Below, one piece after another: positions 1-64,000 of a DNA stretch of 64,000 nucleotides (positions within the stretch are counted from its first letter, which is position 1; each line of letters opens with the position of its first letter). The translations under genes and the position numbers were made by a program. Below the pieces are notes generated by a model. The model saw nothing but the letters and a program-made list of their open reading frames with translations. It had not been told where the DNA came from and ran no database searches. The stretch comes from Xestospongia bergquistia (taxonomy: Eukaryota > Porifera > Demospongiae > Haplosclerida > Petrosiidae), in NCBI GenBank assembly GCA_963965975.1, contig OZ014411.1:14648501-14712500 (forward strand). The letters run 5' to 3'.

Positions 1-842
1 TAGATACATTTCTATAGAACAATCTCTCCCTCTAGCTCACTTTATCTCTCTTCCCCCCTCCCCCCCCCCCTCTCTCTCTCTCTCTCTCTTTCTTTCACTC
101 TTGTTCCCTTTGTTATCCAATATTAAGAACTGTATTAGTTCTTGTGTTACTAAACTAATGATAGTATGTCAAGATAGTAACAAGGAGACACTGGTATGTT
201 TTGTAAATTAAATATAGTATTCTAAATCTCAACTATTACTTTTTATAGAGATACAAGTTATTGTCTTTGTTATATAGACCAGAAGGTTTTGTCAAGTATT
301 TAGAATCTGTAAGTAGACAATTTCAAATGTTGTACTTTAAGTTGATATTGTCCATTTTTTTGTTGTTTTTTTTAAATTTTATTTTGAGTTTTAATATACT
401 AGAGTGTTCCAGAAGTCACTATATATTTTATTTGGGATTAAATTCAGCAAACTATAGTTACCACTTCTTCTGATAAGGTGACAAAAGATGAACTAGATGA
501 AAGAGATTAAACAAGTGGAGGAAGTTTCTTATTGGGACAGGAAGTTGTAGATCCTGTAGTATGACAATCCTTTGTGGCCATCCTCTTGTCAAATAAACAA
601 GTTTGTCAATATTGGTAAAAATGAGAAGAAGACGAATTACTTCAGTCAGTGTAATTTTTAAAATTTTTATGTAGTCAATGGTGTTCTTTTTATTAGGACT
701 AAGGTCAATATTACAGACATGATTACTAACAGTGTTGTTTGGAACACTGTACTATCTACAATTAATACTAAGCCACACCCTATTAGTTACTTTATTTAAA
801 TTATAATAATATGTAAATAGGACCTGATTTCTTCAACCATAA
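1..842 (+). repeat. Duplicated block, left copy (partner at 10512-11122)
   Basis: Bases 1-842 resemble 10512-11122 in the same orientation: the opening pyrimidine-rich tract, a 60-nt exon-like segment (249-308, ending at a GTAAGT donor) and a tail ending near a shared 'acctgatttctt' motif. The exon-like segment is open in both copies and encodes the shared peptide YRPEGFVKYLES. The next exon has lost its splice acceptor and its frame here but keeps both in the right copy, so this left copy looks like the decayed one. Bases 55-90 are a C-rich and CT microsatellite. Confidence 0.75.
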
Positions 843-879
843 AAGTTCACTACATGTGTTAATCATTCCTTCTCATTAG

Positions 880-1890
880 ATATTAAAAGTGGCTGATCTG
901 GTGGTTACATTTTGTGAAACAGTTATAGAAACTTCATCTTTAAAATGTTTTGCTACTACACCAATCAAGAGGTAACCCCCGTTATCTTATTGATTAATTA
1001 GTTTCTGATATAAATATAGAAATAAATTTATAGCAGAAAATCAAAAAGGTTACCAGAGCTTGTCTGTTGATTTTTTAAAGTTTTGACAATAGAAAATTTT
1101 GACAAAAAACGTACATCAAGTTATGGAAATTGAGAAGATGCTTTTGATTTACAAGCACAAGCTATTGTATTATTTGAAGATAATGTTATTATCCAACAAC
1201 TGAAGAAGTGTATGGACCTGATCTTGAGGAAAGGATTAATTAGATCATTACCTTATTTGGGCATATTTTAGATGATAATACAAGAAGCCACTTACTGGTT
1301 AGTTTATGTTTGTTACTATAGTAACCTGACCACACCTCCTTTAGAACCAGTCATTGCTCCTGTTAAAAAGTGAATTTTTTTTCACCAAGAGGAGGAGTTA
1401 CCATGTAGTAACAACATACAAAATAAATTAAACTAAACAGGTTTGCAAATAATCTTTAACTTGTCTGACAGGTTTTTAGTTGATATAATTGATAGTCCAG
1501 AGTTAATCCAAAATGTGTCTATTATAGGACATCATCATCATTACAAGGTAAGTGTTACATGTCAATATGTACATGTTTATATGTTTTGTTTGTTGACAAG
1601 TTTTTATTTAATTGAACAGACTCATCTTAATGTGTTCGTTGGAAGAAATAAAAATATGAGTTGTATAATTATATTAATAATTAAAGGAGTTCATCTCATT
1701 GTGATTAGTTAAGATATATGGATACACTTTTCACAGTACAAGAGGTTAGTATTTCAGATACCACCCCCTCAATAATTAACATGTAAATTCTAGCATGGAG
1801 TTAGTATAAAGTGTGTGCCCCTCTCATTAGTTCCACTTGATTCTGAAGACAAGTCATGTCTCATCAATGTATATGACACTCCAGGTCAGT
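880..1890 (+). pseudogene. EFTUD2-like (U5 snRNP GTPase) exon relics, out of order
   Basis: Several short stretches read as the spliceosomal GTPase EFTUD2/Snu114, which remodels the U5 snRNP. An exon at 880-971 with good splice sites encodes a piece like the late part of the protein ([19 protein letters not shown]). After it come N-terminal pieces: EEVYGPDLEE near 1203-1235, PLEPVIAPVKK near 1338-1370, SPELIQNVSIIGHHHHYK near 1495-1548, LIEQTH near 1610-1630, and HGVSIKCVPLSLVPLDSE running into VYDTPG near 1796-1885. The late segment lies upstream of the early ones. The pieces are interrupted by stops and a frameshift, and the P-loop region is damaged (HHHHYK where the family has HxHHGK). The reading is a rearranged, dead copy. 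Family assignment comes from remembered sequence patterns. Confidence 0.7.
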
Positions 1891-2869
1891 AGGTGTGGTT
1901 ATTTATATAATCATGTCATGGTCAATATAATGCTCTCTAACTATGTGATGATCTACAATTAATGCTAATATTAATATCGACAGATTAATTATCACTGTAT
2001 TAATTTGTATTTGCATGTCATAGTCACCTGATGAACATGTTGTTAATATAATAGTCACATGACTTGTCATGACATGTCAATCTATCTATACCCGACCATT
2101 TGAATATCATAAAACTTGTAATAATGATTTGGGCTACTGTTAACAATAGGAAGTTCAACCTTCTGTGCTCCATTACCCATTATATGAGCAGTTATATCTA
2201 ATAAAGAGGAAAAAACCTTATTCAATATGTATAAATGCACTTTTCAAACAGAATGATATAGGAGATGTAAACAATGTGATAAAGTAATGAGTTATTGCCT
2301 GTTAACAGTATTATGAATAATTAATTAGTAATGTCTGGTGGGTGGAGCTAATTATTGATGTGGTTTGTTCTAATAAATATAGGAAAAAACTTTATTCAAT
2401 ATGTTCAAGTTTATCTAATTTATTCACTGACCTATATAAGAGATCTTGTCCATTCAAAATAAAATGGTAAAGTAACCATGAATGGTGGTAAATTATTGCT
2501 ATTTACATGTAGTTCTATCTTAGTCTCTCAAGGGGATGACCTCACTAGACTAGTTCTGCAAAGCAGAATACATCTGTAGCAATTACTGGTAACACTGGTT
2601 TTCATAAGCTAATATACAGGTATAGTTATATTGGTGTCTGTTGGTATTTTAATATTCTTATCAACTATACATGTGGATGTCTCAATACATGTATTTAATA
2701 TATATGTCTTGTACTTCTATCATTATGTGAGTGGGTAGTTATAGTTTGTCAAGATCTGGTCACATGATGCGGTTGCGTCCATTTCTGTAGGGATCATCTG
2801 AAGTTGATGTTACTGCTTTGTAAGCGGAGAACAAAATTAATGTTTTCAAACTAATTTAGAATGAGTCTC

Positions 2870-3300
2870 TGCACAATGGGAGGGGCATGTCAAATGATTA
2901 GAAGGAAAATTAAAACAATATGAAAGTGAAAAGGAACTGTTAGAAGTCGTACGTTTGGTAGGTGTGGTTAAGATCTTAATCCATTTCATCATTTGTTATG
3001 TTCTACTATGAATCTTTTAACATATCATACATCCATTCAACATACCATACATCCATTAATATACTATACATCCATTCAACATTACATTTGTCCATTTAGC
3101 TGTCATCTAACCCAGTCTATGATAAGAGACTAACAAAACTAAAAGAGACAATAGAAAAATTATATTCTGTTCTAGAGGCTAAAGATTCAGTCCTGGGCAC
3201 CAAGGAGTAAGAACTCATAGAACGTAAAGATCATATCACAGCACTAGAGAACCAGTTAGTGAAGTATGCTACCATGAAGAATGACCAACATAATGTAAGT
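2870..3300 (+). pseudogene. Coiled-coil exon remnants, family unknown
   Basis: Two segments, near 2905-2960 and 3101-3296, read as Lys/Glu/Leu-rich helical protein, for example KLKETIEKLYSVLEAKD and ELIERKDHITALENQLVK. They are typical of a long coiled coil. The second segment follows a plausible acceptor (...tttag) and ends at a GTAAGT donor, but an in-frame TAA interrupts it near 3208. Either that point is a splice donor (GGA|GTAAGA) or the copy is dead. The protein family could not be identified. Confidence 0.35.
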
Positions 3301-3534
3301 GTGTTGCTAGTAATGATTCATTCCCATGTTTCATTCTGGTTCTATAAATTTCATTATTTGATTCTCATGCATATGGTTCAGAACTATCATTCTAATCTTT
3401 TCAGGTAATTTTTCAATCTCACATATATCACAAACACATCACTATACTAAAATATTAAAATTATATCAAAATGCTGTAGAGTTCTCTAAGAAATAATAAA
3501 GAATTTCAAGAGAAACTGTCTACATTTGAAACAA

Positions 3535-3895
3535 ACCTCAATAGGTATATATACATATACATATAATATGGTAATAAAGGTATGGAAGCTACCCTCAATA
3601 AGTACATGTACTTGTACATGTAATATGTTAGTAATAGTATGGGACTATCCTTAATTGATATACATATATATGTAATCTGGTAATGATAGTAGGTGTACAT
3701 GTATATGTAATACAGTATGGAAACTAGCCTCAGTAGGTGCACATGTACATTTAATATTGTAATAACAGTATGGAAGCTGCCCTCAATAGCTATCGAGGAT
3801 AGCTTGCATACCATATTACATATACATGTACCTATTGAGGGTAGCTTACATATCAATATTACCATATAAACAACATGTACATGTACCTAGGTACA
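3535..3895. repeat. Imperfect tandem repeat with one inverted unit
   Basis: About five units of roughly 55-65 bp recur. Each combines a 'tacatgtac'-type palindrome, 'taatatggtaata' and 'tatggaagctaccctcaata'. A final unit at about 3795-3875 is in the opposite orientation ('tattgagggtagctt'), so the array can fold back. The long minus-strand open frame here is a by-product of the repeat and is not treated as a gene. Confidence 0.7.
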
Positions 3896-4899
3896 CGTAC
3901 ATGTATATGTAATTTGCTTATAAAGAAAGACAAATTGAAATTTAATACAATTTAATACAAGGATGAGCTGGATTAAAAGTAGCTAAATATGTTCCAGTTT
4001 TAAATTCCATTTCCCTCTCTTTCATTCTGATAACCTCACTTGTAGAGAATGGTTCACAATATATGGCAAAATGAAGGCAGCAGCTTCTGCTAAGGATAGA
4101 AAAATCAGAATTCAAACGACTTCCATTTAAATGTTATAGGTAAGTACATATAATACAACTGGTATGATAATATTGTGTCTAGTTTATCTCTTCAACCATT
4201 TGAACATCAATAGCTGTCTCCTTCATATCTATACTACTTTCACTAATTCATAATATATACAAACATATTATTATAGAAAAAGCTGAAACCGCTAAACTAT
4301 TTAGTTTGGAAGTTTCTGATAGAATATATTATACCTTTTATTGTATATACACATTGCTTTAAAACTATATTTCTTTCTACTAACAACTTGTAGAATGTTA
4401 TAAATACTTGTATATTTTGAAGATTTCAATTAGTTGTTAATCAAATCAATTAAAAATCAATTAATGTTGATCACGCGTGTACTTGTTTCCCGCCAAATTT
4501 GTCACAAGCTTGTGTTGACTGGTTGTCAATTTGAAGCATGACGAGATTTCTTGATATTATAAAAGTACTCCATTTTGCTTACTTTATTATAAGGTGAGTT
4601 ATCTCTCCATCCATCTATCTCACATTTTTTCAGCAGTTGTTACAAATAACTCTCTCTTTCTTCCTCTATGTTCTCTACGATTCGCCTCATCGTTGGATCA
4701 TCTCGTACTTCGTTGGATCAACTCGTCTCATCGTTGGATAACCTCTCGTCGCTGGATCATCTTTTTCATTTTAGTTATGTCATCTTTATTTTTTCTTTTT
4801 TGTTCTCAAACTTTTTAGTTTTATTTTATAATTTTTGTCAATTGATTTTTTGAATTTTTAAATAAAGTTTTCCTTTCACTTCGTTTCTACAGGACTCAA

Positions 4900-5090
4900 C
4901 TGTTCTTCTCTGGCGTTCTCTGATGTTCTTGACTGTTCTTCTCTGATGTCTTCTGATGTTCTTGACTGTTCTTCTCTGGCGTCTTCTGATGATCTTGACT
5001 GTTCTTCTCTGATGTCTTCTGATGTTCTTGACTGTTCTTCTCTGATGTCTTCTGATGTTCTTGACGGTTCTTCTCTGACGTTCTCTGGAT
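4900..5090. repeat. 33-bp minisatellite, about six units
   Basis: Units of 33 bp beginning 'ctgttcttctctg' repeat about six times with few changes. Because 33 is a multiple of three, the minus strand stays open as an 11-residue repeat (KTSEKNSQEHQ). I see no splice context or conserved start supporting translation, so it is annotated as a repeat only. Confidence 0.85.
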
Positions 5091-5237
5091 GTAAAAGATG
5101 AGTCGCTCTCCTGCTTGATCTCTTCTGTCTTCCTTCAAGCCTTCTTTCCTCTTCTTTTTTTTTTATTTTTTTAAATTTTATTTTGGGCTATTCAGCCCAT
5201 ACATCATACACACACTCATACAAACCCTATTAATTAT

Positions 5238-5307
5238 CTCCTCCCTGCCGCTCGGCGGCCTAAAAATTTTTTTTTAATATCTCGGGCCGCCGAGTGGCGG
5301 GGAGGAG
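5238..5307. repeat. GC-rich inverted repeat (hairpin)
   Basis: The arms 5238-5260 and 5285-5307 are 23 nt each, match at 21 of 23 positions and are separated by a 24-nt AT-rich loop. The arms are strongly GC-rich in an AT-rich background. They could be the end of a foldback element or a structured RNA. Confidence 0.8.
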
Positions 5308-5444
5308 CTCTGATCTTCTAGGGCGCGCGTGTGTGTGCTGTGTGTGTATGTGTTGGTGGTCCCTTTTCACTTCCTCTATCTCTCTTCACTCTTATCCATT
5401 GTCTTCACCAGTTCAGTTAATAACTACTTTTTCTTTCCTTGCAG

Positions 5445-5464
5445 GAGCAGCACTTTTGAAGAAG
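5445..5464 (+). other. 20-nt microexon-like segment (copy 1)
   Basis: The segment follows a strong polypyrimidine tract and acceptor (ttctttccttgcag) and is followed by a GTGAGC donor. A second 20-nt copy with equally good splice sites is at 15725-15744. The two match at most positions. Conserved splice sites around so short a segment suggest a repeat that carries a small exon. Confidence 0.4.
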
Positions 5465-6779
5465 GTGAGCTATTTCTCCATCCATTCACTCTTTAGAATT
5501 CCAGTTGTTACAACTAACTCTCTCTTTCTTTCTCTATGTTCTCTACTTGTGGAGTTACTGGACTCTTGGGGACTTTCAACTACTAAAACTGTCTTATTTT
5601 AATTTTTTTTCTTTTTTATTGTATTTTTTTCATGTTTATAGTTTGTTAGTATGTTGTTTTTAATTTATTATATAGAGTTTCTCCAAAAAAATATACATTT
5701 TTTACTAAAGTTAGTCAAAAGTCAATTATCTTAATCTCAGTTATATTTTAACTTGATTCTGTAATCACCAACTTATAAAATTTCTACTCTAGATTTAATA
5801 TAACTTCGAAAACTGAATCAGTTTAGAATTTAATTTTTATCTTTAGTTACTAAACAACTACAATCATATTGAATGAATTCTTATCAATTATTTTACAACC
5901 ATTGTATCATGATATTACTAATTCTTTAGATGATATTATCATTACTATTTTTTAACCAAAAGCTAAATTATTTAATTATTTTTTTTAATAATTAAATTAA
6001 AAACTATTAAAAGTGTTTTGGTGTTCTTGTAAGCTTTTTGCTAAACGCGTGTGCTGCTGTTATGTTTTCCCGCCATAATGACATATTTTCCCGCCATAAT
6101 GATAGGTCACGCGTTTGCTGTTCATCTCTAGTCGTGTGCTGATAATCTAGTAATAGATTCTCTGCAGACCTTCTTTGATTGAACTCTTCACCAATTGAAA
6201 TTTTAATTTCTGTTTCAACGTTATTTTTAATTAAGTTTTTTCAGGTAATTATTTTTTATTCTTGTTTATAATCATCAAAATAAATGTTTATTTGTCACTT
6301 AACTTGTTTGTTGTATTTTACAAAGTTCAGTACTCTCAGAAGATATCAACAAACTGGATGAGATCAATAGAGATCAGAGAGATTGCATAATCACTGTCAC
6401 CTTCCAACTCAAAGATCTCCCTCTATGTATATTAAGTGTTACTACTTGATGATATATACTAGTATAATGCAGTAACATGTCTAAATAACAAATATACAAT
6501 TTTATTTATGGTAAATATAAAAATGTAAAGTTTGATAATAAAACAGTTTTATTTGGAATCGTATTAAATGATACATTTTAAAATACAGACAGTGTTGGGC
6601 ATTTGTCGTACAAGTCAAGTCAAGTTATACTGTCACTACTACTTTCATACAATAGTCATCTCTGCATTAGTAATTTCTTTTCAAACAAAATCAATGGGAC
6701 CAGTCTATATGAAATATTAAAAATACACAAAGCTTTGGTCTTAAAAGAATAATCCAATAATTAGTCTTTAAAATTTGAA

Positions 6780-7130
6780 TTACCTTTATTCCATTCCAGT
6801 GTCCTCAACGTTACTCTACGATCACCATGACAAGCACACCTCCAAGCATGAGTCTCTGCATAAGTTTTACATCATATTACATAAGGAATTAACTTATTCT
6901 GCTGTAGTATACACAAATATCACTTTAATGATTTTGGGTTGACTTTCTTTGTCGACACTTTAGCGGCAGTAGCTCCAAATTCACCAGATACCAAAGTCTG
7001 ACTTATTGTCTCCCAGAACTGATCAATACAGGAGATATGTTTGAATATCAACCATTTGCCTAATGTTGGTCCTCTGGCATTGCAGTGAGCTGGACCATTG
7101 ACATAATACCCTGAGGATCTTCATTAAAGT
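6780..7130 (-). pseudogene. UPF0696/DUF1917-like protein relic
   Basis: Read on the minus strand from about 7115 down to 6950, the frame gives GPTLGKWLIFKHIS, then CIDQFWETISQTLVSGEFGA, then AAKVSTKKVNPK. A further piece near 6915 reads VIFVYTTAE before a stop. The GKW-(L/M)-F opening, the W about 14 residues later, the G-x-x-G-x-x-A-K-V-S-T stretch and the V-Y-T strand resemble the small UPF0696 (C11orf68/Bles03-like) family, whose function is not well established. Stops after VYTTAE mark it as broken. Assignment rests on pattern memory and is moderate. Confidence 0.45.
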
Positions 7131-7659
7131 AGGCGGGTCTTTACTTTTTAACTCCTTTTTTAATTGTCCATGTGTAAGAAGCAGCGTTAAAAGACAATTA
7201 TAAGTTTAATACAAAGATGAACAGGTCCGAAAGTGGCTTGATTATGCTCCTATTTTAAATTCCATTTCCCTCTCTTTCATTCAAATACTTCACTTCTACA
7301 GAATGTTGTAAGTTATTATTAATTAACCAAATTGTTACTATGACAACTGTTGCTGTAGTAACCCTATCTCTAGGCTCATTATTCAATAGGAGCTGTAGCA
7401 TTGTCCTTTACATCTATGATATCTACTCCAGTAACAGAGAATGAAGCTGCTAATAGAAGAGTAATACACTGTATGTACATGTACATGTATATCATTACAT
7501 GTAACCAACTATAGCCATTAATGAGTGAATTATTTATATATAATAATTATTACTGGCTATATAGTAGTAATAATTACATGCTGTGTATAAAAGTGCCAGT
7601 AATGGAATGCCATACTTTAATGTGAAATTAGTACATTTAGGTTCCAATCCTCTAAATCG

Positions 7660-7745
7660 TGGTTATGGGCTAATTTGATGGCATATGAAGAGGTACTCTG
7701 TCGTGAAGATGCTCCACCCTCTGACGAAGTTAGACACTCTATTAC
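7660..7745 (+). repeat. Exon-like fragment shared with 12765-12845
   Basis: The plus strand reads YEEVLCREDAPPSDEVRHSIT. A related peptide, LTELLCHEDAPLPNKIRFSIT, is encoded at 12772-12834. The two DNA segments are clearly alike ('gaagatgctcca', 'ctctattact'). No family was recognised. They are likely duplicated exon remnants. Confidence 0.45.
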
Positions 7746-8422
7746 TTCTGTCCGTAATATGCATATGTTATATGTTGTGTCATATGTTCACAATAGTCGA
7801 CTCCAAGTGGTATGTGACCACATTCATGTCCACTAATGACAGTCAATGGTTTATTAGAGACAATGTGAGTTCCTGTAAGATCAATTAATGATGAATCAAA
7901 ATAAAGAGTTTGTCCTTGATGAAGAACAACGTGATGAGGAGGACCTTTAGAAACATTTACAAGTTGATCTGTAGATGATTGAGTATCTGAAGGAAGAGAC
8001 ACAGCTTCTGATGGAGTGATGATAATATTAGTGTCATTTTCACATCCAACAAGTAGTACTTGACTTGATGTTACATTACTTATACTTCTTGGAGTTACTG
8101 CATAGTATTCATATTTATTGATATTATAATCATGACAAGGTAAGACAAGATATTCTCCACGGCTTCCTGAAAGCCAATTAAATGCACTTACAGCAATTGG
8201 TTGATCACTACTAACATGAATATCCATTGTTGATAGTACATTCATTGATATCTATTAAATTATTATTTTGACATATAAATCGATATCTGCTTTTAATACT
8301 TGTACATGTTCTTTTATCATCACATAACATATATCCTTGATGATAGGAGCAAATAAATGATTCATTGGTATTTGTACATATTTCCTCACATCCACCATTA
8401 GAAATAGAACATTTGTTGATAT
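7742..8422 (-). pseudogene. EGF plus IgGFc-binding-type domain gene fragment
   Basis: The minus strand has an EGF exon at 8300-8422 (123 nt, phase 1-1; Cys pattern C-SISNGG-C-EEI-C-TNTNESFI-C-S). A 48-nt intron and a second EGF start (DINECTINNG, from 8251) follow. After NNG the frame shifts, and from about 8230 to 7742 the sequence reads like the N-terminal domain of IgGFc-binding proteins (DIHVSSDQPIAVSAFNWLS near the start, then SNKPLTVISGHECG near the end). Such domains occur in secreted or surface adhesion proteins. EGF 2 is cut after its first cysteine, and the IgGFc-type domain has lost its start and ends abruptly at YYGQK. A deletion junction in a dead gene is the simplest reading. 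Confidence 0.6.
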
Positions 8423-9396
8423 CTAATTGCAATTTTGAATAGAATAGAGAATAGAGGATACACAACAATGAATGGGTCATGCAAATTCAAGAATATTTTT
8501 AAAAATAACGCTGATGAATTTCTAATGTATTCAATGTTCCTTTTCAAATCAAATAGTTTGTTTTGCTTTGTAAAATATATGCATATCGTGTATTTATGGT
8601 TAATTGACTATTATTACTATTAAGTTATAATTTGTATCATGTGATAGCCGTGTGCTTTGATTTTGCATTGTAAGACCTCTCTCTCTCTTTCTCTTTCTCT
8701 GTTTTCTCATTGATTTTATTGTAAGAATTGTGAATAAAGGGAATATAACATTCAAAGGGAGGACCTGGTGCTAAATACATTACAGTATAGAACATCTGTG
8801 GTAATATGTTTTAAGTTTTTACTTGCTGCTGGAATATCAGTCCAAGGTCTTAAATAACAAGTTGCTCTTTACTTTGCTATAATGTTATTTACATATAAAA
8901 TAACTTTCTAACTCTTTTTTAAATAAATACTTCACATTTAAGTTGTAGTGATATGGATAAATTAATAATAGATAAGAAATAAAAATATAGAAAATATTAT
9001 CATTTATTTGTTTTCCATCATCAACTCATTAAGATTAATGTTTGAGTATGTCTAGACTACTTGAGTTAAACAAGAAAAGCTTATCAGAATCAAAAGTCCA
9101 AAAGATATAATAATTGCAATACATATATTTTTAAAAGTGACAAATCATTCAGTAACTATTCTGAACCCTTTTTTAATATAGAGTGGAGATGTAGCATATC
9201 ATGTCTTGTTATCCAATCCGGCATTTGTAATATATAGAGGTGTGGATTACATCTTGTTTTAATAGGTTAACTAGAAAATTACTGGTGTTCCTTTCAACAT
9301 TATATTTAATGATTATGCTAATGTGAGTGATATTAATACATATCTACTATTATTATATAACTATATGTCATGTCATGCTAGAGACACAACCAAGTA

Positions 9397-9404
9397 ATAT
9401 ATAT

Positions 9405-9473
<69 letters not shown>
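9397..9473. repeat. (AT)n microsatellite
   Basis: An almost pure run of AT dinucleotides with one interruption near 9415. Confidence 0.95.
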
Positions 9474-9476
<3 letters not shown>

Positions 9477-9870
9477 GTTTAGTTATAATAGAATAGACTG
9501 TAGAATTATGGAACAATTTCTAACAATTTAGAACAACCATACACAAAGTTTAGAAATATTAATACATAATATTTGATCATCAAATGGAGGAGGGGCTACA
9601 ACTTTGTGTTAACAGTAAACACTTATTGACACTATTGTGTTCATAAACAATTCTAAATAAATAACAAATACTTGTGTTTGAAGAGGTACTTGTATTTAAG
9701 AGCTATTGTTACTTGAAGGATACTTGCTTTGAGTGATCATCTTTTGGAGATTAGCTCTTAAAAAGAAGACTTTATCAAGACATTTATCAAATCTTTCTAA
9801 TACAAACTTATGCAAGTACACCCATATACCAATGACCATATTTGGTATGTAAATATCATCCTTATTTTAG

Positions 9871-11034
9871 ACACAGGTATTGTAAGTATACTTTCTTGCT
9901 GACTGAGGATGAGAAAGAAAAGTTCTTATTTCATTTGTTGTCTCTGTCTGTTGAAGATTTTAATTGTTCACATCAGCTTTCAGAGATACAAGTATGTATT
10001 AAATATGATCATAACTATATACAAACTATGTCATCACAATATACTAGGGGATATCATCAATTAGAGGTTACTTAATACTATAGTAGACATTTAGTGATGT
10101 CTTAATAAGATGCATTGTATTAGTCAAATTTATGAGCTCTATATATTATGTTATATTAACTCATTTTGTTTTCATAGGTATTTCTTATAAACTTCTGTTA
10201 AACTAATAACAAGACTAATCATCAAGTCCAACAATAACTGGTTTACTGTTTGTATAGATTTCACTATACTGAAAATGATTAGCTCATACAGACGACGATC
10301 ACAGTATTGAGAGATTTATTATTGGAGAAAGAGTGTCTAGAAAATTGAAAGGTTCAGCTAATATCAGTGTACTTAGTACCTAGACAATAGATAAAATTAA
10401 AGTTTTTTATTTGTTATCTAATTATATACAGGTGCGAATGATGTATTGACATTATGTGGAAGATCAAAAGGAATCACTCACTCTATAAAGCAAATGGAGA
10501 CAGTAAGTGTGTAGATACATTTTTATAGAACAATCTCTCCCTAGCTCACTTTATCTCTCTTCTCCCCCCCCCTCTCTCTCTCTCTATCTTTCTTTCACTC
10601 TCATTGCCTGTATTATCCAATATTAATAGCTCTGTTAGTTTTTGTGTTACTAAACTATGTCAAGATAGTAAGTAACAAGGAGACACTGATATGTTCTGTA
10701 AATTTAATATAGCATTCTAAATCTCAACTATTACTTTTTATAGAGATCCAAGTTAGTGCCTTTGATATATAGACCAGAAGGTTTTGTCAAGTATTTAGAA
10801 TCTGTAAGTAGACAATTTTAAATGTTGTATTAAAATTGATATTATGTATTGTTTTCTAGGTTTTTTATTTTGAGTTCAAATGTATTAGAAAGTTCCAGAA
10901 GTCACTACATATATGGGAATTAATTACCACTTTTACCACTACTTCTGATAAGATGACAGAAGATGAAGATTATATTATAGAGATGATTATTAACAATGTT
11001 GTTTGGAATATTGTACATTAATATGCAATAATTA
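9871..11034 (+). CDS. Unrecognised multi-exon gene fragment
   Basis: Exon candidates with good splice sites are 9871-9991 (TFLLTEDEKEKFLFHLLSL...), 10292-10351 (HSIERFIIGERVSRKLK), 10432-10502 (NDVLTLCGRSKGITHSIK), 10744-10803 (YRPEGFVKYLES) and 10860-11034 (FEFKCIRKFQKSLHIWELI..., ending in a stop near 11020). The exons from 10292 onward join in consistent phase (1, 0, 0). The join from 9991 to 10292 does not match in phase, so an exon is missing or altered. The sequence looks like real conserved protein with mixed helix character, but I do not recognise the family. The 10744 exon and its surroundings are duplicated at 249-308. The gene may be intact beyond what I can see, or it may be a relic. 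Confidence 0.4.
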
Positions 11035-11122
11035 TTATTAATACTAAGTCATAAACCACACCCTATTAGTTACTTTATATACATTGTAATAATATATAGG
11101 ACCTGATTTCTTTAACCATAAT
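10512..11122 (+). repeat. Duplicated block, right copy (partner at 1-842)
   Basis: Same order of elements as 1-842: a CT-rich tract, the exon encoding YRPEGFVKYLES, a second exon and the 'ccacaccctattagttactttat' tail. This copy keeps the second exon open. Confidence 0.75.
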
Positions 11123-11767
11123 ATGTTAAAGATATATTAATTATAATATTATAACTATCCTCTAGAGATCATCATTTTCCTGATTGCATTCAACTTTTAG
11201 CTCATTCTTATGTGACACAAACAATGTAAGATGAATCCATGTCTTTCTAAGAGATTGTGAATTACTTTTTTTCATAATTATTTAAAAAGATTACCAATTC
11301 TGTGATATAGCTTTTGCTAAAAATGGTCATTAATAATAATACAATAAAAAGTTAAGAATTTTTGGACTATGATTGTAGTTGTTTAAAGAAATTTAATTTT
11401 AAGCTAATTCAGTTTTCACGAAAGTTTAAATTTAAATTTAAATCTAGGAGTTTTGGAATTTTAAATTTGATATTTATTATCGTAAAATATATTTGAAAAA
11501 AAGTTAATATAATAAACTTTTAACAAATTATAGTGAAAATGTTTTAAATGAAATTCAATAAAGTATAAAAGACAATATATAATAACAAACTATAAAGTAA
11601 ACAGATGTATTCCACTGCTCCTAAACGAGACAACAATCTAGATACTCAGAGATCTCGCTCACAACTGATTCTATGCTGGCTAATAACCTCACTTTTATAG
11701 AGACAAAATATCATTACAACAAGACTCACAATCAATAACATCAACATGCATTGTCAATGACATCTGG

Positions 11768-12475
11768 TTAATTAATGTCTTTTTCCTTGTTCGACCATTT
11801 GCGAAAGCATGCCTCGCTTTCTTTCTTACACAATTGCTTAATCATCTCACTCCAACTTTCATGTTTTTTCCCATATTTGACACATTCATCTAATTCTCCC
11901 CAAATCTTTTGTACCCGATCATCAATTTCCTTAACAACGCTTTTCATTCGTTCATCCACATACTTCTCGATGGCCCCTCCTGCTTTTGACCATTTCTTCT
12001 CCAATGAATTCAAAGAAGCTGTTGTTTGAGCTTTCCATTCCTTTTCTTTCATTATGTCTTCCTTAAACTCTTCCTTTAATTCTTCTGATATTTTCTCTAA
12101 ACCATTGTCCAACTTCTTCAAGAATCTATCTTCTACGTCCTTAACGTATGTCATACAATTGTCAACGTACCTTCTCTCCTCGTTCACTCGCTTTTCTAAT
12201 GTTTCTACCACGTCCAGGAACGCTCTTCGATGTTTTGCTTGAGTTTCTAGCATATCCAAATGTTCCTTTCTCGTCATCTCCCCTATCGTTTCAAAACTTT
12301 TTATCAATTTGTTGTATCTATCTACTGCTTTTTGATTATTTGCTTCCAACAAAAGCTGAAGATCGACAAATTTTTTGTTTATAGAATCGATTTTTGAATC
12401 AAACGTTGCCGTTTTCATCTCCAATGTTTCCAACTTTTCTGTTATCCAAATCCACCAGTCGTCCCTTCTGGCCAT
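11768..12475 (-). CDS. Single-exon coiled-coil protein, 235 aa
   Basis: An uninterrupted minus-strand frame starts at an ATG in good context (gccATGGcc) and runs 235 codons. The product begins MARRDDWWIWITEKLETLEMK and is almost entirely charged helix (Glu, Lys, Leu, Asp), consistent with a long coiled coil. No signal peptide or membrane segment is visible. It is less AT-rich than its surroundings and has no intron, unlike most genes nearby. A GC-rich stretch lies directly upstream (12480-12700), and a possible AATAAA on the minus strand lies near 11471. It could be a retrocopy, an ORF1-like protein of a retroelement or a host gene. No family was recognised. Confidence 0.6.
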   Translation of the reverse strand: MARRDDWWIWITEKLETLEMKTATFDSKIDSINKKFVDLQLLLEANNQKAVDRYNKLIKSFETIGEMTRKEHLDMLETQAKHRRAFLDVVETLEKRVNEERRYVDNCMTYVKDVEDRFLKKLDNGLEKISEELKEEFKEDIMKEKEWKAQTTASLNSLEKKWSKAGGAIEKYVDERMKSVVKEIDDRVQKIWGELDECVKYGKKHESWSEMIKQLCKKESEACFRKWSNKEKDIN

Positions 12476-12479
12476 GGCA

Positions 12480-12700
12480 CAATGATGCTCTTGTGCTTCT
12501 GGTATGTGTAGCCTTGCTCTGACGTCATTACCGCCTTGGGTTTATTGCGAGCCAATCAGCTCTTGCCAACGCTTCGGATCGGAATGCAACTATGCATTAC
12601 TGAGGCGCGGTCAAAAGTGGAGGGTGTGGTTTCTTGTTTACAAGGAAGTGGGTGGGCGTGGGGCGTGATTTGAACTATAGGGTCTTGAACTTAATTATTT
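12480..12700 (-). promoter_or_regulatory. GC-rich putative promoter of the coiled-coil gene
   Basis: This is one of the least AT-rich intergenic stretches in the window. It contains a reverse-strand CCAAT box ('gccaatcagc' on the plus strand) and 'gggcgtggggcgtg' G-rich boxes. It sits immediately upstream of the minus-strand start at 12475. The promoter role is inferred from composition and position only. Confidence 0.35.
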
Positions 12701-12735
12701 ATTATGTGATCAATGTTATATAATATGACCTGGCT

Positions 12736-12954
12736 GTGGAGTTACAACATCAAACATCTCCTTCCACTAGTAGCTTGACAGAGTTACTCTGTCATGAAGA
12801 TGCTCCACTCCCTAATAAAATTAGATTCTCTATTACTCCTGATCCATATATGCACTCATCTGTTAAAAGTTCCAATTATCATTTCCATTCTCACATATCA
12901 TTACTGTCATTTGGTAAAGTACATAATATTATCATTGATAAAAAGAGACTGTAA
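12736..12954 (+). pseudogene. Exon-like fragment related to 7660-7745
   Basis: Open for 72 codons. It contains LTELLCHEDAPLPNKIRFSIT, which resembles the peptide at 7680-7740. No family, splice sites or promoter could be assigned. Likely a duplicated exon remnant. Confidence 0.3.
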
Positions 12955-12959
12955 GAGTT

Positions 12960-15640
12960 TATGTATTGTAAAGTAAACACTTGAGACAACTTAGTTCACA
13001 ATGAAGCCTAATTCTATCTAACAAATATAGTTGATATTCTAATAACATGATAGTTAAAGCATACTCAGAAAATTTGTAAATAAATTGTCAAGGACTTACT
13101 GGACCCTACATATATAGATATGGAGATTATATAGCACAACACCAACATCATTATGCAATATGGTATGGTTATAGTATTAACACTCTAGTACATACAACAA
13201 TATATCACATGAACAGTAATGTTGGTAAAAAATATTAGGATCAGCATTATGTTATAGAAGTAACTGGACTATCTCAGTGTGACTATTATGTGAGGCCCAA
13301 TATATAACTGTTTCTTGATGTTAAAGACTTTAACTATTTCTACTAATTCAATGTCTACAATTATATCATTAACTTTTTATTAGTGGTTTGGCATAAGCAT
13401 GTCTTTCATGGCAATATATGCATTCTATCTGAGAATGTCAGAGATTCAGAGAACTGAGAACATTCATATATTAGTATATAATCCAAAAATTGAAAACTCA
13501 AAATATGTTAACTAAAAACAAAAAATGCAAAAATATAAAATAAAAATACCAAAATAAAGAAAAAATACAAAAATGAAAAAAAATTATTAAAAACTAAAAA
13601 TAAAAAAAAATTAAAAATAAAATACAAAAATTACAAAAACTTTAAAAAAATAAGAAACTACAAAAAATTGACAAATAAAAATATCTTAACAATGACAGTC
13701 TAGTTAAGGTCTGCAATCCAGCAATCGTAAAAAAAGATAAGATAGACAGTTCCTAAGAGTCCAGCCAGACCATATAAGTTGAGGAGAACATAGATGGAGA
13801 AAGATATAATTTATGATTCTTATGATTTTGTGATATATTTGTATCTTTGTTGAAAACTTTTTCATTACTATAATTAGATACAAACTAAATAACAACTATA
13901 TATAATATATAAACAACTAATAATATCAACAACTATATCTAGATTTATTAAAACTAGTCATTAATAAAATAAATCAGTAAAATATATACAGCTAAAAAAA
14001 TAAAATGATTACAACTATATTTTTTAGTTTAACTATATTTAAACAAATAGTTTAAGATACAATTAAAAAAGATACAACTAAAAAATTAGACATACAAAAA
14101 GGTTTTTTTAAAAATTAATACATAAAAAATAGAATTACAAAGAAAATTGACAACTATATCTATAGACAACTAAAATTATCTAAACATAAAAAATGCAAAT
14201 TTAAAAATAAAAACAAAATACAAAAATAAAATTTTTTTAAATAAAAATAAAATACAAAAGAAAAATAAAAAGAAAAGAAAATTTGATAAATATTTTAAAA
14301 ACATCTAAATAATGACAGTCTCTGTAGTTGAAGAGTCTTCAAGAAGTCAGTGAAGGTGTCCAATTCAGCAATTGTAAAAAAAGAGAAGATCAAGAGTCCA
14401 CTAGTCCACAAGTTTGGAACATAGAGGGAGAAAGATAGAATAACAAATGAATTACTAAAGAATTGATGAGAAGTGAATGGATGGATGGATAGTTAAAATT
14501 TTACCTTCTTTTTTTATTTAGTTAACACCTGTTTCTCACATAGATTGATAACAATCAACTCCTGACCCTATGATTTAAACTATAAAATTTAGACACTGTT
14601 CTAATGTCAGTTCCAATTAGTTTTACTTTAAGTTTATTTTTAAATTTAATATCTACTTAGCATCTATAGAGTATTTGTCTCATAAATATTCAATAGATAT
14701 TAATGACTACCTATTAAATATCCATTGATATTTAGTAGCTTCTCAGTTTTAGTTTAATGAATATCAATTACAAAATGATGTTCATTTTAAGAGGATCTTA
14801 TTGGTCACTAACAATACTAGCAGATATATCAATTTAACATATCAACTTTATAAATATTAAACTGACTATATTATTATTCTAGTTCTAGTTAGTAAACAAG
14901 TCGTTCAGTTTTAGTTTTAGTTTTAGTAAAGTATAAATACTGATCTATTACTTACAAAGTTATATTATATAGATGTCATTTCTAAGTTCTCTCTCTCTTA
15001 TCTTACAACCTCTCCATCAAATGTCAATGGTATGTTATTGTATGCTAAATATCAAGAGAATGTCAAGCTATACTAAGTGATTAAAGACAGTCACCTTATA
15101 TTGTGATCTTAGAACCAGAACTCTTTTAAGGTCAGCTATTACAAATAGACTAGATGTGTGATCAATTGAATGTAGATGTGTCCGTTACTATCTATAATAT
15201 AAAAGTATCACTGATTTTTCTTTGTTTTTTTATTTGTCATCAGTGTTACATAAAGGACAATAAACACATTTCACATTTAGAGCATGTATTGGCTGTATAC
15301 TGTATAAAACTATGAAAACATTATAATAGCAATACTTTCATTAAAGACAGATTTTATTATATGGTTCAAATAACAAAGTTAATGACATTGTTCGGTATAT
15401 TATGACATTTTTTTTCTCTTGCTCCAGTTTGCTACCGTTAGTTGAGTACTATTTCACTAGTGATCCGTGGAAGAAACTATGGTTATGATCCATGAGTTGA
15501 TTGTTCTAATAAAATGTAAGCTATCTATTATATAATTGTATCAAACTTGTAAATTCTGACCAAATAAATTGCTTTATTTGAAGTTAATAACAAATATTAC
15601 ATATACTTAATAACTTAATATTAATACATTTTATTACTTT
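12960..15640. other. A-rich non-coding stretch with repeat copies in reverse orientation
   Basis: Bases 13490-13680 and 14000-14290 are low-complexity A-rich DNA. Two related segments, 13690-13810 and 14315-14440, share 'cagcaat.gtaaaaaaagag/taagat', 'agagtcca' and 'gaacatagat/gg.gagaaagata'. They match the complement of the repeat near 4600-5600, as does 'ggatggatggatag' at 14480. No gene was seen. Confidence 0.5.
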
Positions 15641-15649
15641 TGTATTCCA

Positions 15650-15750
15650 GATAACGGTGTCTTCACTCTCCATCAATTCTTTGTCACTATCAGTTCTTAT
15701 AACTACTCTTTTCTTTCCCTGCAGGAACAGCACTGGTGAAAAAGGTGAGG
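15650..15750 (+). repeat. Dispersed repeat copy with 20-nt microexon
   Basis: Resembles 5398-5475: 'gtcttcac', then 'aactac/tctttttctttccctgcag', then a 20-nt segment (15725-15744) and a GTGAGG donor. Same orientation as the copy at 5.4 kb. Confidence 0.6.
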
Positions 15751-16089
15751 TGTCTAAGTTCACAATAGTTAAAATGAAAAGGTTTTTTGTATAACAAACT
15801 TTCCATTTTAAAAAGGGATAACAGTAAACAAACAGGTTCAAATGTAACAAAATTTTCTCACGTCAGCAGAAGTTGCATGTTGTGAATTGATTGCCTCACA
15901 CTTGTCTGCAATGACTCCAATGAGACATAGTATTATGTAATAAATGTAATATTTTTGCTTACCATGCAGTAAGTTATTGCAGTGTGGAGACCAGGTTATA
16001 TACTGGTTCTTTACTATGAATGAAGTCAGGAATGAGCCTTAGATACACTTTACGTAGCCTAGTAGGACCAAAAAATAGCATCTATCATT

Positions 16090-16176
16090 CAGCACGTGTA
16101 ATAGTTAATTTAATGTAGGCGTAGATATCAGCTTATAAAAAAAGGAGGAGGGCTAGCTTGCTCCGAAGCAGTAATT
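16090..16176 (+). promoter_or_regulatory. Putative promoter of the four-death-domain gene
   Basis: A CACGTG E-box is at 16093-16098 and a TATA-like 'ttataaaaaaagg' at about 16133-16145. The TATA-like box lies about 35-45 bp before the start codon at 16177, implying a very short 5'UTR. Inferred from motifs only. Confidence 0.4.
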
Positions 16177-18626
16177 ATGTCACTCTCAAAACTTGGTGTA
16201 GCTCGCGAAGGTGAACTATTTTATATCACTAGTGCAATGCTTGACAGTATAAATACTATATATCTTTTACAGATCATGGGCCAGGTCGAAATATCATGAA
16301 TATTCTTAAGAAAAAACCTGACTTGATTGATTTGATGTCTGTCTTGTCTGAAATTCGTTCTGAGTGGGCTACAATTGGAACTTCCTTGAACGTGCCTGAC
16401 CAAGGATTGCTACATTTGAATATTTCTGACTCTGGGAAGCTCAATGCAACACTTCAAGCCTGGATTGATGGCTATGACAAGTATAGCCCAGTTCTTTGGG
16501 AAACAGTTCTAAATGCTATTGGAGGCCCAATTGTCAACAATGAAAGAATTTCACATAAAATAAGGAGTTATCTATGTAAAGACGAAATATATTTGAAGTA
16601 TATAGAAAGACATGATTTCACAATTTTTGGCTCAAGTAAGTTCTTCAGGAACACACAGTGAACAAATTGGCATTATCTGTTTGTTAAAGCTATTATACCT
16701 GGATGTAAAGGGCAAAACTAATAACACTTGATTATTACTACCACAATCTATATATAGTTTATGAAAAAAGGATGTTATTAGGATTTGATAGTAAACACTC
16801 TGTTACATCAAACCACATGAAATGATAGACTGCTTTCTTAATTGAGATGCTACAAAATCACGATTTGTTCATGACAAGTACTTTAAGTAGATTTTAGACT
16901 AATAATATTCCTTGCATGTCCAATGGATTTGGCAAAAATTTAGCACAGTATATATAGTGGCGTCTCCTTTTCTCTTGATCCTCCTGACACATTTATCTTT
17001 TATAAATAGTGTTATGTTGTAAGTAAAATATGGAAATTTATGTTTTGTTTTTATAATTTTGTGGTTTTGAAGATAATAAACTACACCACAAGCTTATATT
17101 ATATAATCATGAAATTAACATACCTTAAATTCTAGATTTGTAGTATGTTAAAACTTGGTCTCATCTCCAGACACCCACAAATTTGTAGCTTACATATTTT
17201 TCTTGAGGTATCATGATCATATGGTAATTGGTATATGCATTATCTGTAAAAAATCACTTGGACAGAGTCAGTGATGTATCATGATGTTACATTGACAAGA
17301 ATTTAGACTAAACACACCAGATAACCTTTGTTACATCAAACAATTTGGCATTTGGAGATGAGATTATAGTCAAAATTGTACTATAACCAAATTAAGAACA
17401 GAATAAAGTATAAAACTCACTAATTTTACTTAGACTCACAGTGAAGGTGAAGTATTTCATACCATTACTGTAGTGCTTGGCTGTGTAAATACTATTATAT
17501 CTTTTATAGGTCATTGGTCACATAATAATATCACAAAGATACTTCACAAAAAACCTGACCTAATTGATTTGATGTCTGTACTGTCTGAAATTCGTTCTGA
17601 GTGGGCTACAATAGGAACTTCATTGAATGTGCCTGACCAAGGATTGCTACATTTGAACATTTCTGACTTGGGAAAGCTCAATGCAACACTTCAAGTCTGG
17701 ATTGATGGGGATGGCAAGTATAGCCCAGTTTGTTGGGAAACAGTTCTAAGTGCAGTTGAGGGCCCTATTCTCAACAACGAAAGAGTTTCAATGAGAATAA
17801 GGCATTATCTACGTACAGATAAAATATATGAGAAGTATTATAACAAAGATGATTTCACAATTGTAGGCTCAAGTAAGTTCACTAATACCCAGTCAATGAA
17901 ATGGCACTGGATTTTTTTGTTTAAACAAGTATATCTAGGTATATGTAAAGGACGAAATTAGTAACAGTGGATGATTGCTGCCACAATCTGTTTACACAAA
18001 ATGATTGTTATTAGAAGCTTGATAGTGAACATTGCTACATCAAACCACATACTTGACTTGAAATGGCAGACTATTCTTTTAGTAGAACTTCCAATGCCAT
18101 TTATAATATATATACAAGTGTAATTGACAAATCAGATTGTGTTTTATGTATAAAGTACAAATTAATCAGGGATTGGTAAGTTTATTTTCTTAATTTTATA
18201 TTCATTATAGCTAATAATGTTAAAGTCATTTATTCGGAAGAACCTGAGCTGAAAGATTTGATGACAGTTCTGGTTGAGATTCAATCACAGTGGTCTACTC
18301 TGGGCACTGCACTTAATGTACCAGAGGTAATGCTACCAGTAACCCTACAAGGTGTTCCCAATGATGTGAAGCTCAAAGCAACATTGCAGGCTTGGATTGA
18401 CACCAGAAGCAGTCCAGTGAACTGGAAGACAGTTATTGAGGCAGTAGGTGGCCCTATTATCAACAATGAAAGAGTTGCTAGAGTAATAATACGTTACCTG
18501 TCTCAAGATGAAATATTTCATAAATATTATAATAAAAAAGGTTCCTATGGTGTATCTACAGGCAATAGTGAGCTCTTTTTATTTTTATCATTAATGTTGA
18601 TGTTTAAAAAATATAGAAACTCAGTC

Positions 18627-18672
<46 letters not shown>

Positions 18673-19011
18673 ATTTTCTTTGCAGATATTTTGACAATTA
18701 TTGACAAAAAGCCCGACATGATTGATTTAATGTATGTCCTGTCTCAAATCCAGTCTCAATGGTTTACACTGGGAACAGCACTGAACATACCACCTAACCA
18801 AGGGTTGTTACACCAAGATATTCCTATCAGTGCAAAATTAAATATCACCTTGCAGTTGTGGTTAGATGGTAACGGGAAGTACAGTCCAGTTACATGGAAA
18901 AGAGTTATGGAAGCTGTAGAAAGCCCTATTGTTAACAACAGAAGAGTTGGAGATGAGATACGATACTATTTGATGCGAGATGAAATATTTCACAAGTACT
19001 TGACATATTAG
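16177..19011 (+). CDS. Four tandem death domains, 480 aa, five exons
   Basis: Exons: 16177-16210, 16273-16635, 17510-17872, 18211-18567, 18686-19011. All junctions are GT-AG and every intron is phase 1, so the spliced frame is 1443 nt, or 480 residues and a stop. After a short leader (MSLSKLGVARE) each large exon encodes one death domain. Shared features are a first helix (DLMSVLSEIRSEW), the W-x-x-x-G-x-x-L core (ATIGTSLNV), L-x-x-W-I/L-D, a tryptophan in (S/N)PVxWxxV, and a last helix (NNERVxxxIRxYL). Death domains mediate homotypic complexes in apoptosis and innate signalling. No enzyme, membrane or ligand domain is present, so the product looks like a pure adaptor or scaffold. Domains 1 and 2 are very alike, including flanking intron DNA, so that duplication is recent; 3 and 4 are more diverged. 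A short alternative such as a DED is possible, but the W pattern favours death domain. Confidence 0.85.
18627..18668. repeat. (AT)n microsatellite in intron 4 of the four-death-domain gene
   Basis: A run of AT dinucleotides lies just before the polypyrimidine tract and acceptor of the last death-domain exon. Confidence 0.9.
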
Positions 19012-22000
19012 TATTTTCATTGTGTATATGACACTTGCTTCTGTGACTTTTGTAGATATTAATGATCAATTGTGAGGCTATATATATATAAAGTTGACCA
19101 GTTGAATATTGTGTGCATGTGTCTATATACAAGCTACTAATTAAAGTGATTATGAGAAATTATACACATTAATTTATATATAAAGTTGTCAGAAGGAAGA
19201 CCTAGAAAATGTCAATCACTTAATGAATATTGTCAAAAAAAGCCAAACGACAATATCAAAATTAACTCTGTACTGACTGACCCAGTTCAGAATCAGCCAA
19301 TCAACAAGTTGCTGATTGATATGAGTCAAGACAATTCTTAAGCTATCATGTTCACAGGCAGCCTTTAAACTTCTGTAATCTAGTCAGGCTGGACTAACTA
19401 GAGCTACTGTCAAAGTAATTATATATATATATATATATACTATTTGAATGAAAATGTACATGTTGTCTAATACAGAACTCTCTACTTTAAAAAAATTGTC
19501 ATAAAATTTGCTCCAACTTTTTGTTATTAATATAATTCATCACAGTTGCTTGTTTGAATGATACAAAGAAAAAAAAGCAGTTAGCATTTTTAAAACAACT
19601 GATAATATACTGTGTGTACTGGGATATAACAATTCTATATAGAAATATACAATCTAATTTTTGGACTGAATTGAGCAAGGATATTATTAATAGGCCAAAG
19701 TTGAGGTAATTAAATCTACATACATATATAGCTTAGCAAAAGAAGAGAACTGCCAACATGACTGTCAGTGATCACCTATTATGATTAAACAAACACTTTT
19801 TGGCCACATCTGTAAGTATTAGACAATCTTGTTTCCTAACTTATTCTAAGTTTTCATGAAAAAATAGTATATCCATCACTCAGTTTAATTCAAATACTAC
19901 ACTGCTAGTCTGTAGTTATGGGTCTGCACTTCATTTCTCATTGAAGATTGTTTAGAGGTAGTCATATCTGCTGCACTTATTAATGATAATGATTGAGGCT
20001 TACATACAATACAATAATGAATTAGATATGGATCTCCTACATGACAAAGCATAAAAAACATCATTTTATATTTTGTTGTTACCCCCCCCCCCCCCAAATT
20101 CCAGAAACAATTATTCCTGTTATATATGTACATCCACACGTAATAACTTCCAACTTTGGACTTCAGTTCCTTTTTCACTATGTATTAGCTCAGTGTCCAA
20201 AGAAATCAATACAACATTGTAAGAAAGCAGCTGTTACACAGTAAACTATTACTAGTGTAATTTAAGTAGTTCTTAGCCTTATTACTGCAAAATATAGTTT
20301 GCCAGTTTGGAGATAATTGTTTTTTTGGTACATTTTTCTTACTGCTGGCTATTGAGTCATTAAATGTAAACAGCAATGTGATTTTAAATGTGTCAAGTGA
20401 TTATGAGTATCATATTATGTATTTACATAAAATTTAAAGTTTGTCGCTGTGAAGCTAAATTCATCTACCTTTTTCAACTCAACTATTAAGTGGGACGAAA
20501 TTTCTTTAATAAAAGGTTTCCTTTCTGTTATAGTCAGACATAGTAGCTCACAGACACAACATAAAGAAGAGCTTGAGTAATGTCATCAATCAGTTACAAA
20601 CATAGCAATTGAATTACTACATAAAGTTGTAACACTATAAATCTTGGCTAGGACATCATCATCTTCCGTGCTAGGTTTTAACATACAAATGGTTGTTATT
20701 TCTGAGAACCATTTGAATAACGTCATTGCTCATATTACATCTCTTAATATGTCAGTTTATAAACTGACATATTTACACTTATTCTATGAAAAAGTTGAGA
20801 ACACTACATTATATATCTAGTACCTTCAGGCTTCTCATAAACTTTGATACTGACAAAGAACTGATACTACAAAATAAATTGTTTCTTCAACAAAATCACA
20901 TTTTGACAACTGAATAAGTTACAAATGAAGGACTGTGAAAACAATCATATACACATACCTCATTAATGACTATTCTCCTGATATCCTCAGTCTTTCATTT
21001 ACAGTTCTAAAATCATAAACAAATAGATACATGGTGGAAGTGGTAGAACATGATATATTAAATTTCTGAGTAGCATTGAGCCTAAAGAATTTAAAGTAAT
21101 CCTACATTTGTAGACTATGAAGAAAACTGACAGCATGACCAAACTATAAAAAGTGTCATTTTAATAAATTAGTGGCAATTAACCAAATATTTATACAAAA
21201 TTTACTGGTTATACAAGGTATGCATTACAATTAATATCACACAAATACCTAACTTAGGAATTGGTTCTTCATCCATTAAGTAAAGACCCAAGACCAGCAG
21301 TTTGCAGACTTTAATAGTTTCATCATGGCTGAGAAAATACGATAAAATTATATCGAAGTTATTCATTTCATAGCTTACATTCTGTAAGGATTACATGCAG
21401 CAGCATGTAAAGTTCATCTGATATTGGCTTTTTATAAAGACTTCTATCTCAAATAACTTCCTTAATTAGTCCCAACGCCTCAGTTGTATTAACGTCATCA
21501 AAGAAAAGAACAGTATATACAACAACAGAACTTGTTTAAGTAAGTCATTAGTTGCTATGTGCATGTAGCAGTTAGTTCATGTTGGTTTATTTCATTTGTC
21601 ACTCTCAGTTGTATACAAAAATAGAATAAAATTGTGAAATAAACATACTTATACATATACACACATGATCCAAAAAACTGTGATAAACTGTGGTTGACTA
21701 GATTCGTTGACCAATGAAATAGGTGACAACAGTATTATCAAAAATATCATTATGAGAACCTACCAGATGTTAAAGTTATAATATAGATGGTTAGTACCAG
21801 GATATACAAGACTATTAAATTGATCAAAAATACTTATTATTACAATTAAAGTAGCAATGGTCTGACAATATAGTTCAATTTATTTAAATAAAACAAGGCC
21901 ATTGTTGAAGTATAGACAAGTTAAGACATTGTCTTGATGTACCTCCTAATAAAAGTGCCAGCACACAAGTATTTCTAGTTCAATGGCTCACAATACAACA

Positions 22001-22050
22001 TATAAACAAAAATATTATAGAGCAATAATATTACTGGAAAATTAAAAAGT
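19012..22050. other. Gene-poor stretch
   Basis: AT-rich sequence without a convincing exon. It contains a small (AT)n at 19422-19438 and a poly-C run at about 20083-20095. Short open frames here lack splice or family support. Confidence 0.5.
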
Positions 22051-22480
22051 TATTTTAACCAACCAATAATTTATATCTTTTAAATGAATTACTATTAAAT
22101 TGAATATTCAAATAAATGGACCTTTTCATTTTACCAAAGATAATACAACCGCTACCCTTTGACATCATTACTATCATCACTTCTGGGGTACATTCTTGAT
22201 ACTATAACAGTATGTTTTCTATAGAAGTACTAAATAGTCAATGGGAAAATCAGCTGCTTGTAATTCACATACAAGCATTTATTTCTGGTTCACCGTCTCA
22301 AATATACCAGGAAAAGAGAGCACTTACAAAGACTTTATCTCTCATGCCAGCAGTAACGTCAACGTAAAGTTAATAAGTTACTTTAACCAACCAATAATAA
22401 GTAGATGAATGGACTGCAACACTACCCTTAGACGTCATAAATTCTCACATCCGGGATACGGAGCACGTTTTCTCTAGCAA
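22050..22480 (+). repeat. Two related copies upstream of the NTHL1-like relic
   Basis: Bases 22050-22210 and 22375-22480 share 'ttaaccaaccaataat', 'ggac..t...acactaccctt.gac.tca' and 'gttttct.tag'. The second copy is more GC-rich and lies just before the NTHL1-like remnants, so it may contain the old promoter. Confidence 0.45.
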
Positions 22481-22509
22481 GTGCCACGTGGAATAACACG
22501 ATGTATGCT

Positions 22510-23525
22510 CCAAGTAGAACAATTTGAAATAGGAAACGGGTAAGAGAACATCTACTTCAAGAGAAGGTGATCATGAACCTTATGATGATGCTGTAAAAGT
22601 CAAAAGAACTAAAGTACCGACAGGTAATTACAAGATTGACAATTATAATATTGAAAAGAATATATATATATATATATATATATAGATAGCAATTTATCAT
22701 CTGTATTTTAATCACTTTTTAATGATTAAAACTCTTTATAATTTTTTTTACTTTATTGAAGTTGCCTAAAAGTCTGCTAAAAATGAACAGAAACCTCATA
22801 ATTGGAGAACTCAATTAGACAATATGGAATCAATGAAGTCATCTCGAGATGCATCTGTTGATAATGTCAGAAATCTTTGTTCATGTAAAAAAAGGAAATC
22901 TTTAACACCAAACAATCTAAGATCGCCAATTTCCTGTATCCAGAAGTCACTTATTAACTTTGGAATTAATATATTCAATTGGAAAGTGTTACATTAGTGG
23001 TTTTGTTTTCAAATTTTGATGTTTGTTGTAGTTTTTAGAGGTAACTAGAAAGCATTTGTAAACTCACCAGTCCTTTCAAACCATTCATTTTTAGCAAAAT
23101 CATCTTCATATATTAATATACTATAGTAGTCTACGTTATTGTAATATACATTATTACATGTACTTTATAGGTAAAATGTTACCAGGTCTTATTAGCTCTA
23201 ATGCTGTCTAGTCAGACAAAGGATGAAGTGACTGCAGCTGCAATGTCAGACACATGGACTAAATATTGACTCTATATTACATACTTCACAATCAAAAATT
23301 GAACAACTAATCAAACCAGTCGGATTTTACAGGGTAAGAACAAGGCACATTGTATTAATGACAGATTAATAATATTACAGTTTTTCCTATATGTAGCTCT
23401 GCTTTTCCTTAATCAGTTACAATTTAAAGATGTTAAACACAAAATCTGGAAACCTACAATTATTGCCTTTATGTTGCTAGAATAAAACTGGAAGAATTAC
23501 CAGGTAGTAGTGCCATCATGTAAGT
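22510..23525 (+). pseudogene. NTHL1-like DNA glycosylase (endonuclease III) relic
   Basis: A segment at 22762-22880 reads QKPHNWRTQLDNMESMKSSRD followed by ASVDNV. A segment at 23171-23332 reads QVLLALMLSSQTKDEVTAAAMS, then, after a frameshift, HGLNIDSILHTSQSKIEQ and LIKPVGFYR. These match the N-terminal region of the endonuclease III homologue NTHL1, a base-excision repair enzyme for oxidised pyrimidines. A weak trace of the LPGVGPKM motif appears near 23500. The first exon has no in-frame ATG after the preceding stop, the second begins with an in-frame TAA, and the third has a deletion that breaks the frame. The catalytic lysine and iron-sulfur cluster regions were not found. A dead, 5'-only copy is most likely. 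Confidence 0.75.
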
Positions 23526-23529
23526 CTCA

Positions 23530-25200
23530 CTGAGACATTATTGTGAAATTATATGATATAAATACATATCTGTACATCTTCAATCCTCATTGTACCAATG
23601 AACAGTTACAACGAGTTCTAACGTTTTTGAAATTGACATCTCTACACAAATTCGACATCAAATACCTCTCTGCAAGTTGGAATTTTAAAAGGTTTTGTTC
23701 AAAATATTGAACTAGTATGACCTTGACTATCTACACTAAATGTGCTCTAATTAGCCAGTAAGGACAATGAACTTTGAACTTTATGAGAGAGATTATAATG
23801 TAGAAACTAATTATATAAATAGTATGGAGTGAGAGATACATAAGTTTCACATTTGCAGGATCTTAAATGAAAGTTGTGGTACTGGTACATCGCACTAGGA
23901 ACATTATACTTTTGACCACAACTTTATTGTCTCCTTTGGTATATTTGGCTGTCAACATCCTACAGTTTGCAAAAATTTTCATTCTTATTGAAAATTTGTA
24001 CAGAAAATATATATTCCAATTGGAATAAATTTCTAAAAACATGATTTATCTCATTAATTTAAAAAAATTACTTGCATTTTGTTCATTGTAGGACTATTTA
24101 CTTTACTCTGGGAAACATTAGACCATGTTATCGCTCTACTTATAACATTAAGAGGTGTTAACTATACTCTGTATGTTATTATAGCTAATGAACATTAGTG
24201 GTGTTAACTGTATATGATATAATACATTTGGTTGAAGGTGCAGTTAATTTTTAGAAGGATATAAACCATTGCTGTCTGCATTTTGAAAATATATTTGTAG
24301 CAGATTGATAATACTTCCTCTCCATACTGGTTGTTGAATGAAAGAAAGATTGGACCTTGTAAGTTGCATATATACATATGATTAAAATTTTCTTAATCAG
24401 CTACAGCCATGTGATATCTTCAAGAGCGTAATTATAGTAGTATATTGTAGATGAATATTACATGTTCATAGTAATGTTGTAGCCCAGAATTCTGAATGGT
24501 ATTTCGTAATGTGTATCATCTTTATTTTTAATTATTTTTATAATAAAATATCATAATTATCAGCATTATTTTTATAATAAAATAACATAATTATTAGCAT
24601 TATTGTAAGATACATTTGATTTAGACAGATTGTTGAGTAGAGAAATAATGAGAAAAGTAGAACATGTAATTAGATTAATGTGTGTAAACTGTCAACTAAT
24701 TTTAGTCAGTGCTAAGGAATACCAACTTAGTTGCTATGACAATTTAGGCATTGCTTATCAAGAAATTATTTCTTGCATGGCAATAAATATACTTTAACAT
24801 GATCTTCACAAACTATATCAGAAATTGTTACTCTATTGAGTTACTACATTTTGATTTTGTCCTCAGATAACACCTATTGTTTTAAGCTAATTTCTTAAAT
24901 AATAAACATGTACATAATACATTTTAAAATGTTTTAATCCTATTATTCCAATTTGAACTTTGAACTATGCTATTTACTTAAAATTGATTTTATAAATGTA
25001 TTACATTTTGGGTTGAAATTATAGGAACTAATAAAGAAATGTTGCTGCTGTTGGTACTGATCTACTACTTCAATTTTACCTACAGAACATAGTAATTATA
25101 GATGTTGATTCTACTTTATTTGTTTATTATCATCTTGTAGCTATATGTTTTGTATCACATTTTGTGTTTTTTTATTTGTAATCTCCAAGAATTAGGTATC
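23530..25200. other. Non-coding stretch, no gene seen
   Basis: AT-rich DNA between the NTHL1-like relic and the decayed copy of the ANK-ZU5-death gene tail. A local duplication of about 40 bp ('tttttataataaaatatcataattat.agcatta') lies at 24530-24605. Confidence 0.4.
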
Positions 25201-25510
25201 TTATATTAAACTTTTTATATTTAGGTTTAACAAGTGCTATCACCTATTTCTGATTGATGTTCAAATTAAGGTAAATTATATTTCTGATTTTTGAGTGCAA
25301 TGTCTGAACATGTGGATTAGTTATATGTTTTTTTTTACCCACTAGGAATAGATAATACCTGATCTATATATTAATGTTAGGAGCCATTGTTGATAATACA
25401 AAAAATTAAACTAGAGTGTGGACTTCATTTTGCACTTTGATTTTATTTTCTTTTTATATTTTATTCTTGTGTCAGCAGCCAGTCTTTGAAAATTTAAATA
25501 CAAAAAGGAA
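25200..25510 (+). pseudogene. Decayed copy of the last exon and 3'UTR of the ANK-ZU5-death gene
   Basis: The stretch follows 33955-34325 in order: 'ttaaactttt', then 'tttttgagt.ca.tgtctgaa', then a 'cactagga' acceptor, then 'aaactagagtgtgga', then 'tattttattctt.tgtcagca'. The membrane-anchor codons after the acceptor are mostly lost. It shows that the downstream gene once had a tandem neighbour. A stray 'atgttgctgctgttggta' at 25037-25054 may come from the same exon. Confidence 0.6.
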
Positions 25511-28452
25511 TTTCTACTCTATATAATGATGTAGTGAAGATAATGTGAACATATGAACTATAATAATATACATTATATGGATTTGTCTTAGAAATAGAGT
25601 ATAGATATGAAATTTAGAATAAGCAAGTTTACTGTATCAGAGAAACAAGACATATATGCACTGAACTATGGAGATCTTCATCTTCTAATTCTTCTGTTTA
25701 AAATTAGCTCATTGTAACAAGGAGACAACAAAAACTGTTAAATATACAAGACTGACGTTTTTAATGGATGAATGAATGAATGCAGTAGTTATTATAGGTT
25801 TCTCTAAGTCATTCTATGTCCTATTTATACTGATTAACTGTCTTGTGTCCACTTCTCTCTATGTCCAATTGGTCTATTTATCTTTAATCGTTAACATTAT
25901 AGTAACGCCCATCAAATTACTAGTGAAATTATATACGGCGTATATTCTCGTGACAACTTTTCAGTCTTCTTTCGTTGCACTCCTATTGGACGACTATAAC
26001 GTTTGCTGTCCTTTGTTTGCGTATATGAGCTGTTATCATAAACTATGGTAAGTACAATATACATAGTCTTATTACTATATCTTACTCTGCCATAAGTGAC
26101 GGGAAAGGACTGAGAACATTCAGCCTGCTTTGTTAGATGGATCATTTTCTGAGCATCCTAATAACAAAAAAAATTACCATATGCTATTATTTATTATTCA
26201 TATTAATAATTGTCTTTATTATTGCAATTTAAGTATTGCTCTCTCTAGCTACATGTATTTTTTAGTCTCGTGTTCAGATGTCCACTCACTAGTGGACATG
26301 AAACAAACTATTCCTGTAAGCATTGTTGTGCAACCCATTGATAATAATTCATATATTAACTGACTGATTGTCTTATTGGGTTATTTATCAACCTATCTAA
26401 TAGTTAACTTTATTTTGTGTAATAGTTCTAGTCTTTTTTTACTGAATTAAATAAAAGTACACTATATGCATCAGACTCCTTTTCTATATGTATGCACCTT
26501 GTTGAATGGAATGTTTAACATGTCCCAAGAAGTTAGACATGTTTAAAATAGGTTTTTCTTTTATATACATAGTTTATATGGACAGTTGTTGAAGAGTTTT
26601 TAGAAAATGTCAATTCTATTGTGAATATAGTGATAAGAAGCATGAATAACAATGAGAAGAATCCAATATTATTAAATTAACACTATAACACTATATAGTT
26701 AAAATGAATTTGAAAATTCAAACCAAACAGAATAAAGTAGACTCCATAATTTATCATGTTTGGAATCATCTCAAGTGTTTTAAATTATACAACTCTTATA
26801 AATTATTAGTTATACAACAATACGATACTTCTCATGTTTCTGCGGAAGGTCATGTACACTCTAGGGTCATTATCTGAATTTCATATAAGTCTAATATACA
26901 CTGCAAGATTGGAGTCTGTAATTTGTATAGATTGTGCTGTGTAAATCCAAGATTGGAGTCTGTAATTTGTATAGATTGTCCTGTGTAAATGAAGTCTAAA
27001 AATTCATACTGTGGTCTATGTCAAATAAAAAAATGTCAATAAATCAAGCAAATTTGTGGATAAATAGTACTACCAGATGTTAAGTAAACAGATACATGAT
27101 TGAAATAGGAACTACTACATATAACGTTATGTACCTGGAGTGTAGTATACTGTATGTTCAGAATAATCTAAAGAATGTCTGGCACACTGCACATGCCAGA
27201 CAAAAAAAAAGGCGAGTCTTATATTTGATAAACTGCTAAATTCTAATTAGTTGTTTGTTATCTGTTTGCCTACTCCCATTTCACCTACTTTCTTTCAACT
27301 CTGAAATGATCAAAAGTGCTGTTTCGCCTACTAAACATTAGATATCATGTGTTAAAATACACAGTTACATAATAGAAAGTATACATGTATTGAGTCATAC
27401 ATGATACTATGAGTGAAGGCAATAAATGAGCAAAATAGTTGTCTCTAATCCACAAACACAAATTACCTGTGCTCTAGACACAAATTCATATTACAGATTG
27501 TAATTTGTATAAAAATTGGAGTAGTGTTAATGTTAGGAAAAAAGTTGACAATTACTGTCAATTATTATTGCAATTATTGTTTTCCTATATTAATTTCATA
27601 AAGCTACAAGCTTTGCTTATATTAACAATATAATGTTGAGCAAACAGTGCTAAAATGTGGCATGATGGTACGGATTTATAATCTATATAATCATTGTAAA
27701 ATGTACCACATTTGTAGCCAAAATATGACATTATTAGACAATATGATTATTAAAAGTATTTGTAATCAGTATTATCATAATATTATTCATCCCTATCTAA
27801 TAGTACACCAATATTGTGGCAGAGTCTACTACTATAACTTGTAGACTCACTATATACAAGGAATCTTGCTTAGACCAATAGGCTCTTAACTTGCATTTAA
27901 TATTATTGTTTTTCCAATTAAAACTGCACTATTCTAAGTTGCTAAGCCACTATTCTAAGATATAGTTTGACCAGTGGTTTGTATGATTGAATAATGTGGA
28001 CTAATAAATTGATATCATTGTTTTAAAGCTTATTCAAAACTTTCTTTTTGTGTTTACTATTTAGTTTCAGTTATTGTTGTGTTAAGGCATTGTCTACTGT
28101 TCTTTTTACATTGCTACATAATACTCTCTATACTGTACAAGTATCAAGGAGTTATGGAACATCATTTGTTTGGAATACCTTTAAAATTAACATCATAAGT
28201 TTTTGACTTGTTAAGTTATACTAAAACCTGATGCAATGAATAAGTTAGATATTACACTGAGTAAAGATTGGAGATGTATTAGTCATTTTTCTCTTAAGAT
28301 TGTATGTACAAAGTTTTATTATTAAATGATTAAATAATTTTTAGACTTTAGATATCATTGAAGTAAACTCATCGATATGTTTCTGATAATAATTTTCAAA
28401 TGTATATTTAATTTCAAGAAATTAGATTACTATTGTTTTGTTCTTACATTAG
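25510..28452. other. Region that should contain the 5' end of the ANK-ZU5-death gene
   Basis: No exon here can be proven. One candidate first coding exon is 26298-26315 (ATG and six codons, then a GTAAGC donor, phase 0), which would join the phase-0 exon at 28453. A tandem duplication of about 44 bp lies at 26904-26990 ('agattggagtctgtaatttg' twice). Other open frames, such as the one near 25776-26051, are hydrophobic, but I see no matching family or splice context. Confidence 0.35.
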
Positions 28453-31400
28453 GATAATAGTTTAATTGAATCTGCTAGGAAAGGAGATTTGCCTGGAATA
28501 AAAGATGCTCTCTTAAGAGGAGCTAATGTAAATGCTACAGATTTGGTAAGGCTACTTAATTTATTGTACAAGCTAAGAAAATACAAATGAAGTAGCTAGT
28601 TTGAAATTTATTTAAATATTAAGAAAACTATTTGGTTCTGCCTTTCTTGCTATAAAAGTCTTTGTGTTCTAAATCACTAAGAAATTTGTGCAAGTTTCCA
28701 AACTATTATTGTTAAGCTAATAATTATCTGGTATTGCTTAAGCAATGGATACTTACAGATTTAATATGATTTCTATATGTTAGTACTGTTAGTGGTCTAA
28801 TTTGACAGTACATGGTTTGTTTGATATTACAATAAAACAATGTGTGGTCCTTCATTATGTAAGATATGAAGGCAATACAGATCTTGTTGAAGTATTAATC
28901 AACCTGAAAGAGACCTTTACTCCTCGGGGAGCTATACAAGTTATTTATTGACCCTAAATGGAACAATCTGATTTGTCAATTTGGCATAGCATGGTACAAG
29001 TGTAGAGTATACACATAAGTCAAAGTAGATACATGATTTATACACCAATGACTGCAGGCCAGAGATGTATAAATTATGTAGCTAACAAGCCTTCACATAG
29101 TTTACACAAGTATAAAAACCTTGCTGAGTCAACTACCATAGATAAATGTGCTTTATTGTAAATATATCTGTTAATTATTCATATTTATAATGAACCATAC
29201 CTATCTTTGGTGCAATTGTACCCCTTTTTTATGATATTAACAAAATTTGTAATTTTAAAGCACATTCACTAACCAATTCTCCTCCTTACTAGACACTGAT
29301 AAATTAATTTTATGAATTTTTAATAATGTGCAAATGTGCTACTTTTTCATTGGCATTAGAGCTGATCTGTGCCAAGAATTATCTGTCTTTTTAGGAATAT
29401 AGAGAAATAAATAAATAAAATAAATAAATACTTCTGCTCTTAAAACTTAAAATACTTTGAGTAAATTATTTAAAGTGATTTTATACTAAAATGTTGACCA
29501 AATGTTACTTTTGGTTTATAAAATTAAACAACTTCCAAAGAGAAAAAGTGGAGGGTAGCGAAGATTGAGAGTAGGAAAATGAAATATTGTTACAGTGTTA
29601 GTACCTAGAGGATTTTCCAGGAGGAGTTTGGTGGGATAGAATGTCATTTGGAAAAAAGAGAGATTCCTTCATAAATTTGAAGAGGAAAATGATTTGAGAA
29701 GTAGCTCTACAAGTTAATAAGGAAATTGGATTAAAAAGTTATAGGTTGTCCTCATGGTTTGAGAGCAGTTTTAGAGCACTTTTTTAAATGAAAACTTCTG
29801 GACATTTCAACACTTTTGTGATAACACAAAAATATTTATATGAGTAAAACACAATCAAGTATAGATGAGTTTAGGATGAGAGGGGTAGAGAAGATAGAAA
29901 GGACTTACTTTTCTTGAGACTAACATGCAAAAATCTTATTTTCTATCCACATGCAGTTGAAGATTTTTATATGACCATTAGCGGAATTTTTCCAGCTACT
30001 TGTTCATAAGCTACAACAGAAATCCAACCCTTTCTCTCAAATATTCTATTTAAAAACTTGTAATACATTTGTCTCTAATTGTAGAAGATTTCAGATCTAG
30101 TGGGATCTCTCTATTATTTACATTTTATATTCTTGCTGGACTATTCAATAAGTTATTCTGTTTCTAGGTGTCTTCTAGAAAATAAAAATATTGTTTTATG
30201 TGTCATTATTTACTGCATCCATTCAAACTGATACTTGCCATGCATATAGCTTTAACACCATCTGCCACCTGCATCTTTTATATAAGGTAAAGAAGACTGA
30301 AGACAATGTTGCCTATTTTATTTAAAGTATTTAGTAAGGTATCATGCAGTGACAGCATGGCAGTTGCAAACAAACTAACATCACTACAGAAATTGCAGTT
30401 AGGTCTCTACACTTCAGTTTTTTCATGTTTTACATACAACATAGTATAGTGACGGTAGTAGAACATATATAGTGTATAGTGTGAGTTAGTAATTGTCACT
30501 ATGTGTACGTTAACTGTAAGTCATTGCTGATTTTAGTGTTCAATGTGACATATAATATTTAATCTCCTTAGGACAAACAAGCAGCGCTACATAGAGCTTC
30601 AAGTAACGGTTATACTGAGATAGTTCAGTTACTCCTGCAATATAATGCAGATACTAGTATTCGTGACAAGGTCAGTCTGTGTTGTCTTTATTCATAGTCT
30701 ACTCTTACAAAGGATGGTAATACTGCATTGCATATTGCCTGCAAGAATAGTCATATAAATGTTATACAATACTTGCTATCTCAAGGAGCAGATATAAGTA
30801 TTAAGAATAATGAGGGTAAGACTCCGTTAGATGAATGTCAAGACACAAGCAAAGAGGAAATTGTCAGTCTTGTCTCTGAGTACAATCCAAAACGAGGTGA
30901 AGTATTAAACAAAAACTATGTAGTACGCTTGCTTGCTTGCTTTGTAATCATATAGCCTTGCACGATGTATCTAAATGGAATATTGAATACCTCAATGAAG
31001 AGCAGGTTTTTGAGAAACCAGAGTATGGAGTCAAGTTTGTCATTCCGCCGTCGTCAGTGGAAATAGGGCAAGAAGTCAAAACTGAAGTCAAAGTAGTTGC
31101 ACCAGAGGAGTCAGAGATCATCCTCCCTCCTGAGGTTGAGCTTGTTAGCTGTTTCTACAAAATTAAAACAACAGAAATATTCTCCAAACCTGTTGATCTT
31201 CATCTCCAGCATAATGTTGAGCTCAGATCACAAGAGGAAAGTCAACAGCTAGCATTTATCAGAGCTAAAGGACCACCACCTTACAAATTTGAGCTGTTAT
31301 CAAATGAATATGATCAAGTGTTCAGACCTTATGACAAGTATGGTGTCATAGGAATCTCCGATTTTTGTCTCATTGCTATTGTCAAAAAAATAAAGGATGT

Positions 31401-34163
31401 ACTATTTCGACAGTCACGTCACAGTTATGTGATGACAGTCTTTTTCAAGGAGAAGAGGAAGTTTTGTTGGGAAATACAAGCAGTGGTCACAAAAAATCTT
31501 GGACCTTTTCTTGAGGTATGTAGACATTATGAAAAGAGAACTACAACACTATATTACCACTCCATACATGTTCTTTTGCCTGTATTAGAGAGTGAACACA
31601 GAGAAACGTTTTGAAAATTGGAAAAGGATACATCCAGTTGCTATTGTTGATCCTGACATTAATGAAGTTACAATTGCTAATGAGTGTTATGACATTAAGC
31701 CAATGATGAATCCATTTCAAGTAAAGCCCTAGTTGATGTTGTGAACTTAAATTTTTGTATTGTTTAAGCTTTCTAGGAAGATCATTGATCAATATCAACC
31801 GGGCACTGCTCTACCTTGCTTAAACTTTATAGTTTCTTTCAAAGATAAGAAAGAATTCACTGATCTAGAACTTACTTTTAGAGGAAAAAGTCAACAGACA
31901 AATTTTGTAATTCCTAGTTATGAATTGCAGCAAATAAAGGAGACAACAAGTTAGTGTCATTAAAGTTAGAATATTCTTGTGATTTAATTATTGCCATATA
32001 AAATATTGGCTGAGCTTTGAAATTATATATATATATATATATATCATAATGAGAAACATTTGAAAAGGAGTGTCAGTGTCAGTTCTATATGCCAATCTGA
32101 GAATTTAAAAGACTATTGCTTGACAACCATATGATAGAGCCATAGTAGTAGGTTAGCATGGTGAGGTATTCAACAACAACTATGTAGTAATCCTACTTGT
32201 TTGATTTCTTATTATTTAGTTTTGGAAGATGTGTCTAAATGGAATATTGAATACCTCAATGAAGAGCAGGTCGTTGAGAAACAAGGCTATGGAGTCAAAT
32301 TTGTCATTCCACCATTATCAGTGGAAAAAGTAACAATTCAGGTCAATGTAGTTGCACCAACAGAGTCAGAGATCATCCTTCCTCTTGATGTTGAGCTTGT
32401 TAGCTGTTTATACAAGATTAAAAAAACTGGAAAATTCATTAGACCTATTAAGCTTCATCTCCAACACAATGTTGAGCTCAGATCACAAGAGGAAAGTCAA
32501 CAGCTAGCATTTATCAGAGCTAAAGGATCACCACCTTACAAGTTTGAGCTGTTATCAACTCAATATGACCAAGTGTTCGTACCTTATGACAATTATGGTG
32601 TTGTAAGAATGTCTGATTTTTCTGTCATTGGTATCGTCATCCGAATAATAAAAGGTGTTTTATTTCGGCAGCCATCTCGCAGTTATGTGATGACAGTCTT
32701 TTACAAGGAGATAATAAAGTATTGTTGGGAAATACAAGCAGTGGTCACAAAAAATCTTGGACCTTTTCTTGAGGTATGAAGCCAAAATAAAAAAATAAAT
32801 AATACCACTGTATACATTTTCCCTTGTCTATATTAGAGAGTGAACACAGAGAAACGTTTTGAAAATTGGAAAAGGATAGATCCAGTTACTATTGTTGATC
32901 CTGACATTAATGAAGTTACAATTGCTAATGAGTGTTATGACATTAAACCAATGATGAATCCATTTCAAGTAAAGTACTAGTTGATGTTGTGAACTTAAAT
33001 TTTTGTATTGTGTAAGCTTTCTAGAATGGTCATTGATCAATGTCAACCAGACAGTGCCCTACCTTCCTTAAAATTTGAAGTCTCTCTCAAAAATGAGAAG
33101 GAACTCACTGACCTAGAGCTTACTTTTAAAGGAAAAAGTCTACAAAAAAAGTTGGTAATTGCTGTTTGTCATTTGCAACAACAGCAGGAGACAACATGTG
33201 AGTGACATTGAAGATAGAATATACTCACATTTTTAGATTAATGTCAGCAAAAAGATGTCAGCAAAAATACTATAGTAATATAAAGAAATGTGTGTTTCTT
33301 TTGTTAACATAGCTCACTCTGCCAGTACTCCTTCCACCAATAGTCATCCTTCTATCCATATGCCATCATCATACCATCGATTAGGAATTTCTGATAAATT
33401 ATTATGTGAGTTATGAAATGTTCAAGTTAATTGACAATTTTGTCATTGAGTTAATTAAGTCATCTTTCTTATATTCACATTATAGGTAAAGAGCCTAAGA
33501 GAAAACACCTGATGACAATACTTCATGAAATTAGGTGTAAATGGGAAATTATTGGTGAACAACTTGCTGTGAAGGATGATTATCTAAAGTCTTTTGAACA
33601 CAACGTGGCATATAATGATACTATAAATCTCTCAAAAGTTCTTCAGGTTTGGAGAAATCAGAGAACTTGTGAAATCTCTTGGAGAAAGATCATCACTGTT
33701 GTCGAGGACCCACCTGTAGAAAACAAAGCAGTAGCTGAGAAGATATTTTACTACTTATCAAGACCTGATGTGAAAAATCAATATTTTTATCAACCTGGTA
33801 AAGTTAAAAATTGCATTTAATAATTGTCCCTGTGTCACTGCATAGGTCAAGAGATTACCACTTTTAATTCTCCTCCTCCAATTTATCAAGAGCCAATTAA
33901 GACGAAAGGTATAATTATATAGTTATAATGTTAAATAAGAAAATTTGATATCTTATGTTAAACTTTCCTTATTTTAATTTAATTAATGCTATTGCTTATG
34001 TCTGTTGTTGGCATTTAGTTAATTAATATTCTAATTTTTTGAGTACATTGTCTGAATGTTCTTTCTTTACTCACTAGGAAAAGATGGTAGTTGGTTTATG
34101 CTGCTGTTGGTAGCCATTTTTGTTGCTGTCATAGCCTATTTTATATACATAGCAATAAACTAG
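28453..34163 (+). CDS. Ankyrin, two ZU5/UPA-like units, death domain and C-terminal TM protein (5' end not found)
   Basis: Thirteen exons: 28453-28545, 30572-30670, 30713-30896, 30956-31515, 31589-31720, 31769-31949, 32220-32773, 32837-32968, 33017-33197, 33313-33405, 33486-33797, 33846-33908, 34078-34163. Phases agree at every join and give 889 residues plus a stop. Order: about three ankyrin repeats (ALHRASSNGYTEIVQLLL, ALHIACKNSHINVIQYLL); ZU5 (GVKFVIPPSSVE); a following UPA-like region over three exons; a second ZU5/UPA-like copy; a Ser/Pro linker (STPSTNSHPS); a death domain with its W-x-x-I-G-x-x-L core; and a final hydrophobic helix (WFMLLLVAIFVAVIAYFIY) ending three residues later, typical of a tail anchor. 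ZU5-UPA-death order is known from UNC5, PIDD and ankyrins. The doubled unit and the tail anchor are unusual. Likely a membrane-tethered signalling scaffold; the start is missing. Confidence 0.8.
30671..30712 (+). other. 42-nt intron in the ankyrin region
   Basis: GTCAGT donor and 'cttacaaag' acceptor. Removing 42 nt joins RDK to DGNTALH and restores the ankyrin spacing exactly, so the intron is real or recently so. Confidence 0.7.
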
Positions 34164-34356
34164 AGTGTGGATTTACTTTATTATTATTTACTTTATTATT
34201 TACATTATTAATTACTTTACTTTATTATTTACTTTATCTTTTTACTTTATTTACTTGTAGTTTAATTTCTTTTTTTATTTTACTTTATTCTTAGTCAGCA
34301 ACAATTATTTGAAATTAAATATACACCAACAAGTGCAAAAATTGATCCTATTATAA

Positions 34357-34362
34357 AATAAA
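34357..34362 (+). terminator. Possible polyadenylation signal of the ANK-ZU5-death gene
   Basis: AATAAA about 190 bp after the stop codon at 34161-34163, followed by T/A-rich DNA. In an AT-rich genome this motif is weak evidence on its own. Confidence 0.4.
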
Positions 34363-34442
34363 TATATTACAGATTTATAAATTATAATAATAATAAACAC
34401 GTTGGACTTGATAGATTTGTCTAGAATAGAACTGTATAGTAA

Positions 34443-35125
34443 GGAAGCCGAAGGCGGACAATTACGGAAGCCGGGGATGGACATTTTAATTCCTATTTTC
34501 TAATTTAATCAAACAGGATTATATGGAGTTGGAATGTCCGTCCACAGTTTCTGTCTACAACCAAAACCAGGAACCCAACCCAAATGCAAACACCTCGCTG
34601 ATTCTCTATTCTAACTAAAAGACAGCTTGTGGTACTCGCGCTAGGCGTTTTATTAAGTACCAAGAACAGCCTAGAAAGACACACATGCCAAGAATGGAAT
34701 AAATTAGAACTCATGAACTAGTCGTTAATTAGAATTTTTAAACATGCGAATGTGCTCGGGAAAATAGTAAATAGGAATTAGAATGTCTGTCCTCGGTTTG
34801 TTAATTGGAATTTTTAAATACGCGAAGATACGGAAGCCCAAGACGGACATCCAATTCTACTTTCATATTCGACTTTGAAGTTTTCCGAAAATATCCAATT
34901 CTACTTTGCAGTTTTCCCAAAAAATTCCAATTCCAATTCTATTTTCTATCCTTTGATGGAATATTTAACAATTAAAATCCTTTACCCTCTCCCTAACTGG
35001 AAACATGTCACTTTGCTCAATTCTAAGAGACAGCTCGTGGTGCTTGTGGTCCTTGCTTCACATTATTAAGACATTATTGAGCGATGTAAAATAGAATTGG
35101 AATTGGATGTCCGCCTTCAGCTTCC
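34443..35125. mobile_element. Non-autonomous element with 18-bp terminal inverted repeats
   Basis: The left end 34443-34460 (ggaagccgaaggcggaca) and right end 35108-35125 are inverted copies matching at 17 of 18 positions. Degenerate internal copies of the same motif ('ggaagccggggatggaca' near 34466, 'gtctgtcctcggtttg' near 34784, 'ggaagcccaagacggaca' near 34832) make the element look like nested or tandem sub-units. No transposase reading frame was found. It lies just past the 3' end of the ANK-ZU5-death gene. MITE-like is the best class. Confidence 0.7.
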
Positions 35126-35344
35126 ATAAGTCTGTGTTTGAAAAAATAAGATTAAACCTATGTAATGATCAAATACATGCTATAACATAATTATAACCTT
35201 CCTTTTATCACTAGTGTGTGAGGGTATTATTTCCTTAAAAGAAAAAAGTAAAAAATTATCAACATTATGATCACTGAAGTCACTTTGATGACACTTGAAG
35301 CAACTATTTGTATGGGAATATTGAGGAAGTCTGACTATGGGTAA

Positions 35345-35840
35345 GAGCCAACTTTATAACCATCATATTGTGATCCCCAGCTGTTTGCGGAAAGAAACTT
35401 TCGAGAAGATACATAAAGGGCCATCAGGGAATCGAGAGTGCCGATCAAGAACAAAAAGAGCAGTGTAGTGGTTGGGACTATCGAAAGAAGTTGCCCAACA
35501 AGTGAAGGATTGTGAAGACTATTCCAGAGAGTTTGCTCGAAAGTTTGAACCGTTGATGCTGATGAATCTTCCAGAATATCCCTGGCAACAGGTAGGAACA
35601 GACTTATTTACCTTTAAAAGAAAAGAGTACCTGATCGTTGTTGATTATTTCTCACAAAATCCTGAAATAGTGAGACTTCCCAGTACCACATCTCAAGGGA
35701 TTATCTTGGCTATCAAGAAGGTGTTCTCGCAGTATGGCATTCCAGAACGAGTGAGAAGTGATAACGTTCCACAGTACAGTTTAGCTCATCTTATGGATTC
35801 AAACAGATACAAGACAGTTGTCTTCCTACCCTCATTGTAA
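35345..35840 (+). pseudogene. Ty3/gypsy-type retrotransposon integrase fragment
   Basis: The first part reads IPSCLRKETFEKIHKGHQGIE and then, after a one-base slip, a CR..RTKRAV-stop-WLGLSKEV stretch. This is the H2C2 zinc-binding region and its usual 'WWPGLS' motif, damaged by a frameshift and a TAG. The open part that follows has WQQVGTDLFTFKRKEYLIVVDYF (first catalytic Asp in GTDLF) and YGIPERVRSDNVPQYS (second Asp in RSDN). The sequence stops before the final Glu. LTRs and other pol domains were not found nearby. A solitary dead fragment. Confidence 0.8.
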
Positions 35841-36890
35841 TAAGTTCTCAAAAAAGAAGTATGGCTTGGCATAAGTGTACTTGAATGCTATATATAAAGT
35901 ATAAAATAATATAGGCTGTGTATAACACCAATATACATGATATATTTTATACCGTGAGTATAAGAACCTGTACTAAAATAGATATAACCTTAACTATTAT
36001 TGGATCTTAGCAATGATCTTTAGCAAAAGTGCACACGCAACATAAAGCCACGCCTCCATATATTTAAGATATGAACACAGGACACTCTAGACAAAATGGG
36101 GGTCCATCTTGGTGTAACTTTTATGATGATGTAACTTGTACTATGATGATGACATCACTATGTGTCATAAGGTTTGGTTTAGGGTGTAGGTGGATGATGT
36201 CATCATATATAATAACATCACTACCTGTCATTTAATGACCAAGAACCACCCCAAAATGGTGGATATTGAAACAGTTCAAACAGTTATAGAATGATATCTC
36301 GCTAAAAAAATCTTTTTTTCGGTTTACATATCTTTTACATTTTTAAGGTGCTCATTTTGATGGGCTTTTTACATTTTTATTTATGAAGTTATTATTTTTC
36401 CATCTTAGTGAGGAATGGTATTTTGTTCCATAATTATAAAAATAGTTGTTTCTCTACCTATCTGTTTCCTATCTAGTAGACACTGGTAGAAATTATATTT
36501 TAATGATGCTTGTAATTTTAATTTTTATGTGTACTTTGAATTTAGCAAAGTAAAAATGTGCAATACAATAGTTATGAATATTAATATAGTGATTATGTCA
36601 CACAATCAAACTGTTACAACCCACATTTTGTTAGGGTGAAATTGACAAGTAATCTTACCTTACACAGTAATGTGGATAGGGTTTGGTCAACTTGGTGTAG
36701 GTCATTTATATCTATGTAGATTAATAATTGATATATACCATACACATGCATGCTCTGAATAGCTCAAGCCTCATTTCAATTTACTATTTAATATGGTGTC
36801 AACATTGTCTTACAAATAGTTCTTGCTACAGCCATTGTTTGATAATATGTCCCCAATAGTGAGCATATCTTCAATAGAAAAATTATAACA
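35840..36890. other. Non-coding stretch with imperfect inverted repeats
   Basis: Near 36090-36255 the ends 'ccatcttggtgtaac' and 'ccaagaaccaccccaaaatgg' and the inner 'gatgatgacatcac' and 'gatgatgtcatc' are partly complementary, hinting at an old foldback element. No gene was seen. Confidence 0.35.
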
Positions 36891-36899
36891 TCTGTTATA

Positions 36900-37486
36900 A
36901 TGCATGGTAAGTGTATTATCAAGATAACTATGATTACCAAAAACATATTTGTTAGAAAATTGTCAATTTATATCTCTACACCTGCCAGAAGACCATATAC
37001 TATTTTAGCTATCAGAGATCAGGGAAGTACTAGTACTATATCATTGTATGATGTAATGTTTGGTGAGTGGGGCTCTGTCAAGGTCATAGCGACATGGTCT
37101 TTACACTATCCCAGGTAAATGAACTCTTATAATAAAGGAAGTATTTAAAATTTTGCTATAGGTGAAAAATACTACTGTTGAAGTAGTTATAGCTTCTAAT
37201 TATCCTAATATTCATATTCATAATGCAAAGCTAGTTTCTTCAGCAAAGGAACCAGAAGAGGCTCCTGAGATTCTTAAACCTGGGTCTATTGCTAGCAATA
37301 GTAAATATAATGTGTACATTAACACTTAATATAGATAATAGTTCTGTATTGCTTTGTTTTATAGCAAGTACTAATGGTGATGCATGGCAATATTTCTCTG
37401 ATGTGTGCTGGTTTTATGAGTGTAATATCTATGACTGTTACAATCATTGGATCTTTTTTCATCCAACTGGGGAGGTCCTTTTTTGA
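36900..37486 (+). CDS. Unrecognised exon group (three possible exons)
   Basis: Three consecutive open segments are separated by short gaps with splice motifs: 36900-37114 (SIYISTPARRPYTILAIRD, then STISLYDVMFGEWGSV; donor at CCCAG|GTAAAT), 37162-37301 (TTVEVVIASNYPNIHIHNAK, then EEAPEILKPGSIASNS; donor GTAAAT) and 37365-37486 (NGDAWQYFSDVCWFYECNI, rich in aromatics and Cys). The beta-strand-like pattern and 'PEILKPGS' suggest an extracellular or lipid-interacting beta domain. I cannot name a family, and neither end of the gene was found. It may be a fragment. Confidence 0.3.
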
Positions 37487-37499
37487 GTCCTGGTCATGA

Positions 37500-38735
37500 G
37501 TAAATGTCTTGAATGAATGTTGTATTGTTGTAAGTAATCTTTTAAGAAGATTGTATTATGTTTTTGTTTTTATAATAAAGTCACATTGTGTTAGTGTTCT
37601 CAGTCCTAATAACCCTACTCAGGTCTATATATCATACATCCACTCCTTAATATATATGGTGTTATATGGTGTTACAGTGAATCTAATGCAGGTACATACA
37701 TATTATTGATAATGAGAAAATAATTTTTCTACTATACTACTAGGCCATCCAGGCAAGTATATCTGTACTTTCCCAGCTATGATAAAAGACTCAAAGACAA
37801 AAATGGCACAAATCCACTAATGGACAAAACAAATGAAATGTTTCCCTTGCTTTTATTATAAAGATTATAGTAATTGTCTTTGTCAATGCAAAACATTTGT
37901 AATGTAATTTCCAAAAATAAATGTAAGAGATTTTAAACAACTTCTATATATTAGAGAGAGTTCATATGTAAAATTAAAAAGGCTACTGTAGAATGAAATT
38001 TGTTCTGCATTATTAATATAGCATAACTAGATAGTATATATAAGAGATATTTGTATTAGCAGACAACTTAAATGTATGTATATACTATAGTAATGTAATT
38101 AGCTTATGGACTAAAGCAGCTATGTCGTAATAGCTAATAATATATTTGTATGCATCTTTACTTATGTACTAAAAAAATTAAATGTCAGATGAACGACAAT
38201 AATCACAGTAATCTTTAGCTGCGCGCTAGCAGGTTTAAATATCTGCTTATAGTTTTAAAACGAACATTACAATTGGTATATGCAGGCAAATACTTGAAGA
38301 AACTTTAATTGTATTCATATATGTCTAGTAAGTTGAGAAATGCGGAAACGTTGAGGAAGTAATTAATCAATTGTATTCGCCCACTTTCAAAGTCAGGTGG
38401 ACAGCCTTGAATATATATCTACGTATTGAGGACGTCTTTACTATATGTTTGTATAAAAAGCTACACAGGAGTGAAGATAAAATCAACTAATCAAATTTAA
38501 GGAGGATAAGAGATTAAGAGAAACTGTATGAAGTGTTGTAAAAGGTAAGGGTTGTCTTTATATAGTTTATAATAGGTAAAGCATATCAGTAGAGTGTATA
38601 GCACATAGTCATATAGTCTCTGTGGATTATTAAGCATTTAAATGTAGTATTGTTGTGTATATTTCTTCTCAAATAAATGTAGTCATTAAAGCAGTTTTGT
38701 ACATTGAAGATGAGTTTGTAAATGCACTGAAAAAA
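37500..38735. other. Non-coding stretch with a possible promoter near 38450
   Basis: A TATA-like 'tataaaaag' at about 38452 is followed by a short ATG segment at 38528-38544 that ends in a GTAAGG donor. It could be a first exon of the gene at 40310-41810, but its phase does not join the next recognisable exon, so the link is unproven. Confidence 0.3.
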
Positions 38736-39168
38736 GCATTTTGTCATTTTAACTAAGGTCTATGTTACCACAGTTTCGTCAATATGATGTAAAGCCAATT
38801 CTAAGTTGCTATAACACCAATACTAGTGTAATTCAATATGTATAAAGCCAACTAGTTGCATCTACACCCACATTGCTTGTACATTCTCTTTGCTATAATA
38901 GTAATTGAACTATGGCTTTAATTGAAGCTATAAGCAGATACTATTTCAACTGAACATGACCCAGTTATTTCAATTGAAATAGTACCTGCCTCCCTCCCCT
39001 TCATAGTTTCAATTGTTGGATATAAAGTACAAAGACGACTTTTTGCTTCTAGTTGGCTTTATACATACTGAGTTAAATCAGCTTTGGCTTTGTGGTAATA
39101 CAATATTGGGCTTATGTCGTATTGATGAAATTCTGGTAACAGAGACAATGGTTGAAATGACAAAATGT
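38736..39168. mobile_element. Foldback (palindromic) element with about 125-bp arms
   Basis: The left arm 38736-38860 and right arm 39044-39168 are imperfect inverted copies along their whole length. Examples: 'gcattttgtcatttt' with 'gaaatgacaaaatgt', 'gttaccacagtttcgtcaatatg' with 'gtattgatgaaattctggtaac', and 'gtataaagccaactag' with 'ctagttggctttatac'. The 180-bp centre has smaller inverted segments around 'tttcaattgaaat'. No coding capacity. MITE-like. Confidence 0.75.
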
Positions 39169-39676
39169 TAATTTTAAGTGTGGGAAGGCCTAATCAAAGA
39201 ATACTTGCACTGAGTGTTCTTAAAGTGACTTGCTGGGATATTATTTTTAGATCTTCAGTTTTAAAGAGACAATGAAAATCTAGTTGTTGGATTTTTTCAG
39301 GCATAAAGAATGGGAGCAATTTGTGAACAGTACATAGCTAAATGTGTTAAGGTTATTATCATCAGTAGGTCTTTATTTGCAATTGACTCGGACTTTCTAG
39401 CCTCAATTTGAGATAATAGCACTATTTACTGTTTAATTCAAATAATATAGACTTCAATTTTAAACTTGTTTGTAGGAAATGTCTTTTTGAGGAAATACGA
39501 TAATGTTAAATTAATTAAATAAAAGTTTTATTAAAATATAACACCAGTTTTGTGACTATACTATCTTCTACAATTATAACTTTTTTTATAAACCTAAGTG
39601 AATGCAATTCTATTTATTACAAGCATTATTTCATCTTAATTATGCATCATTGTAAACATTAATATTTTAATGTAAC

Positions 39677-39935
39677 AAGTAATTTGTAGCTTACATAGAT
39701 GGAACTATATGGAATCTAGAATTCATGTAAATTACTCACTACTATAATATGTTGGTGTGGTATACATTTACTATGGAATCTAGTCAGAGAATTCATGTGA
39801 TTAGCTCATTGTATAATTTAGTGCTATAACATGCCAACAAATTATATAGTGAGTAATTAGATGAAATTTATAGAATTCATTTAATTACTCACTATAGATC
39901 CCATAGTAATCCATTCATGCAAACTACAAATGACT
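39677..39935. mobile_element. Second foldback element, about 260 bp
   Basis: The ends 'aagtaatttgtagcttacatagatgg' (39677-) and 'ccattcatgcaaactacaaatgactt' (-39935) are inverted copies. Inner segments 'aattactcactactataatatgttggt' and 'gccaacaaattatatagtgagtaatt' also pair. Unrelated in sequence to the element at 38736. Confidence 0.7.
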
Positions 39936-40309
39936 TTTTACAGTGTGTTTGCAGTGCATCTGGCATTATCTACTACATTAAAGACTTTCAAAAACTCTTT
40001 AAACTTCTCAACTTCCATTTTATTCTTTCACAAACAATATTATGTATCCTTTTCTAAAAAAAACAATAGCTACTCATATCATTAATGATGTAATGTATGA
40101 CAACATGTGACTGTTGTATGAGAGCATATGCTTTTCTTATGTATGCTTACATGCAGTTTTGCCAAATAATTTTGTTTTATTGACTAGTATCTCTTTGTAT
40201 ATCCTTCTTATGAATAGAAACTGAATGACTACAGAGTAAGCTTTCTTGATAACAAATTAATATGTAAGATTTGGGTTCCAAACATACAACAGTGTTAATT
40301 GTAATTTTA

Positions 40310-40888
40310 ATGGCATTAATAGTACCCTATCAGTGTGAATATAGTGGACAAGATGATTTAAATATGACTGTTGTTGGTAAGTGTTCAATTACTTGAATGA
40401 AAAGAGAAAAATTGTAATAAATTAGAGACTTTCACTTAGTACTTGATATTCATGACAATCACTAATCTCAGACCTGTATGCAAAGGTAAAGTATGCCTAT
40501 ACCATTACTACTACTGTATATGATTTTATATGTAATATTTCTTTAATTGGGTTAAGAATACATCTTTTATAAAGCTAGCATATATTTTACTATTTTAGGT
40601 AATGATGTTATGCTTACATGTTTCTCCAGAGTATATTAATAGTGATTAAACAAGCTAATTGGTAATATGGAGCATCTTAGAATGAGTTATATATATTTTC
40701 TATAGACCTTTCATCAACTTCATTGACTAAATTGTCAAGCATCTTCTCAACTAATACAACACTTTCAAGAGAAATATCATCTCAGTCATTGTTTGCTGCT
40801 ACTGCTAAATCATTACTCTCGTTCGGAGCACTTCTTCCTCAAATATGGCCAACATGTTTACAGAGCCATCAGGTATTTAATGTTAAAG

Positions 40889-40925
<37 letters not shown>

Positions 40926-41810
40926 TGTACAATACTTGTGATTATATATGTATATACAATAACTTTACATTGGTCACTTCACATGACCAATTTATTAACT
41001 CCTAATTTATTTTTATAGGTTCATAAATTTAATATAGTATTGTAGTCCCTAAATAGCTCCCAGTGTAACATTTTGTATTAAAAACATGCCAAAATTTAAT
41101 GCCAGGCCAGAATACAATTGATAGTAATGACTGAGGTATAACTAGTTTATGGTCTAAGCATTATGTGGTGAACATTGATGTCCTGAAGCAATAGAATGAA
41201 GTAAAACATTATATACTTCCTATATATGTTTTTCAGAGTAATTCAAAATGCTTAAGACTTTTATGTGTCACATTTCATTTGTTTTCATCCAACTATTAAA
41301 TTGCTAAATGATTATAAATGAATTTTGTTGATTAATTATAAATTCCAAGATGTGTATTTGAAAGCTCTATAGAATGCCTGTTTCATAATGTCATTATAGA
41401 CTCTGCCAACAAGTATTCAGTGTATATATAGTCATAATAAATCTAAACCAAAGAACTTGTACCATCAAACTAATTCATGTTATTATGTTTACTTGTATGT
41501 TTTGTACTTATATTTAGTGAGTCTCTCAAGTGATACTACTCATAGCAGAGATGGGAATACCATACTAATTGTTATTGTTTCATTATTAAGTTTTGGTATC
41601 ATTATTGCTATTTGTTGTATTTGTGTTTGTTGTCTTTTTCTGACTACTAATAAAAATAAAGAAGAAGAGAATAATAACCAAACTGTTCAACCAACAAGAT
41701 TAATCCACAATAAATTCGGAGGTAGCAATACAGAAACAATCTACCCACCAAGAACCCCAACCTTGAGTTTATCTCCAGAAATAAACTCACCATTTAAACC
41801 GACAGTGTAA
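40310..41810 (+). CDS. Predicted small single-pass membrane protein, 179 aa
   Basis: A model of four exons fits in phase: 40310-40376, 40706-40872, a 13-nt microexon 41400-41412 and 41518-41810, giving 540 nt. The product has a hydrophobic start (MALIVPYQCEY), a Ser/Thr-rich outer part (STSLTKLSSIFSTNTTLS), a transmembrane helix (ILIVIVSLLSFGIIIAICCI) and a tail rich in Lys, Glu, Asn and Pro (NKNKEEENNNQTVQP). The first exon stays open upstream of the ATG, and that extension would make a better signal peptide, so the true start may be in an earlier exon. The microexon is the weakest part. No family was recognised. The last exon is the most secure element. Confidence 0.5.
40888..40922. repeat. 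(TA)n microsatellite
   Basis: A pure TA run directly after the donor of the second exon of the predicted membrane protein. Confidence 0.9.
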
Positions 41811-42439
41811 AGATTCCCAATTGAGTCTATCATTAATTTATATCATTTAGCTAATATTGTTTTTATTGTACCATTTTTCTGTGCATTCACTTATTCTGTC
41901 ATTATTATTTATCATCTCTTTTACTTTGTCTGCTTAGATTTAAAAAAATCGAGACTTTACTCTATTACATTACACTGGTATCCATTCCAACAACATTTAT
42001 TATGCTGATATTACTTTAATTATACTTTTTATTGTTATTTTTTTACATTATTATGTTATTTTACTAAATTTCTACAATATCTGATGTTCAGTAGTAATGA
42101 GTGTTACATTGTGTTGAGTCTGAATTTGATAAGTGGCTTAAAATCCCCTCCAAAAAATTGATAATTGCATGTTGTGATTACTTTGTACAATACAGAACAC
42201 TGTGACTCTTTTGCTGTGTACATTTGAGTGCATATGATCTTATGATTGTATATTATATGTTTATACTAATTAATCATAACGAGTATACTAGTAAAAGTCT
42301 CTAGAGGTATACTTTGTTATATTAATGACAGGTTATTAGAGTTGAAACCACAACCTTCATTGATTTTTCACATTAATCTCCATATATGCACTCTTAGTAC
42401 TCATTTCTGTTACAGATATTTGAGCTAATTACATCAATA
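41811..42439. other. 3' flank of the membrane-protein gene, no further gene seen
   Basis: AT-rich DNA that leads into the LINE fragment. No recognised motif. Confidence 0.4.
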
Positions 42440-42740
42440 AAGGTTACAACATATGCAGTATCCATGTATTTTTATGATTTACAAAAACGTTTGACTTAGT
42501 GCCTCACAGTAGCCTATGTTCAGTAAAATAGAGTCACTGGGTTTCCATCCTCAATTCTGTTCATGGCTACACAATTATTTATCTGATTGACAACAGTGTA
42601 TGCATGTCAAAATATATAAGTGTTAAGTCTGGTGTACCACATAGCTCCATTGTTTGTGTTTTGTTATTTATTATGTAAATTGTGAAGTGAACCAGTTGAA
42701 TCTTTCTCCAGCCCCAGCTAATCTTATTTGCAGACAAATA
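42440..42740 (+). pseudogene. LINE reverse-transcriptase fragment
   Basis: With slips and stops the plus strand reads MYFYDLQK-x-FDSVPH (RT motif A; family pattern DLxKAFDSVPH), then ESLGFHPQF.SWLHNYLSD, then KCVKSGVPHSSIVCVLLF (family SGVPQGSVLGPLLF), then PAPANLILFADK (family LxxYADD, last catalytic Asp replaced). This is the palm region of a non-LTR retrotransposon reverse transcriptase of the jockey/CR1 type. In-frame stops, and a loss of about 15 residues between motifs, mark it as dead. Confidence 0.8.
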
Positions 42741-43232
42741 ATAATTTCATTCAAGCCCATTAAATCGAACGAAGACTATTAATCTCTTTAAATGAACATG
42801 CATGAATTTATTACATGTATGTAATTACACACTTGTATCGGTTAAATCAACTAATCAAACTTGACATTGATTTATATAATTATAAGTATATCTTTACTGA
42901 TCATATATTTAATTTTCATATGCTCTTTTATTGTTTCAGTATAAGGTCTTGCTACCTAAGCTGGGCAAGCACTACAAAATTGTTATCTTTTTTATAACAG
43001 CACTAAACACAATGCTTAGTCATTTTATATCCTTACTTCCTATTTCAAAAAATGCTAAAGGTATTGGACCCGTTACAGTGCTAGTATGGTGTTTCGATAT
43101 GTACATATTAGTGTCATTTCTTGTGACAGTTGTGGAACTTTAATGGATAGGAAATTAAACAAGTAGCAATTTCATTTAAAGCTATAAAAGCTGTGTATAC
43201 ATTCTTTGCATGCGTGTTGTACTATTTTGCAG

Positions 43233-44960
43233 ACAATGCTCATATATCACAAGGCTTCCATGAGACAGTTATGCAATCAAACTCAGTAATAATGTGTAGT
43301 AATTACAACAATAGTGGTATAGAATTTGCTAATAGCACAGGTGTTGTATTGAAATCATTAACACTAGCAAACTGTGGGTTCAATACTTTTATCATTAGCC
43401 AAATACATCCTCGCAATGCCAATATTAGCTTATTATTCACTGACACCAATAATGTTACATTGGAAAGGGTATCAGTCCAGAACGGTTCAGATTATGGACT
43501 CTGGCTAGTCAACAGTTTGATGTGTCAATTGTTAATTCTGCATTTGCCAACAATATGGATGTCCTAAGACTACTGGAGGTAATGCATTATTTGTCTCTGA
43601 AGACCAGAGTGAATGACTGTTCATAATTAATATTGCTAATTCAAATTTTACACTGAGCTTAGCAGCTGGCTTGAATTTGTGGTATTATAATAAAGTTCAG
43701 GTAGTCATTGATAATAGTAAATTTTTACACAATGTTGTTGGATATGGAGGAGAAGTGTGCATTTGATCACAAGGAAGTGGTAGCATTGAGTTTCATAACT
43801 GCGTCCTATCTAACAATATTGCTCGGTATTGTGGAGGAGGATTGTATACGAACTTATTTAAAGGAGGTAGTAGTATCAAGTTTGATAACTGCACTATATA
43901 CAACAATTCTACTCACAATTATGGAGGAGGAGTGGATATTGACTTGCAAGTAGGAGGTGGTAGTATTGAGTTTAGTGACTGTACTATATGTAGTAATACT
44001 GTTCAGTATAATAGAGAAGGAGTGCACATTGACTTCCATGGAGGTGATAGTGTTAAGTTTGGTAACTGCATTATATACAACAACAGTGCAGATTATGATG
44101 GAGGTGGTGTACATTGATTCGTATGAAGTAAGTAGCAGTATTAGCTCGGCAACTGCACTATATCTACCAATACTGTGTACCTTGGATCAGGGCTATATCT
44201 CCGATTCTCCATGCTATTGAAGTTGCTTTAACAAATAGTTTTCATTTTAAAAATATTTCATTTCATTTCAACAAACCAGGCAATAAATTGGTTGTATATC
44301 AAAAAATATATCAACCCAATGTGACATTATTCAACATTGCTAATGTTCTAATTGACCAAAATGAGATAAGTAATCATAATATAACTGGTTTAGTGTGTTT
44401 TAATAGCTTTTTAACATTTGATAGACTTAGCACATTCATAAACAATCATGGCATTTATGGTGGAGGCATTGTTTCATATGATTCTTCCCTATTATTACTA
44501 AAACAACATGCAAACATATCTTTTGTCTATAATCAAGCTAATAAGTCAGGTGGTGGAATCTTTGTATTACAAGTTGGTTTAGATGAGAGCACTGATTGTT
44601 TCTTTGAAGTTATTCTTTACCACTCTTACTATAATTCTAGTGCTATGTTATATTTTATCAAAACTAAAGCTCTCATATCAGGTGATGTGCTATATGGTGG
44701 TAATATTGACAATTGTTTTAATGAGGCAGACTTTGAAACCCTTTTTTTACTATTCTATACAGGAAGGTAATTCAGTAGTCTCATCAGATCCTATTCAAGT
44801 CTGTTTTTGTGAATCAGACAAAAAAATCGTTCTATTACAAACATTTCTATAACAGAAATACCAGGGATTAATATTAGTGTATCACTAGCTATTGTTCTGA
44901 TAGTACCTGAACTCCTTGTACATGTTTTGGTGGCTACCCCATTTGCCTCATTTGTGATAT
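43233..44960 (+). pseudogene. Beta-helix repeat surface protein gene, degenerate
   Basis: An exon from 43233 (after 'ctattttgcag') reads SNSVIMCSNYNNSGIEFANS followed by TGVVLKSLTLANCGF, typical of right-handed beta-helix repeats. From about 43690 to 44115 a repeat of roughly 110 bp recurs, coding GSSIKFDNCTIYNNSTHNYG, then SIEFSDCTICSNTVQYN, then SVKFGNCIIYNNSADYDG, with jumps between frames. Later pieces read GIYGGGIVSYDSSL and SGGGIFVLQVG, then SSDPIQVCFCESDK. This resembles the large secreted or surface proteins with polymorphic-outer-membrane-like repeats that are abundant in sponges (remembered, not searched). Frameshifts between repeats and a stop after the last Cys motif suggest a broken copy, unless some breaks are unrecognised introns. 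Confidence 0.65.
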
Positions 44961-45711
44961 ATAAAATCAGTATATAGTATCTTTATAGTATAACTGAAAG
45001 AGCAGTGATGCTATACATGAGATCAATATGTAAGTAATATTTTTAGTAGAATTGTGAAAATCAGCTTCTTATTTGATGTCTAGAATGACAGCTGCAGAGA
45101 TAAAGAGTGCTTTATTGGTTCATAATTCATGTTCATTCTCTTTTTAAATTTAAAACTAAACCTTTGCACTTCCAGTGAATGACATTATAAATTAAAAATC
45201 AAGATTATAATTTAAATAATTCAACATGATGCAGATTGAAATGCTTTCTCGGTAACTACTGATACATTTGAATTAATTAAGTCAACCATGCTATAAGGAC
45301 TAGGATGATGTGCAAGCTAATCAACGCTTTTTTGTTTTTATTTACACTAAAATTTACATAGAAAATCCATACAACAGTATTAAATCAATTTGTATTTGTG
45401 AACCAATCCTACTGAACATAGCTTTAAAAGTGGCTAGGAATAATATATGGTTGTTTATAACTTGTTACAAAAACAATGTAAACAAGCCATTGGCAATGTT
45501 ATCACAACCAAAAAACATTATCAGTTGTCATTTGATGATACAAAAAGAGGGGATATTGTAATTACAATGCAATACAGCCATCACTACATTGTTGTGTAAG
45601 AAACTTAAAACGTCCTAATTAAGAAAACTAATACTAAAAGTAAATCATGTCAAAAAGTTACTATTTATTGTCCGGACTACAGACAGTGATGTGTTTCTTG
45701 ATTTAGACCTC
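44961..45711. other. Intergenic stretch between convergent genes
   Basis: Lies between the 3' ends of the plus-strand beta-helix relic and the minus-strand mosaic gene. A short open frame at 45310-45561 has no family or splice support. Nothing else was seen. Confidence 0.4.
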
Positions 45712-46682
45712 TTACTTTTCACGATGTCTAGCAGATCTTGGATACATTGACTTAACAATACCATCAACAATAGCATCTTTTTGTATTAACAAGGATTGCT
45801 TGAAATTGAAAGGAGCTGTGAAAGTAGATTGTGTTTGATTGCAGGATATATTGGCAATAATATCAATAGGAAAGATCACTGGTGAGACTTTTTTCACATC
45901 TATTGAGAATGTTACGTTAACAATAGTATATATCTCACTAAGACTGTATTGTTGAATTATACCATAAAAGGCAGCAGTCCTTTTGATTTGATCATGAACG
46001 TACTTTTCAAGCTCGTCTACAAGACTACCTGGAGCTCTTGGAAACCATCCATTAATGTTAATTGTCAATTCTTCCCAAGATATTTCTGTGGTCGCAAGAC
46101 CAGTCATATATACAAAATAGTTACTAAAGATATTTGCTGATCCTGAAAATGTTAACTCATTATTTCTCAATATAATTGGTGCTACAAAGGACCCATCAAA
46201 GATATTAATTATTGTTGAATGCAATAGACCTACTCTGTTAGAGGTTGAATGAGAAAATCCTAAAGACACTGTAACATTGTCACTATAGCCTTGTTGAAGT
46301 GTAAAGAAACTACCAAGTGGTAAGTTATCTTGAAGAAGAGATGAGTGCACCAATAGTCCAAATTGACTTGTGTTAGGAAAAAGAGAAGTAAAGTTCTCTG
46401 GTTTTATACAGAGTGTATCGTCACTCATTGGTATATAAAACTTGTGCTCAAGTTCAAGGAAAAGAAGAGATCCAAACTTTATTTCAAGACATTTAGAATA
46501 AAAGCTCACTCCATTCATATTTTTGTTATTATCCAAGTTAATAAAGACATCTACTGGACACTTATTGGTATCATAAGGTAGTTGTAATAGATTATTGTAG
46601 AAAGATTGGTCAGATCTAGGGACATAAGACAACTTGATAGCTAATCCTGATGATGGATTAGAACAACTTGATGGAGGAAAAT
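45712..46682 (-). other. Unknown C-terminal domain exon, module copy A, with stop
   Basis: Starts [20 protein letters not shown], contains [18 protein letters not shown] and a motif [20 protein letters not shown], and ends [20 protein letters not shown] and a stop. Copy B (54199-55143) is alike up to AIVDGIV and then splices onward to another EGF. Copy A therefore ends in a short basic tail where copy B continues. No family was recognised. Confidence 0.65.
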
Positions 46683-49600
46683 CTGTGTAAAAGAAAAAAG
46701 GTGCAAGTGATTCCAATTAATAGGGTGAACCTGTCATTGTAAAAAGGAAAATAAGAAAAGTCATTTTAGAACAATTGCAAGAACAATAAGAAATGCAATG
46801 CTGTCAAAATTAATTCTATGGTATGCAATATAAGAAAGCTACTTTATAATAATCCATTTAATGCCAATTTTAAAGACGAAAATCATTTACTGACACAATA
46901 ACTCGAGAATTTATAGAAGCTTTGATAATAGTTGTCTGAACTTTTAAATGAAATAAGCTTCTATAAATCACATCCAATACTGTAAGTTTTATTAGAATGT
47001 ATTCTAATAAAAATTACTGTAAAGTTCTAATAAAAATAATAAAAAATATTCTAATAATTCACACTTCATATGATATTGTAAAGAAATTGCTCCTTCATTA
47101 TAACAATCAGTCAAATTAGCCATAACAATGAAAATTAAGACTTTTTAAATTGAAATTATTCAAAATCTAAATTATGGCCAAGAAAATGTTTATAACTTCA
47201 TATGTATATGTAAATTGTAGCAATCCATTTAAATACAATAACATGAAATAGATGACATACCATGATATAGAGATGAACTTGTTGATTGATTTTTGAGTAG
47301 TAGATGTTCTTTTTTTTGATTTATTACAGACACAAAACTCACTTCAAAATCACCATACATCAAAGCAACATTGGCCTATGCAAATGACAGATTTAATAAA
47401 TTAGATCATAATCATATAGTAGTCATTGCACTAACACTTACTTGAGTCTTAAGAGTATCATTATAGACATATTGATACCAAACAGTTCCATCAAAGACCA
47501 CAGTAACACTTGTGTTTGCATATGAGAAAGATCCAATGTACTTCACATTTAAAATCATGTCAAATTGTGAGAGTTGTCGTGATAAATGAAAGTCAAATGA
47601 CATACCGTTCCAATATTTTGAGAATATTGTCACATTGTCCACATTCTTCTTAAGAACAATACTGGATATTTCTAATGTCCATCCTTTTTTGATATATTTT
47701 GATATATAACTAATACTAGTAAGATCTTGTTGAACTGATGATGGTATACCAATATAAACTGAAGACTCTATTCCAGAACATAAATGAACAGCTATGCAAT
47801 AGAATGATCCTGTCTGTGGTGATCTCAACAATGTACTCTCTAATGACTCTAATGTCAAGTTCAATGGTCCATTGTGTTGTAATACACTAAAATAACCTTC
47901 TGATCTATCTACAATAAGAGACTCACATCCTATCAATGAATATAATGAAGACAGTTCTACTATATTAACCATGAAATCTTCATTTCTAATTTTGTTAACA
48001 TTAGTATTATTACGTGAAGCTGTCAACAAAATCCATTTTGGGAGAAGTTGTTGTATCTTTTTAAGAAATGTGATAGTAAGAGATTGTCTTTCAAGAAATT
48101 CTTGTAAGTCCTTAGTAGTAGCACTGTGTTCATAACATACATCACTTCCATTAACATCGATGTTATTCAAACTGCTTAGTTTCTCATTACAATTTCCACA
48201 ACTAGATCGATCGGTTGGTAAAGTCAACTTTACTGGTGTTGTTGTTAGAACTATTCCAGCTAAAGACACAGGTAATTGGAGGTCATTATATGATGAAAAT
48301 ATAATTCCACTTGAAATATACAGTCCATTGTTACTATCAGAGTGCCATGAACATGATGATATGAGTTGAACTTGAGATCTATTTCTTGAACTTGAACATA
48401 GTAATACACTTTGAAATAAAATAAAACTTTCATGCCAACTACAGCAACTTTGTTGAATATAGTCTCTATCTTGAAAAGTACGAAAATAAACTGATGATTG
48501 TGGTGAGGAAACTATGAAAAAAATTGGACCAGGTGGTTGTACAATAACCTCTTTATGAAAAACAGGTTGAAACGAGTATAAACCAGGAGGAAGATTGAAT
48601 TGGATAAGACTCACAGGTTGATTGACTGTAAATGGACATGGCAAAAGACCAAAGCTACCCAAATTCACACCACCACTATGACAATGATTGTTGTTGGCTG
48701 TACGGCCTGTTAACTCAATATTTGGGTCACTCTTGATTGAAATAGAGGTAGAGACAAAGATTCCATATTCCACAATACCAATAGCATCAATAACAACCAA
48801 CAGACGATCACATGTTTTCCCTTGATAATAAGTTCCAGTACAATTACATATAAAGCCACCATCTTCTGTTTCAGTACATTTTCCACCATGTTTACATCTA
48901 TCAGGATAACATGAGGGTTTTTCTGCATTAACAAAAATATTATATATAATTATAAATTTACTTTAAGATAATTTTGTATGCACTAATATGGTAGTAAAGT
49001 TGCAGAAACTATGGTGTTGCTACAAAACACCATAATACTCAATCTACTAATATACTCAATATTAACAAAAGAATTACCTTCTAGGTTTCTGTGCTAGCCA
49101 GTTGTTTTGGTGTAGGATATGTTTATCTTAGTTACTTTATTCTATATAGCTAATGATGTAACACAGTATAACTGGTAAGCACATAACAACCAATTAGCAT
49201 CTATTGTGAGCAACATGACAATAGGTATGACCTGATTATATACATTTCAAAGCCCTGCTTCTCTGCTTCAAGCGTTTTGTAAGCTCTCTATATTTTCTAT
49301 CAGTTTTTAAATATTCAAAATTTAGTATTTTGTTGGGGCCTTAGCATCATATGAAAACATTCATGAGAACATTTTGCAAAACTTAATAGGCTTGTTTTGA
49401 TGTCATGTTGTCATATTCAAATTAGTCCATTCTTGTTAGGAGGTCAGTCTTATGATAATTTAGGGTATGAGGTAAGTCTGTCCGTTTATTAATCCTACCT
49501 AAAAAATCTAAATATCAACAGTTAATAAAAATTATAATTAAAAAAATCAGTATAAATCCATTACTCTGACAAGGATTGAAATAACACAAGGACTTTCTTG

Positions 49601-52600
49601 TAATACAATAATTGAATTAAATACATATCTTAGGATATTGTTTCATTTTTAATTCAAATTAAAAATGTACAAGCAAATACTACTACCTAAGAGACGTAGA
49701 AAAAATATAGTACATGTCAAAATAGAAGAGTCACATCGAAAATATATACCTACTTTTTCCACACCTTCCAAATAATGTCCACTCAACTCTGGTGGTATTA
49801 ATGAGATCACACTTCACAGTATCACTTCCATTAGTAATATTAGATCCATGAAAACATCTAACAGAACATTTTGAAAGATAGTCATGAGAACAAGGTAACT
49901 GTATATATCCATTATCTGGAGGATTTAGTTGAGAACATTGTAGAGGACGACAGAGAGTAGGTACTCCTGACCAAAACCTGTTAGGTAGACAGGTACGTTC
50001 AGATGAACCAATCAGTTGATAACCCATATCACAAGAATAGGAACAAGTAGAGTTAAGTTTGTTGCCATTAGAACAAATGAATGAACCATTTGAAAGGGAC
50101 ATCAAAGTATGACATGAAAGCACTAAAACCAGAATAATGTAACTCAAAGAATATTAAACAGAAATTATTATAAAAATACAAATATCTTCCTATAAAAGTA
50201 ACTATGTTTAAATTCTGACACATACAAAAATTTTATAGAGATCAAAGGTGCAATGAAGCATTTTTATAGCAGCTATTTTTAACACTTCAGTTGATGGCTT
50301 CTGTACAAACACATACAAACATTCACAGCCAATTTGTCAAATGTGTGGTTTGTATGGTTGAATGCTGGATTCACAGACTGCGCCTAACACAATATGGGAA
50401 TAAGGAAGTGTATTTTTCATTCCAACAAGATCAAACTGTAAACCTTATCACCAACTCTATTGCATGTTCAACTCAAAATGTATACAAAAAGCATTACTAA
50501 TCAAAGGGACTAAATCATAAAATTTTGTTTTTGTTATTAAAATGAAGCCATGGAAATAATATAGTCCCAATGTATGTCATAAAATAAGTTAATAATTTCT
50601 AGCAGTGACTGTAATTGACTCTGAAAGTCTTATCCCGCCAGCTGCATAGGTTTGAAAAATATGACATTATAATTGAGCATGCTAGCCATGGCAGAGCACA
50701 CTTATAATCAAATCAGACATGCCAGTAAAAGAGGCACTCTTCTTGAGTGGTGGTCTGGTTGTTAGGGTGCAGGGCCAAGTAGGCCAAAAACAAATATGAT
50801 TGGAACAAAATATCAACACAGAAATTTACAGCAAGCTCAAACTCAATGTAAAAGGTTACTTTAGTTCAGTGAAGAGCAGCTAGCTAGCAAGCTTTGAGAG
50901 AGAACAGAGGGTGAGGAAATGTGAAACTATGTATGTCTAACATGGAAAACTCCTAGAAATTGGCAACAAGCTTAGCCTTGAAGGTAAAGGCCTTTTCAAG
51001 TTCATTGAATAGCAGTAATCTCTTTAGAGAAAATTATAACAACTTAAGATTGTGATGGCAATCATGCATCAGGTCCATGTGTACATTTGCTGTTTACCAG
51101 ATGGAAGGGCTAACATTTTCATAAATGGAACACCTAATGATATTAATTTTAATTCTGATGATTTTAGTCTAGGAAAACTCATTGGATATTAAAGATAACT
51201 ATTTATTATTTGCTTTAGCTTGTAATTGAATGTTGCCTCTATTTAATACCCTATCACATGTAATACACACCTATTAACTACCATTTCAATATGTATACTT
51301 GAAACATTTTCTACAACTTCAGTACAAGCTTTAAGCTACCTCCCTTTATTCGAGGAACAACAGTTTGTCTGTGCATCATCCCATGCCAAGAGTGCATACA
51401 AATTCAGGGCCAACTGTTACCTTTGAATGAAAAACAGAAACTGCATACTCCAAAGACATGTCTGGTTAATTTTTTATTTTGTAATTTATTTGAGCCGAAC
51501 TAACATTTCCATCATTATATACACACAGTACTTTCTTTTTATTTAAATGTACTATGCTCATCAAACTTTTGCTTATTCAGTATGCAATATTGATTAAGCT
51601 TTTGGCTAATTTTATAAAAAACAAACCTGCACAAGACTGTCCATTTCCTGTATATCCAGTGTTACATATACAAGTGAAATTGCCAGCAGTGTTGGTACAG
51701 GTAGCATTAGAATCACAGTTATGAGTATTAATAGAACATTCATCTATGTCTATAAAATGAATAAGATTGACTAACTTCTATCAATGCTTCTTGTTATCAA
51801 TGATTAGTAGATGCAATCCTGATTAAGTTTTTGTCTATATTAATTAACATCTAACCTGCACATGACTTTCCATTTCCTGTATATCCAGTGTTACAGGTAC
51901 ATATGAAACTTCCAGCATTGTTAGTACAGGTAGCATTGTTATCACAGTTATGAGTATTAGTAGAACATTCATCTATGTCTATAAAATTAAATACTGTTAT
52001 ATTGACTAGTAATGAAGAACTTTTCACAAATATATGAAAAATGATGCAACAAGGTATGAATGAACATGAAAATACATATTAAAATCCTTTATAAGAAGCC
52101 AGTGAGTATGACATGATTATTTTTGTATGTAAGTATTCAGACATCTGTAAATGGAATTAAAAGAGCATAGTTTTACCACCTTGTATGTGTATTGTGCCAG
52201 GCAGTCCTATAATTGTTTTGGACTATGTGTTAACTATATACCTTTATATATATATACTTGCTTTGTTTTATTGTATTGCTGTGTTCAACAACTGGAGGAA
52301 AACAAGTGAAGTAAAGCCTCATCTTTTAACTTTAATCATTGACTTTGAGACTAGGAGGATGAGTGTGACCGATTGTGTTATATTTGCTAACTTGTTTCTT
52401 TGCCCAATATTTCTACAGTTAATAGATTTTCTCAGACACTGCTGTTAATTATCCAATCTTGTAGGTCTAGTCACTGTTTCAATGAAAAGTCAGTATCTTT
52501 AAAACAATTATAGAATGATTTTTTACTTATTTTCTTAATATATTGGAATCACACTACAAAGCTTTTCCTGGATACTATTGTAATAATTTTTAAGTATGTT

Positions 52601-53652
52601 TGTGTATCCATCTCTATTTTGTTGATTTCCTTTGGTATTGTCATACTGACATCATGTTTTAGCTGTGTAAATTTTTATTAATTATTTCTTTGCATTCTTT
52701 CTTAGAACAAATATAATTTATTGAATGAAATTTCTCTTTCATTTCTTTTGAAATTATGTTGATATTTTCTATGTAATATGTAGTGTGATATTTCTTTATA
52801 GTTGTAACTATAATGGCATAGTATGTGCACATATTTTTTATATTACTGAAAATGTTAAGCTTCTTTAAGAAATTCTGATTTTATAAACATCAGTAATGCA
52901 TTTGCAGTTCAGTAAAATTTTGGGATTCAATATTTAAAATGAAGAAGAAGAACTTAAAATAAAATATATATTGTCAATTTAATATGCATGTACAAAAAAT
53001 ATACTTTCACTGATCTTGCAATTAAATGCATCAGAAATGAAGTAGTATTGAAGATAAAAATAAAATAAAAAATCTCATCTGCTCAATTAAGGACAATTAA
53101 AATGTTTTGAAGGCCAGAGACAACTCAATGATCCAAATGATCACTTTTCATGTAGCCTGAGCTTACTACGCTTGCTCAAAATGATTGATTTGTAATAACA
53201 ACTTTATTTTTTTTTAGCTCATGAATCTGTATGATCATTTGTAGCTTTGCTAAATGCTATTATAGATGAGCAAGTTTTAATTATGAGAACACTATGTCCA
53301 CACAGGTTGAATTAACTCCTTCCCTGTCTTCAAACAAATGTGAGAGTAATACTCAATTTTGTGTTAGCCTAACAATGAGCATGCGCTACTCTGCTCAATA
53401 AAATAGTCTATTAATAAAGCTAACCAATGGCTTGTTATGCCAAAACCTGTACTCTAGATTGGGGTTAGTTTAGACTTATATTGGTACTTTATGAAGATTA
53501 CAAACAAAATAGTAGAGACAGCAGTTGGATCATCCCTACTTATTAGCACAGGAACTAATTGACTATATAGGTGTAAAGAAATGTTAATATTGGTATATTT
53601 TATCTTCGTCTGTGCTATATATATACAGATAATGTGTGTGTGTGTGTGTATG

Positions 53653-53685
<33 letters not shown>

Positions 53686-53811
53686 ATGTATGTATGTTTG
53701 TATGTATATATATATATATATATATATACAGATAGATAGATAGACAGATAGATAGATAGATAGATAGATGTAGATGTAGATATAGGTATAGATATATAGA
53801 TATAGATATAT

Positions 53812-53842
<31 letters not shown>

Positions 53843-56800
53843 GATATATAATTTTGTAAAATGATTTTTTTCCTTGTGATACTATGAGAAGGCAAAATGT
53901 ATTCTAATAAAATATATTATTATAAATATTATATTTTTTGTAATATATGAAATAATTATAATCAAATCTGCTGATATGACAAGCTATTTCTTTATTTTTA
54001 ATTACTTACCAATACATTGGTGTCTATCAATCACCCTATATCCAGAATAACATGAACAATAATAATTTCCATTAATATTGTTACAAACTTGAGAACAACC
54101 TCCATTGTTCACTAAACATTCGTTATTATCTGTATGACGGGGAAATTTTTTAAATGTTAATAAAACATATATAAGGTTAAAAACTAATGTCCACCTACAT
54201 GGATTAGTTGTGCTAACAATGCCATCAACAATAGCATTCTTTTGTGCTAACAATGACTGCTTGAAGTTAAAAGGTGCAGTGAAAGTAGACTGTGTTTGAT
54301 TGTAGGAATTATTAGAAATAATGTTAATAGGAAAGATCACTGGTGAGACTGTTTTCACATTTACTGAGAACGTTATGTTCACAATAGTATATATCTCACT
54401 AAGATTGTATTGCAGAGTTAGATTATAAAAGGCAGCAGTACTTTTGATTTTGTTATGAACATGCTTTTCAAGCTCATCTACAAGACTTCCTGGAACTCTT
54501 AGAAACCATCCATTAATGCTAACAGTCAATTCTTCCCAAGATGTATCTGTAATTGCAAGACCAATCATATGCACAAAATAGTTACTGAAGATATATGTTG
54601 ATCCTGAAAATGTTAGTTCATTATTTCTCAATATAATTGGTGCTATAAAAGATCCACTAAGAATATTAATTTTCACTGAATGCAATAGACCCACTCTGTC
54701 TGATATTGAATGAAATAATCCTAAAGACACAGTGATGTTGTCACTATAGCCTTGTTGAAGTGTAAAGAAACTACCAAGTGGTAAGTTGTCTTTAAGAAGA
54801 GATGAATGCACTACTAATCCAAATTGACTAGTGTTAGGAAAGAGAGAAGTAAAGTTCTCTGGTTTTATACAGAGTGTATCTTCAGCCATTGGTATGTAAA
54901 ACTTGTGCTCAAGTTCCCAAAATAGGAGAGACCCAAACTTTAGTTCAAGACAATTAGAGTAAAAACTCAGTCCTTTCATATCCTTGTTACTATCCAAGTT
55001 AATAAAAAGATTTACTGGACAGTTATTGTTATCATAAGGTAGTTGTAATAGATTATTGTAGAAAGATTGACCAGATCTAGGGACATAAGATAATTTGATA
55101 GCTAATCCAGATGATGGGGTAGAACAACTTGATGGAGGAAGCTCTGTGACAAGAAAAACAACACTTGCTTTAATTGGTAAAATAAATCATTTTTAATATA
55201 TGCATTAATGTTAAGTTTATAAATGTTATTAACCAGAGTAAAATTGAAATTGTCCTCCTACAATTGATTTCATAATGAAGCAACGATTAAAGCTTCAAAG
55301 ATTGTATAATTAGCAGCAGTATCTATGGATAACTATAACTCTAGAATGTTAAAGTGTAAGAGGAGAAGCAAGCTAGTGAGACGTTTTGACCATAATCAGT
55401 CATACCAATTGTCATATATAGTGCTTGCAGTTATAGGGTTAATAAAATTCATTGGTTCCTAGCATTTAAAAGATTGCAATTTAATTTCATTTTTTTGCTT
55501 TCAAAAGTTGCTTAAAATATGTTAAAATTTCAAAAATGGACATAAACATATAAATATCATATGATGATTATAGAATTGCCGGCCTATTGTACATACCATG
55601 TATAATCAGATAGAAATATTACCCAATTGGCTAGATTAATTGAATGGACATTAATATTCTCAATGTGAAGTGTATGTTTACAGCAATGTTGTGGACACAT
55701 AACGTACATTACATACCATGATGTAAAGATGCATTTGTTGATTGCTTCGTAAATTCTATCTGTTCTTGCCTTTGGTTCAATACAGACAGAATCAACACTT
55801 TAAAATCACCAAAGAAGACTGCAATGTTAGGCTATAAAAATAATGTAGGTGATAATTACAAGATAGCATACAATGTTTAATAAATTAGAGTAATACAATT
55901 ATTATACTCACTTAATTGTTAAGTATTGTATCTCTAATAATCATATACTAGTTGGATTACACAAATACTTACTTGAGTCTTTATAGTGTCATTAAAATTG
56001 TATTGATACCTAACAATCCCATTAAAAACCACAGCAACACTGGTGTTACAATATGAGAAAGATCCAGACATTTTAACTTTTAAAATCATGTCAAACTGTG
56101 AGAGTTGTTGTGATAAGTGAAAGTCAAAGGACATACCATTCCAATATTTTGAAAACATTGTCACATTCTCCACATTCTTCCTAAGAACAATATTGGATAT
56201 TTCTAATCTCCATCCTTTATTAATATATTTTGATATGTAACTAATATTAGTAATATCTTGTTGAACTGATGAGGGTATTCCAATATAGACTGAAGACTCT
56301 ATTCCAGAACATAAATGAACAGCTATACAATAGAATGTCCCTCTCTGTGGTGATCTCAATACCGTACTCTCTAATGACTCCAATGTCAAGTTCAATGGTC
56401 CATTGTGTTGTAATACACTAAAATAACCTTCTGACCTATCAACAATAAGAGACTCACATCCTATCAATGAATATAGTGAAGACAGTTCTACTATATTAAC
56501 CATAAAATCCTCATTTCCAATCTTGTTAATGGCAGCATTATCGGGTGAACTTGTCAACAAAATCCATTTTGGGAGAAGTTGTTGTATCTTTTTAAGATAT
56601 GTGATAGTAAGAGATTGTCTTTCAAGAAATTCTTGTAAGTCCTTAGTAGTAGCACTGTGTTCATAACATACATCACTTCCATTAACATCGATGTTATTCA
56701 AACTGCTTAGTTTCTCATTACAATTTCCACAACTAGATCGATCGGTTGGTAAAGTCAACTTTACTGGTGTTGGTGTGAGAACTATTCCAGCTGAAGACAC

Positions 56801-59800
56801 AGGTAATTGGAGGTCATTATATGATGAAAATATAATTCCACTTGAAATATACAGTCCATTGTTACTATCATAGTGCCATGAACATGATGATATGAGTTGA
56901 ACTTGAGATCTACTTTTCGAACTTGGGCATACTAATACACTTTGAAATAAAATAAAACTTTTATGTAAACTACAGCAGCTTTGTTGAATATAGTCTCTAT
57001 CTTGAAAAGTATGAAAATAATCTGATGATTGTGATGAGAAAACAATGAAAAAAATTGGACCAGGTGGTTGTACAATAACCTCTTTATTAAAAACAGGTTG
57101 AAAAGAGTATAAACCAGGAGGAAGATTGAATCGGATAAGACTCACAGGTTGATTGACTGTAAATGGACATGGCAAAAGACCAAAGCTACCCAAATTCACA
57201 CCACCACTTTGACAATGATTGTTGTTGGCTGTACGGCCTGTTACTAAAACATTTGGGTCACTCTTGATTGAAATAGAGGTAGAGACAAAGATTCCATATT
57301 CCACAATACCAATATCATCAATAACAACCAACAGACGATCACATGTTTTCCCTTGATAAAACGTTCCAATACAATTACATATGAAGCCACCATCTTCTGT
57401 TTCATTACATATTCCACCATATTTGCATGGATTAGGATAACATGAGGGTTTTTCTGTATTAACAAAAATATTATATATAATTATAAATTTATTTTAAGAG
57501 ATATCTTTTTAGTCTCTCTTTATCTACCATCAGTTCTTTAATATTCAATACCCTGTGCTTATCAAGATCATTATAACATTTAGTGCATAATTTTGCAATA
57601 ATTAATAGTCTTTTGGCTGTAATATTGCCATTATTAAAAGTATTGCTTTCTTGCTATGCAGACATTATGATCATTTCGACAATAAGGTATGTCTGTACCT
57701 ATGTTCATTTACTCTTGTTGTCTTAGTAACTAAAAACAACAACAGTGACCAAAATGTTTGTAGTTTAAAAAATTCATTGATTTAATGATGCCAATCTCAG
57801 TTTTGGAAACTGAACAGCTGATGGACAAAATAGAAAATGCTAAAGGGTAGAAAAGCAAAACTGTGAGAAGCTTCAAATAATTTATATGTTTATTGGTGGT
57901 TAATTCGTGTGGTTTCCATCCATTAGTTGGTTTTAATTGTTCATAAAAGAATAAATATAGGTATTGTTGAGTAATGGTAATGGAATGTCAATAAATTTGG
58001 GTTGAAATGGTTAAAGGTTAGGGTAGACCATGGTATAATATTAATGTCCGGTATACGTTCCTTTACCCTCACACTAGACACAGCCTAAAATAAAAAGAAG
58101 AGAGTGGACATAACACATAACGTATGGCCCAAAACAGAACTGCTAGGAATAAAACGTATGCCAGGATGGTTTGTAGCAATGCCAATGTAGGGATGGTCCC
58201 AGATGGTTATTTTAATGTATTGGGAGAAAAACAGTGCGTGTCACCTAAACAATATCAGAAAATGGCGATATGTATCAATCTTCTTCCCTAGAAAAATATT
58301 GTTAAATTAACTATATATATACACACTATTAGATTATGATCCACAATAAACTAGTATGGTTTTGCTTGCCATACAGAAAACAAATACGCTGATTAAAGCT
58401 TACTTTCACATTTTCCAAGTGGTGTCCACTCAAGTGTACATGTGGTAGTATTAATAAGATGACACTTCACAGTATCACTTCCATTAGTGATATCATATCC
58501 ATCAAAGCATCTAACAGAACAGTTTGAGAGATAGTCACGAGAACAAGGTAACTGTATATATCCATTATCTGGAGGACTAAGTTGAGGACATTGTAGAGAA
58601 CAACAGAGAGTAGGTACTCCTGACCAAAACCTGTTTGGTTGACAGGTACGTTGAGATGAACCAATCAGTTGAAAATCTATATCACAAAAATAGGAACATG
58701 TAGAGTTAATTTTGTTACCATTAGTACAAGTTAGAGAACCATTTGTAGGTGTCAATAAAGTAGGACATGTAATAACTAGAGAATGAAGAATGATATAATA
58801 TTAAAAAATATGTGAAAACAGGCTGTAATAACGATAACAGTGTATTCTTGTCTCAAATAATACATTACTGAATAAAGTCTACATAACATACTTTCACAAG
58901 TCCTTTTATCACTCTGTAACATATAGCCTTGATTACATTCACAGTAATAGCTTCCAATAGTATTTTTACAGATATGTTGACATGTATTGAGAACGAAATT
59001 GCAGCACTCATCAACATCTAAATACAAGAAAGTAATTTTAAAAATTCTTTTATACTTTCTAATATTGCAAGTTGTGAGTGCATCACTCCATGAAAGCATT
59101 ATAAGAAGCCAGCATTACAATGCCGGTAGATCACGTGATATCTATTTTAACCTTGCTAAGTTAATTGCCAAATTGCCAACGTGATAGCTACAGTATGTGT
59201 AGATTTTCCATGTGAGAAGGATCTCTTTCGTTTCACGACTTGAAAAAAGAAAAAAGAATTTGAAATATGTAAAAAATCTCAATATGTAAAGTTCATCATA
59301 AGAGATAGCAGGACAGTGTAAAGTAATGAAACCATAATGTGTTCTACTAGATGGTAAAACTTCAACACATTTCAAAGGTCACGACAAAATTGGCATCTCA
59401 AGCCTTAGAAAAGAATATACAGAAAATTACTTCCTCCTGCAATTTTTGAAAGAATTGGTTTCTTTTTGAGAAAGAGAAGTCAAAGTTAGAGTTGTTGAAA
59501 GTAATGTTTTTTTTAAATATAGAATGTTGAATGATGTTTCTGGTAGATCATGCATTACAAGTGATGCTGGCAATGATAATGATGAGTTTACAGATGATTG
59601 TGCATGTATATTTATTTCAATGTCTCCTACTGTACTCTCAACAGTGGTTACTGTATCTTCATTTATTGCAATCTCAAATATATTACCATTAACATGCATT
59701 ACTGTATTATCTCTTACCATGTCATTAGTTGTTACTACACTGCCTCTGTATTTTTACAATATCCATAATTAATTCATCAGTTATGACCACAGTTCATGAC

Positions 59801-62800
59801 ACAGAAGCAAATGTTAATGAGAACATCAGTGTTTCACTTATTAATTTCTTTCGAAAATAAACATCTAGTGCAATTATTTTTGTCTAGACACTAATATACC
59901 TATTTTCTACAGGTTGTGTTACCTTCAAAGCTACAGTGAAATAATCATATCTACTATATCTCTTTATAGTTCATGGTTCTAACCCAGCTTGCTAAAGCCT
60001 TTGCCATTAAGTTCCAATACTGCAAGCAAGTCCCACCTTTGAATTTTAATGAAACTTATGGCAAAAAAAGTGTGGCTTGAGGTGTAAGGAAATCAGTCAT
60101 AGGGATAAACAAAAGATGATGAAGTTGAAAACATAAGAAGAGCCAGACACCTACTTGATGATATGCCGATTCTGTTGGTACACTGTAATATAAAGAGTTA
60201 ATGAAGTATAAAATAAAATATATAATATAAAAGCCATCTGGAAAGGCATTACTCCGGTTACACAACATAAGGAAATGTCCTATGCAATTTTTTGATTGGA
60301 TTTTCATTACCAGCAATGTTTAAATGTACATCAAGAAAAATCACTGTTCTTTCTACCAATATTGATCATTACACCTGATTATTTGCTGACCACAGTAACT
60401 ACTTTAAGCAATAGATGCTAGCATTACAAGGTTGTGAAAAAACATTTTGTGCTCTTTGAAGTATGAGTGCTACTTTTTAAAAAATCACTAGATATTTAGA
60501 CAAAAGAGAATAGGATAATGTGTGTACAATGAATCTAAAGATTATTTTCTATCATCATGTATAGCAGATAATGATAACTCAGTATAGGAAAAGGCCTATA
60601 AAGTAAACTGCTTAATCCCATTCAAGGAATTGGATGCCTCAGTACCCATAGGCATATCTAGGTGATGACAGAAAGGATTGAGCGGTGGTGATTATGACAA
60701 TCCTCATGGCCTTCACAAATTTTTATGATTAAAAGAATAAAAGTAACAGTATACATTTGGAAAAGAAAAGCAGTTGGGCTCTTTTTCAAAATGCAGATTA
60801 CAATTCAGGGTATATGCAAAACAACAAACGTGATTGATGTGCTATCCACACAAGTTGCATTAGAGTAAGTAAAGAGCTTTAATTTCTCAAATTTAACAAA
60901 ACAAGGTTGCATTAAAAAAATCATTATGAAGGAGTAAAAAAGGTTAGTGTAATTTATCATGTACACTGTTTCACCTTTTAGAAGGATCATACTGGCAAAA
61001 TATGAAAAACTCAGATACCACCTACACTTGCAAAGTATTGCGTTATCAGCAATACTCCAGCCTCTAATGACAGCAATTTAATATTTCAACTTCAACCTTC
61101 TATATTTTACTTAATTTTAATTACTCTAGAATGTCAAAACAGTTTGTTAAATGTATAATTGTTAATAGCAAGTGAAATACACCTACAATGCCTAAATTTG
61201 TTTAATATATCAACTTACATAGATACTAAACAGTGGGTGTAAACACAGTGACTTTATCTTAACAAACAGAGGCAAACTACTAAGTTATTTGAACAATGAG
61301 CCAATAATTTGTCATGTTCAGCTTATTCATTCCAGTGACACTGTTGAAGTATTGTGTTTATACCTTAGAAAGTAGGGTTGGCTTGTAGTAGTCTGTATGC
61401 AATTGCAAGAACCTTTGCTATTGCTTTTTCAGAAGATCCTTCTTTATTTGTGGACAACCAAGAGGCATGTGTTCAAATATTGTCGTCTTCAAAAGGGGAC
61501 AATAATACCCTTTCCAGTTTCTAAGCTTTGTCGACTTGCCAATCACATTTTCAAATATCTTACATTTTTATATGTCCAGCTTTGCAAGAAACCAGATAGT
61601 GGAAATAAGACGATTGAGAATAACACATATGTTCTCTTATATCTTCAGTTTGGAAACCATTTGTTCACGCACACACACATATATATTAATATATAGATGT
61701 TTTAAATATACAACATCATATCATATGTACCTAAAAGCAAAAAGTTTTAGCATTTAATTTCACTCCAAATCATTAAATATATAATTACTAATAGCCATTT
61801 CGTAATGCCTGCAGTCTACACCCAGTACTGAAATTATTGAAATGTAAATAGCAATTGCAGAAAAAAACAGAGAACAAATAGAAATCCAGTGGATATCCCT
61901 GAAATCCAAACACAATTTCTAGAAATCACAGGAAATTAACAGAAATACTATTAAATTTTACAAAAATTTTGGAAAGCTTTGTAAATTCTCTAGAAATCCA
62001 ATAATCCCAGTGTAATTGCAAATTCAATATAAATTTTAGGTCAGTTGTAAGCCCCTCAAAAGGAGAAATTGGTTACTGGTATGCAAGACCACAACCACTA
62101 AGCCTTTACTAACAATAATCATTGCACTGGCTGCCAGGCATCCTTCAGCAAATGTTGTCAATATTGTGAGGAAAGAGGGTGAGTTTGTAGCTTCTGGCAA
62201 GATCACAACATAATCTATTACTGCCTTGTTTTTAGACATTTCTAATATCAAGAGAGTTCTTATTATACCTTGAATCAGCCAACAACAATTGTTTAAGTAA
62301 CTATACTCTCAAACATTGTATTATTATAATGCTTATGCATCCTTAACCAAGTGCCACAGACACATCCCTTGCTAAACGTTTGGCCTTACCATGTCACCAT
62401 CTTCATCACTTTTATTAACTACTTATATATGCTTATATATTAGAAAGTGTTGGTCAGATACTACCAACATGCATTGATACAAGTACCAATGCAAATGATT
62501 GTACATGAGGAGATACACCATCTACTATAACCTCATTCTTTCTTATTTATCAGAACAGTCGTACAGAAGATTGCCCACTACAAGGTCTTCCTTTGGTATC
62601 TGTATACGTATGTTGTATACTGATGACTTCCATCAACCTAATGCTTTTATGAGATCAGCTACTGCCTTGATCATATATGTAGTGGCCACTATATCTTCTT
62701 TCTAGAATGCCTAAAAGTTTTTAACAAGGACTGAAGTGATTGTTAAAAACCTGAAGCAAATCTCTTTTGCAGACAGAGGAGAATCATTCTGAAACATTAA

Positions 62801-64000
62801 CAATGGGCCCACCCCAGACTGTCATATGCTTGCAGAGAGGAGACAGAGCAAGGTGTATCCTCAGTGTGACAAAACATAGAGTGAGACCAGCTCTACAGAG
62901 ATCAGTCTTTTTCTGGTAAAGTTGGCAACACTCTCCAGTCAACATAAAACTAAACATATAAGGCATGCTGCCTAAAGTATTACGTTAATTACCAAAGACA
63001 ACTGGGTCCAGTGAAAGACTTTCAAAATGGCTTTGGATGACAGACAAGCTGAAAATGTTCTCTACTGGGTGTCCATGAATACTTTTGAGAACTCAAAATC
63101 AACCAACACTTGTCCAAAAATGGCAAGTACTTACTTAAACATGCCCCAAGTTGAGCCTTATCCACAGATAATTTTTAAAAAATTCTTGATGATAACATAA
63201 ATGTAGGTATTGCTTATGTCATTCCTCTATAAAGAATACCAACAATATAGTAGGCATAACAATAGCATAATCCCTACATGCACAAGTGACTTTTAGTAGA
63301 CCATTGTATTATAAGTAGCTAATTAAAATTACACCTAAGTTTTAATTTTTTTTAAATGATAGCTTAAAGTGGTATTTGAAAAGATGACGCGTTTGTATTA
63401 CTACTATCATATTGCATTTTGGCAAAGAACTGATATCAGCCATTGTTACATGTATTTTATTTTTCATTTTTATTCACACATATGCCATACAAACCAAACT
63501 TTCTCTATTTAATAAACCACAAACCTTGACATGACTGCCCATTTCCTGTATATCCAGTGTTACATGTACATATGAAACTGCCAGCAGTATTTGAACAGAC
63601 AGCATTAGTATCACAGTTATGAGTATTAGTAGAACATTCATCAATGTCTAAAGAATTAAAAAAACAAATCCTAATTAATCTGTTTTATTATTATAAATGG
63701 TGAAATATAATATTATTTTGACATAAACCACAAACCTGCACAAGACTGTCCACCTCCTGTATATCCAATGTTACATGTACACATGAAACTGCCAGCAGTA
63801 TTGGTACAGGTAGCATTAGAATCACAATTATGAGTATTAGTAGAACATTCATCGATGTCTATAATATTAATAAAACAGGTAGTGTTCTTTGTACACAATG
63901 ATCAATAAATATCTTACTGTCTAAGGTTTGTCTATTTTAATGAACATCTAACCTGCACATGACTTTCCATTTCCTGTATATCCAGTGTTACATGTACATA
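45712..64000 (-). CDS. Large EGF/sushi mosaic gene with a duplicated five-part module (runs off right edge)
   Basis: Minus-strand exons in order: 64000-63953 (partial), 63858-63736, 63647-63525, 59017-58892, 58775-58404, 57453-55973, 55831-55717, 55143-54199, 54129-54010, 51978-51856, 51749-51627, 50122-49754, 48922-47442, 47375-47261, 46682-45712 (stop). Phases agree throughout; about 2,211 codons are visible. Domains: three cbEGF ([13 protein letters not shown]...), an EGF, two sushi, an EGF joined to about 430 residues of unknown fold, a 38-residue link, an unknown domain of about 310 residues, an EGF, two cbEGF, then the sushi-to-unknown series again. Many N-x-S/T sites and paired cysteines indicate a secreted or surface protein. 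No membrane helix was seen before the stop. Two separate genes are possible, but the exon at 54129-54010 ends in a clean GTAAGT, and no new start or signal peptide was found before 51978. The start lies beyond the window. Confidence 0.75.
47442..48922 (-). other. EGF plus unknown-fold exon, module copy A (1481 bp)
   Basis: The EGF part reads [12 protein letters not shown], then [12 protein letters not shown], then GKTCDR. It runs without a break into about 430 residues beginning [20 protein letters not shown]. Landmarks are [28 protein letters not shown] and [20 protein letters not shown] recognise no known domain in the long part. The partner exon at 55973-57453 is exactly as long. Confidence 0.75.
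51060..51190 (+). other. Weak concanavalin-like peptide trace in an intron
   Basis: The plus strand reads [20 protein letters not shown], then [15 protein letters not shown] before a stop. The G-x-A-x-I-F-I-N-G strand and terminal I-G-Y recall LamG/pentraxin folds. No splice sites support it and it lies antisense to the mosaic gene. Likely a relic or chance. Confidence 0.15.
53625..53850. repeat. Compound microsatellite (TG, TA, TGTA, GATA, CA)
   Basis: Runs of TG, TA, TGTA/TGTT, TA, GATA/GACA, GATGTA and CA follow each other. This lies in the long intron between exons 54010 and 51978 of the mosaic gene. Open frames across it are artefacts of the repeat. Confidence 0.95.
55973..57453 (-). 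other. EGF plus unknown-fold exon, module copy B (1481 bp)
   Basis: Same structure as copy A: EGF ([18 protein letters not shown]), then the unknown region with the same Cys landmarks. The two copies differ at many single residues, but I see no length change and no stop in either, the pattern expected of two functional coding copies. Confidence 0.75.
59018..63524 (-). other. 4.5-kb intron of the mosaic gene with scattered open segments
   Basis: No EGF or sushi exon was found between 59017 and 63525. One same-strand open segment at about 59757-59427 is described separately. The stretch 61400-63100 has short broken frames on both strands without recognisable domains; it may be old transposon DNA. 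Confidence 0.4.
59427..59757 (-). pseudogene. Possible GAIN-like fragment within the intron
   Basis: Follows an acceptor-like 'aaaatacag' and reads [20 protein letters not shown], then [20 protein letters not shown], then [20 protein letters not shown], ending in a stop. The alternating beta pattern with SLSLPASL and SFNILYL recalls the GAIN domain of adhesion GPCRs, which often follows EGF repeats. No 7TM helices or GPS cleavage motif (HL-S/T) were found nearby. It may be an exon relic, or an unused exon of the mosaic gene. Low certainty. Confidence 0.25.

Follow-up and report, generated by a model that had tools for sequence, protein, structure and literature searches.

The closest described systems combine ZU5 domains with a death domain (DD). 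PIDD has the order LRR-ZU5-ZU5-UPA-DD, canonical ankyrins carry 24 ankyrin repeats, and UNC5 receptors have a membrane topology with the order TM-ZU5-UPA-DD. According to the consulted sections of the literature, PIDD with its leucine-rich repeats (LRR), two ZU5 and a death domain cleaves itself after each ZU5 (PMC3210808, PMC3482391), ankyrins are built as ANK-ZU5-ZU5-UPA-DD, and nine sponge species yielded no ankyrin gene with ankyrin repeats and a ZU5-ZU5-UPA cassette (PMC5135030). By these sections, the initial annotation of the DNA analyzed here was mistaken in counting one ZU5 in PIDD, and partly right about ankyrins, to which it gave two ZU5 with one shared UPA. Lineage-expanded ZU5 proteins of sponges, with a proposed defence role, were described in 2012 (PMC3482391). 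Two ZU5 in one protein and ZU5 expansions in sponges are already known in this sense, and the gene described below is not a new system, but a variant of an established type of cell-death or immune protein: it is a member of a large family with the middle module present twice, apparently recombined from sister genes.

The window is a stretch of 64,000 nucleotides from the sponge Xestospongia bergquistia (contig OZ014411.1). On its forward strand, 13 predicted exons at 28453-34163 combine into one open frame of 889 codons plus TAG, with 0 internal stops (Table 1). An AG acceptor precedes all 13 exons, and a GT donor follows all 12 before the last. The predicted order of ankyrin repeats, a ZU5-containing unit twice, a death domain and a hydrophobic tail holds in this frame, and the three-exon unit is doubled with exactly the claimed lengths (560/132/181 and 554/132/181 nt). 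There is no in-frame ATG in exons A-C and the exon A acceptor carries an in-frame stop just upstream, so that a 5' exon is absent from the model. A tblastn search of the window found no convincing ankyrin stretch further upstream of the gene on the + strand. Neither acceptor nor donor was seen at the borders of the relict ankyrin exon, and the decayed family 3' end upstream of the gene has no open frame for the helix. The hydrophobic helix at the protein end was correctly annotated: residues 870-888 are the most hydrophobic part of the protein (mean Kyte-Doolittle value over 19 residues 2.98, versus 1.69 for the next-best segment outside the last 40 residues). A signal peptide is possible, as the N-terminus is absent from the model.

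Table 1. Features of the doubled ZU5 gene and its surroundings, in window coordinates.
Feature	Position	Strand	Basis
Decayed 3' end of family gene (J-K region and beyond)	25190..25702	+	67% over 564 columns to L040
Candidate (weak) start exon, 22 codons, phase 0 end before GT	28236..28301	+	nearest ATG exon among donor patterns tried; without homology support
Exon A, ankyrin-type repeat	28453..28545	+	exon model, Pfam scan
Relict ankyrin exon within 2-kb intron	28850..28904	+	83.6% over 55 nt to ankyrin exon upstream of L022 gene
Exon B, ankyrin repeat, 33 codons	30572..30670	+	exon model, Pfam scan
Exon C, ankyrin repeats, phase 1 end	30713..30896	+	exon model, Pfam scan
Exon D1, 560 nt, ZU5 domain of unit 1	30956..31515	+	Pfam ZU5 above cut-off
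Putative cleavage site of unit 1, Phe262-Cys263	31363..31368	+	aligned with PIDD/CARD8 ZU5 cleavage site
Exon E1, 132 nt	31589..31720	+	exon model
Exon F1, 181 nt, phase 1 end	31769..31949	+	exon model
Junction intron, 270 nt	31950..32219	+	first ~70 nt F-H-intron-like; last 60 nt like paralog C-D introns
Exon D2, 554 nt, ZU5-like domain of unit 2	32220..32773	+	exon model, unit alignment
Putative cleavage site of unit 2, Phe550-Ser551	32618..32623	+	same aligned cleavage-site position
Exon E2, 132 nt	32837..32968	+	98% identical to E1
Exon F2, 181 nt, phase 1 end	33017..33197	+	exon model
Exon H, Ser/Pro-rich linker	33313..33405	+	exon model
Exon I, predicted death domain	33486..33797	+	family profile match to FADD; Pfam Death in 11/13 members
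Exon J, short linker	33846..33908	+	exon model
Exon K, hydrophobic helix and stop codon	34078..34163	+	exon model, hydropathy

Sequence similarity supports the ZU5 identity of the D exons, for unit 2 weakly. Against a Pfam ZU5 cut-off of 21 bits, unit 1 scored 30.6 bits in the whole protein and 23.8 alone; unit 2 alone reached 14 bits (E 0.064), below the cut-off, and three residues retained by unit 1 and by the other 12 units of our alignment A1 (14 of the 34 units) are missing from exon D2. An hhalign comparison of the ZU5 with UNC5B gave E 0.078 and a score of 15.8, inside the range of 60 shuffles. Searches of solved-structure sequences, with one unit and with the 14-member profile, returned no UNC5, ankyrin or PIDD match, and a set of 5.8 billion proteins yielded 929 candidate relatives, 0 of them at E <= 0.001. 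AF2 predictions for the ZU5 exon, made with two sequences of the window, had a pLDDT of 32, which was too low, and were not used. The label "UPA-like" fits the position and length of the remaining part of the unit, but not its sequence: none of the 14 units had a Pfam UPA match at E <= 1, and an hhalign comparison with the UPA of UNC5B scored 10.2, no better than shuffles (median 11.6). UPA and FIIND searches of the sponge's own genome were empty; they were also empty in 14 control genomes and are hence uninformative. A UPA assignment is not supported by any sequence method used. Exon I, in contrast, is supported as a member of the death-domain superfamily by sequence similarity and a predicted all-helical fold. 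The window exon alone stays under the Pfam cut-off (12 and 16.7 bits versus 22.6). A family profile built from 13 of the 28 extracted death exons (alignment A2) matches FADD (E 1.3e-5), and 11 of these 13 members match Pfam Death at E <= 1 (best 3.4e-6). The AF2 model of the exon is all-helical (mean pLDDT 58) and has FADD as its top Foldseek match, but with E about 1.

The gene resembles PIDD in having two ZU5 (the second weakly supported) before one death domain, and Ser or Cys after Phe at the aligned cleavage site of both units. It differs by its hydrophobic tail, by the lack of a detected UPA, and by ankyrin repeats in place of LRRs (none in a Pfam scan of the 889 aa, a model without the 5' exon). 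Furthermore, it doubles the whole three-exon cassette, whereas PIDD doubles ZU5 alone. With ankyrins it shares the order ANK, two ZU5, death domain. However, it has three ankyrin-type exons and one relict versus 24 repeats in ankyrins, it has the hydrophobic tail, and its E and F exons lie between the ZU5 exons, whereas the two ZU5 of ankyrins adjoin and are followed by one UPA. The model, from which the 5' end is absent, thus contains neither 24 repeats nor a tandem ZU5-ZU5-UPA. The likeness to UNC5 consists of a ZU5 module and a death domain beside a (predicted) membrane helix; the differences are the C-terminal position of this helix, the ankyrin repeats, the weak ZU5 similarity, and that no extracellular domains were seen. 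The sponge ZU5 expansions, compared by their description in the consulted sections of PMC3482391, are similar as an expanded ZU5 group with a proposed defence role.

In the sponge's own 146-Mb genome, at least 66 close ZU5-exon places were found among the matches listed, including the two window units, and a family death exon lies 0.3-3.5 kb downstream in 60 of these 66, the two window units having one death exon in common. The spacing count covered 103 ZU5-exon places, from 134 of 383 candidates scored, so that the counts are minimum values. The window gene has the D/E/F cassette and then the family death exon in the same order as its paralogs, which assigns it to the family; matches to exons J and K occur in only some of the paralog loci compared. 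The initial annotation knew of no such architecture elsewhere. In the sense that the cassette is repeated only at the window locus among the places compared (ZU5 matches listed), this stands; the gene itself, however, is one of a big family. Two candidates for further doublings were rejected. L038 and L047 have a second ZU5-like exon ~1.5 kb downstream of the D exon start (in L038 outside the 103-place count), but it belongs to a different type (tblastn 33%, E 8e-12; without a Pfam match), and the following ORF has a weak Roc match under the Pfam cut-off. Ahead of its D exon, L029 has a stretch that resembles the beginning of an F-H intron, but none of the exons D, E and F was found within 1.5 kb upstream.

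Units 1 and 2 are 76% identical at the protein level (220/288 aligned residues) and 86%, 98% and 79% identical at the DNA level for the D, E and F exons, with a synonymous divergence of 0.22-0.26. For trees and identity tables we used 32 of the 46 loci plus the two window units. Loci were left out as distant (L001, L002, L006), as the window itself (L009, L026, L039), as duplicates (L008, equal to L028; L040, L041 and L043-L046, equal to L022, L019, L014, L015, L013 and L023) or for a truncated D exon (L042). For the D and F exons, the two units differ from one another at least as much as from paralogs (lowest D-exon dS 0.17 to L036 for unit 1 and 0.20 to L017 for unit 2, versus 0.26 between the units). 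The E exon of unit 1 is closest to unit 2, with L012 at 97%, and the window death exon is nearest to that of L022 (90%). The units are never sisters in the best D, E and F trees. Over its last 60 nt, the junction intron matches L011 (95% identity) and L010, L017 and L031 (93%) better than it matches the gene's own C-D intron (78%). A mosaic formed by unequal recombination is likelier than a simple self-duplication, because the D and F exons are at paralog-like distance and the junction intron resembles two paralog introns joined; the same observations weaken a simple recent self-duplication. An older self-duplication blurred by conversion is possible, because AU tests did not reject the units as sisters (p 0.155 for D, 0.287 for F and 0.35 for E). 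It may also be that the intron of unit 1, rather than the origin of unit 2, is the odd one, because the gene's own C-D intron is just 72-87% identical to those of paralogs. In the mosaic reading, one family gene would have acquired a second copy of the central cassette from another member, by recombination through the phase-1 introns that bound it, which would have fused an F-H intron to a C-D intron. Breakpoints in phase-1 introns would preserve the reading frame.

Both cassettes start and end in phase 1, and two, one or no copies all stay in frame. The cassettes could thus be alternative exon groups, with one, the other or both included per transcript to give isoforms with different ZU5 modules. 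All four combinations are open (889, 600, 598 and 309 aa) and both cassettes have intact splice sites, but phase symmetry is a family-wide property and a by-product of the route by which the cassette was gained, and we regard such isoforms as rather improbable. Unit 2 may be decaying, because it has lost the three ZU5 residues and its F exon has a dN/dS of 1.2-1.4 to the five paralogs with the lowest dS (0.89 as the median over all; paralog medians are for pairs with dS 0.05-1 only). Its fast change and its ZU5 score, together with the missing start codon, the relict ankyrin exon and the broken family 3' end upstream, would also fit the absence of a working doubled protein, with the locus being a family member in decay, a pair of overlapping transcription units or a join made in the assembly. 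We give this little credence, as 13/13 exons are open with intact splice sites, the synonymous divergence between the units seems larger than expected if two alleles had been falsely joined, and the 270-nt gap resembles intron ends only and could hardly accommodate a gene end as well as ankyrin exons. The anatomy also opposes an assignment of the two ZU5 units to separate genes, the possibility that the initial annotation had named as fatal to its proposal, since they are linked by the junction intron with matching phases.

Cassette gain by recombination, combined with a function as tail-anchored cytosolic sensor or adaptor that is proposed by analogy, is a reading for which we see about equal chances of being right or wrong. 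In its favour, heads seem exchangeable within the family: four of the 32 paralog loci (L018, L020, L024 and L028) have a death-type exon upstream of ZU5. The undetected UPA, the missing start codon and the possible decay of unit 2 speak against it. The ankyrin repeats would bind a ligand or partner, and the ZU5 module(s) would restrain the death domain at the membrane in an inactive state, in the manner of UNC5B with its ZU5-UPA-DD unit. Binding would then free the death domain for a FADD-like or caspase-recruiting complex, and the second cassette could serve as an added latch and as a spacer that sets the death domain apart from the sensor. Provided that the doubled protein is produced, it illustrates how phase-1 cassettes allow a large family of death-domain genes to explore new arrangements through recombination, and the one-unit relatives and the two-unit gene form a natural pair for the contribution of the ZU5 module.

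Alternatively, each ZU5 might cleave itself as in PIDD, at Phe-Cys in unit 1 and Phe-Ser in unit 2, to yield a membrane-held C-terminal death-domain fragment and a detachable ankyrin part, with the doubling as a second cleavage step. The Ser or Cys at the aligned site makes ZU5 self-cleavage, including a PIDD-like double cleavage, directly testable. According to the consulted sections of PMC3210808, CARD8 and NLRP1 are cut at SF/S and PIDD at HF/S after each ZU5, and the acyl shift can start from Ser, Thr or Cys. The aligned position is Ser (15) or Cys (17) in 32 of the 34 units, preceded by Phe in 31 and Leu in one, and the distant ZU5 loci L002 and L006 both have Phe-Ser there (three were tried; L001 gave no alignment). 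One ZU5 His is invariant in 34/34 units and aligns with the His of UNC5B's PHC; His252 of CARD8 is kept in UNC5B as His624 (PMC3210808). However, no self-cleavage of UNC5B is described in the same sections, and a C-terminal CxH motif is described for the ZU5 superfamily in those of PMC3482391. A similar Ser/Cys swap occurs in one other column of 186 examined (33/34 units), so that the pattern may be structural, and 2 of the 34 units have Gly or Val at the site. The residue before Phe is Asp in most units, including the window sites (Asp-Phe-Cys and Asp-Phe-Ser), versus His in PIDD; its replacement in CARD8 had little or no effect (PMC3210808). With a ZU5 fold prediction at pLDDT 32, the site is placed by sequence only, and we consider self-cleavage unlikely. 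A still bolder proposal, to which we assign a low probability, is that recombination of cassettes gave rise to a PIDD counterpart tethered to the membrane: an ankyrin-headed receptor with two successive self-cleaving ZU5 modules, two-step shedding of the sensor and a membrane-bound death-domain stub as the remainder. The family around it would be one of self-cleaving death-domain sensors that recombine rapidly and have swappable heads.

The doubled gene anatomy at 28453-34163 (+ strand) is confirmed, with an incomplete 5' end. All 13 exons of the initial annotation hold, with AG acceptors, GT donors and 889 open codons, as do the lengths of the two D/E/F cassettes (560/132/181 nt in unit 1, 554/132/181 nt in unit 2). 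The helix proposed for the protein end also holds; it comes from the last exon and is the strongest hydrophobic helix of the protein. No start codon is present in the exon model (for a candidate start exon, see the table).

Using Pfam, ankyrin repeats were strong in the protein. The ZU5 domain assigned to both units was above the cut-off in unit 1, whereas unit 2 alone stayed below it (14 versus 21 bits); unit 2 lacks three residues present in unit 1 and in the other 12 units of the alignment. All 14 aligned units match Pfam ZU5 (E ≤ 1), and none matches Pfam UPA at E ≤ 1, leaving the 'UPA-like' label for the second half of each unit without sequence support. In hhalign, the second half scored 10.2 against the UNC5B UPA, lower than the shuffle median of 11.6 (60 shuffles). 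Even the ZU5 half scored inside the range of its 60 shuffles (15.8; median 11.8, maximum 19.8), which makes a lone UNC5B sequence a weak yardstick. By eye, we have the impression that the strand pattern of the second half resembles UPA. The death exon is a weak match on its own; a 13-member family death profile found FADD (1.3e-5), and Pfam Death was detected at E ≤ 1 in 11 of the 13 members (best 3.4e-6).

Unit 1 as query against the source genome (146 Mb, 21 contigs; window at 14,648,501-14,712,500 of contig 1) yielded at least 157 matches, with 383 candidates of which 134 were scored; the death tail yielded at least 161, with 808 candidates of which 150 were scored. Spacing was analyzed for 103 ZU5-exon places from the listed unit 1 matches, with counts as lower bounds. 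Among the matches listed, a family death exon lies 0.3-3.5 kb downstream in 60 of the 66 closest places; both window units are counted here and have one death exon in common. Among the 103 listed places, only the two window units, at a distance of 1,267 bp, lie closer together than 3.2 kb. Direct reading of 32 paralog loci found a second cassette within 1.5 kb upstream in none; downstream, a second, divergent ZU5-like exon was seen only in locus L038, about 1.5 kb on.

This different ZU5-like exon (L038:3071-3376, 33% identical) lies beyond an ANK-ZU5 cassette on contig 6. It is followed by a 788-aa ORF (L047:1501-3864) that matches Roc weakly and contains a short death-like stretch; this may be a second double-ZU5 or ROCO-type gene. 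Paralogs can carry many ankyrin exons, with at least 10 ankyrin-like stretches upstream of ZU5 in L049 and L012, counted jointly. Family heads also look swappable, as some loci have a death-type exon upstream of ZU5 (table; 25.2 bits to Pfam Death in L018). A truncated ZU5 match on contig 1 (15771085-15771447, - strand) lies inside a 1791-aa open frame, which is odd for a family exon.

The doubling is best explained as a mosaic from unequal recombination. DNA identity between the units is 86-87% for the D exon and 79% for the F exon; the best paralog identities are 89% (D) and 83% (F) for unit 1, and 88% and 86% for unit 2. D-exon dS is 0.26 between units, with minima to paralogs of 0.17 (unit 1, L036) and 0.20 (unit 2, L017). 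Units 1 and 2 are not sisters in the best D, F and E exon trees; AU tests did not reject sister units (p = 0.155, 0.287 and 0.35 for D, F and E). The junction intron between F1 and D2 (270 nt) resembles F-H introns at its start and C-D introns at its end. Over the final 60 nt it is 95% identical to L011 and 93% to L010, L017 and L031, and its end is 78% (46/59) identical to the gene's own C-D intron. However, the latter may itself be the odd one, since it is only 72-87% identical to the paralogs' C-D introns, which counts against a mosaic. The death exon is nearest to L022, another gene (90%). With phase 1 at both cassette boundaries, the frame survives whether two cassettes, one or none are present. 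Reshuffling of the locus is shown by a relict ankyrin exon and by the decayed 3' end of a family gene (table). At another paralog locus, about 70 nt like an F-H intron start lie just upstream of a D exon (L029:1250-1317, gene orientation), a two-part layout as in the junction intron but with no cassette exons before it; this is possibly the footprint of a similar recombination.

The E exon and next intron (31589-31768, 32837-33016) are 97% identical between units, with mismatches at 6 of 180 aligned positions versus 129 of 795 elsewhere (Fisher p = 5.7e-7, sites treated as independent). In the E exon, L010, L012 and L016 come almost as near (95-98%). This low-mismatch tract and the closeness to these paralogs point to a likely gene conversion. 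D-exon dN/dS is 0.48 (0.126/0.263) between units, and the median across paralogs is 0.30 (421 pairs, dS 0.05-1). For the unit 2 F exon, dN/dS is 1.2-1.4 to the five nearest paralogs by dS, and the F-exon medians over all are 0.89 (unit 2) versus 0.47 (unit 1). By these ratios, unit 2 is under weaker or different constraint.

The order of domains, open frame, family membership and hydrophobic tail are established, and the protein may be a tail-anchored cytosolic death-domain adaptor. In UNC5B, the ZU5 module holds the death domain in check. By analogy, the module here could act likewise, with the ankyrin repeats as a putative sensor. The ZU5-death-domain contact of UNC5B is described in PMC3210808. 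A serious alternative is ZU5 self-cleavage: the same paper gives SF/S as the cleavage site of CARD8 and NLRP1 and HF/S as the one that follows each ZU5 of PIDD, such events being started by Ser, Thr or Cys. Ser or Cys occupies the aligned position in 32 of 34 units (Cys263 in unit 1, Ser551 in unit 2) and a ZU5 His is invariant across aligned units, but Gly or Val stands at the site in the other two, another of the 186 columns shows a like Ser/Cys swap, and the predicted site was placed by sequence alignment.

PIDD (PMC3210808, PMC3482391) and ankyrins (PMC5135030) each have two ZU5 domains. The doubled ANK-(ZU5-E-F)x2-death-tail order was not found in the literature covered (titles, opening lines of abstracts and passages of papers). 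Also reported are ZU5 proteins expanded in the sponge lineage, for which a part in defence is considered possible (PMC3482391, 2012), shuffled death/TRADD-N/ankyrin proteins in Amphimedon (PMC8195603), and 128 DEATH genes in a sponge, with NACHT-Zu5 named among early-animal architectures (PMC12909245).

Additional features in the window and at paralog loci
Feature	Position	Strand	Remark
Candidate start exon	28236-28301	+	nearest splice-compatible ATG exon, donor patterns tried; without homology support
Relict ankyrin exon	28850-28904	+	
Decayed family 3' end	25190-25702	+	
Four serial death-like exons	16311-16601, 17548-17841, 18237-18530, 18706-18999	+	25-34% identical to the gene's death exon
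Lone ankyrin-like stretch, 29 aa	13317-13231	-	
Death-type exon upstream of ZU5	L018, L020, L024: about 443-800	+	others have ankyrin exons there
Death-type exon upstream of ZU5	L028: about 900-1174	+	others have ankyrin exons there

Neighbouring ORFs match IgGFc-binding and Sushi above the Pfam cut-offs and EGF-like below them, a set that suggests an animal; the genome size, the shortness of the introns and the expansions of ZU5 and death domains would suit a sponge. The four serial death-like exons probably form an upstream multi-death-domain gene; the second and third, searched singly, gave no match to Pfam Death.
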